A stretch of 64,000 nucleotides of DNA from the NCBI RefSeq assembly GCF_004634245.1, contig NZ_SJTF01000003.1, forward strand, positions 310,001 to 374,000, read 5' to 3'. Below the pieces are notes generated by a model. That model worked only from the letters and a program-made list of their open reading frames with translations. It did not search any database and had not been told where the DNA came from. The stretch comes from Flavobacterium foetidum (GTDB lineage Bacteria > Bacteroidota > Bacteroidia > Flavobacteriales > Flavobacteriaceae). The translations under genes were made by a program, and so were the position numbers. Of the stretch, positions 1-64,000 are shown in pieces. How positions within the stretch are numbered: the stretch's first letter is position 1; every line of letters begins with the position of its first letter.

Positions 1-81
1 CAACATACGGATTTGTAAGAACAATTAACTTATAAATCATCCAAATATTAGCACCTTTAAAATGTTAAAAAGATACCTCAT

Positions 82-104
82 GGGTTCGAGTACTGCTCTC
101 CCCA
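82..104 (+). other. tRNA 3'-end-like sequence, candidate attachment site
   Basis: The sequence reads like the T-loop (GTTCGAGT) and acceptor end (TCTCCCCA) of a tRNA, but the expected T-stem does not pair and no 5' part of a tRNA precedes it. It lies about 300 bases before a tyrosine integrase gene and about 70 bases before a terminator hairpin. A similar arrangement occurs near 14081-14185. I infer an attachment-site remnant; the tRNA of origin is not identified. Confidence 0.35.
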
Positions 105-171
105 CAAAATGGGTAAAAGAAGCCGAAACGAAAGTTTTTCAATCTTTTCAAAAACCCATAAAAAACGTGGT

Positions 172-206
172 AAAGCCTGCAAATCTAATGATTCGCAGGC
201 TTTTTT
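172..206 (+). terminator. Hairpin terminator next to the att-like site
   Basis: The stem AAAGCCTGC / GCAGGCTTT (172-180 with 195-203) has an inner AATC/GATT pairing and ends in a T run. A close relative lies at 14149-14185, sharing about 20 of 24 bases in the hairpin core. It probably ended the tRNA-like transcript at the insertion site. Confidence 0.7.
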
Positions 207-253
207 CATTTCATCCTGCTTTTCATATTTTTTAAAACTGCCCAAAATCTCTA

Positions 254-268
254 TGGCAGAATCGTGGC
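254..268 (+). repeat. 15-bp direct repeat, left copy
   Basis: TGGCAGAATCGTGGC occurs here and again at 14004-14018, near the other end of the island. GTGGC-type motifs near a Bacteroidota tyrosine integrase may be arm or core binding sites. That role is inferred. Confidence 0.55.
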
Positions 269-327
269 ACTTTCATGTGTCGGGAAAATGTGCCACAGAA
301 TTTGAAACAATCCCTTACAAACAAAGG

Positions 328-377
328 GGTTAACGAGGTTAACGACTTGTTTTTTTGACGCTATAATTCTACATTTA
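328..377 (+). promoter_or_regulatory. Integrase promoter with tandem 9-bp repeat
   Basis: Two adjacent perfect copies of GGTTAACGA (328-336 and 337-345) abut a TTG at 347-349. After 20 bases comes TACATTTA at 370-377, which fits the Bacteroidota -33/-7 layout except for the last base. The tandem repeat may bind a regulator or excisionase. The integrase ATG follows at 398. Confidence 0.4.
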
Positions 378-397
378 TTAATCTAAAAAGCTGAATT

Positions 398-1416
398 ATG
401 TTAGAAAACAGTTTTGGGTTGGTTTTCTTTTTGAAAATACCCCGCAAAGAGAGTAAAATTAGAACGGTTTATTTCAGGATAACCGTAGACGGCATTCCAA
501 AAGAAGCATCGACAAAGAGAAAATGGGACATTACGCGATGGGACCAAAAGGGAGAACGAGCAGTCGGCTCTAAAGAAGATGCAAAGTCTTTAAACTTCTT
601 CCTAGATTCATTGACAATAAAAATCAATGAAATCAAAACTGAAATGTTGTACAGCGGAAAATCAATAACTGCTGAAAAAATCATGGATCAAATTCTTGGA
701 AGAACTGCACCAAAGATCAAAGTGATGGAAGAATTCCAAAAGCATAACGATGAAATGCAGGCGCTTCTTGGAAAAGGTTATGCAAAAGGCACTCTTGACA
801 GATTTACAATCACTAAAAACCATTTGACAGCTTTCATTAAATTCAAGTTTAAAAAAGAAGATGTTGAATTTTCGGATTTGAATCTTGAGTTTGTCAAGGA
901 CTTTGAGTTTTATCTCAGAACAGTGCGCGACTGCAGCAATAACACAACGCTTAAGTACATTGCAAATTTCAAAAAGATTGTAATCCGCGCGATTGATAAG
1001 GAATTAATCTCCAAGGATCCTTTTAAGAACTTTAAGGGGCGAAAAACAAAACTGGTGAAGAAACCGCTTACCACCCAGGAACTGTATGAACTGGAAAGGC
1101 ATTATTTTACCACTGACAGGCTCAATGTTGTCAGGGACGTGTTTGTATTCCAATGCTACACTGGACTTGCTTACATAGATGCTTACCAGTTAAAAAAAAC
1201 TGATATCAAGGAAGGCATTGACGGAAATCTTTGGATTATGTCAGAAAGACAGAAAACAAATTCAACGACCAATGTACCGCTTCTGCCTCAGGCACTTAAA
1301 ATCATTAATAAATATAAAGAACATAAACTCTGCATTCAGCGCGGAACTGTCCTGCCTGTTTCTTCCAACCAAAAGATGAATGAATATCTGAAAGAGATAG
1401 CAATTTTGTGCGGTTT
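398..1416 (+). pseudogene. Tyrosine integrase, C-terminus removed by IS insertion
   Basis: This is a Bacteroidota-type site-specific recombinase (CTnDOT-like tyrosine recombinase). Visible parts are the arm-binding N-terminal domain (about residues 1-100), a SAM-like core-binding domain (about 105-210) and the start of the catalytic domain, with CYTGLAYIDAYQL at the first catalytic block. The family often has Ala rather than Arg there. About 340 native codons remain. The gene runs into the IS at 1417, so the HxxR box and catalytic Tyr are missing, and the open frame continues to 1525 through IS sequence. It very likely mobilised the island and is now inactive. Confidence 0.9.
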
Positions 1417-2188
1417 GATTCTGTCGCATCTGGCATGTAAATTCGAAAGAAATCAGAAACCCGGAAATTATGCAGCCAATTTACAAAATGATTTGAACAT
1501 GCTTATTCCTGGCTTAAGCATCTGATTTTTTCTCAACATATGTACAACTTCTATTCCACTTAATGTTCGTCTGGCCGATTCAAAACTTTTAAAACCCAGA
1601 CCGTTCTGTATCCGCCATTTTATAAAACGATGATCCTGCTCAACAATATTGTTCAGATACTTACACTGCCTAATCTTTATATTCGAAAATGATCGTTTGT
1701 TGTAAACCCTTATTGCGCTGGTGTTAGAGCCACTTTTGTCTATATTTATTACCGTTGGCCGGCAATTATTCTTTATCGCTTTTATTAAAAATGACTGTGC
1801 GCTCATTCTCTGTCTTCTTCTGGTCAAAAGAAAATCCACCGTATTACCACATTTATCAACAGCCCGATATAAATAACACCAAATACCTTTAACTTTTATG
1901 TAGGTTTCATCCATTCTCCAGCTCACTCCCACTCTGTTCTTTCGCTTTTTCATCTGAGATTCAATCATTGGGCTAAATTTAAACACTCAACGTTGAATCG
2001 TAGCATGATCAACTTGTATTCCACGCATTTTCATTATTTCCTCAACATCCCTGTAACTCAATGTAAATCGCAATTTGAAATAGACTGCCTGCAAAATAAT
2101 GGCTTTGGGATAACAATGACCTTTGGTATTCATTTAATATTGTTTGAAGCTCGAAAGATAATAAGTTTCAAATAGATGCGACAAAGCC
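1417..2188 (-). mobile_element. IS6-family insertion sequence, copy 1 (772 bp)
   Basis: The ends are imperfect inverted repeats: GATTCTGTCGCATCT on the left and, read inward, GGCTTTGTCGCATCT on the right (12 of 15 match). These resemble IS6/IS26/IS240 termini. The element carries one transposase frame on the minus strand. The bases flanking it (TGCGGTTT and AATTTTTT) show no 8-bp target duplication. It joins a truncated integrase to a truncated ATP-grasp gene, which suggests an IS-mediated adjacent deletion. Confidence 0.9.
1468..2133 (-). pseudogene. IS6-family DDE transposase with internal stop, copy 1
   Basis: Reading from ATG at 2133 gives about 221 codons, the usual IS6 transposase size, but a TGA at 1989-1987 interrupts it after the HATIQR segment, where the family normally has Trp (TGG). 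Downstream are the DDE residues: RMDETYIKVKG (first D), VINIDKSGSN (second D) and NIVEQDHRF (E). The second copy at 13074-13739 has the identical stop. Unless TGA is read through, or a GTG restart at 1986 yields a working protein, the enzyme lacks its N-terminal DNA-binding part. Confidence 0.88.
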
Positions 2189-2580
2189 AATTTTTTAGCC
2201 CTTCACTTTTTCAGGAATATATCGAGAAAGAAATTGAACTCCGAGTTTTTTACATAATGGGCAAATGCTACTCAATGGCAATATTTTCACAAAGCAATCC
2301 ACAAACCCGATTAGATTTTAGAGCATACGACTGGGATAATCCTAATAGATTCATTCCGTACCAACTTCCTGAACATATCGAAGCAAAAATAGAGATGCTC
2401 ATGAAAAACCTAAACCTAAATACTGGCTCAATCGATTTAATTAAATCCTCCACAAACGGTGATTATTATTTTTTAGAGGTTAATCCATCTGGGCAATTTG
2501 GAATGACTGCCTTTCCTTGTAATTTTCCACTTCATAAGATAGTCGCTGAAAATTTAATTTTGCTTAACAATGAAAAATAA
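2189..2580 (+). pseudogene. Grasp-with-spasm ATP-grasp peptide maturase, C-terminal fragment
   Basis: About 130 C-terminal residues of an ATP-grasp ligase of the grasp-with-spasm RiPP family remain (normally about 300 or more). Typical family segments are FQEYIEKEIELRVFY, NTGSIDLI and the metal-binding end FLEVNPSGQFGM. The N-terminal and central ATP-binding parts and the native promoter are gone, replaced by the IS that ends at 2188. The last codons overlap the next gene. The family ligates a residue to, or cyclises, a precursor peptide; this copy should be inactive. Confidence 0.85.
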
Positions 2581-2752
2581 ACTAAAAATAAGTTTGCCAG
2601 TCATTGCAGAACCAGCTAAAGAAAATCTTATCTTGACAGAAGGTCCTGGAAACTATTACAGATATGCTGAATCGAGGTTTTACCAAAGTTCAAAGATTAT
2701 TTGCAGTGAATTTCATAAACCCATTTATCTAAAAAAATCCAATGATAAATAA
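2570..2752 (+). CDS. Small protein of unknown function in the grasp-with-spasm locus
   Basis: This 60-aa frame has no recognised domain. Its start overlaps the end of the ATP-grasp fragment by 11 bases and its end overlaps the SPASM gene by 11 bases, so translation is probably coupled to both. It has a single Cys (IICSEF), several Tyr and Lys, and no GG-type leader, so it does not look like a standard precursor peptide. A locus-specific accessory protein is possible, but the function is unknown. Confidence 0.5.
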   Translation: MKNKLKISLPVIAEPAKENLILTEGPGNYYRYAESRFYQSSKIICSEFHKPIYLKKSNDK

Positions 2753-3743
2753 AAAATTCAAACTATTTTCAAACTGTCTAACTGTAAAGGGAATAAATCG
2801 AGGAATAATAATTGACTTTCAGAGAGAAAATTATTTTGTAGTACCCAATCAAGTCATTGATTTTATAAGCGAGTATTCCGAAAAAAATGTATACGAGCTG
2901 TTCAAAGATTTTCAGAACGACAAGCCGATCCTAAAAAAATATATCCGTTTTTTTATTGAAAATGAATTAATCATTGTCAGTGATGATATAAGAAGGTTCC
3001 CGGCAATAAGCAATCATTTTGAGCGTCCATACAGTATTGACACAATAACTTTGGATCTAAATCTTAGCACCTCAATTTTAAAAGATTTCCTAGAACAAAG
3101 AATTGATAATTTGGGTGTATCTAGCTTAAAATTAATCTCTGGGGATTTCAATTTACAGAAATTGGCAGAAGTACTTAAAATTATTGACAAATCTAGAATT
3201 AAGTCTGTTGTCTTATATATAAAGCACAATAACGTATCAGAAAATGAGTTAGTGAAACTTAAAGATAAGTTTTCCAGAATAGCTGAAATTATTTTTTATG
3301 AAGCTGAAAAAGGAAATGATTCTAGAGAAAGTAATTTTATTTACGAGAGGAATTCTTTGGCAGAAATACTGGCTATGAAAATCAGTGATCAAGATGATTT
3401 TTTATTGAACATCGCAAATTTTAATGAATCATTAAAATACAGTTCCGCCTACAACAGAACAGTCTTTATTGATGATCTTGGAAATGTGCGGCGATACGTT
3501 GAAGATGAGTCAATTTTCGGCAATGTGGCTAAGGATGATTTAAGGGAAGTTGTCCTTAACAGCGAAATAATAAGTTTTTGGGAAATTAATAAGGATAAAA
3601 TAAAGATTTGCAGAGACTGTGAATTCAGATATATCTGCCCAGATGGAAGTATCCCTTTCAAAATCGACGAAGAAAAATATTATTCTTCTTCAAATAGCTG
3701 CAACTACAGTCCATATACTAATAAATGGAATGCCATGCAATAG
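2742..3743 (+). CDS. Grasp-with-spasm SPASM-domain peptide maturase
   Basis: This 333-aa protein is recognised from its C-terminus: CRDCEFRYICPD at about 290-300, followed by SCNYSPYTNKW, the Cys-rich SPASM segment of the grasp-with-spasm family. The N-terminal half resembles a radical-SAM barrel in length, but I see no CxxxCxxC cluster motif, so it probably does not cleave S-adenosylmethionine. In the family it works with an ATP-grasp enzyme on a ribosomal peptide. Here its partner is truncated and no precursor is visible in the remaining locus, so the pathway is probably dead or incomplete. Confidence 0.85.
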   Translation: MINKKFKLFSNCLTVKGINRGIIIDFQRENYFVVPNQVIDFISEYSEKNVYELFKDFQNDKPILKKYIRFFIENELIIVSDDIRRFPAISNHFERPYSIDTITLDLNLSTSILKDFLEQRIDNLGVSSLKLISGDFNLQKLAEVLKIIDKSRIKSVVLYIKHNNVSENELVKLKDKFSRIAEIIFYEAEKGNDSRESNFIYERNSLAEILAMKISDQDDFLLNIANFNESLKYSSAYNRTVFIDDLGNVRRYVEDESIFGNVAKDDLREVVLNSEIISFWEINKDKIKICRDCEFRYICPDGSIPFKIDEEKYYSSSNSCNYSPYTNKWNAMQ

Positions 3744-3825
3744 GATCTTAGCGGTAAAGGGAAAACTTCAAAATAATTTCAAGGCACATAATAATCAGGT
3801 ACTATATTTAAAACAACTACAAGTG

Positions 3826-5481
3826 ATGTCAAAAAAAAAACAAATCAATTTAATAAGGTACTATTTCTCTGCAGCTTGTTTTCTTGCACTGTTTGGATGT
3901 AAAACAGCGAACCAGGATATTACAAAACATAATTATGTGGTTGGAGAAAGCAATTATGGAGATTTGCTTTATAACGATCTAATCGATGTCTCAATCGACA
4001 TTTTAGGAAACGTGACTTATAATGATTTTTCAAAGTTAAGAAGCATCAAATTAAAAAAAGAAATCAGGGCCGTCAGAAATGTCTCCATCAAAAATCTGAT
4101 CGTCAGCTGCAAAGCGGATCAAAATTTTGAGATTTTTTATTTCTTCGAAAAAATAAAAAATCCAATCGATACAATCGTACATGAAAAGCTTGTGAAAAAT
4201 GACAGCATCAATAGGATTTTCGTTTTTGAAAAGCAAAAGGGAGCAAAAAAAATTATCTGCATTACGCGCGCATTGACCTATAGTGTAAATAATTTGAAAA
4301 GGGCTTCCGAAAACATAAAAAAAGTCTATTTAGACTCTACCAACCTCAATAAGCTGTCCTACATGAAAATGTTTAATCATTATACGCAGGAGCCAAATAA
4401 AAATTTTCTTCAAGGAAGAGAAAAAATAAAGACTGCTCCCATAAAGGATTCTAGAAAACTCATGATGAAAGAGCCATTGTATTTCACTCTCAATTCTTTC
4501 ATGAATGGCAACGAAGAATACGATTTATTGATCAAGGGCTATGAAAATGAGAAAAATCATTATGATGCAACAGTAGAAAGCTCCTTGTCAAAAAATGAAG
4601 TTAAGAAGAATGGTGATGTATACAATGAAATTGCCAAAATAGCTAGAGACAATCAGATAATCATACTCAATGAAGATCATTTTTATCCTAGGCATCGATT
4701 ATTTGCCATGCTGCTTTTGGATGTCTTAAAACAAAATGGATTTACAAGTATTTCCCTAGAAACATTTGTACCAAACGAAGAGGGCGATAGTACGATAGTT
4801 CCAAACTCTAATAATGGGTTTTATATTAAAGACCCCTATTTTGGCCATTTTATCAGAAAAGCAAATGCTATGGGTTTTAACCTTCTGGGACATGAAAATT
4901 ATGAGAGCAGCATAGATAGAGAAGCTGGACAGGCCAAGAACATCATGAAACTGCTGGAGAGAGATCCAAAAGCAAAAATCTTCATTTATGTAGGTCACGG
5001 CCATTTGGAAAAGGAAGGAAAAAGACGTGCCATGGCAAGTTATTTAAAAGAATATTCTAATATAGATCCGGTTACAATCAACCAGGAGACAGTAATGACC
5101 AAGACGAAAGAAGAATTGGTTTTACTTCCCAAATCCGTATTTGTGAAAGACACTTTAATGAAATCAAGCGCCGATTATTTTTTAGTAAATAACCTTTCGG
5201 CAAACCTAGAATCGGTCTATCCTAATGACGTTTTTAGAAAAGCTATTTTGAAAAACGAAAAATTTAGGTTTTTTAAAAATCAGGAACTATTAGTTGATGT
5301 TTTTCAACTGGAAGAGTATGATAAAACTAAGAATGCGGATTTATTAGTTCCAATCGAATCAATTCTTGCTGTTCCAAAAGGGGATGAAATCGAAATTAAT
5401 TTACCTGTTGGCAACTATTATGTATCAGTGAAATCAAATAACGGAGAGGTGTTTAAATTTGATGATTTTATTAATAAATAA
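3826..5481 (+). CDS. Large lipoprotein, possible Tiki/EreA/ChaN-like fold
   Basis: I chose ATG 3826 because it gives a lipoprotein signal (FLALFGCKTAN) and follows the SPASM gene without overlap. The 551-aa protein has an unrecognised N-terminal half. Around residues 270-420, IILNEDHFYPRHRLF, ISLETF and IYVGHGHLEKEG recall the acidic/His motifs of the Tiki superfamily (erythromycin esterase, ChaN, TraB). That assignment is tentative. It is probably anchored in the outer or inner membrane. Its place directly after the SPASM gene suggests a role in processing, binding or immunity for the peptide, but nothing in the sequence proves this. Confidence 0.6.
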   Translation: MSKKKQINLIRYYFSAACFLALFGCKTANQDITKHNYVVGESNYGDLLYNDLIDVSIDILGNVTYNDFSKLRSIKLKKEIRAVRNVSIKNLIVSCKADQNFEIFYFFEKIKNPIDTIVHEKLVKNDSINRIFVFEKQKGAKKIICITRALTYSVNNLKRASENIKKVYLDSTNLNKLSYMKMFNHYTQEPNKNFLQGREKIKTAPIKDSRKLMMKEPLYFTLNSFMNGNEEYDLLIKGYENEKNHYDATVESSLSKNEVKKNGDVYNEIAKIARDNQIIILNEDHFYPRHRLFAMLLLDVLKQNGFTSISLETFVPNEEGDSTIVPNSNNGFYIKDPYFGHFIRKANAMGFNLLGHENYESSIDREAGQAKNIMKLLERDPKAKIFIYVGHGHLEKEGKRRAMASYLKEYSNIDPVTINQETVMTKTKEELVLLPKSVFVKDTLMKSSADYFLVNNLSANLESVYPNDVFRKAILKNEKFRFFKNQELLVDVFQLEEYDKTKNADLLVPIESILAVPKGDEIEINLPVGNYYVSVKSNNGEVFKFDDFINK

Positions 5482-5824
5482 TCATTTAGCCTTAGTGGTC
5501 ATCCACAATTAGGAGATAGCCACTAAGGTTGGAATCGCTTCGCTTTCATAATCAGTATCACAGGAAGCAAAGTACTTAATACAGTCCACGTCCTGAAGAT
5601 GTCTAGAATGCTTGCGATATGTCGGCATTATGCTCGCATGCCGTAAAGCCATAATTCCGCTCCCGCAACTTTAGCTCTTGCATACACCCTAAACTCAGGA
5701 TTGCGGCGACACATTGAAAATCTGAAAGCCTGCAGAAAGAAAAAAAAGAAAATAGGCAGGACTAGCCAATATTCAAATATTCAGGAGAACATGCCGGATG
5801 TCATATAACCAATCAATTTATCAG
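5482..5824. other. Gap between convergent loci, with a possible terminator
   Basis: The perfect 9-bp inverted repeat CCTTAGTGG / CCACTAAGG (5490-5498 and 5520-5528) just after the lipoprotein could be a terminator, though it lacks a T run. The block at about 5550-5720 looks more GC-rich than its surroundings and has broken minus-strand frames, including a 39-codon frame at 5509-5628. I recognise no gene in it. It may be decayed coding DNA. Confidence 0.4.
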
Positions 5825-6691
5825 TCAAACCGACCTATTCATTTTATAATTCAGAGTCTTGTAATACCTATGCAAATGATCGTAAATAACAAGTTCATAC
5901 ATTCTCTGTCTTGAAGTATATTGCCTGTTGATCATCATGTGTATGTGGCTAGACAAAAAATCATTTAAAGGAAGCTCAATTTTGCCTATAATTTCAAGAG
6001 CCGTTTTTTCGATTTGTCGAGATTTTTCATCGACAATGAAAAAAAGATCTGAAAAGCCGCTTTGGCCTTGATTCGATTCTTTCAAAAAAACTTCTAATTT
6101 GGGATAAAATATGCGATAATTTTTATCCATTTCTTTTTTCTGAATTTTATCTATTTCAAATTCTTCTTTAAAGGTAATTTGAAGTTTATTCATTAATGCT
6201 GATTTTTCTAAATTTGACAGCTTGAACGAATTTAAGAAAGATTCTATCATTAAAAAACTAAAAAAAACAGGAGTTTCATTATCAGTAAAAGAAGTTTTTA
6301 TATTCAAATATTTTAAGATTATCCTGCTGTCTTGCCAGAAAAGGAATTCAGAATCATACATAGTTTCTTTACCATATCGCTCTATTTCTCTTTGATAAGT
6401 ATCTGTCTGAATTTTCCAAACTACATCTTCATCCATAAGTTCCTTAAAAACAGCATATAAACTTTTCACAAGCAAACTAATATCATCAAGATCATCAACT
6501 AAAAAACGAATTCGCAGGTGTTCTTCAGGGTCTCTATATCTAATAAAAAACCATTTTAGAATCTTTTTCTTTTTTTCTAAGTGAATTATAACAGGAGCTA
6601 GCTTTTCTACTAAAATGTAATCGGCTGTTTTCACGCCAGTATAAATTTTGTAATATAACCACTGACTGCCCAAACAAAAATTTCTTTGCAT
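5825..6691 (-). CDS. Lantibiotic dehydratase elimination domain (SpaB_C-like)
   Basis: This 288-aa protein matches the thiopeptide/lanthipeptide C-terminal dehydratase domain: WLYYKIYTG near the start, then FFIRYRDPEEHLRIRF, the family's most conserved strand. In LanB enzymes this domain eliminates glutamate from glutamylated Ser/Thr to give dehydroalanine or dehydrobutyrine. It is encoded apart from the glutamylation domain, and its ATG at 6691 lies one base after the stop of that gene, so translation is probably coupled. An earlier in-frame start at 6742 would overlap the upstream gene by 50 bases and is less likely. It is the last gene of the operon. Confidence 0.88.
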   Translation of the reverse strand: MQRNFCLGSQWLYYKIYTGVKTADYILVEKLAPVIIHLEKKKKILKWFFIRYRDPEEHLRIRFLVDDLDDISLLVKSLYAVFKELMDEDVVWKIQTDTYQREIERYGKETMYDSEFLFWQDSRIILKYLNIKTSFTDNETPVFFSFLMIESFLNSFKLSNLEKSALMNKLQITFKEEFEIDKIQKKEMDKNYRIFYPKLEVFLKESNQGQSGFSDLFFIVDEKSRQIEKTALEIIGKIELPLNDFLSSHIHMMINRQYTSRQRMYELVIYDHLHRYYKTLNYKMNRSV

Positions 6692-6692
6692 T

Positions 6693-8885
6693 TTATTCTT
6701 TGTAAAACGATAATATAAACTGGTTACAATAGCTATCCGCATTTTTATTTTTTACCACAGACTTTTTGGCAAACAAAAACTCTTCTAAGATGATTTCCTG
6801 CTTATTTTTAACTGAATTTAAGAATAAATCAACTCCAATTTCAGTTTCAAAATCAAACAAAAGTGTATTGTCATGATTTACCCAATTGACATAACGAGGA
6901 ATACTTCTCTGTGAGCGCCAATTTAAAAATTCTTCTGTCAGTTGTTTATTATTCATTTTAGAAAAACATGCAATTTCTTTCTTTTCTACAACCCAGAAAG
7001 ATTTTGATAAAATTGTATCATTATAAGCTACTCTTGGAAAAAATTTATAATGTTCTTTTAAAGCTCCCCAATCAAAAGAATAAATCGGTTTTATATCCTG
7101 AAATTGCAAGTCACATAAAAAATGATAAAGAGGTAATGAATTCTTAGAAAAGTTATGAGCATTTGACAAACATGGAATTATCCTTTTATTGTGTTTTTTT
7201 GAAAATAGTATTATGGTATCTTTTTCTATAGAAATCCATAAATCGTTTAAATTAATAGTACAATTTTCCGGCACTCCTGATTTTGCCAGGTAACTAATCT
7301 CATAATTCCGTAAAACAGGTCGACGTAAAATATTTCCTGTTCTGGATTCAGGAATATGGGCAACCTCCGCCATGATCTGATCGGCATAAAAAACTTCTTC
7401 TTTTTGTACAATCTCTCTAGTTAGCTTATCGATAGAAAGATTACCATTACAAAACCGTCCTAAGAGTTTCGCGGCACTTATATTTCCTGATGGTTCGATT
7501 ACAACTTTATCTTCATCAACAACCTCGCACATTACAGAAAATGTGACTGGCACACTGCTGAAATCACTATTGAAGTTAGGAAAATCTTTTTCAGTTAATG
7601 CTATTTCACTTTCTCCTTTTAATATGCACTCTTGCATTTTTTTCTGCAAGATGAAATCATAAGATGTCCAATATTCATTCTCAATCCCTTTAGGCCTAAC
7701 TAAAAGAAACTCTAATAGTTCGTGGCAGTCATTCATCGCGTGATTTTGAAGATAGCCAATTCCTATCTCTGTGTCCAGAACTGTTGTCAACGGCATCATT
7801 CTGTCTTCATATCTTTGGATAAATGCTTTTTTAAAATTTTCCTGTCTTTTAAATTTCTGCTTAATTTGAATACCGTTTAAAAACGCAATCGCACGAAGAA
7901 CTTTTTTTCGAACACTTTTGTCTAGGGTATTTGTGGACGTATTTAAATTTAAATCTGTTTGGAAAAGATATTTTTCATCAAAGTCAAGTCCGATTTGTTT
8001 AATATTGTTTTTAATCTCCTGATAGTTAGTTTCGGAAGGTACCAGTTTTTCATCTAAAGAACAAAGCTGTCTTAACGTCTTTTCTAATATCCGATATTCT
8101 TTCTCCAGTTCCGGAATCTCTTTCAAAACAGCAAATATACTGTTCCAATCGTTATTTCCCGTAACGGCTGCATCTAACTCGCTTACTAAAAATTGAAAAT
8201 CAATAAGCTTTAAGATATATTTTTGAGCTTCCTGTTTTTCATCCTCATCATCTGATAAAAATGCGACCATTTCCTCAATAGTCATTCCTTGCGGTACTGC
8301 ATTAAGCAATGCCACCAATACAGCAGACTTTCTTAATGCCGAAATGCTATGTTCCCGCTTCATCTCTATACTTTTATATTCGATATAGCGGTAAAAATCT
8401 CCAATTCTGTAAATGCTGTTATTTGGATAAAATTTTAAATGCGGCACTGTTTCTTTTTTTTTCGAAAATTCCTGAAGCAGCAGTATCCAAAATTGCATAT
8501 CAAATTGAGTAAAGCGTTTAAAGCTCTCCAAATCCTCCAGAATAATTCTCGTTTCGTCAGCTATTCTCCCCACAGAACAACCCGAGAAAAGGCCAAATGG
8601 TGTACATCTGGAAGACATCCTTGCTAAATACTTCAGAAATGTAAGTTCTAGCTTTTCTGCCTTTTTACCGGATAGGTTTGAATCTGATTTAGCCCATTTG
8701 TCCAATTCTTTTCTCAAATCTGGAGAAGCCAAGTTAATCGCCTCTCTTATCAATGGGTTTTGATAATGAAGTTTTGCTTTTTCAGCAGAATAATTTTCTG
8801 CTGTGTCAAGATATAGAGATAATGGAAATAAGGGCGTTCTTAATACATAATTCTCGAATGATGAAATCTTGCTATTGGATATCAT
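6693..8885 (-). CDS. Lantibiotic dehydratase N-terminal (glutamylation) protein
   Basis: This 730-aa protein belongs to the LanB N-terminal family, which uses glutamyl-tRNA to glutamylate Ser/Thr of a precursor peptide. Support comes from LRTPLFPLSLY at residues 15-25, the conserved block MSSRCTPFGLFSGCSVG near 90-107, and the following FDMQFWILLLQEF. Full LanB proteins are about 1000 aa with the elimination domain fused; here that domain is the next gene, as in the split dehydratases known from Bacteroidota (pinensin type). The start overlaps the subtilase stop by 14 bases. No LanC gene follows. Confidence 0.9.
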   Translation of the reverse strand: MISNSKISSFENYVLRTPLFPLSLYLDTAENYSAEKAKLHYQNPLIREAINLASPDLRKELDKWAKSDSNLSGKKAEKLELTFLKYLARMSSRCTPFGLFSGCSVGRIADETRIILEDLESFKRFTQFDMQFWILLLQEFSKKKETVPHLKFYPNNSIYRIGDFYRYIEYKSIEMKREHSISALRKSAVLVALLNAVPQGMTIEEMVAFLSDDEDEKQEAQKYILKLIDFQFLVSELDAAVTGNNDWNSIFAVLKEIPELEKEYRILEKTLRQLCSLDEKLVPSETNYQEIKNNIKQIGLDFDEKYLFQTDLNLNTSTNTLDKSVRKKVLRAIAFLNGIQIKQKFKRQENFKKAFIQRYEDRMMPLTTVLDTEIGIGYLQNHAMNDCHELLEFLLVRPKGIENEYWTSYDFILQKKMQECILKGESEIALTEKDFPNFNSDFSSVPVTFSVMCEVVDEDKVVIEPSGNISAAKLLGRFCNGNLSIDKLTREIVQKEEVFYADQIMAEVAHIPESRTGNILRRPVLRNYEISYLAKSGVPENCTINLNDLWISIEKDTIILFSKKHNKRIIPCLSNAHNFSKNSLPLYHFLCDLQFQDIKPIYSFDWGALKEHYKFFPRVAYNDTILSKSFWVVEKKEIACFSKMNNKQLTEEFLNWRSQRSIPRYVNWVNHDNTLLFDFETEIGVDLFLNSVKNKQEIILEEFLFAKKSVVKNKNADSYCNQFILSFYKE

Positions 8886-10554
8886 TTTTATTTCGGTTCA
8901 CTTTTTTGGCTAGGCTCATCGCATTGTATACATTTAGAACTTTACCTGATTTTGACAATTCTGAAAATGGCACTTTTTTGTCTTTTGTCCCAGGGACCAA
9001 TACTTCTAGATTATAAACTGTTCCTGAATCCAGAATAATTTGTTTCACTTGATGAACAGTAAGTTTAGGATAATAAGACCAGATTAATGCGGCAGTTCCC
9101 GAAACCATTGGAGCCGCTAATGAAGTCCCTGAATCAAATTTATAAGTATTACCGGATGCGGTGGTATAAATATCTTCTCCTGGAGCAAATAAATCGACAT
9201 TCTTTTTACCATAATTAGAAAAACGAGAAACAAATGTATTGTCAAGCCTATTTGATATTGAGCCAACGTTAATAAAATTATTGCAGATATCTTCAAATCC
9301 ATCAAAATTGTTATCACTCGGATAAACAGGATTTTCATCAACATTAAGAGATTCATTTCCAGCAGCGTGAACAATTAAAACATTGTTTTTTTCGGCATAG
9401 CGAAAAGCTTCAGAAACCCAATCCTGTTTTAACGAAAACTCCTTAATGAAAGACAAATTAATTACTTTTGCTCCATTGTCAACCGCATAGTAGACCGCCA
9501 TTGCGATATCTTTATCATGTTCATCTCCTGAATATGAAATCGTTAATGGCATAATTTTTACGTTATCTACAATTCCGTTAATTCCGACAGCATTATTTCT
9601 TTCGGCAACGATAATGCCCGATACTTTTGTATTATGATCCTGAAAAGACCTATGTCCTTTTTTAGAAATACTTATATACTTACTTCCATATCCTTTTTCG
9701 AGAACATTAGGATTATCTCCAATAAAACTTCTTTCATTAAAATCCAAATTCAAATTTTTGTTCACAATAGAGTCTGTCTGTATCTCAGTTTCGATAACAT
9801 CAGCTAGTGTCTTTTCATCTTGATCAAATCTAAACTTCATAAAACCAATCATCGCTCCTAGGTCTCGATCATCGTCTTCCCTTCGCTGACGAAAAGTCTT
9901 ATCATTAATTTTATGAATTTTATACAAACTGTCTAATTGTTCATATGTGTAATCTTCCTTAGGGAAATAACGTTTTAAGCTATCTTTGGCGATTGGAAAG
10001 ATTATCTTACTGTATTGCTGTGATTTTAGTTTGTTTTTATAATATTTTAATTGATTTTCGAGGCTTTTTTTTGCCCTCAAATATTCTTTATATGCACGCA
10101 TATTATCTTTAGAAATCTCAAAATCAGCTTTATTTTCAAACTTGCCTTGAAGTTCTCTTACCAATCTGACGTATTCAAAATTTCCCCAAACTACATAACT
10201 GTCGTTTTTTGCAGTAAAATTCCACCCTTGTATGTCATCTATATATCCATTTTGATCATCATCAAGATTGTTGTCAGGAATTTCCTTAGAGTTTAACCAA
10301 ATTTTATTTTTTAGATCTTCATGGTTTTTATCAATTTGAGTGTCTATTACTGCAACGATAATAGTCTTTTTTGCTTTGCTCCCGTTTTCACCGTACCATT
10401 TTTCTAATGAAATACCTGGTGTATTAGTAGAATTGTAGTCTTTTTGATACCAATTTTGTTCTAAATCTCCAGATTTTAAATTAACGGTTTCTCTTGATGA
10501 CTTACAGCTACACATAATAAGATAAGCAAAGCAAACAACATATATTTTTTTCAT
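8872..10554 (-). CDS. Subtilisin-family (S8) lipoprotein peptidase of the peptide operon
   Basis: This 560-aa protein starts with a signal ending in a lipobox (IMCSCKSS), so it is exported and lipid-anchored. The catalytic triad is visible: DTQIDKNHEDL (Asp), HNTKVSGI (His) and GTSLAAPMVSGTAALI (Ser), with oxyanion Asn in HAAGNESLN. A charged, helix-rich insertion of about 180 residues separates the Asp and His blocks. It lies 12 bases after the precursor gene, so it is probably the LanP-like protease that removes the leader after export. A general envelope protease is the alternative. Confidence 0.88.
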   Translation of the reverse strand: MKKIYVVCFAYLIMCSCKSSRETVNLKSGDLEQNWYQKDYNSTNTPGISLEKWYGENGSKAKKTIIVAVIDTQIDKNHEDLKNKIWLNSKEIPDNNLDDDQNGYIDDIQGWNFTAKNDSYVVWGNFEYVRLVRELQGKFENKADFEISKDNMRAYKEYLRAKKSLENQLKYYKNKLKSQQYSKIIFPIAKDSLKRYFPKEDYTYEQLDSLYKIHKINDKTFRQRREDDDRDLGAMIGFMKFRFDQDEKTLADVIETEIQTDSIVNKNLNLDFNERSFIGDNPNVLEKGYGSKYISISKKGHRSFQDHNTKVSGIIVAERNNAVGINGIVDNVKIMPLTISYSGDEHDKDIAMAVYYAVDNGAKVINLSFIKEFSLKQDWVSEAFRYAEKNNVLIVHAAGNESLNVDENPVYPSDNNFDGFEDICNNFINVGSISNRLDNTFVSRFSNYGKKNVDLFAPGEDIYTTASGNTYKFDSGTSLAAPMVSGTAALIWSYYPKLTVHQVKQIILDSGTVYNLEVLVPGTKDKKVPFSELSKSGKVLNVYNAMSLAKKVNRNKNDIQ

Positions 10555-10566
10555 TCTATTCTAATC

Positions 10567-10731
10567 TTAATGATCAACTCCTCCATTACAGTTTTTGCTA
10601 GTTGCCGTTCCTGTGTTTGGGTCATCTCCGCCCCCGCCCCCAACAATCAAATGCAGGCTTTTCAGTTTTGCAAAGCTCATTTTTTCCAAATCAAATTTTT
10701 TAGCCTCTTTTTTTTTCTTCTTACTTTTCAT
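10567..10731 (-). CDS. Lanthipeptide-type precursor peptide (54 aa)
   Basis: The leader (KKFDLEKMSFAKLKSLHLIV) has the alternating Leu/Lys pattern of Bacteroidota class I lanthipeptide precursors and ends in five Gly. The core DDPNTGTATSKNCNGGVDH has three Thr, one Ser and a single Cys, so at most one thioether ring is possible and the other residues may stay dehydrated. ATG 10731 was chosen over longer frames because AAAGGA lies just before it and a -7 box lies 25 bases upstream. It is the first gene of an operon with the protease and split dehydratase. Confidence 0.85.
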   Translation of the reverse strand: MKSKKKKKEAKKFDLEKMSFAKLKSLHLIVGGGGGDDPNTGTATSKNCNGGVDH

Positions 10732-10756
10732 ATTATCCTTTTTAAATGTTATGCCA

Positions 10757-10764
10757 CAAATATA
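10757..10764 (-). promoter_or_regulatory. -7 box of the precursor operon
   Basis: TATATTTG on the minus strand matches the Bacteroidota TAnnTTTG element, about 25 bases before the precursor ATG. No TTTG sits at the ideal upstream distance, so the promoter may need an activator. The AraC-type regulator encoded next door is the obvious candidate. Confidence 0.45.
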
Positions 10765-10864
10765 AATTTTGTTTGGCAAGATGATATTCAATAACAATTC
10801 TGTTTGTCGAAATTCCTGAATCCCGACATCAATAAAGCCGCAAAAAACCCTCATTACCAACACA

Positions 10865-12531
10865 TTAAACTTTACTGTTTTTCTCTAGCTGCTTAATATA
10901 ATAAGCTGGCTTAATGCCTGCTTTTTTGTAAAATGCAGTCGAAAACGATTCAGCATTATTAAAACCAAACTCGATAGATAACGCTTGAATAGTATATTTT
11001 CGTAGTTTATGATCTTCCTTTATGGATTTTACAGCATGTTCGATTCTTAAATCGTTGACATATTGCGTAAACGATTTTTCTTTGTAGGTATTTACGACTT
11101 TAGAGATGTATTTACTGTTAGTTTTAAAATTATCTGACACTGACTGGACCGTAATATTTGAAATCAGATAGCCTTTAGTTGTCTCAAAATGGCTCAACTT
11201 TTCTAAAATCTGTTTGACCAACTCTTCATTGATTCCAATGTTTTCTGTTTCAGGCTTTATGGTCTTGACTTCTTTCTTAATTTCTTTTTCACTATTAATC
11301 GGTTGTGACACTAATTTTTGAAATTGGGAGTATTGCCTCTTTTTTGTTCTATATTGATAATAACCAAAGCTTGTCGTAATCATAAGTAAGCAAAATAATA
11401 TTCCCATTTTCCAATAAGATATGGTTTTGTCATTTTTAAGGTCCTGTATCAGGTTTTCCTTTTCTAAAACTAAGTTAGGAGTATCATACTCGTTTTGCAG
11501 TTTTTTACTAAGCTCTTTATAATTCGACTGCAGCACACTGTCAATAGACATATATCGAGTAAGGTATCTGAGTTGCCTTTCTTTGTCGTTTTTCTTCTTA
11601 AAATAAGAAATCATAAGCAAATACCCGCTTGTAAACCCAGGAGTGATCTTTCCTCTTTTGCTGTAGATAGAATCTACTTTTATAAAATTTTCGACAGCCT
11701 TATCTTTTTTGCCTAATCCATAATATGCTTTCCCTAAATAATAATAGGAAGCCAGCATATTTTCTGAATTTTTATAGAAGACCACTTTCGGCAAAGCTTT
11801 ACTTATGCTGTCTATTGCCGCATTATACCTTTTCCTTTCTACCAAATTGGCCCCTTCATTTAATATAAAAAGCGCATTATATTCATAATCCTCGGTAAGT
11901 TTTGATTCCTCATAACCCAACTTATTGTAGTACGTTGCCGAATCCAACTGTTTTAGTGCTTTATATGCATCAGCTAGTCCAAACAAAACATCCTGATAGG
12001 CGTACGAGTACTTGGGATCTCTCACATCCTTTTCTTTGTAATAATCAAAGCATTCTCTATATAATTTGAGGGCCTCATTGATTTCTCCTAATTGTTCAGA
12101 TCTTAAAACCGCTATCGAATATTTTACTTTATAATAAAAGTCATTGTTATTCTTTTTAGCGGCATTTTCAGCCATCAGAAAGTTATCGGTAGCTTCTTTG
12201 TACTTAAACTGATACATTAGTTCGTAAGCCTTTCTCGAAAAAGCGTATGCCGGATACTTTGCATCGTTGAGACTTCTAGAATAATAAATCGTGCTATCCA
12301 GATAAATAATTGCTTTCTGTCCGCTGGACAGCAGCGCAAGCAAGTACCAGCCCCTCGCCTTTTCAAGAGAATTATTTTCTTTAGTGGCTTTCGCTAAATA
12401 AGCATCAGCATACAGCTGCTGTCTGCTTTGGCTCTTCTCGCTGCTTTTATAAAGCTCTTTCAACTTCTCATAAGAAAGATTGGTGAAATCTTGGTTTGAC
12501 CTCTGGGCGGCTACAAAAAAGGAAATAGCAT
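10865..12531 (-). pseudogene. TPR / AraC-type membrane regulator with shifted N-terminus
   Basis: An uninterrupted frame from TTG 12463 encodes 532 aa: TPR-like helices (about 1-320), a membrane segment near 350-370 (MGILFCLLMITTSFGYY) and a C-terminal AraC-type helix-turn-helix (ALSIEFGFNNAESFSTAF). In the same frame upstream, without a usable start codon, lies a signal-like stretch (FILNAISFFVAAQ). ATG 12531 or TTG 12549 would reach it only after a one-base shift at the A6 run 12515-12520 (T6 in the gene). So the gene is either frameshifted or carries a sequence error. It probably controls the peptide operon downstream. Confidence 0.75.
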
Positions 12532-12587
12532 TAAGAATAAATTCGTCAATATTCTAAATCGTGGCATATGGAACTTTTAATTTCTGA

Positions 12588-12595
12588 CAAAAGTA
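12588..12595 (-). promoter_or_regulatory. -7 box of the regulator gene
   Basis: TACTTTTG on the minus strand fits TAnnTTTG and lies about 40-60 bases before the candidate starts at 12549 and 12531. This supports a start upstream of 12463. Confidence 0.45.
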
Positions 12596-12821
12596 AATTT
12601 AAAACTAAAATTTAAGAGAAAAAATCTTAAAAAAAAGCCTTACAAACTAACCAAAAACTTATAATTCAGGAATGACGCTCCCTGAGCCCAGGAGGGACGT
12701 GCTCATGAAGAAATTCCCCTTATGCAACCTCAAATGATTTCTTCTTTTTATTTACCCGCAGCGGCAGTATTGAATCGGCTTACTCTCCAGTCGCTTCCAA
12801 TAAATATAAATATCTGACGGC

Positions 12822-13022
12822 TTACAATTTGAGCATAGAAGCGATTTGAGCGGTTAAGTTCGAATCCGCTTCTGAATCAGATGAACCTTTAAAAGCAGGT
12901 TCATCATCTTCAAATTCAAGATGAAAGAAGCATTTATTCGTCTCGAAAGAGTAGCTTTCCAAAATTCCAATAATTTCTCTATTCTTTTTAGTCAAAATAG
13001 AATTTTTAACATGTTGAGATTT
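12822..13022 (-). pseudogene. C-terminal fragment of an unknown gene, cut by IS copy 2
   Basis: A minus-strand frame of 66 codons enters from the IS end at 13022 and stops at TAA 12824. It reads like real protein (KKNREIIGILESYSFETN, then an acidic HLEFEDDEPAF, ending ASMLKL). The 5' part lies nowhere in the window. I do not recognise the family. A mobilisation or conjugation protein would fit an island but is only a guess. Confidence 0.5.
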
Positions 13023-13794
13023 GATTCTGTCGCATCTGGCATGTAAATTCGAAAGAAATCAGAAACCCGGAAATTATGCAGCCAATTTACAAAATGATTT
13101 GAACATGCTTATTCCTGGCTTAAGCATCTGATTTTTTCTCAACATATGTACAACTTCTATTCCACTTAATGTTCGTCTGGCCGATTCAAAACTTTTAAAA
13201 CCCAGACCGTTCTGTATCCGCCATTTTATAAAACGATGATCCTGCTCAACAATATTGTTCAGATACTTACACTGCCTAATCTTTATATTCGAAAATGATC
13301 GTTTGTTGTAAACCCTTATTGCGCTGGTGTTAGAGCCACTTTTGTCTATATTTATTACCGTTGGCCGGCAATTATTCTTTATCGCTTTTATTAAAAATGA
13401 CTGTGCGCTCATTCTCTGTCTTCTTCTGGTCAAAAGAAAATCCACCGTATTACCACATTTATCAACAGCCCGATATAAATAACACCAAATACCTTTAACT
13501 TTTATGTAGGTTTCATCCATTCTCCAGCTCACTCCCACTCTGTTCTTTCGCTTTTTCATCTGAGATTCAATCATTGGGCTAAATTTAAACACTCAACGTT
13601 GAATCGTAGCATGATCAACTTGTATTCCACGCATTTTCATTATTTCCTCAACATCCCTGTAACTCAATGTAAATCGCAATTTGAAATAGACTGCCTGCAA
13701 AATAATGGCTTTGGGATAACAATGACCTTTGGTATTCATTTAATATTGTTTGAAGCTCGAAAGATAATAAGTTTCAAATAGATGCGACAAAGCC
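13023..13794 (-). mobile_element. IS6-family insertion sequence, copy 2 (772 bp)
   Basis: I see no base difference from copy 1 (1417-2188), it has the same orientation, and it is shifted by exactly 11606 bases. Flanks TGAGATTT and GAAAATAG show no target duplication, and they do not match the outer flanks of copy 1 either. The two copies bracket 10.8 kb carrying both peptide-modification loci, like an IS26-style pseudo-compound transposon. Confidence 0.9.
13074..13739 (-). pseudogene. IS6-family DDE transposase with internal stop, copy 2
   Basis: Same frame, same DDE motifs and same TGA (13595-13593) as copy 1. The shared lesion shows that the two copies descend from one already mutated element, moved in trans by an intact relative, by restart translation, or by homologous duplication. 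Confidence 0.88.
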
Positions 13795-14003
13795 GAAAAT
13801 AGGAATTTATTAATTTCCACCACAAAACTCAATTAAATTTTCAAATCTAAATCAAATCTTAAAAACTCTTTCAGTTTTACTTCCCTTTACTGATTTTAAT
13901 AATGTAACTTTGTCTTTATATAATTAATGAATTATATCACAATTTAAACAAGATTAAGCTATCATAGAACTTTCATAATGCATAAAAACGCATAAAAAGT
14001 TCG

Positions 14004-14018
14004 TGGCAGAATCGTGGC
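14004..14018 (+). repeat. 15-bp direct repeat, right copy
   Basis: TGGCAGAATCGTGGC, identical to 254-268. A further TCGTGGC begins at 14001. It lies about 60 bases before the tRNA-end-like sequence at 14079-14094. Confidence 0.55.
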
Positions 14019-14078
14019 GCAACACCGAAAAAAATATAAGAAATGCAGTATATAAGAGGAATTAGCAAAAAGTTGCTA

Positions 14079-14094
14079 TCCCTCTTTCTCCGCT
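14079..14094 (+). other. tRNA 3'-end-like sequence, candidate right attachment site
   Basis: TCCCTCTTTCTCCGCT resembles the 3' end of a Bacteroidota tRNA-Ser. No tRNA body precedes it. It is followed about 55 bases later by a hairpin related to that at 172-206. I infer an attachment-site or tRNA remnant bounding the island. Confidence 0.35.
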
Positions 14095-14148
14095 GGAAGC
14101 TTAAAAAGAGACTTTTCAAAGTTTACAAAAAAGGCTAAAATTCACGGA

Positions 14149-14185
14149 AAACCCTGCATATCAAACGATTTGCAGGGTTTCTTCT
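14149..14185 (+). terminator. Hairpin terminator at the right island end
   Basis: The stem AAACCCTGCA / TGCAGGGTTT (14149-14158 and 14171-14180) is followed by T-rich sequence. Its core resembles that of the hairpin at 172-206. The surrounding 13795-14630 stretch holds no gene that I can support. TAACTTTG at 13904-13911 is an orphan -7-like box. Confidence 0.65.
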
Positions 14186-14350
14186 TTTAAATTCATTTTG
14201 AGTATTTTTAAAATGTAAAATTATCGAATTAATCGCAAAAGTTGGGGATTAGGCAAAAAGATTGAATAATTTGAAGAGAAAAAAAGGTTCAAAACTATTA
14301 CTCAGATAGTGAAACGATACCCCAGAAACTAAACTTTCAGTATATCAAAT

Positions 14351-14434
14351 ATAGCCAGCGGTTTCAACCGCTTGAATTCAACGTTACCACAACGATTATT
14401 CGTATTCGCCCGCGCAGTTAAAACCGCTGGCTAT
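14351..14434. repeat. REP-like palindromic element
   Basis: ATAGCCAGCGGTTT (14351-14364) and its exact reverse complement (14421-14434) form 14-bp arms around a 56-base centre. The left arm itself contains the smaller palindrome GCGGTTTCAACCGC. The form resembles REP/RAYT-type intergenic repeats. No transposase of that type is nearby. Confidence 0.65.
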
Positions 14435-14494
14435 CTTCAGTGGCTACGGACAACCTTTGGATGGATTACCCAATCACAACAAAAAGAGCAACTA

Positions 14495-14637
14495 AATAGT
14501 GCATTTTAACGCACTATTCAACAACAATAAAGCCACAGAATGAAAAAAGATGGCAAATAGTGCTTTATAATGCTCTTTTAAATGATATTTGAACAAAAAA
14601 CTATTATATTTACATAAAAAAGAGCTTTATAATGCAC
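14495..14637 (+). promoter_or_regulatory. hipB operators (three sites) and promoter
   Basis: Three sites share the pattern G[TA]GC-N8-GC[AT]C: 14499-14514 (GTGC..GCAC, inside a perfect 8-bp AATAGTGC/GCACTATT palindrome), 14560-14575 (GTGC..GCTC) and 14622-14637 (GAGC..GCAC). The last two have the same spacer TTTATAAT. The third covers the hipB start codon. TATATTTA at 14605-14612 between sites 2 and 3 may be the -7 box. The N8 spacing is that of the E. coli HipB operator, though the arms differ. Autorepression is likely. Confidence 0.7.
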
Positions 14638-14850
14638 TTTGAAGAGATTATTAAAATTATCAAAGATAGAAGAGACACCCTTCAGGTTACTCAAGAAACA
14701 CTGGCAGAATTGTCCGGGGTTGGTCTCCGCACGCTCAAGCAGTTTGAAAGTGGCAAAGGAAATCCGACTCTGCTTACCCTTTCTAAACTTGCTGACGTAC
14801 TTGGGCTTGAAATTACCCTTCAAGTAAAAAATATAAAACCATTTAAATGA
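14632..14850 (+). CDS. hipB: HipB-like antitoxin, XRE-type DNA-binding protein
   Basis: This 72-aa protein is almost entirely an XRE/Cro helix-turn-helix: TQETLAELSGVGLRTLKQFE with the following NPTLLTLSKLADVLGLEI. It should bind the palindromes at its own promoter and repress the operon while helping hold the kinase toxin inactive. The stop overlaps the next start (ATGA). It lacks the longer C-terminal tail of some HipB proteins. Confidence 0.88.
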   Translation: MHFEEIIKIIKDRRDTLQVTQETLAELSGVGLRTLKQFESGKGNPTLLTLSKLADVLGLEITLQVKNIKPFK

Positions 14851-15170
14851 GAAAAGCGGAAATTTTATACAAGGATTGTCCCGCCGGAATACTTACCCAG
14901 CATGATGACGGCAGTTTTACATTCCAATACCATAAGCATTGGATTGAAGACTTGAATGCACCTGCCATCAGCCTAACGCTTCCTAAATCTGACGCACCGT
15001 ATAAAGCCGATTTTCTTTTTCCTTTCTTCTACCATATGCTGCCAGAAGGGTCCAATAAACAAATTGTCTGCAGGTACAATAAAATTGACCGAGATGATTA
15101 CTTCGGCATTTTAATGACAACTGCAAAAAATGACAGCATTGGAGCTGTTAGAGTACTAAAAATAGAATAA
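14847..15170 (+). CDS. hipS: HipS-like protein (separate HipA N-terminal subdomain)
   Basis: This 107-aa protein corresponds to the N-subdomain 1 of HipA, with LTLPKSDAPYKADFLFPFF and MLPEGSNKQIVCR, normally fused to the kinase. In the E. coli O127 HipBST system this separate piece (HipS) is the antitoxin that blocks the kinase HipT. The gene order here (DNA-binding protein, small domain, kinase) is the same. It overlaps the preceding gene by 4 bases and ends 2 bases before the kinase. That it acts as antitoxin is inferred from the order and domain split. Confidence 0.82.
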   Translation: MRKAEILYKDCPAGILTQHDDGSFTFQYHKHWIEDLNAPAISLTLPKSDAPYKADFLFPFFYHMLPEGSNKQIVCRYNKIDRDDYFGILMTTAKNDSIGAVRVLKIE

Positions 15171-15172
15171 GG

Positions 15173-16156
15173 ATGAGCTTACCTGAAATACATTTTTGCC
15201 CAGGCACACTGGCACCAGAATTTGACACTTACAGCAGAACTGCTTTAAACAGAGTTTTCAACGGTAGAAAAGTATCTCATATTCTCCCATATTCATCTCC
15301 CGCCTCTAATGTAGAAATGGACAAACTCTTCGAAGAAAACCGCATGAATATTTCTATTTCAGGCGTACAGGAGAAATTTTCAGTACTGCTTGATAAAAAT
15401 AAATTAAGGCTAATCTCCGAGGGAGAAAAAGGAACCTACATTCTAAAACCCATTCCAAATGCAGGTAGGATTCCTCATGAGATGCCGGCCAATGAGCACG
15501 TCACCATGCAGATAGCAAGACAGGTATACGGAATTGAAACAGCCGAGAACGCACTTATTTTTTTTAGTGACGGAAGCCCCGCTTATATTACCAAACGCTT
15601 TGACGTACAGGAAGACGGATCCAAATTGGCTCAGGACGATTTTGCTTCACTTGCCCAAAGAACACCTCAGACACATGGAGAAAACTACAAATATCAGGGA
15701 AATTATCTTGAAATTTTTCAACTCATGCAACAGTATCTTCCCGTATATAGAATCGAGGCACCAAAACTTTTGAAGATACTTATGTTTAATTATCTGTTTT
15801 CTAACGGAGATGCACACTTTAAAAACTTCTCCCTGCTCGAAACCCCAATGGGAGACTTTCGTCTCAGCCCTGCATATGACCTCTTGAACAGCAGAATTCA
15901 TATTGAAGACAAACCTTTTGCCTTAGAAGAAGGACTGCTGCCGAGGAAGTGGTCACAAGGCAGTATCAAAAGCCAATTTTTTAAACTTTCGCAAGAAGCC
16001 CAGATAGAGGAAAAAACATTTAATGTTCTGTTTGATTCCATGGCTTCACAGTCAGAAAAAGTATATCGGCTTATTGAAGCGTCCTATCTTGAAAACAGAA
16101 CTAAAAGAAATTACCTACAGTCTTATCAAGGGCGTTTAAAGCAATTTTTAAAATAG
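15173..16156 (+). CDS. hipT: HipT-like serine/threonine kinase toxin
   Basis: This 327-aa protein is a HipA-family kinase without the N-terminal subdomain. The Gly-rich loop carries ISISGVQEKFSVL, with two Ser as in the autophosphorylated SxS motif of HipT. YILKP holds the ATP-binding Lys, SNGDAHFKNFSL is the catalytic loop (Asp, Asn) and SPAYDLLNS holds the metal-binding Asp. All key residues are present, so it should be active. HipA kinases phosphorylate glutamyl-tRNA synthetase and HipT tryptophanyl-tRNA synthetase; the target here is unknown. AAGG precedes its start closely. Confidence 0.88.
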   Translation: MSLPEIHFCPGTLAPEFDTYSRTALNRVFNGRKVSHILPYSSPASNVEMDKLFEENRMNISISGVQEKFSVLLDKNKLRLISEGEKGTYILKPIPNAGRIPHEMPANEHVTMQIARQVYGIETAENALIFFSDGSPAYITKRFDVQEDGSKLAQDDFASLAQRTPQTHGENYKYQGNYLEIFQLMQQYLPVYRIEAPKLLKILMFNYLFSNGDAHFKNFSLLETPMGDFRLSPAYDLLNSRIHIEDKPFALEEGLLPRKWSQGSIKSQFFKLSQEAQIEEKTFNVLFDSMASQSEKVYRLIEASYLENRTKRNYLQSYQGRLKQFLK

Positions 16157-16325
16157 AAAGTCAGTGTTAATTCTGACTTTTTACAAGGTTTTCAAGATTT
16201 TTCGACTTTTACAGAGGTTGCTAACCCTACGATTTATTAGAAGTAATGCAAAAAAGTCCTGTACCATAAATTTTTATTTAATAAATTTACTCCTATTAGA
16301 TTTCAAATTAGTAATTAAAAAACAA

Positions 16326-16769
16326 ATGAATTTATCCGAATATGTAAAAAATAGAAATGGAGTACCAATAGGGCATTCTAAGTCACTTCGGAATAATTTG
16401 TATAGATCGCTTGGAGCAAAAAACTTTTCTGCATTTTGGAATCACTGGAATCCTATTTTCGGATATTATCTCGGAACAAAAATTTTCAAACCTCTTAAAC
16501 GAATATTTCCAGTTGCAATTGCTTTAATTCTGACATTTGTTTTTTGCGGATTGGTTCACGATTTCGTAACAACATTATTGAGACGGAAATTGTCATTATT
16601 CTTTTCTGTTTGGTTTTTTATCATGGGTATTTCGGTCGCAATCACTAAATATATAGATTACGATTTCTCTCAAAAACGATGGATTTTTAGAGCAACGACA
16701 ACTTTGCTAATAATAGCGTTTTGCATTGCATTAACACTGTTTCTAAATAAGGTCTTAAATTTTTATTAA
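16326..16769 (+). CDS. Small membrane protein, acyltransferase (MBOAT)-like
   Basis: ATG 16326 is chosen over a longer frame from 16164 because the conserved-looking sequence starts here (MNLSEYVKNRNGVPIG). The 147-aa protein has three or four membrane segments. AFWNHWNPIFGYYLGTKIF and FCGLVHDFVTTLLRR look like the Trp-rich and conserved His parts of membrane-bound O-acyltransferases, but it is far shorter than that family. Similar short acyltransferase-like proteins occur as accessory genes. It is not clearly part of the toxin-antitoxin operon, and its substrate is unknown. Confidence 0.6.
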   Translation: MNLSEYVKNRNGVPIGHSKSLRNNLYRSLGAKNFSAFWNHWNPIFGYYLGTKIFKPLKRIFPVAIALILTFVFCGLVHDFVTTLLRRKLSLFFSVWFFIMGISVAITKYIDYDFSQKRWIFRATTTLLIIAFCIALTLFLNKVLNFY

Positions 16770-16953
16770 ACCATTTTGGTTGTTGCAAATGGAAAATTGG
16801 AGCCGAAAAAGCAATCTTATTGAAAACAGACTCTTAATCAACACTTTGAATTCTAACATTAGAGGCAAGTTATGAAACTCCTCTAAATCCAATACTAAGT
16901 TGTCAAAAAAGTCATTTGATCAATAACAACATAAGCACTTAAACTGATTACAC

Positions 16954-16989
16954 AAAAAAAGGCTGCTTCATATACTATGAAACAGCCTT
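16954..16989 (-). terminator. Terminator of the M57 metalloprotease gene
   Basis: A near-perfect 14-bp stem (GGCTGCTTCATA with TATGAAACAGCC and flanking pairs) is followed by seven T on the minus strand, 35 bases after the protease stop. Confidence 0.85.
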
Positions 16990-17023
16990 CTCCTATTTTG
17001 TAAAGACAACTTTAACTCAACTT

Positions 17024-17854
17024 TTAATATAAATAATTCAGGGCTGTGATATCGTTAGCATTGAAAGCTCCCGTCTCGCTTGAACTAAAGCATGCTCGCA
17101 TATAAGAAGTTGCATCGTATCCTGTAGGCGTTCCCGGAATATGGATTGCTCCAACACCAGCCGTTCCTTCATTGGAATTCTGCCCACAGCTTTGACGGCT
17201 AAACCAGTCTGTATGGCGTAAACCAATACAGTGACCAATTTCATGTGCCGATACGTGTGCATTTACTCCTGTCGAATAAGTGTCTAATCCAGAATACAAA
17301 GTAACTGAACTATACGGATTTCCGCCTGACGGAAAACCTGCTACTCCTCCTGCAGATCCGACCTGTCTTCTTACAACAATGTTGGCACCAGAAGTCGACG
17401 AGCTGAAAGTAAGGGTAAAATTAATAGACAAACCTAAATTATTATATCTATTAATTGCAGCCTGCAATCCAGCACGCATATTGGTAGTCAATGCTGTTGT
17501 ACCAGTGCCAGATAATCCCACCACTCTTATGGTTCTGGGTGCAGATACTAAATTTGTCGTGCGGTATTGTTCTGTGGTAATACCTCCGTGAAGATCCATT
17601 TTGTTTAATTGGTCTTCTGTCATGACGATACATCCTTCTATTAGAAAGGCATCCTCAGTAGTTCCATCTAAATTAGTGTTTTTTATCACTTGAACATCTT
17701 TATTGTTCAGCGAGAGGGAACTAATTTTATTTAATACGTCTGGTGTTACTTTAAGCGACCCTTGGTCTGATTGAGTTGTCGCATCTTCTTTGCTGCACGA
17801 CAACAAGGTTAATGTCATAAATAACATTACTAAAAATGATTTGTTTTTTTTCAT
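17024..17854 (-). CDS. M57-family (HEIGH) zinc metalloprotease lipoprotein
   Basis: This 276-aa protein has a lipoprotein signal (LTLLSCSKED) and the metzincin motif HEIGHCIGLRHTDW at about 205-218, matching the dual-action HEIGH metallopeptidase family of Bacteroidota. The likely Met-turn is SYMRACF. It should be exported and lipid-anchored. The N-terminal 100 residues, with DGTTEDAFLIEGCIVM, look like a propeptide-type region. A strong terminator follows, so it is probably a single-gene transcript. Confidence 0.88.
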   Translation of the reverse strand: MKKNKSFLVMLFMTLTLLSCSKEDATTQSDQGSLKVTPDVLNKISSLSLNNKDVQVIKNTNLDGTTEDAFLIEGCIVMTEDQLNKMDLHGGITTEQYRTTNLVSAPRTIRVVGLSGTGTTALTTNMRAGLQAAINRYNNLGLSINFTLTFSSSTSGANIVVRRQVGSAGGVAGFPSGGNPYSSVTLYSGLDTYSTGVNAHVSAHEIGHCIGLRHTDWFSRQSCGQNSNEGTAGVGAIHIPGTPTGYDATSYMRACFSSSETGAFNANDITALNYLY

Positions 17855-18350
17855 AATAGGTTCTTACTTGGTTGTTAAATAAGTTGATAAATTTGGAAAT
17901 CTTTACAAAATATTAATACTATTTATACCCCAATTTAAAAATTTTTTAACATTAAAATACCTATAATAAGAATTTTAACAAAAATATTACTTTTTGTTGT
18001 ATTTATGTAAATTTATTCTTACAGTTAATTACAAATTATTTTAATCAAATGTAAATCAGGTAAATAAGAAAAAATAATCTTAAGCATTTTTTGAAGATTG
18101 CAAATATAGTTAAATATAATCTTACAATAAGTATTAATTTAAAATAAAACCATATCGAATAAAATCACATTTGTAATTTTTTATGTGATTTTTTGCAAAA
18201 ATGAAAAACAACACTATTTAACAAATATTTTACTAAATTTGATTCAATTGTCACAGTAAAATATTTCCAAAAAGAAACAACATCCAAACAAATAATTTTC
18301 TTAACTGCAGAAGAGAATCTTTTTTTGAATAGCCCCTAATTTTACACTAA
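17855..18350. other. 496-bp AT-rich divergent intergenic region
   Basis: It separates the M57 protease and the subtilase. It is very AT-rich and must hold both promoters, but I see no clear TTTG/TAnnTTTG pair at proper spacing and no small gene. Confidence 0.4.
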
Positions 18351-21065
18351 ATGAAGAAACAGATAATTTTTCTATTTTTAATGACCACTACAATTTGCCT
18401 TTCTCAAAGTTCTGAGAAATGGAGCAAATACCTCAAAAATGAAGAAAATCCAAAATCTGATAAATACTATTTTACTTCTTTAGAAAATGCTCATCAAAAA
18501 AAATATCGGGTTGTAAAAAAACTGGACAACACATTTTGTATTGTTGGAGAGGAAAATATAAAACATGATCAGCTTTCTCGATTAGTGCAACCTGTGAATA
18601 ATCTATGGAAACTGCCTGCGGATTTCTCCAACCATAAAAGAGAAAAACAGTATATAATTTCTACTGACAATATTAATGAGTTGATTAGAGATCTCAAATC
18701 AATAGCCATTTCGGATATCAAAATACTCAACAACAATCTTGTGCTGCTAAAAAGCGATTCTCAAAAAATTAAAGATGCTATTATAGGTTTGAGCAGCGTC
18801 TCATCAATAACCCAAGAATCATTAGAACCTAAAATGGAATCTAAAATAATTGACCAAAATTTCAGCGTCAATTGTATAAATAAAGCTATCGCTGATTTTC
18901 CTCTTTTGACTGGAGAGGATCAAATCGTTTCTATCAAAGATGATTTATTTGATGTCAATGATGTCGATTTGTTAGACAAGCACATTCCGTCAACAATTGA
19001 GTCTTCTACCGTATCAGAACATGCTACGGCCATGGCCACTATTGTTTCCGGATTAGGAAATAGTTCTGTATTAGGCAAAGGTGTTGCAAGCAAAGCGAAG
19101 ATACAGTCCTCAGATTATCTTACGATTTATCCTGATGACGTAACTGATTTGCAAGGCGCCGTCACACAAAATCATTCTTACGGTACAGTTGTTGAGAATT
19201 TTTACGGTTCTCTTGCCAATAGTTATGACGCTCAATTAGCCGAAAATCCTTATCTGACGCATTGTTTTTCATCTGGAAATAACGGTCTTCAAGGGTATCA
19301 ATCTCTGACGGGCAATTTTAAGCAATCTAAAAACAGTATTGTAGTGGGTTGTATTAGCCAAAATGAGGTAATAATGCCTTTTTCTTCAAAAGGTCCAGCA
19401 TACGACGGACGAATAAAGCCTGATCTAGTAGCCTTTAGTACACAAGGAACTTCAAATTCTACCGCACTGGCTACAGGAATCATAACACTTATGAAACAGC
19501 ATTACAAAACAGTAAACAACAATTACTTAAACAATGCATTAACTAAAGCCATTTTAATTAATAGCGCAAAAGATTTGGGCACTATTGGCCCCGATTTCAC
19601 TTATGGCTATGGCAATATCAATGCCTACAAAAGTTTAAAAACAATCAGCGAAAATAGAATAGCGACTGGCAATATAACTTCCGGACAAACCAAATCTCAT
19701 TCTATTATTGTTCCTGAGCATGCAAAAAACTTAAAAGTCACATTAGTTTGGAACGATTTGCCTGCTGCAATCAACAGTAATGTGGGTTTGGTAAACGATA
19801 TAGACCTCGAAATCCTGACGGCTGATCAAAATACCTTTTTACCATGGATTCTTAATCCAGATTCTCCAGAAAAGCAAGCTATTCGAGGAAAAGATAAGAT
19901 TAACACTATTGAGCAGGTGACTATTGAAAAACCATTATCTGGAACTTACCTTATTAATGTTATTGGAGCATATATTTCGACTGTTTCTCAAGAATACGCT
20001 ATTGCCTATGAATATGAAACAGAAAATAAATTTGAGTGGAATTACCCCGTACGTAATGATAATTTCCCGTATGATGGCAGGACACCTTCTCCGCTAAAAT
20101 GGAGTTCCTCGTTTTCTGGAGCCTCGGGACAATTGTCTATTAGTTATGATGATGGGAGCAGCTGGGAGATTATTGCAGATGGCATAAATCTCGATAATGA
20201 GCAATTTACTTATTCACCTTCAGAGAAAAAATTTTCGAAGGCAAAATTAAAAATGACGATAAATGGCGTTGATTATATGTCTGACAGCTTCACTGTTTCT
20301 TATGATTTAAATATCAATACCAGCTTGGTTTGCGACGGGACAACAGAAATTAATTGGGATAAACCTGCCAATATTTCTTCATTTAATATCTATCAATTGA
20401 TCAATGGCCGTTTAGAATTTAGAGAGCAAACAACCAATACCAATTACATTTATAGTGACGAAACAATTTATACTGTTTCTGCTGTATTTGATAATGGTGA
20501 AGGAATTAAAAGTGAAGCTACGTTAAGATACGCTCAAAACTCAAATTGTTATTTTGAACTAACAGCCGCAGAGGTTTTTCAGGAAAATAATGTAAAGATT
20601 GATGCGAGCCTTTTTAGCTTGTACAATATCAAGAGAATCGAATTAGTAAAAATTAGTAATGATACTGAAAATGTCATTAGTACAATAAATGATCTAAGCT
20701 CAAAAACTTTCTCTTTTTTGGATACCGCACCAGCAAAAGGCAGTAATAAATACAAAATAAACATAATATTAGAAAACGATAATGTAATAAGTTCCCTAAT
20801 TCTAGAAACCAATTATTTAGGCGACGATCTATTTTTTGTCTACCCTACACTATTAGCAAAAAATGAAGAATTAAATATTGAAACCCAAAAAGAAGATAAC
20901 GCTATTTTCTATTTGTATACCATTGATGGACAAAATACTATAACTTACCCCTTGCTTTCTAAAACCAATAGCATCAATTTAAAAAATACGGCTTCAGGAA
21001 TCTATATCTACAAGATAGTTACAAGTTTAGGAAAAACTGTAACAGGAAAAATTGCTATCTTATAA
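18351..21065 (+). CDS. Subtilisin-family (S8) protease exported by T9SS
   Basis: This 904-aa protein has a signal peptide (IIFLFLMTTTICLS), an N-terminal propeptide-like part to about 170, then the S8 domain: Asp in SIKDDLFDVND, His in SEHATAMATIVSGLG, oxyanion Asn in SSGNNGLQG and Ser in GTSNSTALATGII. Beta-sandwich regions follow. The last 80 residues (YPTLLAKNEELNIE ... LYTIDGQN ... GIYIYKI ... GKIAIL) are a type A T9SS sorting domain, so it should be secreted or attached at the surface. It probably degrades extracellular protein. Confidence 0.9.
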   Translation: MKKQIIFLFLMTTTICLSQSSEKWSKYLKNEENPKSDKYYFTSLENAHQKKYRVVKKLDNTFCIVGEENIKHDQLSRLVQPVNNLWKLPADFSNHKREKQYIISTDNINELIRDLKSIAISDIKILNNNLVLLKSDSQKIKDAIIGLSSVSSITQESLEPKMESKIIDQNFSVNCINKAIADFPLLTGEDQIVSIKDDLFDVNDVDLLDKHIPSTIESSTVSEHATAMATIVSGLGNSSVLGKGVASKAKIQSSDYLTIYPDDVTDLQGAVTQNHSYGTVVENFYGSLANSYDAQLAENPYLTHCFSSGNNGLQGYQSLTGNFKQSKNSIVVGCISQNEVIMPFSSKGPAYDGRIKPDLVAFSTQGTSNSTALATGIITLMKQHYKTVNNNYLNNALTKAILINSAKDLGTIGPDFTYGYGNINAYKSLKTISENRIATGNITSGQTKSHSIIVPEHAKNLKVTLVWNDLPAAINSNVGLVNDIDLEILTADQNTFLPWILNPDSPEKQAIRGKDKINTIEQVTIEKPLSGTYLINVIGAYISTVSQEYAIAYEYETENKFEWNYPVRNDNFPYDGRTPSPLKWSSSFSGASGQLSISYDDGSSWEIIADGINLDNEQFTYSPSEKKFSKAKLKMTINGVDYMSDSFTVSYDLNINTSLVCDGTTEINWDKPANISSFNIYQLINGRLEFREQTTNTNYIYSDETIYTVSAVFDNGEGIKSEATLRYAQNSNCYFELTAAEVFQENNVKIDASLFSLYNIKRIELVKISNDTENVISTINDLSSKTFSFLDTAPAKGSNKYKINIILENDNVISSLILETNYLGDDLFFVYPTLLAKNEELNIETQKEDNAIFYLYTIDGQNTITYPLLSKTNSINLKNTASGIYIYKIVTSLGKTVTGKIAIL

Positions 21066-21173
21066 TGCATTTCAACTTCAATATTAAAAATTTTTAATCG
21101 TGAAGACGATTTTTTTTTATTCCTTTACAAAATAACTGCCAATCACTATATCCTTTAGTTATCTTTCGTAATT

Positions 21174-23060
21174 ATGCATAATTTATACGACCTATTTCAG
21201 AACAAAATAAAATTACTTCCCCTTGCAATTCTATTTATTTTGAAGCCAAATCTGTACGCGCAACCTATTCCGTTGTTAAAGACTATAGAAAAAGCTAATC
21301 TAAAGAAAACCCGAAATGCCATAGGAACACCAGGAGCAAATTATTGGCAGAATAGCGGAGATTATTCTATAGATGTGCAATTCGACCCTTCGACAAGAAA
21401 GCTTAACGGAAAAGTACGCATTGCCTACAAAAACAATAGTCCGGACACCTTGAAATTGCTGATGATCAAATTATTTCCTAATTTCTACAAAAGTAATTCA
21501 ATGCGAAATATGCCTGTCGCTTCTGAAGATTTAGGCACTGGCATCAACATAGATTTCATTACTATTGATGGGCTTGAATTTAAAGACTTTAAGCGTAAAA
21601 TAAGAGGGACTAATATGTACTTAACCGGGGTAAACATTTTGCCGGGAAAAAATACTGCAATTGAGATGGAGTACGACTATACCGTAAACAAAGGTTCTTT
21701 TGTAAGAACAGGGCAAGTTGATCCTGAGAGTTTCTTTATTGCCTACTTCTTTCCAAGAGTTGCTGTATATGACGATATTGACGGTTGGGATGACTATCCA
21801 TATTTAGGCAAGGAAGAATTCTATAATGATTACGGCAACTTTAAGGTGTCGATTACAGTTCCCGGCAATTATCAGGTCTGGGCGACTGGTGATCTTAAAA
21901 ATCCTGAAACGGTTTACGAACCTCATATTCTAGATAGAATTAAACTCGCTGAAACAGGAGATAAAGTAATTGATATTATCACCGATTCAGATATCAAGAA
22001 TCAGAATAGTACAAGAAAAAACAAATTCAATACCTGGAAATTTGAAGCGTCAAATATTACCGATTTTGCGTTTGGCTTAAGCAATCATTTTGTGTGGCAG
22101 GCGTCGAGTGTTTTAGTGGATCCTCTTAATAAGCGCCGTACCCGCGTAGACGCAGTATTTAATCCGGAGCATAGCAATTACAGTAAAGTCGTAGGTTATA
22201 CTGCCAAAACCGTAGATTTGATCAGTAATTATTTCCCAAATATTCCCTTTCCATATTCTCATCAGACAGTTTTTGACGGTTTAGATGCTATGGAATACCC
22301 TATGATGGTCAATATGCTGCCATTTGAAGATCATACTGAGCTGCTGGAATTGACAGTACACGAAGTTTTTCATAGCATATTTCCATTTTATGTGGGAACA
22401 AATGAAACAAAATATTCATTTATGGATGAAGGATGGGCGACTTTTACAGAATTCTATCTCTCTCCACTTATCGATTCGTCTGTGGCACTAGAATATGACA
22501 TCAGCGCTGTAAACAAGAGTGCCGGAACGGCCGAAGATATGCCGATTATGACACCGACTCCTCAGCTATACGGCAAAGCACGTTTCTCTAATAAGGATTT
22601 AAAACCGGCATTGGCGCACCGCTACCTTCAGGAATTGCTGGGAAAACAATTGTTTGATAAATGTATTCAGAATTACATTAAGAACTGGGCTGGTAAACAT
22701 CCGACACCATATGATTTTTTTAATAGTTTTGAAAATGACAGCAAAGTTGATTTAAAATGGTTTTGGAAAAATTGGTATTTTGAAAAGAATGTTCCCGATT
22801 TGGCAATTACTAAGGTCAAAAAAAATAAAAAAGACTATAACATTACGATTTCAAGCCCTGGCAAATTGCTAATGCCAATTCACTTAACAATTACCTTTTC
22901 TGACGGAAGCAAGGAAACAATTTCTAAAAAGATATACTGCTGGAAAAAAGACTACAGCGATGTTAGTATTATTTTTCCAACCCAAAAAACTATTTCACAA
23001 ATAAATCTGGGAGACTCCTTTGATGTTGATATAAATCCTGAGGATAATGTATGGAAGTAA
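21174..23060 (+). CDS. M1-family zinc metallopeptidase
   Basis: This 628-aa protein has a signal peptide ending near LYAQP. The gluzincin motif HEVFH (about residue 393) followed 18 residues later by Glu in FMDEGWATFTEF marks the M1 aminopeptidase family. The usual GxMEN substrate motif appears as a variant near DAMEYPMMV. The first 220 residues form the M1 N-terminal beta domain. No lipobox or sorting domain is visible, so a periplasmic location is likely. It follows the subtilase by 108 bases on the same strand. Confidence 0.88.
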   Translation: MHNLYDLFQNKIKLLPLAILFILKPNLYAQPIPLLKTIEKANLKKTRNAIGTPGANYWQNSGDYSIDVQFDPSTRKLNGKVRIAYKNNSPDTLKLLMIKLFPNFYKSNSMRNMPVASEDLGTGINIDFITIDGLEFKDFKRKIRGTNMYLTGVNILPGKNTAIEMEYDYTVNKGSFVRTGQVDPESFFIAYFFPRVAVYDDIDGWDDYPYLGKEEFYNDYGNFKVSITVPGNYQVWATGDLKNPETVYEPHILDRIKLAETGDKVIDIITDSDIKNQNSTRKNKFNTWKFEASNITDFAFGLSNHFVWQASSVLVDPLNKRRTRVDAVFNPEHSNYSKVVGYTAKTVDLISNYFPNIPFPYSHQTVFDGLDAMEYPMMVNMLPFEDHTELLELTVHEVFHSIFPFYVGTNETKYSFMDEGWATFTEFYLSPLIDSSVALEYDISAVNKSAGTAEDMPIMTPTPQLYGKARFSNKDLKPALAHRYLQELLGKQLFDKCIQNYIKNWAGKHPTPYDFFNSFENDSKVDLKWFWKNWYFEKNVPDLAITKVKKNKKDYNITISSPGKLLMPIHLTITFSDGSKETISKKIYCWKKDYSDVSIIFPTQKTISQINLGDSFDVDINPEDNVWK

Positions 23061-23221
23061 TTGACAGTCATCACTCTGAGAAAAACACCTTTATTAAACT
23101 CACAACAAACATTAAAAAGTAGAGGTATCGATAAAAGATTCTAAATGCTAAGAATTGTATTGCATCTTATTAAAAACCAATCCAGAACAGATTCCGTATA
23201 TGGAATAAAAGAGAATCAATC

Positions 23222-23485
23222 ATGACTGCAAATTCGTACCATCTGCCATCTGCCATATACAAATATCTTTCCCTAAACGAAAATCGTCCTGTCCCTTTTC
23301 AGGAACTGTGTCTCTTTCTTTATACCTTGGGAAGCGAAGCTGCCTTTTCTTTCGAAGTTTTTTCAGCTGAAAAAGCTTACCAAACCCGCGTTATGGATAT
23401 ATTGATTTTTCTTTCAGACATTAACCTCATCACTCTTGACCAAGCTACAGACGAAAGCGTTATCAATAAAATCTGCAGAAATTGA
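23222..23485 (+). CDS. Small hypothetical protein, possibly winged helix
   Basis: This 87-aa protein has no recognised family. The helix-rich first part (AIYKYLSLNENRPVPFQELCLFLYTLG) followed by VFSAEKAYQTRVMDILIFLSDINLITLD has the rhythm of a small winged-helix domain. There is no signal peptide. It is convergent with the YceI gene, 69 bases away. Confidence 0.45.
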   Translation: MTANSYHLPSAIYKYLSLNENRPVPFQELCLFLYTLGSEAAFSFEVFSAEKAYQTRVMDILIFLSDINLITLDQATDESVINKICRN

Positions 23486-23554
23486 TTTTCTTCTTTTTGC
23501 TAGAGTTTTTTTGCAGACTGACCAAAAATCTATAGTCATGAAAATCAAAAAAAA

Positions 23555-24088
23555 TTACTTTTCTTTTGTGACTGGTACAACAAAATCTATCTTGATCTCG
23601 TTTGAGACTTTTTTAGACATTCCCTCTAAAGTTCCGATTCCATAATCGATTCTATTGACACTGAAATTACCTTTAAAAGTGTTATTTACAAATGTAAACG
23701 GAATCGCGATTTCTTTCTCGATTCCATGCATTTTCAAAAATCCCTTTACGTTAAAGCCGTTAGCTGTTTTAGAAAATTTAGATGACTTAAAAACTATGTT
23801 GGGATATTTTTCTGAATCGAACCAATTATCGTTCTTGGCATGTCGGTTTTTCAACCAGTTTCCTGTTGATATGGATTCTACTTTAATATTTAAAGAAAAT
23901 TTGCTCGACGCTAAATCATTTTCATCAAATATAATCTGACCACTGAAATTTTCGAAAATCCCTTCAACACTATTGCCTGCAAAATGTATTCTAAAATTAT
24001 CATCAATTTTCCAGCTGCTCGCAAGAATGGTGAAACTGCTTATTAGTACAAATAAACCAAAAAATATAATGCTGTTTAATTTTCGCAT
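23555..24088 (-). CDS. YceI-like periplasmic protein
   Basis: This 177-aa protein starts from ATG 24088, which begins a clean signal peptide (IIFFGLFVLISSFTILAS); a longer frame from 24130 adds an unlikely leader. Family features are NWFDSEKYPNIVFKSSKF and GFLKMHGIEKEIAIPF. YceI proteins form a lipocalin-like barrel that binds isoprenoid-type lipids in the periplasm. The ligand here is unknown. Confidence 0.88.
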   Translation of the reverse strand: MRKLNSIIFFGLFVLISSFTILASSWKIDDNFRIHFAGNSVEGIFENFSGQIIFDENDLASSKFSLNIKVESISTGNWLKNRHAKNDNWFDSEKYPNIVFKSSKFSKTANGFNVKGFLKMHGIEKEIAIPFTFVNNTFKGNFSVNRIDYGIGTLEGMSKKVSNEIKIDFVVPVTKEK

Positions 24089-24388
24089 GTTAATCAAATT
24101 AATACCAAGAGATAGACAAAAATAAAACATTTGATGTTAGATTATTATCCCACAAAACCTTTAATTTCATTGAACTTTTAGCAGATTCAATATCAATTGT
24201 TTTACACACCATTTCTACTGTAAAATCGCTGCTATAACATCATAATTACACCGTTTCTCTTTGTTTTATAATTGATTGCCTAACAAGATTATTGTCGTTT
24301 CTGGGTTGTATCAGTAAAAACTTGTCCAACATCAGTAATAAAAATAATCTTCCGCAATTATTCGGGATATATTTTCTAAATTGGTAGT

Positions 24389-25519
24389 ATGAAACAAAAC
24401 AGCGACGTATTAATTATCGGCGGAGGACTTGCCGGACTGGCTGCAGCAATACATTTATCCAAAAAAAAACTGAATGTAACGCTAATCGAAAAATCGGCCT
24501 ATCCTCGCCATAAAGTCTGTGGCGAGTATGTTTCGAATGAAATTCTGCCTTACCTAAAATGGCTAGACGCAGACGTATCTGAACTTTTTCCAGCAAGTAT
24601 ATCTCAATTTGAATTCAGCACCAATGACGGAAAAATTGCAAAAGCAAAACTTCCGTTGGGAGGATTTGGCGTAAGCAGATATTCGCTTGATTATTTTTTG
24701 TATCAAAAAGCCTTGGCGCACAACTGTACAATTATTAAAGATACGGTTACTGCAATCGCTTTCGAAAACGAATTATTTACTGTCACGACAACATCACAGG
24801 TTCTGACATCAAAAATAGTATTGGGTGCTTTTGGAAAACGTTCAAATCTGGATCAAGTTTTGAATCGAAAATTCATTGTTAAAAAATCTCCATGGCTGGC
24901 CGTAAAAGCGCATTATTCTGGAAATCTAGATAGTGAACTTGTGGCTCTGCACAATTTTAACGGTGGCTACTGCGGCGTTTCAAAAGTTGAAAACGATATT
25001 ATAAACATCTGTTATCTAGCCGACTACAAAACTTTTAAGAAGTATAAGAATATTGAGGATTATCAAACAAACATACTGTATAAAAATCCGCATCTTAAAT
25101 CAATTTTTCAAAACAGCACACTTCTTTTCGATAAACATTTATCCATCAGCCAGATTTGTTTTGAGAAAAAGCAATCAGTAGAAAACCACATTCTGATGAT
25201 TGGCGATACCGCAGGACTTATTCATCCGCTATGCGGCAATGGCATGGCAATGGCCTTTCATAGTGCAAAAATTGTCTCTGAGCAGTTATTGGATTTTTTT
25301 TCAGACAGCAAAATATCACGTGAGACATTAGAAAAAAACTACGCTAGAGAATGGAAAAGACATTTTGGAAGAAGAATATTGATGGGCAGAATACTAGCCC
25401 GAATATTAATTCATAAAAAGCTTACCAGTTTGCTTGTTTTTTTGGCGGTATCTTTTCCAGGATTACTGCCGGCGATTATAAAACAAACACATGGTAATCC
25501 CATAACGATAAAAGAATGA
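24389..25519 (+). CDS. FAD-dependent oxidoreductase of the polyketide operon
   Basis: This 376-aa flavoprotein is of the geranylgeranyl-reductase/monooxygenase group: FAD-binding GGGLAGLAAAIHL at the start, the PRHKVCGEYVS block near 42-52, and MIGDTAGLIHPLCGNGMAMA near 270-290. It probably oxidises or reduces an aromatic or lipid intermediate made by the downstream synthases. First gene of a seven-gene run, its stop overlaps the methyltransferase start by 4 bases. Confidence 0.88.
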   Translation: MKQNSDVLIIGGGLAGLAAAIHLSKKKLNVTLIEKSAYPRHKVCGEYVSNEILPYLKWLDADVSELFPASISQFEFSTNDGKIAKAKLPLGGFGVSRYSLDYFLYQKALAHNCTIIKDTVTAIAFENELFTVTTTSQVLTSKIVLGAFGKRSNLDQVLNRKFIVKKSPWLAVKAHYSGNLDSELVALHNFNGGYCGVSKVENDIINICYLADYKTFKKYKNIEDYQTNILYKNPHLKSIFQNSTLLFDKHLSISQICFEKKQSVENHILMIGDTAGLIHPLCGNGMAMAFHSAKIVSEQLLDFFSDSKISRETLEKNYAREWKRHFGRRILMGRILARILIHKKLTSLLVFLAVSFPGLLPAIIKQTHGNPITIKE

Positions 25520-26223
25520 ACACGAAATATAGAACCCAGAAAACCGAAATAATGGATGATTTTTCTCTTGAGGGAGAAGAACTACGGGCGGCGCTGGACC
25601 AAATTGCACGCATCAACCAATTGCTAGGCGGCAATCTTTTAACTCTAAACGGATTAAAGAAATTGTTAAAGCAAACTGATGCGTCACAAATAATCACCGT
25701 GGCAGATATTGGTTGTGGCAATGGAGATATGTTGCGGATGCTTGCAGAATTTGGAGCAAAAAATAACCTTAAATTAAAACTTATTGGTGTAGATGCTAAT
25801 ATTTTTACGGTAAACTATGCTCGAAAGCTATCACAAGAATATCCAAACATTGAATATAAATGCTTGGATATTTTTAGCGAAGCATTTAAAACATTAGAGT
25901 ATGATATTGCCTTATGCACCCTAACCCTGCATCACTTTACCAATGAGGAGATATTAAATATTATTAGTATCTTTAATAGGAATGCCAAAACCGGCATCGT
26001 TATCAACGACCTGCATCGCAGCAAACTAGCTTATAGGCTTTTTGAATTGATCTGTGTTGTTTTTAATCTAAAAAAAATGTCGCGCGAAGACGGATTAGTA
26101 TCTATTCTAAGGGGCTTTAAGAAAAATGAATTGGAGGAATTCTCTAAAAAACTAAATTTAAAAAACTATACCATAAACTGGAAATGGGCTTTTCGCTACC
26201 AGTGGATAATCTCAAAAAAATGA
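25516..26223 (+). CDS. SAM-dependent methyltransferase of the polyketide operon
   Basis: This 235-aa class I methyltransferase has VADIGCGNGDMLRML (SAM site) near residue 60 and LCTLTLHHFTNEE as the post-II motif. It probably methylates the aromatic product or an oxidised form of it. Both ends overlap the neighbouring genes by 4 bases (ATGA), so translation is coupled. Confidence 0.88.
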   Translation: MNTKYRTQKTEIMDDFSLEGEELRAALDQIARINQLLGGNLLTLNGLKKLLKQTDASQIITVADIGCGNGDMLRMLAEFGAKNNLKLKLIGVDANIFTVNYARKLSQEYPNIEYKCLDIFSEAFKTLEYDIALCTLTLHHFTNEEILNIISIFNRNAKTGIVINDLHRSKLAYRLFELICVVFNLKKMSREDGLVSILRGFKKNELEEFSKKLNLKNYTINWKWAFRYQWIISKK

Positions 26224-27272
26224 GCGTAAAAATTATAACAGCTGCCAAGCAGCTTCCGAAATACTCAAGACAAACAGCCGACATACTCCCGCTGCTAGAC
26301 AACTGGCTGGAAGGGCAAGAAGAGCGATTTGTCAAAAAAGTCAAAAAAATCTTTGAAGGTGCAGCCGTAGACAAACGTTATTCTATTATGGATCCCGAAG
26401 AAGTCTTTACGGCTACGTCTTTTGAAGAAAAAAATGATATTTACTGCCGAGAATCTATTATTCTCGGTGAGCAGGTTTTAGAAAAAGCACTTAAAAAATC
26501 TGGCTGGGCTCCAGAGACTCTGGATTATATCATTACTGTTAGCTGTACTGGGATTATGATACCTTCTTTGGATGCGTACCTAATCAATAAAATGAAGCTC
26601 AGGCAGGATATTGTGCGGTTACCGGTAACAGAAATGGGATGTGCGGCCGGAATATCGGGAATTATTTATGCCAAAAATTTTCTGAAAGCCAATCCGGGAA
26701 AACGTGCCGCAGTAATTGCGGTAGAATCGCCGACTGCAACTTTTCAGCTCAATGATTTTTCAATGCCCAATATTGTCAGCGCCGCTATTTTTGGGGATGG
26801 CGCCGCCTGTTGCCTGCTGTCTTCACATCAAGATGATTATGGACCGGAAATTCTAAACGAGGAAATGTATCATTTTTATGATGCCGAACACATGATGGGA
26901 TTCAAATTGACCAATACAGGACTGCAAATGGTGCTAGATATTGAAGTACCAGATACTATCGCCTCCCATTTCGGAGCTATTATTCATCCCTTTTTGCAAA
27001 AAAACAATTTGACGGTAGACGATGTAGATCATATGATTTTTCATCCGGGAGGCAAAAAAATAATCAATACTGTTGAAGCTCTCTTCTCTGGACTTGGAAA
27101 AAATATTAACGATACCAAAGAAGTTCTTAAACACTATGGCAATATGTCTAGCGCAACAGTTTTATATGTTTTGGAGCAAATTATGGACAGAAAACCAAAA
27201 CCGGGAGAAAAAGGACTAATGCTTAGTTTTGGCCCTGGTTTTTCTGCACAAAGAGTTTTACTGCAATGGTAA
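26220..27272 (+). CDS. Type III polyketide synthase (chalcone/stilbene synthase-like)
   Basis: This 350-aa protein starts at ATG 26220, overlapping the methyltransferase stop. The catalytic triad is present: Cys in VTEMGCAAGISGI, His in IFHPGGKKIIN and Asn in HYGNMSSATVLYVLEQ. The GFGPG-type loop near the end reads SFGPGFSAQR. Such enzymes extend an acyl starter with malonyl units and cyclise it to a resorcinol, phloroglucinol or pyrone. Co-located ACP and fatty-acid enzymes suggest the starter is an acyl chain made in the same operon. Confidence 0.93.
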   Translation: MSVKIITAAKQLPKYSRQTADILPLLDNWLEGQEERFVKKVKKIFEGAAVDKRYSIMDPEEVFTATSFEEKNDIYCRESIILGEQVLEKALKKSGWAPETLDYIITVSCTGIMIPSLDAYLINKMKLRQDIVRLPVTEMGCAAGISGIIYAKNFLKANPGKRAAVIAVESPTATFQLNDFSMPNIVSAAIFGDGAACCLLSSHQDDYGPEILNEEMYHFYDAEHMMGFKLTNTGLQMVLDIEVPDTIASHFGAIIHPFLQKNNLTVDDVDHMIFHPGGKKIINTVEALFSGLGKNINDTKEVLKHYGNMSSATVLYVLEQIMDRKPKPGEKGLMLSFGPGFSAQRVLLQW

Positions 27273-27290
27273 TCTAAAACTTTATTAAAA

Positions 27291-27728
27291 ATGGAATTAA
27301 CCAATATACTGGCACAGTTGCCCTACAGCAAACCTTTTTTATTTGTAGAAGAACTGCTTCATGTTGATGAAAATAGCGCTGTAGGAACTTATACATTCGA
27401 TGCAGAATTAGATTTTTACAAAGGTCATTTTAAAGATAATCCAGTAACTCCAGGAGTCATTTTAACCGAATGCATGGCACAAATCGGTATGGTATGCTTA
27501 GGGATTTATTTATTGGGCGATGCTTTTAACAAAAATACTGTTGTTGCTTTTACATCTGCCGACATGCAATTCTTAAAACCAGTCTATCCGAACGAAAAAG
27601 TTACCGTAACTTCTCAAAAATCATATTTTAGATTTGGAAAACTAAAATGTGAGGTTGTAATGCAAAACGAAACTGGGCAAGAGGTCTGCAAAGGCATTTT
27701 ATCTGGAATGATTACCAATAAATTATGA
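27291..27728 (+). CDS. FabZ-like 3-hydroxyacyl-ACP dehydratase
   Basis: This 145-aa hot-dog protein has the FabA/FabZ active-site helix: YKGHFKDNPVTPGVILTECMAQ, with catalytic His and, in the helix, Glu. It should dehydrate a 3-hydroxyacyl-ACP, perhaps for the starter chain. It overlaps the ketoacyl synthase by 4 bases and follows the type III synthase by 18. Confidence 0.88.
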   Translation: MELTNILAQLPYSKPFLFVEELLHVDENSAVGTYTFDAELDFYKGHFKDNPVTPGVILTECMAQIGMVCLGIYLLGDAFNKNTVVAFTSADMQFLKPVYPNEKVTVTSQKSYFRFGKLKCEVVMQNETGQEVCKGILSGMITNKL

Positions 27729-28999
27729 GCAAAAGGGTTGTGATAACAGGACTAGGCGTGGCTGCTCCTAATGGTGTCGGAATTGCAGAATTCAGTCATG
27801 CCATAAAAAATGGGCTTTCTGGAATTCAGCATGATTCCGAACTGGAAAAATTGCAGTTCTCCTGCCAGATTGCGGGCACTCCACCGATATCTGAAGAACT
27901 CAAATCGCACTATTTTACAGAACTCGAACTCCGAGGCTTTAACAGTACAGGAATTTTGTATGGTGTTATTGCCGGAATGGAAGCTTGGAAAAATGCAGGA
28001 CTCCCAATAGAAAACAAAGAAGAACCCGATTGGGACAGCGGTACGATTTTCGGTTCGGGAACATCGGGCATAGACAAATTCCGCGAAAGCATTTATAAGA
28101 TAGACGAACTCCAGGTTCGAAGATTAGGAAGCAGCGTGGTAGCCCAAACGATGAACAGCGGTGTAAGCGCTTTTTTAGGAGGCAAACTGGGGCTTGGAAA
28201 TCAGGTTACGACCAACTCTTCTGCCTGTGCAACAGGAACTGAAGCTATCATTCTGGCTTATGACCGCATACAATCTGGGCAAGCAAAACGCATACTTGCA
28301 GGAAGTACAAGCGACAGCGGACCTTATATCTGGGCAGGATTTGATGCCTTGCGGGTATGCAGTTCCAAATATAATAATGATCCCCAGCAAGGTTCCCGCC
28401 CGATGAGTGCATCGGCATCTGGATTTGTTCCCGGAAGCGGTGCCGGAGCGCTGGTTATCGAGGACTTAGAAACTGCTCTACAACGTAAAGCAACCATATA
28501 TGCCGAAATATTAGGAGGCAGCGTAAACTCGGGCGGACAGCGCGGCAGCGGGAGCATGACCGCACCTAACAGTACTGCTGTACAGCGATGCATTACAGAT
28601 GCGATTCGTAACTCAGGTATCGCCTCAGCGGACATTAACGCCATAAACGGACATTTAACAGCAACTACAAAGGACAGTCTCGAAATCGAAAACTGGATCA
28701 AGGCATTGAATCGAAAAGGAGCTGATTTTCCGTATATCAATTCTATAAAAAGCATGACAGGACACTGTTTGAGTGCAGCCGGAAGCATTGAAAGCGTTGC
28801 TTCGGTACTGCAACTTCATGAAGGTTTTATATTTGGAAATACAAACTGCGAAGATCTTCATCCCGAAATTACCGCATTGATTGACCCTGTGAAAGTGCCT
28901 TTAAAAACCATTGATCTCCAGCCCGAAATTATTGCCAAGGCAAGTTTTGGTTTTGGAGATGTGAATGCCTGTATAATTTTAAGAAATTTTGTAAAATAA
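27725..28999 (+). CDS. Beta-ketoacyl-ACP synthase
   Basis: This 424-aa thiolase-fold condensing enzyme has Cys in NSSACATGTEAI, the first His in NGHLTATTKDSLE and the second in KSMTGHCLSAAGS, the KAS I/II triad. The first His block is unusual (NGHLTAT against the common NAHGTST). No chain-length-factor partner is present. It probably elongates or transfers the acyl chain on the operon's ACP. Confidence 0.9.
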   Translation: MSKRVVITGLGVAAPNGVGIAEFSHAIKNGLSGIQHDSELEKLQFSCQIAGTPPISEELKSHYFTELELRGFNSTGILYGVIAGMEAWKNAGLPIENKEEPDWDSGTIFGSGTSGIDKFRESIYKIDELQVRRLGSSVVAQTMNSGVSAFLGGKLGLGNQVTTNSSACATGTEAIILAYDRIQSGQAKRILAGSTSDSGPYIWAGFDALRVCSSKYNNDPQQGSRPMSASASGFVPGSGAGALVIEDLETALQRKATIYAEILGGSVNSGGQRGSGSMTAPNSTAVQRCITDAIRNSGIASADINAINGHLTATTKDSLEIENWIKALNRKGADFPYINSIKSMTGHCLSAAGSIESVASVLQLHEGFIFGNTNCEDLHPEITALIDPVKVPLKTIDLQPEIIAKASFGFGDVNACIILRNFVK

Positions 29000-29003
29000 T
29001 CGT

Positions 29004-29258
29004 ATGAATAGAGAAGAACTGATAGACCGACTTAGAGAAATTATAAAACCGTATGCAGCCGATACTGAGGCGTATGAAAATCTCACAGAAGACACTGACT
29101 TCATTAATGATTTACGCATAAATTCGGCAAACTTGGTTGACATTGTACTGGATATTGAAGAAAATTTTAATATCGTGATTGACAACACAGATATGGAGCG
29201 CATGCTGAGCGTTAAAGCAGCTGTGGAAATCATTGAAACAAAACTTTCGCAAGAGTGA
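29004..29258 (+). CDS. Acyl carrier protein
   Basis: This 84-aa acidic four-helix protein has DLRINSANLVDIVLDIEENF; the Ser in INSAN is the phosphopantetheine site (family usually DSLD/E). It carries acyl intermediates for the operon's synthase and dehydratase. It lies 4 bases after the ketoacyl synthase and overlaps the phosphopantetheinyl transferase gene. Confidence 0.9.
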   Translation: MNREELIDRLREIIKPYAADTEAYENLTEDTDFINDLRINSANLVDIVLDIEENFNIVIDNTDMERMLSVKAAVEIIETKLSQE

Positions 29259-29752
29259 TCGGAAATGACGTCATAGACCTGCAGCATTCGCGGCTTGAAA
29301 GCAATTGGCGACGCAAAGGCTTTGTAGAAAAGCTTTTTACCGACGAGGAACAGTCGATTATTGCAAATGCGCAAGACTCAGAAATTATGATTTGGGTGCT
29401 TTGGAGCATGAAAGAGGCTGCATATAAGGTCTATAATCGTAGAACTAAAATAAGAGAGTACATTCCCACAAAACTGCAATGCAGATTGGAGGAAGAAGGC
29501 GTCTCTTGCATAAAAGGTATTGTTTCTTGCCATGAGAATACCTATTATACAAAAACAACGATTTTTAAGAACCAGATTCATACGATCGCTGTAAGCTTGC
29601 TAGAGAATTTAAGCAAAGTCAAAGAAGTCAAAAGAAAGTCGATTCAAAAAGACAGGGATAATATTCCTTTTTTTGTTTGCTCAAAAAAAATAGTCCATGA
29701 TGCTTCTGTAAGTCATCATGGACGTTTTGAAATATGCGTGACCTTGATTTGA
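29255..29752 (+). CDS. 4'-phosphopantetheinyl transferase
   Basis: This 165-aa protein starts at GTG 29255, overlapping the ACP stop by 4 bases. The holo-ACP synthase motifs are clear: GNDVIDLQHSR (metal-binding Asp) and WSMKEAAYKVYNR (Glu/Lys). It probably activates the ACP just upstream. Its last 20 codons run through a strong hairpin (29693-29723) that looks like the terminator of the opposite gene, so the C-terminus may be a later, overlapping extension. Confidence 0.88.
   Translation: MIGNDVIDLQHSRLESNWRRKGFVEKLFTDEEQSIIANAQDSEIMIWVLWSMKEAAYKVYNRRTKIREYIPTKLQCRLEEEGVSCIKGIVSCHENTYYTKTTIFKNQIHTIAVSLLENLSKVKEVKRKSIQKDRDNIPFFVCSKKIVHDASVSHHGRFEICVTLI
29693..29723 (-). terminator. Terminator of the phosphatase gene, inside the PPTase 3' end
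   Basis: The perfect 10-bp stem GTCCATGATG / CATCATGGAC has an 11-base loop and is followed on the minus strand by a run of eight T. It lies 170 bases after the phosphatase stop and inside the convergent PPTase reading frame. Confidence 0.75.
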
Positions 29753-29891
29753 AGGTTGAGCCTTTCGAGAAGAATTCGTTTTACAACCTATAACTTTCAC
29801 CAATGTTGGAGTAATTTCCGACTGTTCTTAATGATTTTGCATATTGAAGGAAATCGATAATCTACATTTTGGTTTCGGGTCTTCCTCAATT

Positions 29892-31685
29892 TTATTGAAG
29901 TAATGAAAGTATTTTAGTGAACACTTCATTATTTTCATAAACACCTTGAAAATCTTGCGAATGCGGGCCATAAGAAAAAATAGGCACCATGGTCGCTGTA
30001 TGATCGTTGGTTATAAAATCGCCTTCGATTATTCGTTTTTTTACATTTCCTTGCGGAATGGCAAATCCCGAAGTTTCATGATCAGCAGTTACGATAACCA
30101 AAGTTCCTTCGTTTTTATCGGCGAAAGCCAGAGCCTGAGTAATGGCTGTATCAAAATCAATAGTTTCTGATACGATTCCGGCAGCATTATTAACGTGGCC
30201 GAAACTGTCGATTTGTGCGCCTTCGACCATTAAAAAGAAAGGTTTATTCTTTTTGTTTAAAAATTCCAAACTGTATTTTACGGCATCAGCCAATACTACT
30301 CCTCTTCCTTCTAAAACAGATGGAACCCTGTGCTGTGAAATGAAAACACCAACGGCATCATTTTTCTCGGCCTGCATTTCCTGAACCGAATTCAATAATT
30401 TGAATTTAGAAGCCAGTGTAGTATTTTTAAAAGTAGAAGCACCGCCTCCAACAAACAAATTCAATTTACTTTTTACTAAATCTTGAGCTATAATTTGTGT
30501 ATTCGACCTTTCTTCGGTGTGGGCATAAAAAGCCGCTGGAGTTGCTCCGGTAATTTCATCTGTCGTAATAATTCCGGTTGAGAAATTTCTTTTTTGCAAA
30601 ACTTCCAAAATATTCGGAATCGGTTTTTGCAGACTATCTGTCCCGATTGCTCTGTTATTTGTTTTTTGACCTGTTGCCAATGCCGTTCCCGCTGCTGCGG
30701 AATCGGTGGTGAAATCATCTGCCGATTGTGTTTTGATGAAACCGATGCTTTTCAGCTGCGTAACAGATAAAGCGCCGTTATTAGCCAAAACAGCCGACGA
30801 AATCTGCGACAAACCATTTCCGTCTCCGATTAGAAGAATTACATTTTTTACAGGAACGTTTTTCTGATCTGTTTTATAGGTTGGCGCATACACTTTTGAA
30901 GAATTGCTTGCCATAACCAGTCTTTTTGGGAAAGAATGCAGATATTGAACACAATTATAAGGCGAATCGGTATTAATGATATCAACTCCTAATTCTAAAA
31001 AGGCTTTCCAAGCCGATTTAGTATCTGGACAACCCCAAAAACGAAATGGTTTGTTGTTTGCTTTTGCTTTAGCAATTACTGATTTTACTTTATTGTAATC
31101 GTCATGTGTTAATCGTCCTAAACCATTCCAAACCGAATATTTTTTATAATCTACACTGATCATGGCCACTTTTTCCCAGTTTTCTTTTGAAATCGTTTGG
31201 TCTATTTCCTGATAATCAAACCAGATAAAATCGGGGTATTTTTTATACGTTTCTGCATCTGGCCTGTTTCCGGATACAACGATTTTAATATCCTTATTTC
31301 TTGTGATGGTTTCATATTTTTTTAGAACAGAAATAAGCTTATCTAAAGTAGCTTTTGCTTCTGTTTTAATGTCAATCAGTAAAACTAATTTGTGCTCTTT
31401 TTTATAATCCATTTTTAGAGCCGTTTCTAACGGTTTTAAATACAAATCTTCTAAAGTTCTTGCAGCAGAAATTCCTTTTTCATCATGAGAGACATATAAC
31501 ATATTATCTTTCAAAAAAATATCGGCTTCTATAGACGAAGCGCCGTTTGCATAAGCATTCCAAAAAGGAACCGCCTGATTGTAATCGTTATGAGAATGTA
31601 CTGTAACTAAATTTTGAGAATATAGCTGATTCTCTGCTCCCCAGAAAAACACGGACAGCCAGAGGAATAAAAATGATATTTTCAT
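29892..31685 (-). CDS. Glycerophosphodiesterase-alkaline phosphatase fusion
   Basis: This 597-aa exported protein (signal LFLWLSVFFWGAENQLYS) has two enzymes in one chain. Residues 25-250 resemble a GDPD/PI-PLC barrel: HSHNDYNQAVPFW, SIEADIFLKDN and YVSHDE. Residues 275-597 are an alkaline phosphatase: LIGDGNGLSQI, nucleophile Ser in DDFTTDSAAAGTALATG, and metal sites VEGAQIDSFGH, TADHETSGF and NDHTATMVPI. It could cleave a glycerophosphodiester and then release phosphate. It is separated from the SusCD operon by two hairpins. Confidence 0.88.
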   Translation of the reverse strand: MKISFLFLWLSVFFWGAENQLYSQNLVTVHSHNDYNQAVPFWNAYANGASSIEADIFLKDNMLYVSHDEKGISAARTLEDLYLKPLETALKMDYKKEHKLVLLIDIKTEAKATLDKLISVLKKYETITRNKDIKIVVSGNRPDAETYKKYPDFIWFDYQEIDQTISKENWEKVAMISVDYKKYSVWNGLGRLTHDDYNKVKSVIAKAKANNKPFRFWGCPDTKSAWKAFLELGVDIINTDSPYNCVQYLHSFPKRLVMASNSSKVYAPTYKTDQKNVPVKNVILLIGDGNGLSQISSAVLANNGALSVTQLKSIGFIKTQSADDFTTDSAAAGTALATGQKTNNRAIGTDSLQKPIPNILEVLQKRNFSTGIITTDEITGATPAAFYAHTEERSNTQIIAQDLVKSKLNLFVGGGASTFKNTTLASKFKLLNSVQEMQAEKNDAVGVFISQHRVPSVLEGRGVVLADAVKYSLEFLNKKNKPFFLMVEGAQIDSFGHVNNAAGIVSETIDFDTAITQALAFADKNEGTLVIVTADHETSGFAIPQGNVKKRIIEGDFITNDHTATMVPIFSYGPHSQDFQGVYENNEVFTKILSLLQ

Positions 31686-31810
31686 TTGGAATAAATTGAT
31701 GGATTTTGAAAGAACAAAATAAAAGGTAGTAGATGGGTTGGGGGCAAAAAAGGTCTGTCAACTGAAACTAATCAGCCGAAAAAAAGTTAAAAATAAAATT
31801 AGGATTAAAA

Positions 31811-31853
31811 AAAACAGGGTGTTTTCTTAAAGGTTCAAAAACTACCCTGTTTT
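31811..31853. terminator. Bidirectional-looking hairpin
   Basis: AAAACAGGGT / ACCCTGTTTT stem in the 258-base gap between the SusD stop and the phosphatase start. A-rich and T-rich flanks allow action on either strand. Confidence 0.6.
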
Positions 31854-31869
31854 AACAACTAACACAAAA

Positions 31870-31913
31870 AAGACTGCCTACTTTACAATAGAGCACTATA
31901 AAACGGCAGTCTT
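31870..31913 (-). terminator. Terminator of the first SusCD operon
   Basis: The 9-bp stem AAGACTGCC / GGCAGTCTT runs into six T on the minus strand, about 30 bases after the SusD stop. Confidence 0.8.
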
Positions 31914-31943
31914 CAATTCAAACGTAAAAAAATAAACTAAAAC

Positions 31944-33686
31944 TTAATATCCTTTATTCTGTACTAAATAACCTGGAGTGTTAGATGCACCATCAATTGC
32001 TACCTGTGGAATCGGGAACAATCTCTTGTTTACATCTGCATCTGATTTTTCAGTCCATTTATCTTCAAAATGACTGAAACGGATTTGAGTATTTCTTCTT
32101 AAACCTTCCCAGTAAAATTCGAAACCATATTCTCTGTACAAAATATCTAAATTGATTGCAGGAAGCGCAGCAGGAATTGGAGCACGAGCTGTTCTTGAAG
32201 TTCTAACTGCGTTCATATCGGCTAATGCCCCAGCGTTATCGCCTTTTCTTAATTTAGCTTCAGCACGCATCATAAAAATCTCAGCATATCTAAGCATAAC
32301 CATGTCAACACTGCTATATGTATTTCCGTCAGGAGAAGTGTGGCTAAATTGATATTTCGATACTCTAAATCCAGAATAGTGCATACTTCCTTCTTTAGTA
32401 AAATCAACTTTTTCTGTAAGGTTTACATAACCAACGTTTTTATCAGGACCATTTCCTTTGATTTGTTTTACGGGATAAATTCTGTATCCGCCATCGCATT
32501 TATAGAACGCTCCGTTATTATCTTTTCTGGCAGCCCACGGAATACCTCTCATAATTCCTCTGTCGATTTCAAAATCTTCCGCTTTAACGCAGTAGTAGTG
32601 GTTTTCATCATTTAGTGGAGAAAGCCCTGTAAGATCTTTCAAATGAGCTGGCACTTTAGCATTGTCTTTATAAAATCTTGAATCAGCATCGGCTGGATCA
32701 ACAGAACCATAAGCATTTACCCATGTACGATAAAAATCTGAAGTAATAGCAGGACCGTCTGTACCATCTGCATTGATAGACTCAGGTCTTGGGAACATAG
32801 ATCCCGGAATTGACCAATAGGCCCAACGGTTGTGCTCATCAGCCAAAACTCCACGCTGATCTATTGAAAAGATAACTTCTTTGTTTTTGTCATTGCTGTC
32901 ATCAAATAAGTCAAAATACTCAGGAGAAAAACTGAATTTACCAGAATTGATAATATTATCTGTATATTTAATAACCTTATCCATGTCTGCAGGAGTAAAT
33001 GATGGAGTTCCATAAGGATCACGATATACGGCAGCATTTAGATTTAATCTCGCCAGAAGTCCCCAAACCGCAGCTTGAGTCATTCTTCCTGGACCTTTAT
33101 CTGTATTGATTACATCTGCAACAGAAAGTAATTCATTTTCAATATAACTCACAGCATCTTGTCCTCTTAAAATTTCTGAAGTAGACGCCGATGATTCTTT
33201 TTTGAACACCAATCCCCAGCTGTCTAATGTCATCATATTCAAATAAGCTCTTAAAGCCTTCATTTCGTAAAGCGCTCCTTGTGCTTCTGCATTGCCGCCT
33301 TCTGCCAGAGGAGTCAGTACTTCAATAGCAGATAATGTTCTCGAAATGTTTTTAGTAAGGGCATTCCACGTACTAGTAACCAAGTCATTTGTAGGTGTTG
33401 TGGTATGCGCATGTACTGCTAAATATTTACCTCCATCGTACCAGTCTGTTCCTCCTCTATAAGGCAAAATACCCTCATCACTGGCAATTAACTGCAAACC
33501 AAAATTATTGGTATGGTACCATGTCGCTTTTAATTGTCCATAAGCGGGAGCTATCGCACCGCTGATTGCCTCTGCTTGTCCGGCTCCGTTTAAGGATTCG
33601 TCAAGCACTTTTTCTTCTAAATCTGTACAGCTCCAGGTAAATAATACACCTAATGCAAGAGCTGCTATAATTATTTTATTTTTCAT
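31944..33686 (-). CDS. SusD/RagB-like nutrient-binding lipoprotein 1
   Basis: This 580-aa protein has a lipoprotein signal (LGVLFTWSCTDLEEK) and the SusD architecture: TPR-like helices in the N-terminal half and the family's C-terminal segment FMMRAEAKLRKGDNAGALADMN followed by YREYGFEFYWEGLRR. It forms the surface lid over its SusC partner, encoded 15 bases upstream. The ligand cannot be told from sequence. The neighbouring phosphodiesterase/phosphatase suggests a phosphorylated compound, as inference only. Confidence 0.92.
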   Translation of the reverse strand: MKNKIIIAALALGVLFTWSCTDLEEKVLDESLNGAGQAEAISGAIAPAYGQLKATWYHTNNFGLQLIASDEGILPYRGGTDWYDGGKYLAVHAHTTTPTNDLVTSTWNALTKNISRTLSAIEVLTPLAEGGNAEAQGALYEMKALRAYLNMMTLDSWGLVFKKESSASTSEILRGQDAVSYIENELLSVADVINTDKGPGRMTQAAVWGLLARLNLNAAVYRDPYGTPSFTPADMDKVIKYTDNIINSGKFSFSPEYFDLFDDSNDKNKEVIFSIDQRGVLADEHNRWAYWSIPGSMFPRPESINADGTDGPAITSDFYRTWVNAYGSVDPADADSRFYKDNAKVPAHLKDLTGLSPLNDENHYYCVKAEDFEIDRGIMRGIPWAARKDNNGAFYKCDGGYRIYPVKQIKGNGPDKNVGYVNLTEKVDFTKEGSMHYSGFRVSKYQFSHTSPDGNTYSSVDMVMLRYAEIFMMRAEAKLRKGDNAGALADMNAVRTSRTARAPIPAALPAINLDILYREYGFEFYWEGLRRNTQIRFSHFEDKWTEKSDADVNKRLFPIPQVAIDGASNTPGYLVQNKGY

Positions 33687-33701
33687 GTTTTCTTTTTTTG
33701 A

Positions 33702-36671
33702 TTAGAATGCTACGTTTAAGCCAAATACAATTGTTCTGCTTCGTGGGTAACTGAAATAATCAATACCAAAAGACTGAATTTCGCCCACAGAAGTTCCAGT
33801 ATTGATTTCAGGATCGTAACCGCTGTATTTTGTGATTACAAATAAGTTCTGACCTGTTACAGAAAGACGAATGTTGTCCATCACATCGCCAAGTCCAACT
33901 AATTTTGGACTTAAATTATATCCTAAACTCGCATTATTCAATCTTAAGAAACTTCCATCTTCTAAGTATCTTGTAGAAACTGTATTAGAGTTTGTAGACG
34001 CTTCGTTTAAATATTGTGAAGCTCTGTCTGTCGTATTAAAAGAGTTTGCTAAATTTCCTCTATTGAATGATGTCATCGCAACGTGGTTGTAGATTTTATT
34101 TCCAGCTGCACCATTAAAATTAGCAACAAAATCAAAATTCTTGTATTTCAAATTCAAGTAAAAAGCATAGATATAATCTGGCAATGCACTTCCTGCAACA
34201 ATACGATCGTTGTCAAGGATAGAACCATCTCCGTTGGTATCTGCAAACTGATTCTGACCGTCAGGACCAATTCCTGTAAAATCAAGCATATAGAAAGAAC
34301 CAATTGGGTGTCCGTTTAAAACTCCGTTGATAGTTGCTCCAGTCTGACCGCCACCTTGCGCCGCTCCGGTAGTCAATATTTTATAAGGAGAGTTTACTAC
34401 TTTATTGTTTGTAAAAGATATATTTCCTCCAATGCTGTACGAGAATTCTTTACTTTTATCACTGCTGTAATCTAAAGCAACTTCGATACCGTTGTTTTGG
34501 ATTTCCATATTAGGAATGTTTGTCCAGTACTTTGATGCAGGCTGGATAGGATCTACAGGAGCAACCTCTAACAAAATATTATCTGAAACTTTGTTAAAAT
34601 AATCTACTGTACCTGATAATCTGTTATTGAATAAACTAAAATCTAAACCAACGTTTGTTTGTGTTGAAACTTCCCATTGCAGATTTGGATTTGCCAAACG
34701 AGTATAGATTGAACCATAAGGATAACTAGCTAAATCTGTATCGCTTGGATCTAACGGATACGTATCATAGCCACTGTTGCTTTCTGTATAACTTGTTTTG
34801 GTAATTTTTGAAGGAATCTCTTGAACACCAGTCTGACCCCAGCTCGCTCTTAGTTTCAGGTTGTTCAGCGTTTCAGATTCTTTTAAGAAATCTTCTTTTG
34901 TAATATTCCAACCTAATGCTACAGATGGAAAATATCCGTATCTGTTGTTTTTACCAAATTTAGAAGAACCATCTGCACGCATCGTTGCAGTCAATAAATA
35001 TTTGTTGTCATATCCGTAGTTTAATCTACCAAAGAAAGACTGAAGCTCATTTTCTATCGACGATGAAGATTTTCTTCTAAGCTCAGCTGCTGCTCCAATT
35101 TGATTTTTAGGCTCTACACCATTATCCGGAAATCCTTTAAAATCATAATTCTTCTGACTTACTTGTATTTTCTGGTAAGATTGACCAGCTAAAACCGTGA
35201 AATTATGGTTTTTAACATTGAAATTATACGTCAAAGTGTTTTCGTACAAAACGTTATTATTATTCGTAACAATGTTGTTTAAAGTACTTTCAGTTGTATT
35301 AGTAGCCGAAGTATATGGCAAAACTTGAATGTCTCTTTCAGACATAGAATAATCAACTCCAAGGTTAAATTTATACGTTAATCCTTTTATAAACTCATAC
35401 GACGGACTAATATTGGCAAGAATACGATTGTTGTTTGTTTCATCAGAATAAATTCTCTGACTGATTAAAGGATTTACAGCATCGTTGCTTAAGTTAACAT
35501 TTGGCTGTCCGTTAACATATACTGCATCCGTAGGATTCATGGTCAGCATGCTTCCAACAACGTTTCTTGCATCTGGTCTCGAATTTTCAAGTTTAGTTGC
35601 TGTCAAGTTAAAAGCAACATTAAATTTATCATTTAGCCCCTTTTGGTTTAAATTCAAACGTCCTGAATAACGTTTTAAATCACTATTTTGAAAAATACCT
35701 TCTTGATCATCCATACCTACAGAAGCTGCGTAAGTTGATTTTTCAGTGCCACCGCTCATCGATAGATTAACGTTTTGAGAAACTCCAGTTCTTGTTAATT
35801 CATCCTGCCAGTCTGTATTTGCTCCTCCATCTTGTAAAGTTCCGTTTACCGCAGCAACTTGTCTTCTAAATTCATCTGCGCCAAAAACATCTACTTTATT
35901 GGCTAAAGAAGAAAAACCAGTTGTCATAGAAAGGTTGACTTTCGCCTGACCTTTTGAACCTTTTTTAGTTGTAATTACCACTACTCCATTCGCAGCTCTA
36001 GAACCATAAATAGCCGCTGCCGATGCATCTTTAAGAACATCAATGCTCTCGATATCTTGTGGGTTGATAAAGTTTAAAGGGTTTGTAGCAACACCATTGC
36101 TTGAATTGTCCAGAACAAATCCGTCTACTACGTAAAGAGGTGTTGTTCCAGAACGCAAACTTCCAACTCCACGAATAATAATATCCTGACTAGCTCCTGG
36201 CTCACCGCTCGCCGCCATAACATTGACTCCGGCAACTTTACCTTGAATCAATTGTCCGGCATTGGCCACAACTCCTTTGTTAAAATTCTCGCTTTTTACA
36301 GAACCAATAGCTCCCGTTACATCCGATCTCTTTTGAGAACCGTAACCTACCACTACTACTTCGTTTAAAGTACTAACTTCTTCTGCCAAAGAGACATTCA
36401 GTTTTTGAGTGCCTGAGAAAGAAACTTCTTTTGTTTGAAATCCAACATAAGAAAAAACCAAAATACCTTCTTTTTGTTGTGCCTTAATTACGAAATTCCC
36501 GTCAAAATCTGTTGTAACAGCTCCTTTAGGTTCTCCCTTAATATGAACTGAGACGCCAGGAACCGGCACTTTTTCTACATCAGAAACCACAACTCCTGAT
36601 ACATTTACCTGCGCATAGGAGTATGACATACATCCGAAGGCAAGAAGTAATAATGCATAAATTTTTTTCAT
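33702..36671 (-). CDS. SusC/RagA-like TonB-dependent outer-membrane transporter 1
   Basis: This 989-aa protein has, in order, a signal peptide, a carboxypeptidase-regulatory-like domain (GVSVHIKGEPKGAVTTDFDG), a TonB-box-like NEVVVVGYG, a plug (IRGVGSLRSGTTPLYVVDG and IDVLKDASAAAIYGSRAANG) and a 22-strand barrel ending in aromatic Phe. It imports a ligand captured by the following SusD. It has no STN domain, so control by the hybrid regulator upstream is more likely than by an anti-sigma factor. Confidence 0.94.
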   Translation of the reverse strand: MKKIYALLLLAFGCMSYSYAQVNVSGVVVSDVEKVPVPGVSVHIKGEPKGAVTTDFDGNFVIKAQQKEGILVFSYVGFQTKEVSFSGTQKLNVSLAEEVSTLNEVVVVGYGSQKRSDVTGAIGSVKSENFNKGVVANAGQLIQGKVAGVNVMAASGEPGASQDIIIRGVGSLRSGTTPLYVVDGFVLDNSSNGVATNPLNFINPQDIESIDVLKDASAAAIYGSRAANGVVVITTKKGSKGQAKVNLSMTTGFSSLANKVDVFGADEFRRQVAAVNGTLQDGGANTDWQDELTRTGVSQNVNLSMSGGTEKSTYAASVGMDDQEGIFQNSDLKRYSGRLNLNQKGLNDKFNVAFNLTATKLENSRPDARNVVGSMLTMNPTDAVYVNGQPNVNLSNDAVNPLISQRIYSDETNNNRILANISPSYEFIKGLTYKFNLGVDYSMSERDIQVLPYTSATNTTESTLNNIVTNNNNVLYENTLTYNFNVKNHNFTVLAGQSYQKIQVSQKNYDFKGFPDNGVEPKNQIGAAAELRRKSSSSIENELQSFFGRLNYGYDNKYLLTATMRADGSSKFGKNNRYGYFPSVALGWNITKEDFLKESETLNNLKLRASWGQTGVQEIPSKITKTSYTESNSGYDTYPLDPSDTDLASYPYGSIYTRLANPNLQWEVSTQTNVGLDFSLFNNRLSGTVDYFNKVSDNILLEVAPVDPIQPASKYWTNIPNMEIQNNGIEVALDYSSDKSKEFSYSIGGNISFTNNKVVNSPYKILTTGAAQGGGQTGATINGVLNGHPIGSFYMLDFTGIGPDGQNQFADTNGDGSILDNDRIVAGSALPDYIYAFYLNLKYKNFDFVANFNGAAGNKIYNHVAMTSFNRGNLANSFNTTDRASQYLNEASTNSNTVSTRYLEDGSFLRLNNASLGYNLSPKLVGLGDVMDNIRLSVTGQNLFVITKYSGYDPEINTGTSVGEIQSFGIDYFSYPRSRTIVFGLNVAF

Positions 36672-36694
36672 TTAAAATAGTTTTTTTGTTTTGC

Positions 36695-36702
36695 CAAAAG
36701 TA
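36695..36702 (-). promoter_or_regulatory. -7 box before the first susC gene
   Basis: TACTTTTG on the minus strand, 24 bases before the susC ATG. A TTTG lies upstream at about 15 bases, short of the usual 19-21, which would suit an activated promoter. Confidence 0.45.
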
Positions 36703-36847
36703 TTTTAACGGTTTCGCCAAAGGGAGGATTTTTGTTTTCCAAAAGAGGATTTTTAATTCAATTTAGGGCAGGATTAACAGCAAAAAAGAGGAATTTTGCA
36801 CATTAACATTGCCCTAACTTTCTACAAATACAGGGCTAACAAAAATT

Positions 36848-39800
36848 TTAAACGGTGTACTCTTTAAGTTCCTTAAATTCTTTCGGGGTTTTTCCAAAAT
36901 ACTTTTTAAACGAACGTCCAAAATATTTTGGATCATTATATCCACATTCAAAACTTATTTCTGAAATGTTTAATCTTTTGGTTTTCAACAAAACCTCAGC
37001 CTTTTGCAGTCGAAGCGACATTAAGATATCTGAAGGCGACTGATTTAAAGTTTCCTTGAAAATGCGATAACATTTTACTCTCGAAGTCCCCAATTCCTCC
37101 ACAAGCATTTCGACATTAAAAGAAGGGTTATGCAATTGCTCCTTAATTATTTCTAAAGCCCTTCTCAGGAGTTTTTCATTTGCTGTGACATGTGTATTGT
37201 CTTCCGTAAGAATCTCGAATATTTTCTCTTGGATTTTGTGTTCTCTCAGAGGCTCAATATTGTGATTAATCAAACTGTCTATTTTTTTTCTGACAAATGA
37301 TGCGCTAGCCGGAAGCTGAATGTGGGTTTCGATTCCGATTTCTAACAGTTTTTCATTCAAATCATAATTGATGTCTTCTGAGATATAAATCATAGGTATT
37401 CGGATATTCGAATTTTCTTTATTTAATTTTAGAAAGTCAACCAATTTTTTAGAAAATTCTGCCTGATACAAAACCAAAGCCGAAATATCTATTTGTTTCA
37501 TTATTGAGTTCAAATTGAAAACAGAATTTTCAAAAATCAGATTGAAATTTTCGCTTTCCAAGACTTGGCTCGCCGCCGCATTATTGTAGGTGTCGCCGAA
37601 AATTAGAAGTGATTTTTTATCAGACGAAAATTGATCAGCATTATTAAAATTTTTCCACGAAATGGTTTCTTTGAAATTAATCTCAGGATCCACAATTTCT
37701 ATCGGAATACACAAAGTCATACCAAAATCGTTTCCTGAAAAGGGAACCAATTTTCCATCTAAATCTTCCAGTAAAATCTGCAAGGCTTTAAAATACGGGC
37801 TGTAGTGCGAAATGTTGTACCAATTGTCTTTCAGAATAATACTATCCGAAGTCGCTTTGATTTCGATAAAATTGCTTTTGTAGGCGATCGCAATATTCAG
37901 AGTGCTGTCTCTGTCTGAATACTTGCTCAAGTCATTAAAAAAATACTGCATTGCCAGTTTTAAACGCAGCACGTCTACGATAGAAAAACATTCCGAATTA
38001 TCTATTTCGCAGGTAAAATTGACTTCATTTCGCTGTAGGTCTTTTTTTAGCCTTTCGACATTATTCTTAAAGACAGGAAAAAGGTCTGCAGTTGATTTTT
38101 TTATCGGACCAAGGTCTTTTGCATGTTCGAGGTAATTCCATTCTGAAATAAGTTTTACCAGCTTGCTTGATTGCAGTATTAAATCGCGATGCGTTTCTGC
38201 ATCTTTTTTAAAAGTGCTTGAAATTTTAAGAATTTTAGATATTGGTTCCTGAAACTCTGCCAACATAAAAGCCTTAAACTTCTCTATTTCGAAATTTTCC
38301 TTTTTTAAGTTGCTATGAAGAATCAGAAGTTTTTCTTTTTGTTCGATGATTTTTCTGTTTTTTTTATCCAGTTCTTCATTTACTTTTATCATTTCCTTTT
38401 TCTGGTTTTCGATGACAGCTGTTCGGGCCGCAACTAGTTCTTCCAGATATTTTTGCTGTGCAATTGCGGCTTTGTTTTTTACATAAACCACTATAATGCA
38501 GATTATCAAAATTATACCCGACAAGAGTATATAAAAAAATATCGATTCGTAAAATGCTTTGCCAATGCGGAGAGAAAAATAAGCTGGTTCTGGTTTTCCG
38601 TCTTTGCCTTGTTTGATAACAAAGCTGTAAGTTCCAGAATAAAGGTTCGAGTATTCTATTTTATTATTTGGAGGCAGCACCTTCCATTTTTCATCCCTTC
38701 CCTCCAGTTTATAATAAATATCGGTTTTCTTGTTCCTCGGAAAAACAATCGGAATTACCTCGATTTCTAAAGAATTGCTGTTAAAACTTTTTTTGATTGC
38801 TTTTGATGAATTTTCGACACCGTCGATTTTCAATTTAATTTTCGCTTTAGCATTGCTGGCATAAATATTTTCTGGATTGAAATAATTAAGACCTTCTACT
38901 CCTCCAAAAAACAATTTCCCTTCCTTATCCTTATAATAGGCCCCTTCGGAAAATTCTGTGCCCTGCCATCCTTGGTTAGGAGGATATGCCGTAACGGTGT
39001 ATTTATTTTTATCTATAGAAGCAATTCCTTTTGTAGTGCTCATCCAGACCTTATCGCCGTCTTCGATAAGTCCGTAGACCATATGACTTGGCAATCCTTC
39101 TGATTCTGTAATATTCTTTACAACACCCGTCTTTTCATTAAAAACCGTTACTCCTCCGAGAGAAGCAATCCAGTAATTATTAGATTTCTTGTCTACCAAT
39201 ACAGCATAAATACTGTTTCCTAAAATGCCTTCTTTTGTGGTGATCTGCTTTAAGGAATTGTTTGCAAGATTAAAGATAATTACGCCATGATTTTCGGTCG
39301 AAATAACGAGATTATCATTATTCTTCTTAACATTTCTTATGTGATATTTACTCAGCAATTCCTGCCCTTTAAACTTTTCGAAGCGTCCGGTCGTCAAGTT
39401 AAATTTGGCTAATCCTCCCCAGCATCCCATCCAGAGCTGTTTGTTTTGATCCTCATAAAATGAATAACACCTAGTAACAGAAACACCGTCTGTCATGTTA
39501 TTTTCGTAGCTAGTGCATGTATTATTCTGAATACGCAAAATTCCCTTGTAAGTTCCCGCCCAAAGGCTTCCATCGCTTGATGCAAACAAGCTTCTTACTC
39601 TTTGCCAATCTGGATGCGATGCGGTTTTGCTTATTTCGAATTTTTCAAAAAAATGATTTTTATCGTTATAAAAATAGAGTCCTCTTGTGTAGTAACCCAA
39701 CCAGATTTTTCCTTTATTATCTTTTGTAATTGCTCGAATTGTTTCGTCTGGTAGATAAGGCTGCTTAACAGGATGCGGCAGAATTGAATTCATTTGCTCA

Positions 39801-40546
39801 GAACCTGTAAATGCCATACTTAGACCTCCATCCTTCTGACCTAGCCATATATTTCCGAAACCATCCTGATGAAGGGTTTCTATTTCATTATTCTTAAAAG
39901 AGTACGGTGCATACAAATCTGCCGTAAGATGCTCTATTTTATTTTTATTGGTTATGATATACAATCCGTTCTCGCGAGTCGCAAACCATGTATTTCCAAA
40001 TTTATCTTTTAGCACATCATTGATAATCAATGTAGGATATTTAGAAAGCAAAGCTTTTTTCAGATTATCGAAGTCGGCTTTTTTTACATCGTTTTGAGCT
40101 ATTTCTGTAAACGATTTGTTGTTGTATTCGTAATAGTCCGCAGCAGTTTGCACTACGATATTTTCTTTGTGCGATAAAAAAATATTTTTAGGTGTAGCTT
40201 TAAACTTAAACTCTTCAAATTCGTCATTTCCGAGATAGCAGTTTACGTAACCTTCCTTCGTAATGATCCAAATTTTTCCGGTTTTATCTTTTTGTAGTCG
40301 GGTAATATAGTTGCTAGAGATTGATTTAGGATTGTTTAAATTATTTTTAAAAACCTTAAAGTTATATCCGTCAAAATAATTTAGGCCATCCCAAGTAGCA
40401 ATCCATAATCCGCCATCTTTATCATTTTCTATATCTGCTACCGAATTGTTGGACAAGCCCTGGCTTGTAGTAAAATTTTCAAATTTTTTATGCTGCCCAA
40501 ATGAGAATAATGTAAAAAGATAAAATAATAGAAGTGACCTATTCAT
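36848..40546 (-). CDS. Hybrid two-component-like regulator with degenerate phosphorelay
   Basis: ATG 40546 starts a signal peptide (LLLFYLFTLFSFGQ). The 1232-aa protein has sensor propeller repeats (LWIATWDGLNYFDG, IWLGQKDGG, LWAGTYKG, LWMGCWGG), a Y_Y_Y domain, a membrane segment near 680, a coiled coil, a kinase-like region, a receiver-like region and an AraC helix-turn-helix (ISEISFECGYNDPKYFGRSF). The H-box reads AEFQEPI instead of HEFRTPL, the ATP-binding N and G boxes are not recognisable, and the receiver has VLYQAEFS where the phospho-Asp should be. It probably still controls the adjacent susCD but not by phosphorylation. Confidence 0.88.
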   Translation of the reverse strand: MNRSLLLFYLFTLFSFGQHKKFENFTTSQGLSNNSVADIENDKDGGLWIATWDGLNYFDGYNFKVFKNNLNNPKSISSNYITRLQKDKTGKIWIITKEGYVNCYLGNDEFEEFKFKATPKNIFLSHKENIVVQTAADYYEYNNKSFTEIAQNDVKKADFDNLKKALLSKYPTLIINDVLKDKFGNTWFATRENGLYIITNKNKIEHLTADLYAPYSFKNNEIETLHQDGFGNIWLGQKDGGLSMAFTGSEQMNSILPHPVKQPYLPDETIRAITKDNKGKIWLGYYTRGLYFYNDKNHFFEKFEISKTASHPDWQRVRSLFASSDGSLWAGTYKGILRIQNNTCTSYENNMTDGVSVTRCYSFYEDQNKQLWMGCWGGLAKFNLTTGRFEKFKGQELLSKYHIRNVKKNNDNLVISTENHGVIIFNLANNSLKQITTKEGILGNSIYAVLVDKKSNNYWIASLGGVTVFNEKTGVVKNITESEGLPSHMVYGLIEDGDKVWMSTTKGIASIDKNKYTVTAYPPNQGWQGTEFSEGAYYKDKEGKLFFGGVEGLNYFNPENIYASNAKAKIKLKIDGVENSSKAIKKSFNSNSLEIEVIPIVFPRNKKTDIYYKLEGRDEKWKVLPPNNKIEYSNLYSGTYSFVIKQGKDGKPEPAYFSLRIGKAFYESIFFYILLSGIILIICIIVVYVKNKAAIAQQKYLEELVAARTAVIENQKKEMIKVNEELDKKNRKIIEQKEKLLILHSNLKKENFEIEKFKAFMLAEFQEPISKILKISSTFKKDAETHRDLILQSSKLVKLISEWNYLEHAKDLGPIKKSTADLFPVFKNNVERLKKDLQRNEVNFTCEIDNSECFSIVDVLRLKLAMQYFFNDLSKYSDRDSTLNIAIAYKSNFIEIKATSDSIILKDNWYNISHYSPYFKALQILLEDLDGKLVPFSGNDFGMTLCIPIEIVDPEINFKETISWKNFNNADQFSSDKKSLLIFGDTYNNAAASQVLESENFNLIFENSVFNLNSIMKQIDISALVLYQAEFSKKLVDFLKLNKENSNIRIPMIYISEDINYDLNEKLLEIGIETHIQLPASASFVRKKIDSLINHNIEPLREHKIQEKIFEILTEDNTHVTANEKLLRRALEIIKEQLHNPSFNVEMLVEELGTSRVKCYRIFKETLNQSPSDILMSLRLQKAEVLLKTKRLNISEISFECGYNDPKYFGRSFKKYFGKTPKEFKELKEYTV

Positions 40547-40695
40547 TGCTTGTTGTTTTAACTCGCAAGGATACAATACGCACTTTATCTAATTATAAAT
40601 AATGCGTTAAGTTTAAAAATAAGCATGAAATTAAACGCAGGCAATTGAACGGACAGAATCTGTATCTGTGATCACGCATGGTTTATAAAAGGCTA

Positions 40696-40742
40696 AAAAA
40701 TAAAAACCCTTGTGCGTTGTATCTTCAAGAGTTTTTATTTTT
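40696..40742 (-). terminator. Terminator of the metzincin cluster
   Basis: The stem AAAATAAAAAC-CTTG / CAAG-GTTTTTATTTT is interrupted by single mismatches. It lies about 40 bases after the stop at 40784 and ahead of the regulator gene. Confidence 0.65.
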
Positions 40743-40783
40743 CAGTGATTTTAGGGAAGACTAAAAGTCATTTTTAGCATTTT

Positions 40784-41209
40784 TTATCTTTTATAATAAA
40801 AATACAGTTTACGGTTTACATCTTCGCCTTGTTCTACAGCTATCCTGATGCTATTTTTATTTCGTATCTTATTTATTGCATTACAAATGTCTGTAAAAAA
40901 GAATTCGCCTCGCTGAATCGTAACAACTTCTGAGGTCCAGCGATCTCTAGTTGTCGACGACTCTTTAGGAAGATCAATCTTTTTAACTTCGCTGCTTTCA
41001 GCCTTGAAACTTTTAAAGTCAACACTTTCTTCAGGAATTGATGCTGTTCCCGTATAAAAAAGATAATATTCATTTTTACCAGGTTCAACAAGAATGACCG
41101 AATCAGGATCATGGATGACTTTGTTCAAAATAAATTCAATCTTAAGTACGTCGCTTGTATAAATAGCCGCCTCATACTTAGCAGTTACATTTAAATCTTT
41201 TTGTTTCAT
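40784..41209 (-). CDS. Hypothetical protein of the metzincin cluster
   Basis: This 141-aa protein has no signal peptide and no recognised family. It alternates beta-like stretches (SVILVEPGKNEYYLFYTG) and charged helices, and ends FYYKR. It lies 97 bases after the metalloprotease gene on the same strand, with a terminator after it, so it probably closes a three-gene unit. The function is unknown; an inhibitor or partner of the protease is only one possibility. Confidence 0.6.
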   Translation of the reverse strand: MKQKDLNVTAKYEAAIYTSDVLKIEFILNKVIHDPDSVILVEPGKNEYYLFYTGTASIPEESVDFKSFKAESSEVKKIDLPKESSTTRDRWTSEVVTIQRGEFFFTDICNAINKIRNKNSIRIAVEQGEDVNRKLYFYYKR

Positions 41210-41305
41210 AATTATTGGATTAGTGTTTTTAATTCGATTATTAGGAGAAATTGTTTTTGGTAGTTTTATTAAAAGGCATTACATAATGCTACTTCGCTGA
41301 TTTTC

Positions 41306-42418
41306 TCAACAATTGCATTTTTGTACATTTCCATAAAAGGAACAGATTTTAAAGGTTATTGGTTGGCTAGGCGTTACAAAAAAACATCCAAATGTTTTCC
41401 ATGCTCCGGGTTCTAGAGTAAAGGGTACGTGTTCAAAAACTTCTCTTCCTTCGTAAAGCCATCTTTTGGTGACACAACCAGTAATTGCACTGGTATTATG
41501 CATATTGGTAAGTCTGTAGTAGCTATAACCATGCACTACGCACGAGAACTGATCTACATAATAATTATCTGCTCGTAGGTAGTTTATAGATCCATCCGAA
41601 GTAGCTTCAGCATTTACTTGTACAAGATTTAGCCCATTTTCATCCAAAGAGCCAGTTTTTCCATTTTCGGTCATATGGTACGAAACGAATTTCTTTATCG
41701 GAGTTCCGTTAATTTCAGTTAATTGGTTGCTCCATACCAATTGATATAATTTTTTTAAATCTTGAATGTCGCTGTTTTCTAATTTGCTTTTCTCACCATA
41801 ATTCATAATAGAGAAAGGAGTATCTGTTCCAAACAGTTCGCTTTTCCATTTCGTTTCCGTAATGTTGGCGAAAAAATGGCGCAATCCAAAAATATGCCCC
41901 ATTTCGTGCTGCATCGTTTCTATTTGCTCTTGATAAGATTGCTTAAACATGGTGGGATAAATGTACAATGTGTTTTGACCTGCTCCAGGAAAAAACGCAG
42001 AGGCCAATACGCAGCCCGATTTATCGCAGTCTTCTATATGCATGTCGATTTCAAAATCCCATCCGTCTTTGACTTCATGAAATTTAACAGGACAGGCATC
42101 TTTCCAACCTGTTGTTGCTTGCAGAAAAAGATCTCGGACGCCGTTTTTGGCAGTTTCAGGATTTTTAAAATAACTATCAAACGATTTACTGAATCGCCAG
42201 TTTAGCACTACCCCGAAATCCCAGAGCGGTATAAAACCGTCTGTAGCGTCTACCCTAATTTTATTCGGATTTCTATTATCTGGCTCAGGATAACCTTTAG
42301 AATCGGTAACGCAGATTACCTTGTTGTTGTAAATATGTCGATATTCTTCTGCTGGCAGAAATGTCGCTGTATTCAGATCAAAAGCCGAATCTGTTGTGGG
42401 TGTTTTCTTTGTTTCCAT
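41306..42418 (-). CDS. Metzincin (matrixin-like) zinc metalloprotease without signal peptide
   Basis: This 370-aa protein has the zinc motif HEMGHIFGLRHFF at about 167-179 and the Met-turn SIMNYGEKS, placing it with matrixin/astacin-type metzincins. The last 130 residues are a separate, beta-rich domain. The N-terminus (METKKTPTTDSAFDLN) is hydrophilic with no signal peptide, unusual for a metzincin: it may be cytoplasmic, exported by another route, or need processing. It sits between two small unknown genes. Confidence 0.85.
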   Translation of the reverse strand: METKKTPTTDSAFDLNTATFLPAEEYRHIYNNKVICVTDSKGYPEPDNRNPNKIRVDATDGFIPLWDFGVVLNWRFSKSFDSYFKNPETAKNGVRDLFLQATTGWKDACPVKFHEVKDGWDFEIDMHIEDCDKSGCVLASAFFPGAGQNTLYIYPTMFKQSYQEQIETMQHEMGHIFGLRHFFANITETKWKSELFGTDTPFSIMNYGEKSKLENSDIQDLKKLYQLVWSNQLTEINGTPIKKFVSYHMTENGKTGSLDENGLNLVQVNAEATSDGSINYLRADNYYVDQFSCVVHGYSYYRLTNMHNTSAITGCVTKRWLYEGREVFEHVPFTLEPGAWKTFGCFFVTPSQPITFKICSFYGNVQKCNC

Positions 42419-42450
42419 TTTTATTTTAGTTAATAATTTATATTCTCTAC

Positions 42451-42858
42451 TTATCCTTTATAGAAAAGCGGTATCAATAAAGTGTACAAAATCAAGATTA
42501 CAGAAGTAATTAACTCAAAAGAAAAGCCAAGTACATCGTTTGTATAAGGTGAAGCTGTTGCAAAAGCCCAAATTAAAAACCCGATTGTCGAAAACAGGAT
42601 TTGACGTTTTTTCGAAATTCCCAAAACTTTAATCAAATAAACAGGCGTAAGAATCATTAGAATAAGGATAATGATCCATAACAAATGAGACTTTTCTGCT
42701 TCAGGTTTTTGCTTCGCAAAAGCTATTATCAAACCTGATATCGAAATGTAAGCAGCGATAATTTCTGCAGGAATCAGCTTTATTAATCGATCTTTAAAAT
42801 CATTTGGAGCTACATTTTGCACTTGCAACTGTGGAGCCGATTTAATTTCTCTAGACAT
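42451..42858 (-). CDS. Small integral membrane protein
   Basis: This 135-aa protein has four hydrophobic segments (IIAAYISISGLIIAFA, LLWIIILILMILTPVYLI, STIGFLIWAFATA, ITSVILILYTLLIPLF) after a hydrophilic start. No family is recognised. It is 32 bases before the metzincin gene and heads the unit. It could anchor or export its products, which is speculation. Confidence 0.65.
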   Translation of the reverse strand: MSREIKSAPQLQVQNVAPNDFKDRLIKLIPAEIIAAYISISGLIIAFAKQKPEAEKSHLLWIIILILMILTPVYLIKVLGISKKRQILFSTIGFLIWAFATASPYTNDVLGFSFELITSVILILYTLLIPLFYKG

Positions 42859-43076
42859 AACTTTTAATGTTTAGTTGTTGCCTACTCTATAATTCCCTTT
42901 TCGGCTGCCTGGCTGCATTTAAACTAATATGCACTCCAAAAGTATCACTGCCAATAATTTAGCGACTAGGGTAAATACCCAAGAAAAATGTAGTTTTTTA
43001 ACTAATTTATTAGATTTTAACAATCTATGTTTTATTTACAGGAAAATCGCTACTTTAGCTAACGAAATGATTAATA

Positions 43077-43109
43077 GGGGTAAAATCTGATTAAATAGGG
43101 TTTTACCCC
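43077..43109. promoter_or_regulatory. GGGGTAAAA inverted repeat before the two-component operon
   Basis: GGGGTAAAA (43077-43085) and its exact complement TTTTACCCC (43101-43109) lie about 70 bases before the lipoprotein gene in the divergent region 42859-43175. A related GGGTAAATACCC occurs near 42980. Regulator binding, perhaps by the LuxR-type protein of the operon, is inferred. Confidence 0.4.
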
Positions 43110-43175
43110 ACTATGAAGGTGAGTATAATTATAAAATTTGAAGAATAAATTATTAACCCTTAAATAACTTTAATC

Positions 43176-43838
43176 ATGAAAAAATGTACCCTAATTTTAA
43201 TGGTTATTTTAACCATTGTGTCTTGTAAAAATGGAAAAGAAGAGAGCACGGGTGTTGCTCCTGAAACTACTGTAGATACGTCAGTTTCAGCTTCTACGAT
43301 AGATTCTTTGACTTTGGACGATTATTATAAATTAACCAATATCGAAGAAAAAGCAAAATGGTTAAAAAAGAATGGTGATCGAGTTAAACGCAAAATACTA
43401 GAAGATGCTGTTTTAAAAGATCATAAAGTAAATGGCACCATAACTAATCAAAAAGAAAAGTATGTTATTACTTGGGGAGAACTTAAAAAAGTAATAAAAA
43501 ATCATGGATATGATGCCTATTTAAATATAGAATATAAAGAAGATAAAATTAATACCGTGAAGATGGTATATGAATATATATCCAAAGAAGGTGGGCCACA
43601 TTATCGTTTTTCGACAGCTTTAATACGAAGTTTGGCAAAAGAATATGGCAAAAACAATGATAATGCCCAATTTCAATTCAGTTTCGCCATGATTGATCAA
43701 TCTACAGAACCTGTTGTTGTCATTCAGGTCAATGCAAACTCTCGTAACGGACAATCGGTAAATGAGACGCCATTTTTCGATTATTCAACTGACCCTTCAA
43801 AAAAAGATCAAAGTCTTAATCTTAATATACCATTGTAA
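43176..43838 (+). CDS. Hypothetical lipoprotein upstream of the sensor operon
   Basis: This 220-aa protein has a lipoprotein signal (LTIVSCKNGKEES), then a low-complexity Ser/Thr/Val linker and a domain containing YVITWGELKKVIKNHGYDAYL and QFSFAMIDQSTEPVVVIQV. No family is recognised. It precedes the membrane protein and histidine kinase genes by 11 bases and may be a periplasmic input component, as inferred from position. Confidence 0.7.
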   Translation: MKKCTLILMVILTIVSCKNGKEESTGVAPETTVDTSVSASTIDSLTLDDYYKLTNIEEKAKWLKKNGDRVKRKILEDAVLKDHKVNGTITNQKEKYVITWGELKKVIKNHGYDAYLNIEYKEDKINTVKMVYEYISKEGGPHYRFSTALIRSLAKEYGKNNDNAQFQFSFAMIDQSTEPVVVIQVNANSRNGQSVNETPFFDYSTDPSKKDQSLNLNIPL

Positions 43839-43849
43839 ATCAACACAAT

Positions 43850-44488
43850 TTGAATATACTAGACATCATAAATCCGATAAAAGCATGCGTTGTAATAACG
43901 CTGCTTTTTGGTTTATGGAATCTGCGACGGAGAATTAAAATGCATCGTTATCTGCTTTACATTCTTTTTGTAGTTTTTTTTACAGAATTGATTAATTCTA
44001 TTCTAGTATACAATAACAGACCCATTCGAATACCATTTAATATCAGTATTATTTTTCACGACATTTTTTGGATGCTCGCATTTAGAGAAAACATCAATCG
44101 AAAAAAATTGGCCAATGTAATACTCTGTCTTTTTGCGCTTTTTTCTGTTGTCAACTTTATAATTATAGAAATAGTAGACGAATATAATTATTACACCTTC
44201 GTTTTGGGCGCTCTTTTATATGTCTCGCTTTTCATTTATGAAAGCTACAAGCAGTTGAAGGAAGAAAATCTTATGTATTTTTTATCCAACAATTATCTGC
44301 TTTTGTTTGCGCCAGTGTATTTCTTTTTCGGTATGGGCTTGCTGTTGGGATTCAAACCCTTGGGAGTTACAAAAATGCTTTTATTTGGTCAGGTTACGCT
44401 ATATGTTTTCATTGTTAATATAGTCTGTATCGCCTATTATTCTTTAATCAATATTTATATCTACAGAGAAAAAAATAACTACAAATGA
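43850..44488 (+). CDS. Multi-pass membrane protein next to the histidine kinase
   Basis: This 212-aa protein uses TTG 43850 as the likely start, since the next ATG would remove the first membrane helix. About six membrane segments are visible, with short charged loops (NLRRRIKMHR, FRENINRKK). The stop overlaps the kinase start by 4 bases. The kinase itself has only one membrane helix, so this protein may be its sensor module. No family is recognised. Confidence 0.75.
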   Translation: MNILDIINPIKACVVITLLFGLWNLRRRIKMHRYLLYILFVVFFTELINSILVYNNRPIRIPFNISIIFHDIFWMLAFRENINRKKLANVILCLFALFSVVNFIIIEIVDEYNYYTFVLGALLYVSLFIYESYKQLKEENLMYFLSNNYLLLFAPVYFFFGMGLLLGFKPLGVTKMLLFGQVTLYVFIVNIVCIAYYSLINIYIYREKNNYK

Positions 44489-45258
44489 ATCAAGTCGTAA
44501 TAGGAATAATAATCGCCTTTCTTTTTATTGGTTTAATACTGTTTTTTTGTGTTATTCTGATTCGTCTTTATTTTAATAAGATAAAAAAATACACAGAAAT
44601 TCTACATGAGAAAGATCTAAATTTCCAAAAAGCTATTACTCAAACCGTAATCGAAACTCAGGAGCAGGTACTGAACAACATTTCTCAGGATCTTCACGAT
44701 GATGCCGGACAGCAGCTGACGTACATCAATTTTCAAATAGAAAACATGAAGTTGGATTCTCCCGAATTGGAAGAAAAATTAGAACCAATATCACAATCAT
44801 TAGGAAATTTATCAAAATCGATACGAAACATCAGTCATGCCTTGAACAGCCAATTGTTATTACAGCAAGATCTGATAAAAGCTATAGCCACAGAAATAAA
44901 ACGCCTGAAAAAGAACAGTAAAATCGACATTTCATATTCTTTTGAAGAAATTGAAGTCAAAAGATTCAATGACAATGAAAAAATCATTATTTATCGCATT
45001 TTTCAAGAATGCATCAACAATGTTTTTAAACATGCCAAAGCTTCTAAAATGAGCATTTCAATAACCACAAGCCCAGATTTTAAAATGATCATCGAAGATA
45101 ACGGCAAAGGATTTGATTCTTCCGACAAAAAAGACAAATTATCTTTGGGATTGATCAATATGACAAACAGAGCCGACAGTATTGCTTACAATTTTACAGT
45201 AACAAGCAAGATAGCGTCTGGCACCGCAATTACCCTTTCTGAAAATAAACGTATTTAA
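44485..45258 (+). CDS. NarL-type sensor histidine kinase (HisKA_3)
   Basis: This 257-aa protein has one membrane helix at the start (IGIIIAFLFIGLILFFCVIL), a short coiled coil, the phospho-His box QDLHDDAGQQLTYIN (about 70-84) and a HATPase domain with FQECINNVFKHAKAS (N box), IEDNGKGFD and LGLINMTNRADSI. It has no periplasmic sensor domain and should signal to the response regulator 3 bases downstream. Confidence 0.92.
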   Translation: MNQVVIGIIIAFLFIGLILFFCVILIRLYFNKIKKYTEILHEKDLNFQKAITQTVIETQEQVLNNISQDLHDDAGQQLTYINFQIENMKLDSPELEEKLEPISQSLGNLSKSIRNISHALNSQLLLQQDLIKAIATEIKRLKKNSKIDISYSFEEIEVKRFNDNEKIIIYRIFQECINNVFKHAKASKMSISITTSPDFKMIIEDNGKGFDSSDKKDKLSLGLINMTNRADSIAYNFTVTSKIASGTAITLSENKRI

Positions 45259-45261
45259 AGT

Positions 45262-45915
45262 ATGGAACAGACTACTATTTGTATAATCGATGATCATGCT
45301 ATTGTTAGGCAAGGCCTAAAGGAATTATTGCATAAAATAGGCAATTACAAAGTAATTAATGAATTTGACAATGGCGATGATTTTTTGCAGGCATTACCCA
45401 TAAATCCGTCTCCCGATATTTATATTCTGGATTATTCTATGCCTAGCATGAATGGCATTGAAGTGTTAAAAGCTCTAGAAGAAAAAGAGCAAGAGTACAA
45501 AATACTATTGCTGACCCAACATTTTGACGAACAAATAATAGATGCCGCTTATCATCATGGCGCTAGAGGTTTTTTACATAAAAACTGCACAGCGCACGAT
45601 TTGAAATTTGCTATAGACAACATCATTAAAATAGGTTACAACAACGTTTCTGAAATTCTTAAACGCGTACGCAAGTATGACAACAATAGTGGAAAAAAAG
45701 AAAATATTAATTTGACACAGCGTGAATTTGATTTCCTGAGATTGGTTTGTGATGAAAGAGAATTAACCTATGAGCAAATGGCAGAAATTATGAATCTATC
45801 CATAAAATCTATCGAAGCCTATAGAGCAAGCTTATTTGAAAAATACAATATCAAATCAAAAGTCGGACTTGTACTGTTTTCTTATAAACACCGCTTAACT
45901 GAGCCTTTTTTATAA
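45262..45915 (+). CDS. LuxR-type response regulator
   Basis: This 217-aa protein has a receiver domain (IIDDHAIVRQGLKELL, phospho-Asp in YILDYSMPSMNGIEVL, Lys in FLHKNCT) and a C-terminal LuxR helix-turn-helix (LTQREFDFLRLVCDE, YEQMAEIMNLSIKSIEAYR). All phosphorylation residues are present. It is the partner of the kinase before it. Targets are unknown; the palindrome at 43077 upstream of its own operon is a candidate. Confidence 0.93.
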   Translation: MEQTTICIIDDHAIVRQGLKELLHKIGNYKVINEFDNGDDFLQALPINPSPDIYILDYSMPSMNGIEVLKALEEKEQEYKILLLTQHFDEQIIDAAYHHGARGFLHKNCTAHDLKFAIDNIIKIGYNNVSEILKRVRKYDNNSGKKENINLTQREFDFLRLVCDERELTYEQMAEIMNLSIKSIEAYRASLFEKYNIKSKVGLVLFSYKHRLTEPFL

Positions 45916-45977
45916 ACAGGGAAAAAGTCATTCTTCTCGAACGTCTATTCATTATTTTTTGGAATATATTCATAAAA

Positions 45978-46005
45978 AAAGAGCTGTTGGCAAAAACAGC
46001 TCTTT
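45978..46005 (+). terminator. Terminator of the two-component operon
   Basis: A perfect 11-bp stem AAAGAGCTGTT / AACAGCTCTTT with a 6-base loop, 62 bases after the response-regulator stop. Confidence 0.85.
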
Positions 46006-46081
46006 ATAGGTTTCTCATGTAGTGTACAAGCTTACTAATTCAAATACTAAAATAAAAAATGAAATGAAAAACCAATATTTT

Positions 46082-46276
46082 AACTCGTTGGGTGAAATTA
46101 TTTTCAACACATAGAAACATAGTTTAACTAAACTTAAAAAAGGCGTTTCACTAGTCTAAATTCACATAGTTTAGCTATGTGTGGAAACTTGTTTCGTCCA
46201 TTTTCTTTTTTCGCCACAAAAAACTATGCCTCTATGTGTTAAAATGCTTTTATTTTTTAATTACACCCAACGGGTT
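46082..46276. repeat. Palindromic intergenic repeat, copy A
   Basis: The inner ends AACACATAGAAACATAG (46106-46122) and CTATGCCTCTATGTGTT (46224-46240) match the ends of the repeats at 49137 and 51471. The outer arms AACTCGTTGGGTG (46082-46094) and CACCCAACGGGTT (46264-46276) pair 12 of 13. The centre is shorter than in the other copies and holds its own ACATAGTTTAGCTATGTG palindrome. It encodes nothing I can support. Confidence 0.75.
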
Positions 46277-46279
46277 ATT

Positions 46280-49102
46280 TTAATATTGCGGTGCAGCAAC
46301 GGTAGAGTTAGATTTCATAATAACCTCAACCGTACTTGGTTTGGCAAAAAACTCTTTTGCAAAAGCTTTTATATCTTCAGCCGTAACCTCGTTTAAGGTT
46401 TTCTTATAAATCGTGTCGTCTTTAAACGATTCATTATTGAGCATCATGTTATTGAGATTTCCTAGCCAGAATGCGTTGGTCATTATCTTTTCTGCCCTTG
46501 CTTTTAAAAGCGTGTTTTTAACAGCTTGGACATCTTCTTCTTTTGGTGTTTTTTTCTGAATTAAATCTATCTGCTCGTAAATAATTTTAGTTAGTTTCTC
46601 TTCTTTTGCAGGATCACTATCAAAATTAATCGTCATTGAATATTCATCAGACGGCAGACGGCTTACTGAATTGGAAACATGAACACCGTAACTTCCGCCT
46701 TCTTCTTCACGAATCAAATCCAAATACTTTTTAGACAGTAATTCAGATAAAATATGCATTGTAAATACATTCTTGTAGTTGTATGGAAATTGTTTCACAA
46801 AACGAATGTAAACGCTTGCCTTGGGCACATTCATTTCACGAACCAACAATTGCTTGGCAACTCCTGGAGCAGGATTCAGATGATTGTCTGCAAAATTTTC
46901 TTTTTTGTTTGCATCTGATGTTATGCTTCCGATATATTTTTCTAATAATGCAAGGGCATTTTCAGGAAGATTTCCGGTAAATACAAAAGTAAAATCGGCT
47001 GCGTTTTGAATTCTTTGCTTATAAAGTTCCGATGCTTTTTCAAAACTCAAACGCTTCAGAAATTCTTCATTCAACAAAGGAACGCGCTTGCTGTGATTAT
47101 AATTTAACTGCGAAATTGTATCCTGAAAAACTTTCGGATTCGTATTCAAAGTATTTTCTAATGAATTGCTGAAATTGGTCAGCATACGCGTATACGAATC
47201 TTTATCAAATCTTGGCTGTTCAAAATATAGATATACTAATTGCAATAAGGTTTCAAAGTCTTTCTGATTGCTCGAACCTCTAAATCCTTCTGTTAATTCT
47301 GTGATATACGGTTTAATTTCAACAATTTTTCCGTTTAGTTTGTCTTTCAAGTCAGTGCTTTTAAAACTGCCCAAACCTGAACTTTCTACCAAACTCACAG
47401 CAATCTGCGACGACGGAATATCTTCTGTTTTAACTAGCGAACTTCCTCCAAAACTGAAAGCTGAAAACAAAACCTCGTCTTTTGCTAAAGTCGTTGGATA
47501 TAAAACAATTTTTGCTCCGTTTTCTAAGACATAACTTTTCGCTCCAGAGATTCCTTCAATTGAGGCTTCTTTTGTCACTTTTGAGCCTTTTAATTCTGCA
47601 GCAATCAATGGTTTATCAGTATCTGTTTCTTTGTATTTATCAAGCAGCATTTTCTTAACTGATGTCATAATGCTGATGTAATCTTCTTTTGAAGGATAAA
47701 CGGCATCATTTTTATCTGGCCCCGTAACAGTCATCACGATATTATCTGTTGTCTGCACTTTCTTGACCGCCTGATTGATTTCTGCCAAGGTGATAGAAGC
47801 CAGTCTCTTTTGCACATTTTCATATTGTGTTTCAATACTTTCAAACGGAGTTGCTTTTAGGAAATAATTCACCAATTCTTCTGACAGTGCATCATTTTCA
47901 AACTTGTCTTTATTCTTCAATAAGTTTTCATACGAACTCAAAACTGCTTCTTTGTTGCGGTCTAGTTCTTTTTGCGAAAATCCGTAACGAACAGCCCTTT
48001 CAGTTTCAACCATCATTTCTTTAAAACCTTCGAGTGTTTTATTATTTTTTGGAGTAACATACAAATAATAAGAATCCGTCAATCTCGAAACTTCAGATGT
48101 TCCTGTTCCGATTGCCAAAACAGCGGTTTCATTGTTTTGAATAAATTCCTGATAACGTCTGTTCAACATGTCGATGCACAGATTATTTACCAAATCTCTT
48201 CGAATGGTTTCGTTGCTTTTTACCTTATCGAAATCCTTTTTAAAATACAGAACAACATTGGTTTCTTGCGCTTCTTTGTCTTTTGCCAAAACATAATTTA
48301 TTCCTTTGTTTTTAGGAACAGAAACATAGTAACGTTCAGCCGCATTTTTAGGCATTTCGATAGACGAAAACGTCTCGATGATTTTCTTTTCAATTTCTCT
48401 TGCGTCTATGTCTCCAACCACAATAACAGCCTGTAAATCTGGACGGTACCATTTTTTATAATAATCTCTTAAAACTTGATAATCAAAAGTATTGATCAAA
48501 TTCAAATCGCCGATTACATCACGTTTCGCGTATTTAGAATCTTTGTATAAAACTTTATCCGTTTCCAAACGAAGCCTGAAATCCGAATTTCTTCTGGTAC
48601 GCCATTCTTCTCGAATTACACCACGTTCTGCATCAATTTCTGCATCTTTTAAAGAAAGAAAACCAGACCAATCGTGTAAAGCCAAAAGACAAGAATCAAT
48701 CAGTTTTGAATCGTTTGCAGGAACATTGCTCAAATTGTAAACTGTCTGGTCTTGTGCGGTGTAAGCATTAATGTCAGCACCAAAACTTACTCCTTTTTTC
48801 TCTAACATATCTATGATACCTTTTCCCTCAAAGTTTTGAGTTCCGTTGAAAGCCATATGTTCTAAGAAATGTGCCAATCCGTTTTGATTGTCGTTTTCGA
48901 GAATAGCGCCAACATTTTGAGCAAAATAAAAACAGACACGATCTTTTGGAAATTCGTTATGCAGGACATAATACTTCATTCCGTTCTTTAATTTTCCCGA
49001 AACTACGTCTTTGCTTAACGGAACTGTAGTCGAAAATTGGGCAACGCTTTTAAATCCGATTAAAAGGAGAGAAAGCCAATATTTTGATTCAAAGATTTTC
49101 AT
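46280..49102 (-). CDS. M16-family (insulinase/pitrilysin) zinc metallopeptidase
   Basis: ATG 49102 begins a signal peptide (YWLSLLLIGFKSVAQ). The 940-aa protein has the inverted zinc motif HFLEHMAFNG near residue 74 with Glu further on in EIDAERGVIREEW, and a second, inactive M16 half, giving the usual full-length four-domain architecture. R-Y-type residues of the C-terminal half appear in EEEGGSYGVHVS. It probably degrades oligopeptides in the periplasm. Palindromic repeats bound the gene on both sides. Confidence 0.92.
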   Translation of the reverse strand: MKIFESKYWLSLLLIGFKSVAQFSTTVPLSKDVVSGKLKNGMKYYVLHNEFPKDRVCFYFAQNVGAILENDNQNGLAHFLEHMAFNGTQNFEGKGIIDMLEKKGVSFGADINAYTAQDQTVYNLSNVPANDSKLIDSCLLALHDWSGFLSLKDAEIDAERGVIREEWRTRRNSDFRLRLETDKVLYKDSKYAKRDVIGDLNLINTFDYQVLRDYYKKWYRPDLQAVIVVGDIDAREIEKKIIETFSSIEMPKNAAERYYVSVPKNKGINYVLAKDKEAQETNVVLYFKKDFDKVKSNETIRRDLVNNLCIDMLNRRYQEFIQNNETAVLAIGTGTSEVSRLTDSYYLYVTPKNNKTLEGFKEMMVETERAVRYGFSQKELDRNKEAVLSSYENLLKNKDKFENDALSEELVNYFLKATPFESIETQYENVQKRLASITLAEINQAVKKVQTTDNIVMTVTGPDKNDAVYPSKEDYISIMTSVKKMLLDKYKETDTDKPLIAAELKGSKVTKEASIEGISGAKSYVLENGAKIVLYPTTLAKDEVLFSAFSFGGSSLVKTEDIPSSQIAVSLVESSGLGSFKSTDLKDKLNGKIVEIKPYITELTEGFRGSSNQKDFETLLQLVYLYFEQPRFDKDSYTRMLTNFSNSLENTLNTNPKVFQDTISQLNYNHSKRVPLLNEEFLKRLSFEKASELYKQRIQNAADFTFVFTGNLPENALALLEKYIGSITSDANKKENFADNHLNPAPGVAKQLLVREMNVPKASVYIRFVKQFPYNYKNVFTMHILSELLSKKYLDLIREEEGGSYGVHVSNSVSRLPSDEYSMTINFDSDPAKEEKLTKIIYEQIDLIQKKTPKEEDVQAVKNTLLKARAEKIMTNAFWLGNLNNMMLNNESFKDDTIYKKTLNEVTAEDIKAFAKEFFAKPSTVEVIMKSNSTVAAPQY

Positions 49103-49136
49103 TTTGTTAGATTTTGTTGTTGGGTTTAATTTTTTT

Positions 49137-49326
49137 AAACACATAGAATCATAGGATATTGATTGTCTATAAAAGGCATTTCATTTGTTTAAATAAACAT
49201 AGGTGTAGGGTCTTTGATCTTTGTCAAAATTGAATGGAATACATACACCAAGCTATGTGTTGAGAAACAAGTTTCTCTTTTATTATCGCTTAACAAGAAA
49301 GAAAAAAACTATGTTTCTATGTGTTT
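49137..49326. repeat. Palindromic intergenic repeat, copy B (190 bp)
   Basis: Terminal inverted repeats AAACACATAGAATCATAG and CTATGTTTCTATGTGTTT pair 17 of 18. Internal stretches (GATTGTCT, AAAGGCATTTCATTTGTTTAAATAA, AGCTATGTGTTGAGAAAC) are shared with copy C. It lies between the DsbD and M16 genes. A non-autonomous MITE-like element is likely. Confidence 0.85.
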
Positions 49327-49352
49327 AAAAACAATAACCACGACGTTATATG

Positions 49353-51422
49353 TTATTTTTTAAAATTCCGGACTCCTTCCTGAAGCCATTCGTAGTATTC
49401 GTTAATATCCGGATTGTATGCCGATGGCTTATTCAAATCCTTTTCGTTATGATCCATCAAAACGTAATACGGCTGTGCATTGGTTTTGTATTTCAGGATC
49501 TGGAGTTCACTCCATTTTTGCCCTGTATATTTCAGAACTTTTCCTGTAATTTTAGAAACCACTTGTTCTTCTTTTGCTAAAGGTCTTTTGTCGTCAACAT
49601 ATAATGAAATCAGCACTACATCATTATTTAAAACCTTCAAAACTTTTGGATCCGGCCAAACACGTTCTTCCATTTTACGGCAATTTACGCAGGCATACCC
49701 TGTAAAATCAATCATTACGGGTTTGTTTACTTTTTTCGCGTACGCCAAACCTTTGTCATAATCGTGAAAAGTCGGAATTCCGTTTGGACCACTTTCTGCA
49801 CCTTCCGGAAGATTTGATTTTTCTGTATTTTGAGTTACTGCATTTCCAAAACCATTTGGCGATTCGCTGTATTGTTTTGCCGGCGGAAATCCGCTGATGT
49901 ATTGCAACGGAGCTCCCCAAAGTCCCGGAATCATATAGACTACAAATGATACAACGATAATTCCTAAACTCAATCTCCCCACAGAAATATGAGTTACAGG
50001 CGTATCATGCGATAGCTGGATTTTTCCAAATAAATAAAAAGCCAACACCGTAAATATGCCGATCCAAATGGCTAGGAATACTTCTCTTTCTAATAAATGC
50101 AATTGCAGCACCAAGTCGGCATTGCTTAAAAATTTAAGTGCCAATGCCAATTCTAAAAAGCCTAAAACCACCTTAACCGAATTCAGCCATCCACCCGATT
50201 TTGGCAAGGAATTCATCCATCCCGGAAAAGCCGCAAATAAGGCAAAAGGCAATGCAATTGCTAAAGAAAACCCAAGCATCCCGACAATCGGAGCCACTCC
50301 CGCCTGGCTTGCCGCCTGAACCAATAAAGTTCCAACAATGGGTCCTGTACAAGAAAAGGAAACTACAGCAAGAGCCAATGCCATAAAAAAGATTCCGAGA
50401 ACACCTCCCATTTCCGATTTCTGGTCGATTTTTGTCAGCCATGAACTTGGCAGAACGATTTCGAAAGCGCCCAAAAAAGATAAAGCAAAAACCAATAAAA
50501 GCAAGAAGAAAACGAGATTAAAGACTACGTTTGTCGCCAAAGCATTTAAGGCATCGGCACCAAAAATAGCGGTCACGAGACTTCCTAAAACCACATAAAT
50601 TATGATGATAAAAATGCCGTAAATTATTGCATTTCGAATTCCGGTCGCTTTGTTTTTGCTTTGTTTGGTAAAGAAACTCACCGTCATCGGAATCATCGGG
50701 AAAACGCAAGGGGTAAACAATGCCGCAAGACCTCCTAAAAAGCTTAAGAAAAATAAAGTCCAAAGGCTTTCTTCAGGGGCTGTTTTTCCCGAAGCAGTTT
50801 CTTTTTCCATTTTCAAACTTTCAGGAGCGTCTTTGCCGGCAATGCTAACAGAATCTGTTGTGTTGTTTGTCGTATCCTGTTTAGTAGTCGATTCGTCTTT
50901 TGCAGACAAATCAGTATTTTTTGCTGCTGTTGCTTCGTTTGCCACCTCGTCGTTTACAACTGGTTTATCTGATTTTTTGAAGGTAAATTTCACTTCTTTT
51001 TCGCCTGGAGGAAGACAGCTGTTATCATTGCAAACCATAAAAAATATAGTTGCATTGATTGTAAAAGCGTCGTTTGTTTTTCTTTCGATATTCTGTGTAA
51101 AAACTGCTTTATCTGCAAAGTATTTAATTCGCATATTAAAAACAGGATCATCCACTTCATGTCCCGCAGGCTCGATTACAGCGCCGATTGTTTTGTAGTT
51201 TTTAGACTTTGGAAAAGTAAAACTTGTTGGCGCTGGTCCGCCAGAGGGAACCTTTTGAGAATAAATGTGCCAGCCCTTGTCAATTTTAGCAATAATAGAC
51301 AAAGTATATCTGTTTTCTCCAATTTCTTTTACCGAAGTAGTAAACGAAACTGGGTCGTAAATTTGGGCAGTAAGGTTACTGATCGCAAAGAAAAATGCGA
51401 TAAAAAGGACTAGTTTTTTCAT
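49353..51422 (-). CDS. dsbD: DsbD-like thiol:disulfide interchange protein
   Basis: ATG 51422 starts a signal peptide (KLVLFIAFFFAISNLTAQ); a longer frame runs into the repeat. The 689-aa protein has an N-terminal DsbD-alpha-like domain with CNDNSCLPPGEKEV, a Ser/Thr-rich linker, eight membrane helices with TPCVFPMIP and SFSCTGPIVGT (the membrane Cys pair), and a C-terminal thioredoxin domain with GYACVNCRKMEE. It carries reducing power from the cytoplasm to periplasmic proteins, fitting the TlpA-type protein encoded nearby. Confidence 0.92.
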   Translation of the reverse strand: MKKLVLFIAFFFAISNLTAQIYDPVSFTTSVKEIGENRYTLSIIAKIDKGWHIYSQKVPSGGPAPTSFTFPKSKNYKTIGAVIEPAGHEVDDPVFNMRIKYFADKAVFTQNIERKTNDAFTINATIFFMVCNDNSCLPPGEKEVKFTFKKSDKPVVNDEVANEATAAKNTDLSAKDESTTKQDTTNNTTDSVSIAGKDAPESLKMEKETASGKTAPEESLWTLFFLSFLGGLAALFTPCVFPMIPMTVSFFTKQSKNKATGIRNAIIYGIFIIIIYVVLGSLVTAIFGADALNALATNVVFNLVFFLLLLVFALSFLGAFEIVLPSSWLTKIDQKSEMGGVLGIFFMALALAVVSFSCTGPIVGTLLVQAASQAGVAPIVGMLGFSLAIALPFALFAAFPGWMNSLPKSGGWLNSVKVVLGFLELALALKFLSNADLVLQLHLLEREVFLAIWIGIFTVLAFYLFGKIQLSHDTPVTHISVGRLSLGIIVVSFVVYMIPGLWGAPLQYISGFPPAKQYSESPNGFGNAVTQNTEKSNLPEGAESGPNGIPTFHDYDKGLAYAKKVNKPVMIDFTGYACVNCRKMEERVWPDPKVLKVLNNDVVLISLYVDDKRPLAKEEQVVSKITGKVLKYTGQKWSELQILKYKTNAQPYYVLMDHNEKDLNKPSAYNPDINEYYEWLQEGVRNFKK

Positions 51423-51470
51423 GATGTTAGAGAAATATACTGATTGTATTTTTTTATCTAAATGTTTTTT

Positions 51471-51658
51471 AAACACATAGAATCATAGAATTTGATTGTC
51501 TGTAAAAGGCATTTCATTTGTTTAAATAAGCATAGATATTAGATTTTTAAACTTTGTCAAAGTTGCCTGCAATACTTACACAAAGCTATGTGTTGAGAAA
51601 CGAGTTTCTCTTTTATTATCTTTTAATAAGAAAGAAAAACCTATGTTTCTATGTGTTT
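51471..51658. repeat. Palindromic intergenic repeat, copy C (188 bp)
   Basis: Same terminal inverted repeats as copy B and long internal identity, in the same orientation. It lies between the hydrolase and DsbD genes. Confidence 0.85.
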
Positions 51659-51670
51659 AAAAATTTTAGG

Positions 51671-53062
51671 TCACTTTTTATATCGAGCCAAAATCCACTT
51701 TGCAATATCATCTAAAACCTCTTCGGCAAAAACTTCATCAATTTCTTTGGCTTCGCTCTGTGTACAGGTTTTGCAATGTTGGTACATATGGTTTAATCCC
51801 GGATAAATTTTGGTTGTCAAATCTTTTGTTCCGAGATGTTTTTTGAATGAATCTATATTTTCAGCAGCTGGAACCTGTATATCTTTATCTCCATTTGCTA
51901 TAAATACCGGAACTGTAATTTTCGGAAGATAGTTTTCTGGTTTGTAATGAATGGTGTAGCGATACCACTTTCTGTCGGCATCTTTTCCGTAACGGTACAA
52001 GAAAGTCTGATCTCGTCCGTCTAACAACTGTACTTCTTTTAAAGTAGTCGAATCCTGCTTTTGCATCCACTCTTTCAGCTTGACTTCCATGGCTGGCTGT
52101 GCCGATTCTCCGTCTTTGGTATTGTACACAATATTAAACATGATGTTGTACATTTCCATTTGTTTGGCAACCACTTTATCTGAGAATTTATAACTTTTAA
52201 GAATGGCTGTGTTTTGAAGATTCAGCATTTCTAATCCGCTTACGCCCACACCTGAAAGACTGATCATAAATTTGACATCTTTGTTTCTTGAACTTACAAT
52301 TGAGGCAATCATACCGCCTTCGCTGTGGCCAATCAAACCAATAAAAGAGGCGTCGATGTTTTTCTCGCTTTTTAGATACGCAATCTGTTCTTCTACATCA
52401 TCGGCAAAATCTCCAGTGGTTGCGTTTTGGAAATCTCCAGTTGTTTTGCCAAAACCGCGGTCGTCTACGCGCAAAGAAGCGATTCCGTTTTTTGCCAGAT
52501 AATCAGCTAAAACCGTAAAAGATTCCCTTCCCATAAAGGTATAATTGCGATCGTGCTGCCCCGTTCCTGAAATTAAAATCGCTAACGGATATTTCTTTTT
52601 CCCTTTCGGAATCGTCAATGTTCCTCCGTAAGTCAGTTTGGTGTTTTTTCCTAAGAAAGTCATATCGACAACCTGATACGGATAAGGCTTTTTCGGGTGT
52701 TGCGCAAAAAACAAAGGCGTTACTTCGTTTTGTTTTTTCAGTACAATTGCGGCATTCGGAAAAGAATAATTGTTGAAAATTCCAGAAATTGCAGTTTTAT
52801 CGGAATTGTATTTTCCTTTAAAAACAAAATTATACATTTCATTTTTAAAGAAAATGCTATCCTGTTTTTTTCTGATACCGACTTTAATCGAATCATAAGA
52901 CATTTCGGGAATACTCAACAAAAGCGAATCCTTTTTACCATCGAAATCTCCCTTTACAATAATTCTTGATGAGTGGTATTGGCCCTGCCAGATGGTTTGT
53001 GAAAAACCAATCTGACAGCACAATACTAAAAAACTGAGATATAAAAAATGAACAATTTTCAT
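51671..53062 (-). CDS. Secreted alpha/beta hydrolase
   Basis: This 463-aa protein has a signal peptide (FLYLSFLVLCCQIGFSQ), about 120 residues of beta-rich N-terminal domain, then an alpha/beta hydrolase with oxyanion segment LISGTGQHDRN, nucleophile GHSEGGMIAS, Asp in NGDKDIQVPAAEN and His in GLNHMYQHC. The family includes prolyl-type aminopeptidases and esterases of Bacteroidota; substrate unknown. It lies 24 bases after the TlpA gene on the same strand. Confidence 0.87.
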   Translation of the reverse strand: MKIVHFLYLSFLVLCCQIGFSQTIWQGQYHSSRIIVKGDFDGKKDSLLLSIPEMSYDSIKVGIRKKQDSIFFKNEMYNFVFKGKYNSDKTAISGIFNNYSFPNAAIVLKKQNEVTPLFFAQHPKKPYPYQVVDMTFLGKNTKLTYGGTLTIPKGKKKYPLAILISGTGQHDRNYTFMGRESFTVLADYLAKNGIASLRVDDRGFGKTTGDFQNATTGDFADDVEEQIAYLKSEKNIDASFIGLIGHSEGGMIASIVSSRNKDVKFMISLSGVGVSGLEMLNLQNTAILKSYKFSDKVVAKQMEMYNIMFNIVYNTKDGESAQPAMEVKLKEWMQKQDSTTLKEVQLLDGRDQTFLYRYGKDADRKWYRYTIHYKPENYLPKITVPVFIANGDKDIQVPAAENIDSFKKHLGTKDLTTKIYPGLNHMYQHCKTCTQSEAKEIDEVFAEEVLDDIAKWILARYKK

Positions 53063-53086
53063 TACTTAACCTTTTTTTTAACTAAA

Positions 53087-55081
53087 TTATTTTTTCTCAG
53101 TTTTTAAATATTCAACGATAATCGAAATTTCGTCAGCCAATTCGCTTGGGCTTCCAAAATAACCATTCGACATCCATCTTAATTTTCCGTTTTGGTCGAT
53201 GATCATTTTTTCTGGAATTCCAGAAAAATGAAATGCTTTCGAATATTTGTCATATACAGCATCATACTTTCCAGTTTTTGGATTTTTGCTATCGTACAAA
53301 ATCGTAAAATCGAATCCTTTTTCTTTAATAAAAGCCTGAGTCTGTGCTTTAAAATCTTTGATGTATTCCATTGTATCCACAAAATAGAATTTCACATTGT
53401 CATCGGCTTTGTATTTATTTACAGCCATATTCATTCCCGGCATTGCGTTTTTACAAGGTCCGCACCACATTGCCCAGAAATCTAGCACCACAATTTTACC
53501 TTTTTGATCGGCTAATTTTACTTTTCCGCCACGGTTGCTTTCCATTTCAAATCCATCAATTGGAAGATTGATTAATTCTGAAATCAATTTCTTTTTATGC
53601 TCATCATTTGTTTCTGCTTTTAAAGAATGAAAATAAGCCTCAAAATCTGCCTCTTTTTTACCTGCTTTTACATATAAATCTTTTAAAGCTGTAATTGATG
53701 TTGGCGTGATTTTATTCGATTTTGCAGCAGTAATCAAGTAGGCATTTGCTTCAGCCACTCTTCCTTCTCTCAAAAGCATTCTAGAATAAACTTCATTGTA
53801 AGATGCATCATCAAACTTCATGATAGGTTTAATTTTTTCTAGATATTTCTTAGATAAATCATACTGCTTTAAAACTTCCAAAAGTTTAGCATAGGTAAAA
53901 TATTCTCTTGCTGCATTCTGCAGTGCTTGAGCTTGCCATTCTTTAGGAGATAATTTGCCTACGTATTGTTTAGGTAAAAATGCTTCTCTGCTTTCTAACT
54001 CCGGAATAATGATGTCAGCATATTTTTTAAGTGTTTCTAATGATGCTTTTTCGCTGCCTTCCTGATCTCTGTCAAAAGGAATTGAAATCAAATGCCATGC
54101 ATAATCTACCAACATAAAGTAGGAAACATTTTTAACGCTGTTTAAAGTAAAACTATAATCTTTATTTTTTACGATATAATTATACATGATTCCCTTAACC
54201 ATTTTGTCATAGAAAAGGCTTTCCGTGTCGGTTAAAACATCTTCAAACTTACTTTGCGGGAAGTTTTTTTCAAAAGCATTATATAGAGCCACCTTTTTGT
54301 TGAAATCGGCTTCGTTGAATATTTTTTTGATCTCTAAATCGCGAGCCAAAACACCGTTAGGATACTTAGTCAATAAAACTTGCTGTACAGAATCGGTAAA
54401 AGCTTTATTGGCTGGCTGTTCTAAAAGATCTAATGCCTTTTGCATTTTATACTGATGTTCATTGTCTAGATTATCAGCTAAAATAAAACGTAATTCGCTT
54501 TTGATGCGTTTTGTAGGATCGCCAGGTTTTGCGCTTTTCATCAATCTTAACCCTTCGTAAAAAATATCTTTACGGCTTTCTGGATGGTACTGCATTTCGT
54601 AATTGATCCACATCAAACTAATGGTATCATTGATGCTTGAAACAGGATCTAATACGTTTGGATGCTGGTCTGCAAAAGATTCGTTTCTCATTAATCCCCA
54701 GCCCGAATAACTGCTTTTGGTTGGCGGAATCATCCAAGAATAGGTTTCTTTGCCGCCTCTGTCTAATAAAGTATCCGAAACAAAAACAAAGTTTATCAGC
54801 GCAGCATCATCTGCTAGTTTTATTTTGGTTTGCCATTTTTTATCGGCAGTTTGTTTTAACGTAACGTCACTCACTTTCCATTTAAAACTTCCGTGTGTAT
54901 ACATTCTTCCAGATACTTCTTTAGCATCTTTTAAAATTGTACCAGCAGGATCGTAAGTAATGGTAATTTCTTCTCCTGATTTTGGAGCTTCAGGAGAAAC
55001 AGCAAATCTTTTTGCTTCACCCTGTGCATAAGAAGCTGCATTAACACTCAAAAAAAGTGCTGCTAGTTTTAGTATTTTCAT
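53087..55081 (-). CDS. TlpA-like thioredoxin-fold protein with long N-terminal domain
   Basis: ATG 55081 starts a signal peptide (LKLAALFLSVNAASYAQ). The 664-aa protein has an immunoglobulin-like N-terminal part, a helical TPR-like middle (about 180-480) and a C-terminal thioredoxin domain with FWAMWCGPCKNAMPG. The CGPC pair suggests a disulfide reductase in the periplasm. Such proteins often accompany SusCD pairs under ECF/FecR control, though their exact task is not established. Confidence 0.88.
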   Translation of the reverse strand: MKILKLAALFLSVNAASYAQGEAKRFAVSPEAPKSGEEITITYDPAGTILKDAKEVSGRMYTHGSFKWKVSDVTLKQTADKKWQTKIKLADDAALINFVFVSDTLLDRGGKETYSWMIPPTKSSYSGWGLMRNESFADQHPNVLDPVSSINDTISLMWINYEMQYHPESRKDIFYEGLRLMKSAKPGDPTKRIKSELRFILADNLDNEHQYKMQKALDLLEQPANKAFTDSVQQVLLTKYPNGVLARDLEIKKIFNEADFNKKVALYNAFEKNFPQSKFEDVLTDTESLFYDKMVKGIMYNYIVKNKDYSFTLNSVKNVSYFMLVDYAWHLISIPFDRDQEGSEKASLETLKKYADIIIPELESREAFLPKQYVGKLSPKEWQAQALQNAAREYFTYAKLLEVLKQYDLSKKYLEKIKPIMKFDDASYNEVYSRMLLREGRVAEANAYLITAAKSNKITPTSITALKDLYVKAGKKEADFEAYFHSLKAETNDEHKKKLISELINLPIDGFEMESNRGGKVKLADQKGKIVVLDFWAMWCGPCKNAMPGMNMAVNKYKADDNVKFYFVDTMEYIKDFKAQTQAFIKEKGFDFTILYDSKNPKTGKYDAVYDKYSKAFHFSGIPEKMIIDQNGKLRWMSNGYFGSPSELADEISIIVEYLKTEKK

Positions 55082-55146
55082 TTTTTTTGTTTTTTGAAAT
55101 TTAGTGCACTCAAAAAAGTTTGAGTGCACTTGTATGATTAATCTAA

Positions 55147-56544
55147 TTATGGATTTTGCTGTAAGTTTGGTGCGTAATCGTAGTAAATTGGAGCATAAGG
55201 CATCTGGTAGCGATCGCTGTTTGGTGCTAGTGTAAATGTTTGTCCAGCATAAGTATGCGTAATTGTTCTGGCAAATTCTGGTTCTTTGTTTAATCGTTTC
55301 AAATCAAACCATCTAAAATTGCCGTGCCCCATTAACTCTCTTCTTCTTTCTGCCAATACCTTAATTAAGGCATCTTTGCTGTCTGTTGCTGTCATGGCAA
55401 CATATTGTGCTGCCCTAAATCTTTTTTGTCTAAGCTTATTGATTTCAGCCATTGCAGCTTCAGCTGATCCAGCTCTTGCAAGGCATTCAGCTTTTATCAA
55501 CATCATTTCCGCTACTGTTGGACCTCCATTTCGGCTTTCTCCTGTTAAACCTTCTTTAGCGTAAGTTCTTCCTATTGTATAATCAGAACTAAAAGTACTG
55601 GTTGGTTGTGTAAACAATACATAACGCAAATCATTGGTATCAAATGAATTAATTAATTCATCACTTAATGATAGAATTTGCGGCGCATAAGTGAAAGAAC
55701 TATAGCCATTCCATTTTGATAAAATTAATTCTTTGTCAAATCTTCTGGTTGGAAAAGCATCAAACTCATAATCTTCTAAATTGTTTAAGGTATTTTGAAT
55801 CGCCAATGATTTTTCTGCATTTTCTAAAGCCAAAGGATAATTGCGCATATACAAATACGTTCTCGCCAAAAGTGCATAAGCTGCGGCTCTAGAAGGAAAA
55901 GCTACATTATTGCCCGAATTAATTGGTTTTAATCCTGAATTTACAGCATCATTCAAATCACTTAAAATAATATCATAAGCGTTTTGGACAGAAGTTCTTT
56001 TGATATCTTCTGAAACTGTTGGAGTTGTAAAAAGTACAATTCCCAAATCTGTTGCAGCAGTTGTAGCATCATACGCTTTTCCAAAAGCATTTACAAGGGT
56101 TAGAAAAATAAAAGCGCGGTGTACTTGTGCTTCACCTTTAATGGCTAGTTTTTCAGCTTCTGTACCTTCTTTACTTTGCATTACTTCATTGATTACGACA
56201 TTAGCATTGTACAAAGCATTATACATAGTATTCATATTATAATCTAATTCACCATCAAAATAAATTTGATTCGCCCATTTATATTGATTTACAAAAGGAC
56301 GATAGTAATCTGAAGCACTTAATGCAGTAGTCTGTGCTTCATTTTGAAAACTGATATCATCTGATGCTACATCTAAAGCTCCATAATTGATGTCAAATGT
56401 GTAACTATTATTTAATAAATATCTGTAATTTTCAGTTTCTTCAGGTATTAATCTACCCTCTGTTTTGATATCAACGTAATTATCACAGCTCAAAACAACT
56501 GCTCCCAAAGCTATTATCGTGATGTATTTTAAATATTTTTTCAT
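55147..56544 (-). CDS. SusD/RagB-like lipoprotein 2
   Basis: ATG 56544 is chosen for its lipoprotein signal (IIALGAVVLSCDNYVD). This 465-aa SusD-type protein is shorter than the first one and has AAAYALLARTYLYMRNYPLA in the TPR part and EMMLIKAECLARAGSAEAAM near the C-terminus. It lies 10 bases after its SusC partner. The ligand is unknown. Confidence 0.9.
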   Translation of the reverse strand: MKKYLKYITIIALGAVVLSCDNYVDIKTEGRLIPEETENYRYLLNNSYTFDINYGALDVASDDISFQNEAQTTALSASDYYRPFVNQYKWANQIYFDGELDYNMNTMYNALYNANVVINEVMQSKEGTEAEKLAIKGEAQVHRAFIFLTLVNAFGKAYDATTAATDLGIVLFTTPTVSEDIKRTSVQNAYDIILSDLNDAVNSGLKPINSGNNVAFPSRAAAYALLARTYLYMRNYPLALENAEKSLAIQNTLNNLEDYEFDAFPTRRFDKELILSKWNGYSSFTYAPQILSLSDELINSFDTNDLRYVLFTQPTSTFSSDYTIGRTYAKEGLTGESRNGGPTVAEMMLIKAECLARAGSAEAAMAEINKLRQKRFRAAQYVAMTATDSKDALIKVLAERRRELMGHGNFRWFDLKRLNKEPEFARTITHTYAGQTFTLAPNSDRYQMPYAPIYYDYAPNLQQNP

Positions 56545-56554
56545 CTTTAAAAAA

Positions 56555-59500
56555 TTAAAAATTAACATTAAAACCAATTGAGTATATGGCCATTGCTGGT
56601 AATTTCATGTTTGTTCCTGTGTAAGGCAAAAAGTCAGGATCTAAACCGTCTTTATTTTTTCTCCAAAAGAAACCAAGATTTCTAGCCGTAAAAGTTACCG
56701 AAGCACCTGTTATAGAACCTCTATTGATTAAGTCATTTAAATCGTATTTTAATGAAAGCTCTCTAAAACGGATATGATCTCCTTCCATGATACGGTTATC
56801 TGAAGACAAATATCTCACGAGACTTGTACCACTTGAACCCACAATTCCTGGAACCGATGTCGTAGCCTCATCTCCTGGGTTTCTCCATCTTTGGTCAATA
56901 TCTGTATTTAAGTCGTATCTGCTAAATCTTCCTGATCTGTCTACATAACCTCCATAAGTTGGTTTAAACATTACATAATCAAACTTATAAGTTGCCAAAA
57001 TGTATAATGATAATTTTTTATACGTGAAGGTGTGGCTAAAACTTCCAAAATACGAAGGAATATTTGTTCCCATATATTTCAGGTCCTCAATGTCTTTTAA
57101 TGAAGTAAAAGAGTTTACAATATTACCAGACTTATCGTATACTTGGGTTCTACCGGTAACATCTAATCCTGCTGATCTAAAAGCAAATATACTGTTCAAC
57201 GGATAGCCTTCAACTGGTGGTGTTCCTCCTGATCCATTTAAATACTGACTGAAATTTTGAAAACGAGAATCGGTTACTTCTGTAGTATTATAAGTAACGA
57301 CAAGACCTGAATTCCAAGAAAAATCTTTTGCTTTTAAAATCGTCGCGCTTAAACTTAAATCGACACCATTTCCAGATAATGTTGCCGCATTTTGCGTTAA
57401 CGTGTTATTTTGAACTCCGTAGAATGGAGAAATTGGAAATTCGACAATCAAATCTTTACTATTCTTTTTATAATATTCTACAGTACCGTTCAATCTGTTG
57501 TTTAAGATAGAAAAATCTACTCCTAAGTTTAAAATTGCCGTTTTTTCCCAACGTAAATTAGGATTTGCCGGCTTACTTATTGACGCATAAGGCAGCTGTG
57601 AAAAATCATCCAAATTATTTAATGTTATGTTGGTAAAAGGAAAGACCTCTAAATTGATATTTCCGTTATAACCATAACTCGCTCTTAAACTTAAACTGTT
57701 AAATAAGTTACTGTCTTTTAGGAAAGATTCTTCCTTAACATTCCATTTTGCTCCTGTTGACCATAGTGGCGTTCTTCTTAATCTTTTATCTACTCCAAAA
57801 TTGTTATAATCATCTAAACGGGCACTTCCTGTAAGTGTATATTTATTTTTGTAAGTATAACCTGCATTGGCATAATATGATAAAAATCTTCTACGAACAT
57901 CTTTATGCTGGTTACCATATTGCAGCGTATAATTAAATCCGTTTACGTCAACATAATTCATTGATGGAATATCTACAGAAGTTTGCGTTTTTGGATTATA
58001 TCCGAATAATGTTCTACTGTCTTGACTTTCTCTCGTTTCTCTTGCTTCAATACCTGCCATTGCGTTAATCAAATGATCCTGGCCTATAATACCATCATAA
58101 TTTAACTGTCCTCTCATCGTGTAACTGCTCGTTCCAAATTCGTTATTTTGATAAATACCTCCTAACGGAATTGCATGTACTAAATCACCGTTACTGTTTA
58201 TAGAAGTTGCTGAGTTGATTCTATCACGTGCGTAATACGTATTTTCATTGTACATATTATCATTTGATGTACGCGAATTTTCTATAGAATAAGTTCCTAC
58301 CGCATCTAAACCTTTTAATAAAGGAGCTGTAGCCGAAATGGTAGCACCAAAATTTAATTCGTTTGAGGTTCTATCACTATTGTTTAATTCATCTACATAA
58401 TTGTAAGTCCATGGTAAATATCCAGCTTGTTCCAACGCAATAGTTTGTACGCTGTAATAACGCTGGTAATAATTTACTGAATTCCCATCGTCTCCAATAA
58501 TTTGATTGTAAGGCAATAACGTATTTGAATCGATTCCTAACGGCCTAAGTCCTAAACCATTTTCATTATATTTAAAGATAGAACCTCTTAAGTTTGTCGT
58601 CATTTTTAAATAATTGAAAAGCTTAAAGTCCTGATTCGATAACAAAGTCAAACGTTGTCCGCTGGTTCCTTGTGCCTGAGTTTCTTCTTTAGAATATGAT
58701 CCAGACATGAAATAAGAATAATCATTTTGTGCACCGCTGAACGATAAATTATAATTCTGAGTTGTTGCCGCCTGCAATAAATACTGTTCTGCCTGTCCAT
58801 AAGTATTACGATTTCGCAATACATCTAGACCAGCGTTTCTCTGAGCTTCAGAGATAGCACCGCGTTTGTATTGAAACATCAAGTCCATTCCCTGACTAAT
58901 AGGAGGAGCCAACATATAAGTTATACTTGCCGGGTCTGTAACTAAATTTTTATCTACAAATTCTTGTTCTAAATTTAAAACCTGAGATGAATTCATCAAC
59001 GGTAGTTTTGATAAAGAAGGCTTATTTGAAAAACCATAATTTTGCGAGAAACTAATTCTCGTTTGTCCTTGTTTTCCTTTTTTAGTGTCAATTACCATTA
59101 CTCCGTTTGCCGCTCTTGCTCCGTAAATAGAAGCCGAAGCAGCGTCTTTTAAGAACGTAATTTTCTCAATATCATTAGGGTTTATAGTTCTAATATCCAA
59201 CTCAGTTGGCGTACCATCCAGTACAATTAACGGCATTGCATTGGATCCGGCATTCTCAAAAGTAGATCTTCCTCTAATGGAAGCTTTATAACTCCCATTT
59301 CCCTCAACTGATCCTCTCGTATTTCCGTAAACAAAAGTGTTGTCAGAATCTTCAATATTTAATTGCAGACCGGCAACCTGACCTTCCAATCTATGAAGCA
59401 CATTATTTACAGGAACTTTTTCTAAATCTTTAGCTGTTATGGCAACATAAGATCCTGTAGAGCGCTCTCTATCAATTTTCTGGTATCCTGTAGAAACGAT

Positions 59501-60145
59501 TTTTACTTCATCCAATTTGCTTACATCCTCTAACAAAACTGGATTAATAATCAAGCTGTCTGTAACAGCAACTTCTAGTTTTTTATAGCCTAAATATTCA
59601 AAAACAAGAATGTCTCCTTTTTTAGCCATGATTTCATAAGAACCGTCAAAATTGGTAATTGCACCATCTTTTGTACCTTTTACCCAAACAGTGGCACCGA
59701 TCAAAAATTCTTTTTTGGCATTGGTTACGACTCCTTTTATTTTTACTTTTTCCTGCATTACAGAAGCAGTTCCTGATTTTGCTTTTGCATTTAAGGATAT
59801 AACAATCAACTTGCTGTTGACAAATTCTGCTTTGTAATCATCTCCTATCAATTCTTTGATTACCGCCAGCACATCAGCATTATTTACTGTTATATTTACG
59901 ATTCTCTGTGCATCAAAAACGTCATCACTGTAAAAAAACTCCACATTTGTTTTTTTCGTAATTGTTTTTAAAACATTCGACACAGAAAGGTTTCTTGCGT
60001 TTATGCTTACTTTTTGGGAATAAGCAAAAGCAACTATGTTGAAAAGAAAAATCGTTAATATTAGGGATTTCTTCATTAGGTCAAGAAATTTATCCCAAAG
60101 CGCGGATTTTACCCCACAATCTTTTGCGGATAGGTTTTTTTTCAT
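56555..60145 (-). CDS. SusC-like TonB-dependent transporter 2 with STN domain
   Basis: ATG 60145 is used; a longer frame adds 28 residues with no signal. This 1196-aa protein has a long pre-sequence, a signal peptide (LILTIFLFNIVAFAYSQ), an STN domain (VSINARNLSVSNVLKTI, YSDDVFDAQRIVNI), a carboxypeptidase-like domain, the plug (IRGRSTFENAGSNAMPLIVLDG, FLKDAASASIYGARAANG) and the barrel. The STN domain contacts a FecR-type anti-sigma factor, encoded just upstream, so substrate uptake should induce the locus. Confidence 0.93.
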   Translation of the reverse strand: MKKNLSAKDCGVKSALWDKFLDLMKKSLILTIFLFNIVAFAYSQKVSINARNLSVSNVLKTITKKTNVEFFYSDDVFDAQRIVNITVNNADVLAVIKELIGDDYKAEFVNSKLIVISLNAKAKSGTASVMQEKVKIKGVVTNAKKEFLIGATVWVKGTKDGAITNFDGSYEIMAKKGDILVFEYLGYKKLEVAVTDSLIINPVLLEDVSKLDEVKIVSTGYQKIDRERSTGSYVAITAKDLEKVPVNNVLHRLEGQVAGLQLNIEDSDNTFVYGNTRGSVEGNGSYKASIRGRSTFENAGSNAMPLIVLDGTPTELDIRTINPNDIEKITFLKDAASASIYGARAANGVMVIDTKKGKQGQTRISFSQNYGFSNKPSLSKLPLMNSSQVLNLEQEFVDKNLVTDPASITYMLAPPISQGMDLMFQYKRGAISEAQRNAGLDVLRNRNTYGQAEQYLLQAATTQNYNLSFSGAQNDYSYFMSGSYSKEETQAQGTSGQRLTLLSNQDFKLFNYLKMTTNLRGSIFKYNENGLGLRPLGIDSNTLLPYNQIIGDDGNSVNYYQRYYSVQTIALEQAGYLPWTYNYVDELNNSDRTSNELNFGATISATAPLLKGLDAVGTYSIENSRTSNDNMYNENTYYARDRINSATSINSNGDLVHAIPLGGIYQNNEFGTSSYTMRGQLNYDGIIGQDHLINAMAGIEARETRESQDSRTLFGYNPKTQTSVDIPSMNYVDVNGFNYTLQYGNQHKDVRRRFLSYYANAGYTYKNKYTLTGSARLDDYNNFGVDKRLRRTPLWSTGAKWNVKEESFLKDSNLFNSLSLRASYGYNGNINLEVFPFTNITLNNLDDFSQLPYASISKPANPNLRWEKTAILNLGVDFSILNNRLNGTVEYYKKNSKDLIVEFPISPFYGVQNNTLTQNAATLSGNGVDLSLSATILKAKDFSWNSGLVVTYNTTEVTDSRFQNFSQYLNGSGGTPPVEGYPLNSIFAFRSAGLDVTGRTQVYDKSGNIVNSFTSLKDIEDLKYMGTNIPSYFGSFSHTFTYKKLSLYILATYKFDYVMFKPTYGGYVDRSGRFSRYDLNTDIDQRWRNPGDEATTSVPGIVGSSGTSLVRYLSSDNRIMEGDHIRFRELSLKYDLNDLINRGSITGASVTFTARNLGFFWRKNKDGLDPDFLPYTGTNMKLPAMAIYSIGFNVNF

Positions 60146-60246
60146 ACTTTTAAAATGTTTTGGTTGGTTAATAGATTTCGAACTCTTTTTTTCGACTGAA
60201 CAAATACTGGCCGGGAAATGCTGCAACATTTTCCGGTTTTCTTTTT

Positions 60247-61395
60247 TTACTTACTTACGGTTACTTCATACGTTTGGTTTACTTTGTTTATTTTATATTT
60301 TATATTGGATGTTTTACTGATGATGTTCAAAAAATCATTCAAAGGCTGGTCTTTTAAGACAAGACCTGTAAACTTAATCTGCTCTAACGATTTTTGCTCG
60401 AACTTTACATTAAAGTCGTACCACTTGGCCATTTTCGTCAAAATGTTTTTAAGATTCTCATTTTCAAAGTAAATTTTTCCGTCTTTCCATGCCGAATAGA
60501 CACCTACGGCAACGTTTTTTACCTTTAAGGATGATTTATCAGAAAGCGCTTGTTGCCCCGGAGTCAAGACTACAGATGCATGATCTTTTCCTGTTTCCGA
60601 AACTTCTACTTTTCCTTCGTCGAGAGTGGTTACAAAACTCTGATCTTCGGTATAAGCATTTACATTAAAATGAGTTCCCAAAACCGTAACATTTCCTGAC
60701 CTGGTTGTTACCGTAAAAGGGCTGTTGGGATTTTTTGCCACCTCAAAATACGCCTCTCCATCTAAAGTCACCATTCGCTTATCGCCAACAAATTCTACCG
60801 GATACTTTAAATACGATTTTGAATTCAACCAGACTTTAGTACCGTCTGGAAGTTTGACTTGAAAAATTCTTCCATGCGGAATAAATAGCGTATTGTACTG
60901 TGCTTTTCCAGGATGAGGAGCAGCCTTATCATCATAACTGATCTGTCCGTCTTGGTCTTTTGTAATTACTACATTTTCCTGACTTGCCACGACTCCATTT
61001 TTCTGATCATTTAAAACTACCTTCGAACCATCGGCAAGAGTTAGGATGATATCGTTTTCACTTCTGTTGGTCAGAATTACTTCTTTTTCAACATTTACGC
61101 TCGGTACCGAATTTGTAGTCTGGGCAAAATATCCAATTCCAATAAGTAAAACCACTGCAGCTGCAACTGCATATTTATAGTAAGGCCTTAGATTTCTCTT
61201 TGGAGAGATTCTTTTATTGATAGACTTCCAAGCTTCACCCAGATTTATGTACTCAATATCATTTTCATAATTTCTTTTTACTCTTTCAAAATATTCCCTG
61301 TTTGAGTCAGACTCATTGTACCATGCAGCAAAAATTGATGCTTCTTCGGGGCTGAGAGTATCATTTATTTTCTTGATGATCAGTTTAAAATCCAT
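60247..61395 (-). CDS. FecR-like anti-sigma factor
   Basis: This 382-aa protein has a cytoplasmic N-terminal part (LSPEEASIFAAWYNES), one membrane helix (YAVAAAVVLLIGIGYFAQ, about 73-90), the FecR domain (TLDGEAYFEVAKNPNSPF, VLGTHFNVNAY) and a C-terminal DUF4974-like domain (FTGLVLKDQPLNDFLNII). It passes the signal from the STN domain of the transporter to the ECF sigma factor encoded upstream. Confidence 0.94.
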   Translation of the reverse strand: MDFKLIIKKINDTLSPEEASIFAAWYNESDSNREYFERVKRNYENDIEYINLGEAWKSINKRISPKRNLRPYYKYAVAAAVVLLIGIGYFAQTTNSVPSVNVEKEVILTNRSENDIILTLADGSKVVLNDQKNGVVASQENVVITKDQDGQISYDDKAAPHPGKAQYNTLFIPHGRIFQVKLPDGTKVWLNSKSYLKYPVEFVGDKRMVTLDGEAYFEVAKNPNSPFTVTTRSGNVTVLGTHFNVNAYTEDQSFVTTLDEGKVEVSETGKDHASVVLTPGQQALSDKSSLKVKNVAVGVYSAWKDGKIYFENENLKNILTKMAKWYDFNVKFEQKSLEQIKFTGLVLKDQPLNDFLNIISKTSNIKYKINKVNQTYEVTVSK

Positions 61396-61530
61396 TTTGA
61401 GAATTCTTTTAAATTAACAATTACTTGATGGTAATTTACATCTAAGACAATCGAATTCTGTATATGGGTGACAAAAGTTTAAGAAAAAATGAAGAAAAAA
61501 TTAAATTTTGGATAAAGCCAAATAATTTTC

Positions 61531-62094
61531 TTACGAGCGGATAGACAGCAAAGCAAGAATTACAACCAAAGATTGGCTGATCTTGTTTTTAGATCTTTGC
61601 AGTTGTGTTTTTACGGTATTTACAGAAATGCCAAGTTCGTCTGCAATCTGGTTATAGCTGTAATTTTCGATAAATTTTAGTTTAAAAACCTGCTGCATAC
61701 TTTCGGGAAAAGTTTCAATGATTTTTAAAATTTGGTGGTACAGAATGTTTTTTTCTTCTTCGGTAATCAAGTCAAGATCTTCATCTAAAACCAACATCGA
61801 ATTTAAATCTATCAAATTCAAATCGTCTGTAATTTTTAATGCTTTAAGATAATTTAAGCATCTGTTTCGGGTCATGGCAAACAAATAAGATTTCAATGAA
61901 GTTTTAATTTCAATGGTTTGCGCATTTTCCCAGAGCGAAATAAAAACATCTTGAACAACATCTTCACTGGCCTGCTGATCAAAAAGAAAATTATTGGCAT
62001 AAACGACCAGCCCTTTATAAAAATGATCAAAAACATTTTTATAAACAGTTTTATTTTGTTTCTTAAGTTCTTCTAAAACAATATTAATTTCCAA
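61531..62094 (-). CDS. ECF sigma-70 factor
   Basis: Region 2 (ASEDVVQDVFISLWENA, YLFAMTRNRCLNYLK) and region 4 (MQQVFKLKFIENYSYNQIADEL, ISVNTVKTQLQRSKNKI) are clear. I chose TTG 62094 (187 aa): a farther in-frame TTG at 62130 falls inside the promoter -7 box, so it cannot lie on that transcript. It should direct transcription of the FecR/SusCD locus when released by FecR. Confidence 0.9.
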   Translation of the reverse strand: MEINIVLEELKKQNKTVYKNVFDHFYKGLVVYANNFLFDQQASEDVVQDVFISLWENAQTIEIKTSLKSYLFAMTRNRCLNYLKALKITDDLNLIDLNSMLVLDEDLDLITEEEKNILYHQILKIIETFPESMQQVFKLKFIENYSYNQIADELGISVNTVKTQLQRSKNKISQSLVVILALLSIRS

Positions 62095-62127
62095 AATAAA
62101 AAGTAAAGCCGATTTAAAAGTAAAAAA

Positions 62128-62158
62128 CAAATCTATATAATTTTACAACATCATCAAA
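62128..62158 (-). promoter_or_regulatory. Bacteroidota consensus promoter of the ECF sigma gene
   Basis: On the minus strand TTTG (62158-62155), 19 bases, then TAGATTTG (62135-62128): a full match to the -33/-7 consensus. It fixes the transcript start near 62121 and so excludes a start codon at 62130. Confidence 0.75.
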
Positions 62159-62301
62159 CTGGAGTCATCTTCTTTTCTGTCGTAAAAAGGATATGGCTTA
62201 TTTAACTTGAGGTTAAAAATTTTGAATCCGTAAGTAATTACTTCTTATAGTTTTTGAACTGGCTTTTCCTTAAACTTAAATTTCAAAAAATTTGAAAAAC
62301 C

Positions 62302-62333
62302 AAAGGCTTTAAACAATATTATTTAAAGCCTTT
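62302..62333. terminator. Hairpin between the glycosidase and sigma genes
   Basis: A perfect 12-bp stem AAAGGCTTTAAA / TTTAAAGCCTTT with an 8-base loop, about 30 bases after the glycosidase stop. It probably ends that gene on the minus strand. Confidence 0.75.
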
Positions 62334-62364
62334 TACTATTTTGAAACATTTATTTCTGTGCAAT

Positions 62365-63954
62365 TTATTTCTCCACCAAAACCAAATCATCCACATAACA
62401 ATATGCATTCGCTTTTCCATCAGCCAAAAAACCAATCTCTACCTTTCCTTCTTTAACAATGATATTCGAAATGGTAATGGTTTTCCACAATGCGTTTTCC
62501 CCTTTAATAGTATAAGAGAACTTCTTGTTATTGCTGAGCGCATACATTTCTAAATTCGTAAAATCGGTGCTGTTTTTTATTTTGGCAGAAAGCGTGTAAA
62601 CACCGTCTTTCAGTTTTACGAATGGCGAAGAAGCGATAGTTTGAAAAATCTTTCTTTTAAAATCTATTTTATCACTGATTTCAAGACTTTTTTCGCCAAT
62701 AACCGTTTTTCGTTCTTCTTCGGTATTAAAATGATTTAAAACTGGCGAAATTGAATCTAACGAAATCTTATTGCCTTGAATCACTTCAGAAAACCAGCCC
62801 GTCAACTGAATCTGAACCGGTTTTACAGGACTCGGAATATGCCTGCGGTCGGCTTCAAAACTGGCATTTTTTATGTAGTTATTATCTTTTGCTACTTCCC
62901 ATCTTCCCGTTTTTTCTTCCAGATTCCATGAATTTAGCGAATTAAAATAAGGAGTTGTACCTTCAAACGAAATGGGACACCATTGATTATAACCTAATCC
63001 GTTTCCAGCAAAATTGGCCCAGCGGTCGCCACAAAACACAATCGTTTCTTGTTTACTGCCTTTTACAGAGAAGAAAAATCCGGTTTGAGAAATGTGGGCA
63101 AAATCATCTTCTGTACCTTTCATTACCTGCATATCATTTGTCGGAACATAAGTTCCACGAATATCGTCTGCTACCAAATAATAAGCAAAAGAGGCATCCC
63201 AGCCATAAATATTGGACGCAAACATATAATATTTGTTTTTGTACTTAAACATACAGTTTCCCTCACGGCTTTCGCCTTTAAAAACCTCTGTACAATCCAA
63301 AAGATTTATTTTTTCGTCTTTAATACCAATTTCAGAAACATAGATTTTATTTCGACCTCGTCCGTAAGAATAAATTAAATAGGACTTTCCCGTATCTTCA
63401 TCTGTAAAAACAGTCTGGTCGCCAGTGTTGCTCGTTCCAATCATTTTTTCCATATTGATTTTCTGATGCCATTCAAACTGACCCGTCGGCGAGTCCGAAA
63501 GTGTAATCAATACTTCTGAGTCGTGCTGTACGAACATTGCATATTTTTTCCATTCTTTGATGTAAGCAACACCCAAACGTCCGACCCAGGTTTTGCCGTT
63601 TTTATTTACTTTTTCTTTGGTCAAAACATCGGCTTCAAAAGTCCAATTAACCAAATCTGTAGAGCTGTAACAGGTTACCGCCTGAAAAGTTGATGTTGGC
63701 AACGTTACCGCAGGATTATTGCGATAAACATCTGCCTCTTCATATTGAACGCCATACCAATAATATTTCTGAATACCGCTTATAGGATCTTTAAATTTAA
63801 AAATACCGCCACCCTGACTGTAAATGGGTTTTCCGTCTTTGGTCTTCCAAAAAGAATCATTTTTAATATTCAACAACTGCGCTTCAACAACTGAACCGTT
63901 AAAACAGCATATAAAAATTAAAAGTATTTTGAACAAAAGGGTATTGTTATTCAT
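62365..63954 (-). CDS. GH43-like glycoside hydrolase
   Basis: This 529-aa exported protein (signal LLFKILLIFICCFNGSVVEA) resembles family 43 five-bladed propeller enzymes of the exo-galactanase type: GGGIFKFKDP and YYWYGVQYEEAD at the start, CYSSTDLVNWTFEAD and SDSPTGQFEWH in the blades. The last 150 residues (SLEISDKIDFKRKIFQ ... YCYVDDLVLVEK) look like a carbohydrate-binding jelly roll. The catalytic acids are not assigned with certainty. It is probably the first gene of a unit starting near the window edge; promoter not seen. Confidence 0.8.
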   Translation of the reverse strand: MNNNTLLFKILLIFICCFNGSVVEAQLLNIKNDSFWKTKDGKPIYSQGGGIFKFKDPISGIQKYYWYGVQYEEADVYRNNPAVTLPTSTFQAVTCYSSTDLVNWTFEADVLTKEKVNKNGKTWVGRLGVAYIKEWKKYAMFVQHDSEVLITLSDSPTGQFEWHQKINMEKMIGTSNTGDQTVFTDEDTGKSYLIYSYGRGRNKIYVSEIGIKDEKINLLDCTEVFKGESREGNCMFKYKNKYYMFASNIYGWDASFAYYLVADDIRGTYVPTNDMQVMKGTEDDFAHISQTGFFFSVKGSKQETIVFCGDRWANFAGNGLGYNQWCPISFEGTTPYFNSLNSWNLEEKTGRWEVAKDNNYIKNASFEADRRHIPSPVKPVQIQLTGWFSEVIQGNKISLDSISPVLNHFNTEEERKTVIGEKSLEISDKIDFKRKIFQTIASSPFVKLKDGVYTLSAKIKNSTDFTNLEMYALSNNKKFSYTIKGENALWKTITISNIIVKEGKVEIGFLADGKANAYCYVDDLVLVEK

Positions 63955-64000
63955 CTTTCTAAAAATTTAAATCAGTTTTGAGTGCTAAAGTTTTTCACAT

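Follow-up and report, generated by a model that had tools for sequence, protein, structure and literature searches.

The question raised by this locus is what kind of product is made by an operon that encodes a lanthipeptide-type dehydratase and a precursor with a single Cys, with no cyclase gene among its members. In the analysed stretch of 64,000 nucleotides of Flavobacterium foetidum DNA (hereafter the window) the locus is a minus-strand operon encoding a precursor of 54 aa, a lipoprotein protease of the S8 family and a dehydratase of the LanB type divided over two proteins, with 12 bases between the precursor and S8 genes and overlaps between the subsequent genes (Table 1). This layout had been proposed by a sequence-only reading; the precursor with its five Gly and single-Cys core was confirmed, and the S8 protease followed by a split dehydratase was borne out by profile matches, the glutamylation and elimination domains of a class I LanB both being present, split across two genes. 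LanB-C most likely starts at Met18 of its listed open reading frame. From a Lys-rich start the precursor runs through KKFDLEKMSFAKLKSLHLIVGG into the core GGGDDPNTGTATSKNCNGGVDH, the leader containing an FDLE box and a VGG double-glycine and the core the residues S-K-N-C. The FNLD box is a leader feature of the nisin type, and the F-x-L-[DE] leader box of the window precursor, together with a core of Ser/Thr plus Cys, is that of a lanthipeptide precursor, 34 of the 40 collected cores having a Cys. A comparison of the precursor with library profiles, which the sequence-only reading had recommended, found nothing in either Pfam or NCBIfam up to E = 1; NCBIfam was likewise without a match to two other precursors up to E = 10.

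The operon is flanked on both sides by IS copies (1409-1708 and 13015-13314) that are 99% alike, alongside which a DDE transposase fragment is present. Between these copies no LanC was detected with a local LanC model, and neither an ABC transporter nor an obvious immunity gene was seen, as had been stated before. The IS-bounded stretch also encodes a protein at 2742-3743 with a sub-threshold SPASM match (19.1 bits, cut-off 21.5), which has no counterpart among the gene families widely shared by cassette loci, and a protein at 3619-5481 with a sub-threshold ChaN/Tiki match. At 14632-16156 of the window an HTH gene, a short ORF and a HipA-like gene likely constitute a HipBA-type toxin-antitoxin set.

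Table 1. Features of the operon and its regulatory region, in window positions.
Feature	Position	Strand	Remarks
Regulator signal-peptide start (ATG 12567)	12515..12567	-	out of frame with the body
TPR/AraC-HTH regulator body	10865..12463	-	PF12833 E 3.9e-10; TPR_12 8e-07, slightly below its cut-off
Putative palindromic operator	10807..10826	-	TCGGGATTCAGGAATTTCGA; palindrome match before the window precursor
Putative Bacteroidota -7 promoter element	10757..10764	-	TATATTTG; TAnnTTTG box
Precursor peptide gene	10567..10731	-	MKSKKKKKEAKKFDLEKMSFAKLKSLHLIVGGGGGDDPNTGTATSKNCNGGVDH; 54 aa with five Gly and a single Cys
S8 (subtilisin) protease, predicted lipoprotein	8872..10554	-	PF00082 E 1.5e-45
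LanB-N, glutamylation half (Lant_dehydr_N)	6693..8885	-	PF04738 E 5.8e-131
LanB-C, elimination half (Lant_dehydr_C)	5825..6691 (listed ORF 5825-6742)	-	PF14028 E 1.9e-59; TIGR03891 1.6e-56

The gene set had been regarded as minimal and unusual. A comparison of 40 loci showed instead a conserved family that has a regulator and an operator of its own, the loci comprising the window, a paralogue on contig C26 of the same genome and 38 loci from other genomes (L040 was left out as a duplicate of the L024 record). A regulator with TPR and AraC-type HTH parts, a gene missing from the sequence-only reading, belongs to the cassette. Clustering of ORFs of at least 80 aa recovered this regulator, LanB-N and LanB-C in 40/40 loci and S8 in 38/40, and the cassette order of regulator, precursor(s), S8 lipoprotease, LanB-N and LanB-C is repeated in dozens of Flavobacterium loci. 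The next families were an ABC exporter cluster (16/40) and HlyD (11/40), counted in flanks of differing length and checked by profile for L024 only; every other gene family was confined to at most 7 of the 40 loci. Reading frames, key residues, gene order and the operator with its spacing are kept in the 40 loci down to 44% LanB-N identity, and the C26 cassette, whose LanB-N is 80% identical to that of the window (blastp), has intact reading frames. In a tree of 54 LanB-N rows the 40 cassette rows form one clade (100/100), and this clade together with L028, L029, L099 and L101, which have no LanC within the stretch examined, is split from nine LanC-adjacent rows (98/93). A third LanB pair of the F. 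foetidum genome (contig C6, L022:6938-11476) stands with a GG peptide and a gene resembling alcohol dehydrogenase; in the tree it is placed, on a long branch, on the side of the LanC-adjacent rows, though this genome is without LanC.

Variants of the cassette were also encountered. Two or three S8 genes stand in tandem in L069, L070, L073, L078, L081, L086, L087 and L095, the precursor of L078 is degenerate and the S8 of L027 is split. Precursor and S8 genes occur with no LanB adjoining in L118 (6884-13788; regulator, precursor and three S8 genes), whose genome G301 gave no LanB match at E up to 1e-100, and in L120 (5235-8753; precursor and two S8 genes), whose genome G338 has a complete cassette elsewhere (L095). 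Proteins that by eye resemble S9 prolyl oligopeptidases occupy the expected place of S8 in L028 (9829-12012), L099 (15147-17312) and L030 (15757-17886), where they adjoin a regulator and a GG precursor.

According to the accessible part of a mutagenesis study of NisB, residues R14, Y80, R83, R87 and H961 matter, and T89 more weakly (PMC4341554). R16, Y86, R89, R93 and T95 of LanB-N are invariant in 40/40 cassette rows, the last four keeping the NisB spacing; LanB-N aligns with 9g04 and 5ehk, and its probable residue-for-residue match to NisB is drawn from spacing, not from alignment to NisB. For LanB-C, R77, R79, E119, R122 and H268 were present in at least 53 of the 54 rows, and the profile was aligned to NisB 4wd9 across the HLRxR, ExxRYG and HxxxNR stretches. 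The residues D71, H307, N400 and S478 are all present in the S8 protein of the window, and among 38 cassette rows D and H are found in 37 (the fragment L027 stops short of both) and N and S in 38. The notion that S8 is a cassette-only family was rejected, as relatives about 40-46% identical are found in 151/395 genomes of the order (E up to 1e-60).

The sequence-only reading had also advised a search for LanC elsewhere in the genome, which returned 0 PF05147 matches in 5.1 Mb (28 contigs, completeness 100), and in this respect the window system departs from a class I lanthipeptide system, which has a LanC cyclase. The same search found LanC in 51/398 genomes of the genus sample. A local model trained on eight local LanCs detected LanC in 13 of the 18 LanB loci outside the cassette set, as 13 ORFs that include the eight training rows; it had no match in 39 cassette loci, in the 64 kb window or in the remaining LanB loci L022, L028, L029, L099 and L101. 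Cassette genomes were defined as those with a LanB-N of the window's kind (at least 45% identity), which includes G317 (partial match) and G413 (contig edge) and leaves out G172, a LanC-bearing genome of completeness 76 whose match is partial, at 46%, and has two stop codons. Among these 40 genomes, 25 had no LanC match and 15 had one, located on another contig in 9, at 0.55 to 1.7 Mb in 3 and at 11, 21 and 28 kb in 3, distances that stem from multi-contig drafts and may differ from the true ones. LanC is commoner in cassette genomes (15/40) than in the rest (36/358), which counts against a cyclase-free reading; perhaps both are simply commoner in large genomes, and in the LanC-bearing cassette genomes LanC could act in trans.

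The cores themselves carry a pattern that bears on ring formation. Forty precursors were gathered after a truncated one in L026 and the degenerate one in L078 had been dropped, and none was found in L080. One Cys is present in 29 cores, two in 5 and none in 6, and six cores end in Cys. Ser/Thr stands at exactly -3 of 37 of the 39 core Cys, as compared to a mean of 7.6 and a maximum of 17 in 10,000 shuffles of the cores; kinship between sequences is uncorrected in the shuffle and count tests, so related rows are not independent. At other offsets Ser/Thr was counted at -4 in 32 cases and at -1, -2, -5 and -6 in 1, 4, 1 and 9. The pair of residues between Ser/Thr and Cys takes 30 forms in the 37 cases, and two further precursors outside the count fit the motif (L118, SSDKC; L120, STAFC). 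Two fixed residues enclosing a freely varying spacer are the trace to be expected of a ring and may be read as a one-ring signature, although a ring from the Ser/Thr at -4 may also form, since most cores have Ser/Thr there too. It is this [ST]xxC motif that suggests a product containing lanthionine or methyllanthionine. The Cys-free cores (L026a, L075, L077, L081, L085 and L088) lie on several branches of the LanB tree and retain LanB, some beside Cys-bearing sisters (L075 with L025 and, weakly supported, L081 with L076). Further afield, the GG candidate peptides of the LanC-less loci L029 and L099 are Cys-free, and the GG peptide of L028, LanC-less and outside the cassette clade, has a Cys without Ser/Thr at -3. 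As Cys-free cores in several branches keep LanB, dehydration looks general and the ring usual yet dispensable.

Regulation of the cassette appears to centre on one palindrome. The sequence TCGAAATTCNNGAATTTCGA (that is, TCGAAATTC-NN-GAATTTCGA) precedes 39/40 precursors with 14 to 18 of 18 letters matched, the one exception being the second of two tandem precursors, and base shuffles reached at least 14 letters in 11/2,000. In the window TATATTTG lies 62 bp after the palindrome start and 33 bp ahead of the precursor ATG, and conforms to TAnnTTTG, which we take to be the Bacteroidota -7 promoter consensus. Of the 37 upstream regions with a TAnnTTTG box, 34 have it 62-64 bp from the palindrome, and the others, at 53, 53 and 74, differ by about one helical turn less or more. 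With at most two mismatches the palindrome was also found before 29/38 regulator genes (two more loci being cut too short), as compared to 0/40 LanB-N genes and 9/217 other ORFs. In the 5.1 Mb F. foetidum genome it occurs at this stringency in four places, before both precursors, the C26 regulator and a C26 peptide array, and its reversed control in none. This distribution suggests autoregulation; the regulator would bind the palindrome, and the peptide may be its ligand. The regulator is predicted to be membrane-anchored, with a signal peptide, one transmembrane helix and a TPR part outside the inner membrane, a strongly hydrophobic start being present in 30/40 rows and, in 38/40, a hydrophobic segment around residue 385, or 348 in the shorter reading of the window copy. 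An AlphaFold model of the L037 regulator displays a TPR superhelix, a long helix and an HTH; it is a modest model (mean pLDDT 63.8, the TPR part mostly 70-90, a weak stretch near 181-240), and Foldseek retrieved generic TPR superhelices (LGN and others), so that model and search would indicate a fold and not a ligand.

The window copy of the regulator is frameshifted: its start and body no longer share a frame once a T run near 12515-12520 is passed, and a sequencing error in this run may be the cause. Its own palindrome is missing, the best match in the 300 bases upstream having 6 mismatches, and the IS repeat starts about 450 bases beyond this upstream region. Because of the frameshift, expression of the window cassette may depend on the intact C26 paralogue.

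A GG at the leader end is nearly invariant among the precursors, and because the leader ends in a double glycine, a cut by a C39 protease during export and one by S8 are equally likely. In L024 profiles identified a C39 ABC gene and HlyD downstream of the cassette, similar genes (by similarity) adjoin others, and the palindrome recurs in the stretch preceding the L024 exporter; in L074, L079 and L081 it lies between 115 and about 900 bases ahead of the first exporter gene or of the exporter block. This exporter type (at least 81% identity) is found in 23/40 cassette genomes versus 22/358 others, a count that is uncorrected for relatedness and leaves out six genomes with 54-59% matches. A C39-type exporter thus seems to belong to the system in relatives. 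The F. foetidum genome lacks the cassette-linked exporter type at this identity; it has one full C39 ABC/HlyD pair on contig C23, beside a weak second C39 domain fused to VKOR, and this pair may export the window peptide. Next to the C26 paralogue lies a second peptide system (L128:1543-12168, also in L129) with arrays of 42-47 aa peptides that have EELExRxE leaders and the cassette palindrome upstream. It includes a squalene-cyclase-like/polyprenyl-synthase-like protein of 628-669 aa (two 295-aa ORFs in the interrupted first copy of L128), a metalloprotease resembling the daptide HExxH protein (NF041824, 114.6 bits, cut-off 300) and a MauE/thioredoxin protein.

Taken together, we consider it probable, with some reserve, that the cassette represents a LanC-less variant of the class I lanthipeptide type, the product being a small dehydrated, mostly one-ring and possibly self-sensed peptide that would bear no more than one or two sulfur bridges, a chemistry deduced throughout from sequence. 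The split LanB would glutamylate core Ser/Thr and eliminate to Dha/Dhb, and where a Cys is present the Ser/Thr at -3 would serve as acceptor for a (methyl)lanthionine ring of four residues. This ring would close in the absence of LanC, be it spontaneously, inside the LanB complex or through an as yet unrecognised enzyme. The peptide would leave through a C39-type double-glycine exporter, encoded beside the cassette in some relatives and elsewhere in the F. foetidum genome, and the S8 lipoprotein would trim it on the outer side of the inner membrane. A periplasmic ligand, perhaps the peptide itself, would be sensed by the membrane-anchored TPR/AraC protein, which would activate precursor and regulator through the palindrome. 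A fuller version is more tentative and rather doubtful as a whole, namely that the one-ring dehydrated peptide, made without a cyclase, is a self-sensing signal which S8 releases into the periplasm or across it and whose receptor is a one-component TPR/AraC protein spanning the membrane; via the one palindrome this receptor would drive its own operon and, in the F. foetidum genome, the second peptide system. Counted against the LanC-less variant are the two loci, L118 and L120, in which precursor and S8 genes have no LanB adjoining, the Cys-free cores, the L028 Cys that lacks Ser/Thr at -3, and the window regulator with its frameshift and missing palindrome.

Three other readings overlap with this one and with each other, and the likelihoods attached to the four are rounded. 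The sequence-only reading had left the choice between a linear peptide and one with a single spontaneous ring. That LanB makes Dha/Dhb only, the Cys being free or otherwise used, for instance as an attachment point, and no lanthionine being formed, would agree with the 25/40 cassette genomes without a LanC match, with the 6/40 Cys-free cores that keep LanB and with the Cys-free candidate precursors of the LanC-less relatives L029 and L099; it leaves unexplained why 37/39 Cys lie exactly three residues after a Ser/Thr with the spacer varying freely, and we regard it as unlikely. Because the [ST]xxC motif is conserved far above chance, a single ring is preferred to a product that is purely linear, and the ring is not universal, as the 6/40 cores without Cys belong to separate branches of the LanB tree. 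It is quite unlikely, in our estimation, that the product is an ordinary class I lanthipeptide whose cyclase comes from a remote or unrecognised gene, such as a very divergent LanC or a class V-like or kinase-fold enzyme. LanC is present in 15/40 cassette genomes, non-LanC-like class V enzymes are described in the accessible part of one publication (PMC13060382), and a kinase-fold cyclase is on record (PMC12291118); against this stand the lack of any family beyond cassette and exporter parts in more than 7/40 loci and of any PF05147 match in the F. foetidum genome. A decaying remnant, which lost LanC and exporter and is no longer productive, would accommodate the frameshifted regulator, the IS copies on both sides with the DDE transposase fragment, the degenerate precursor of L078 and the split S8 of L027. 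As a main reading it was set aside owing to the conservation of frames, key residues, gene order and operator with its spacing across 40 loci (LanB-N identity down to 44%), and it is highly improbable.

For the LanC-less, mostly one-ring reading, if a real product is made, LanC would not be the rule for LanB-type peptides. If this reading is true, the cores, having two, one or no Cys, would also form a natural set for studying whether a ring of four residues can close unaided, and Flavobacterium would gain a candidate circuit for signalling by a modified peptide, with its operator defined. Parts of the system are already known, namely split LanB, GG leaders and LanB without nearby LanC in Bacteroidetes. 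In the accessible text of the respective sources, Bacteroidetes genomes were noted in 2010 to have several LanBs, few of them near LanC (PMC3091789), LanC without LanB was found in Bacteroidales (PMC10352776), Flavobacterium-specific RiPP cluster families were reported (PMC10734526), and antiSMASH indicated a class I lanthipeptide cluster, its locus unspecified, in a strain of F. hungaricum (PMC9076710) that has a window-type cassette (L038) and, judged from matching coordinates, LanC as well (G114). A large lanthipeptide survey was, in its accessible part, seeded on LanC (PMC7268733), and LanC-less sets would for this reason have been passed over by design. In the literature searched, mostly outside subscription papers, no recognised description of the cassette, its [ST]xxC series or its operator was encountered.

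Among known systems the pinensins of Chitinophaga, Bacteroidota class I peptides with a split LanB, resemble the window system in that, in the accessible parts of the sources, glutamylation and elimination are on separate proteins (PMC7268733) and Cys is C-terminal to Ser/Thr (PMC13060382). The same source, as far as accessible, has pinensins use LanC (PMC13060382), whereas the window system has none in cassette or genome, and the pinensin-type combination of LanC with split LanB is not found here. Unlike the pinensins, the window-type cassette has mostly one Cys or none, an S8 lipoprotein and a TPR/AraC regulator. A LanC-linked LanB clade within Flavobacterium (L031, L100, L102-L106, L108) shares a split LanB that is 34-38% identical, GG leader peptides and, near some members (L031, L105, L108), C39/HlyD genes, but differs in having LanC nearby, other leaders and at least two Cys in the candidate precursor of each of its eight loci. 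Thiopeptides, goadsporin and dehydrazoles likewise combine LanB-type dehydration with peptides that are not closed by LanC. Their pathways use azole-forming enzymes; ORF clustering of the 40 cassette loci gave no additional conserved family, with none other than cassette and exporter genes in over 7 loci. Deepflavo and deepginsen, reportedly DeepRiPP peptides of Merwin in 2020, may be related to the window cassette. They are listed from Flavobacterium and Chitinophaga strains in the accessible part of one source (PMC8358304). The regulator resembles the RRNPP peptide-pheromone receptors in joining a TPR superhelix to an HTH. RRNPP regulators have a cytoplasmic TPR domain and an N-terminal HTH, whereas the window-type regulator stands apart with its C-terminal AraC-type HTH and its predicted signal peptide and transmembrane helix.
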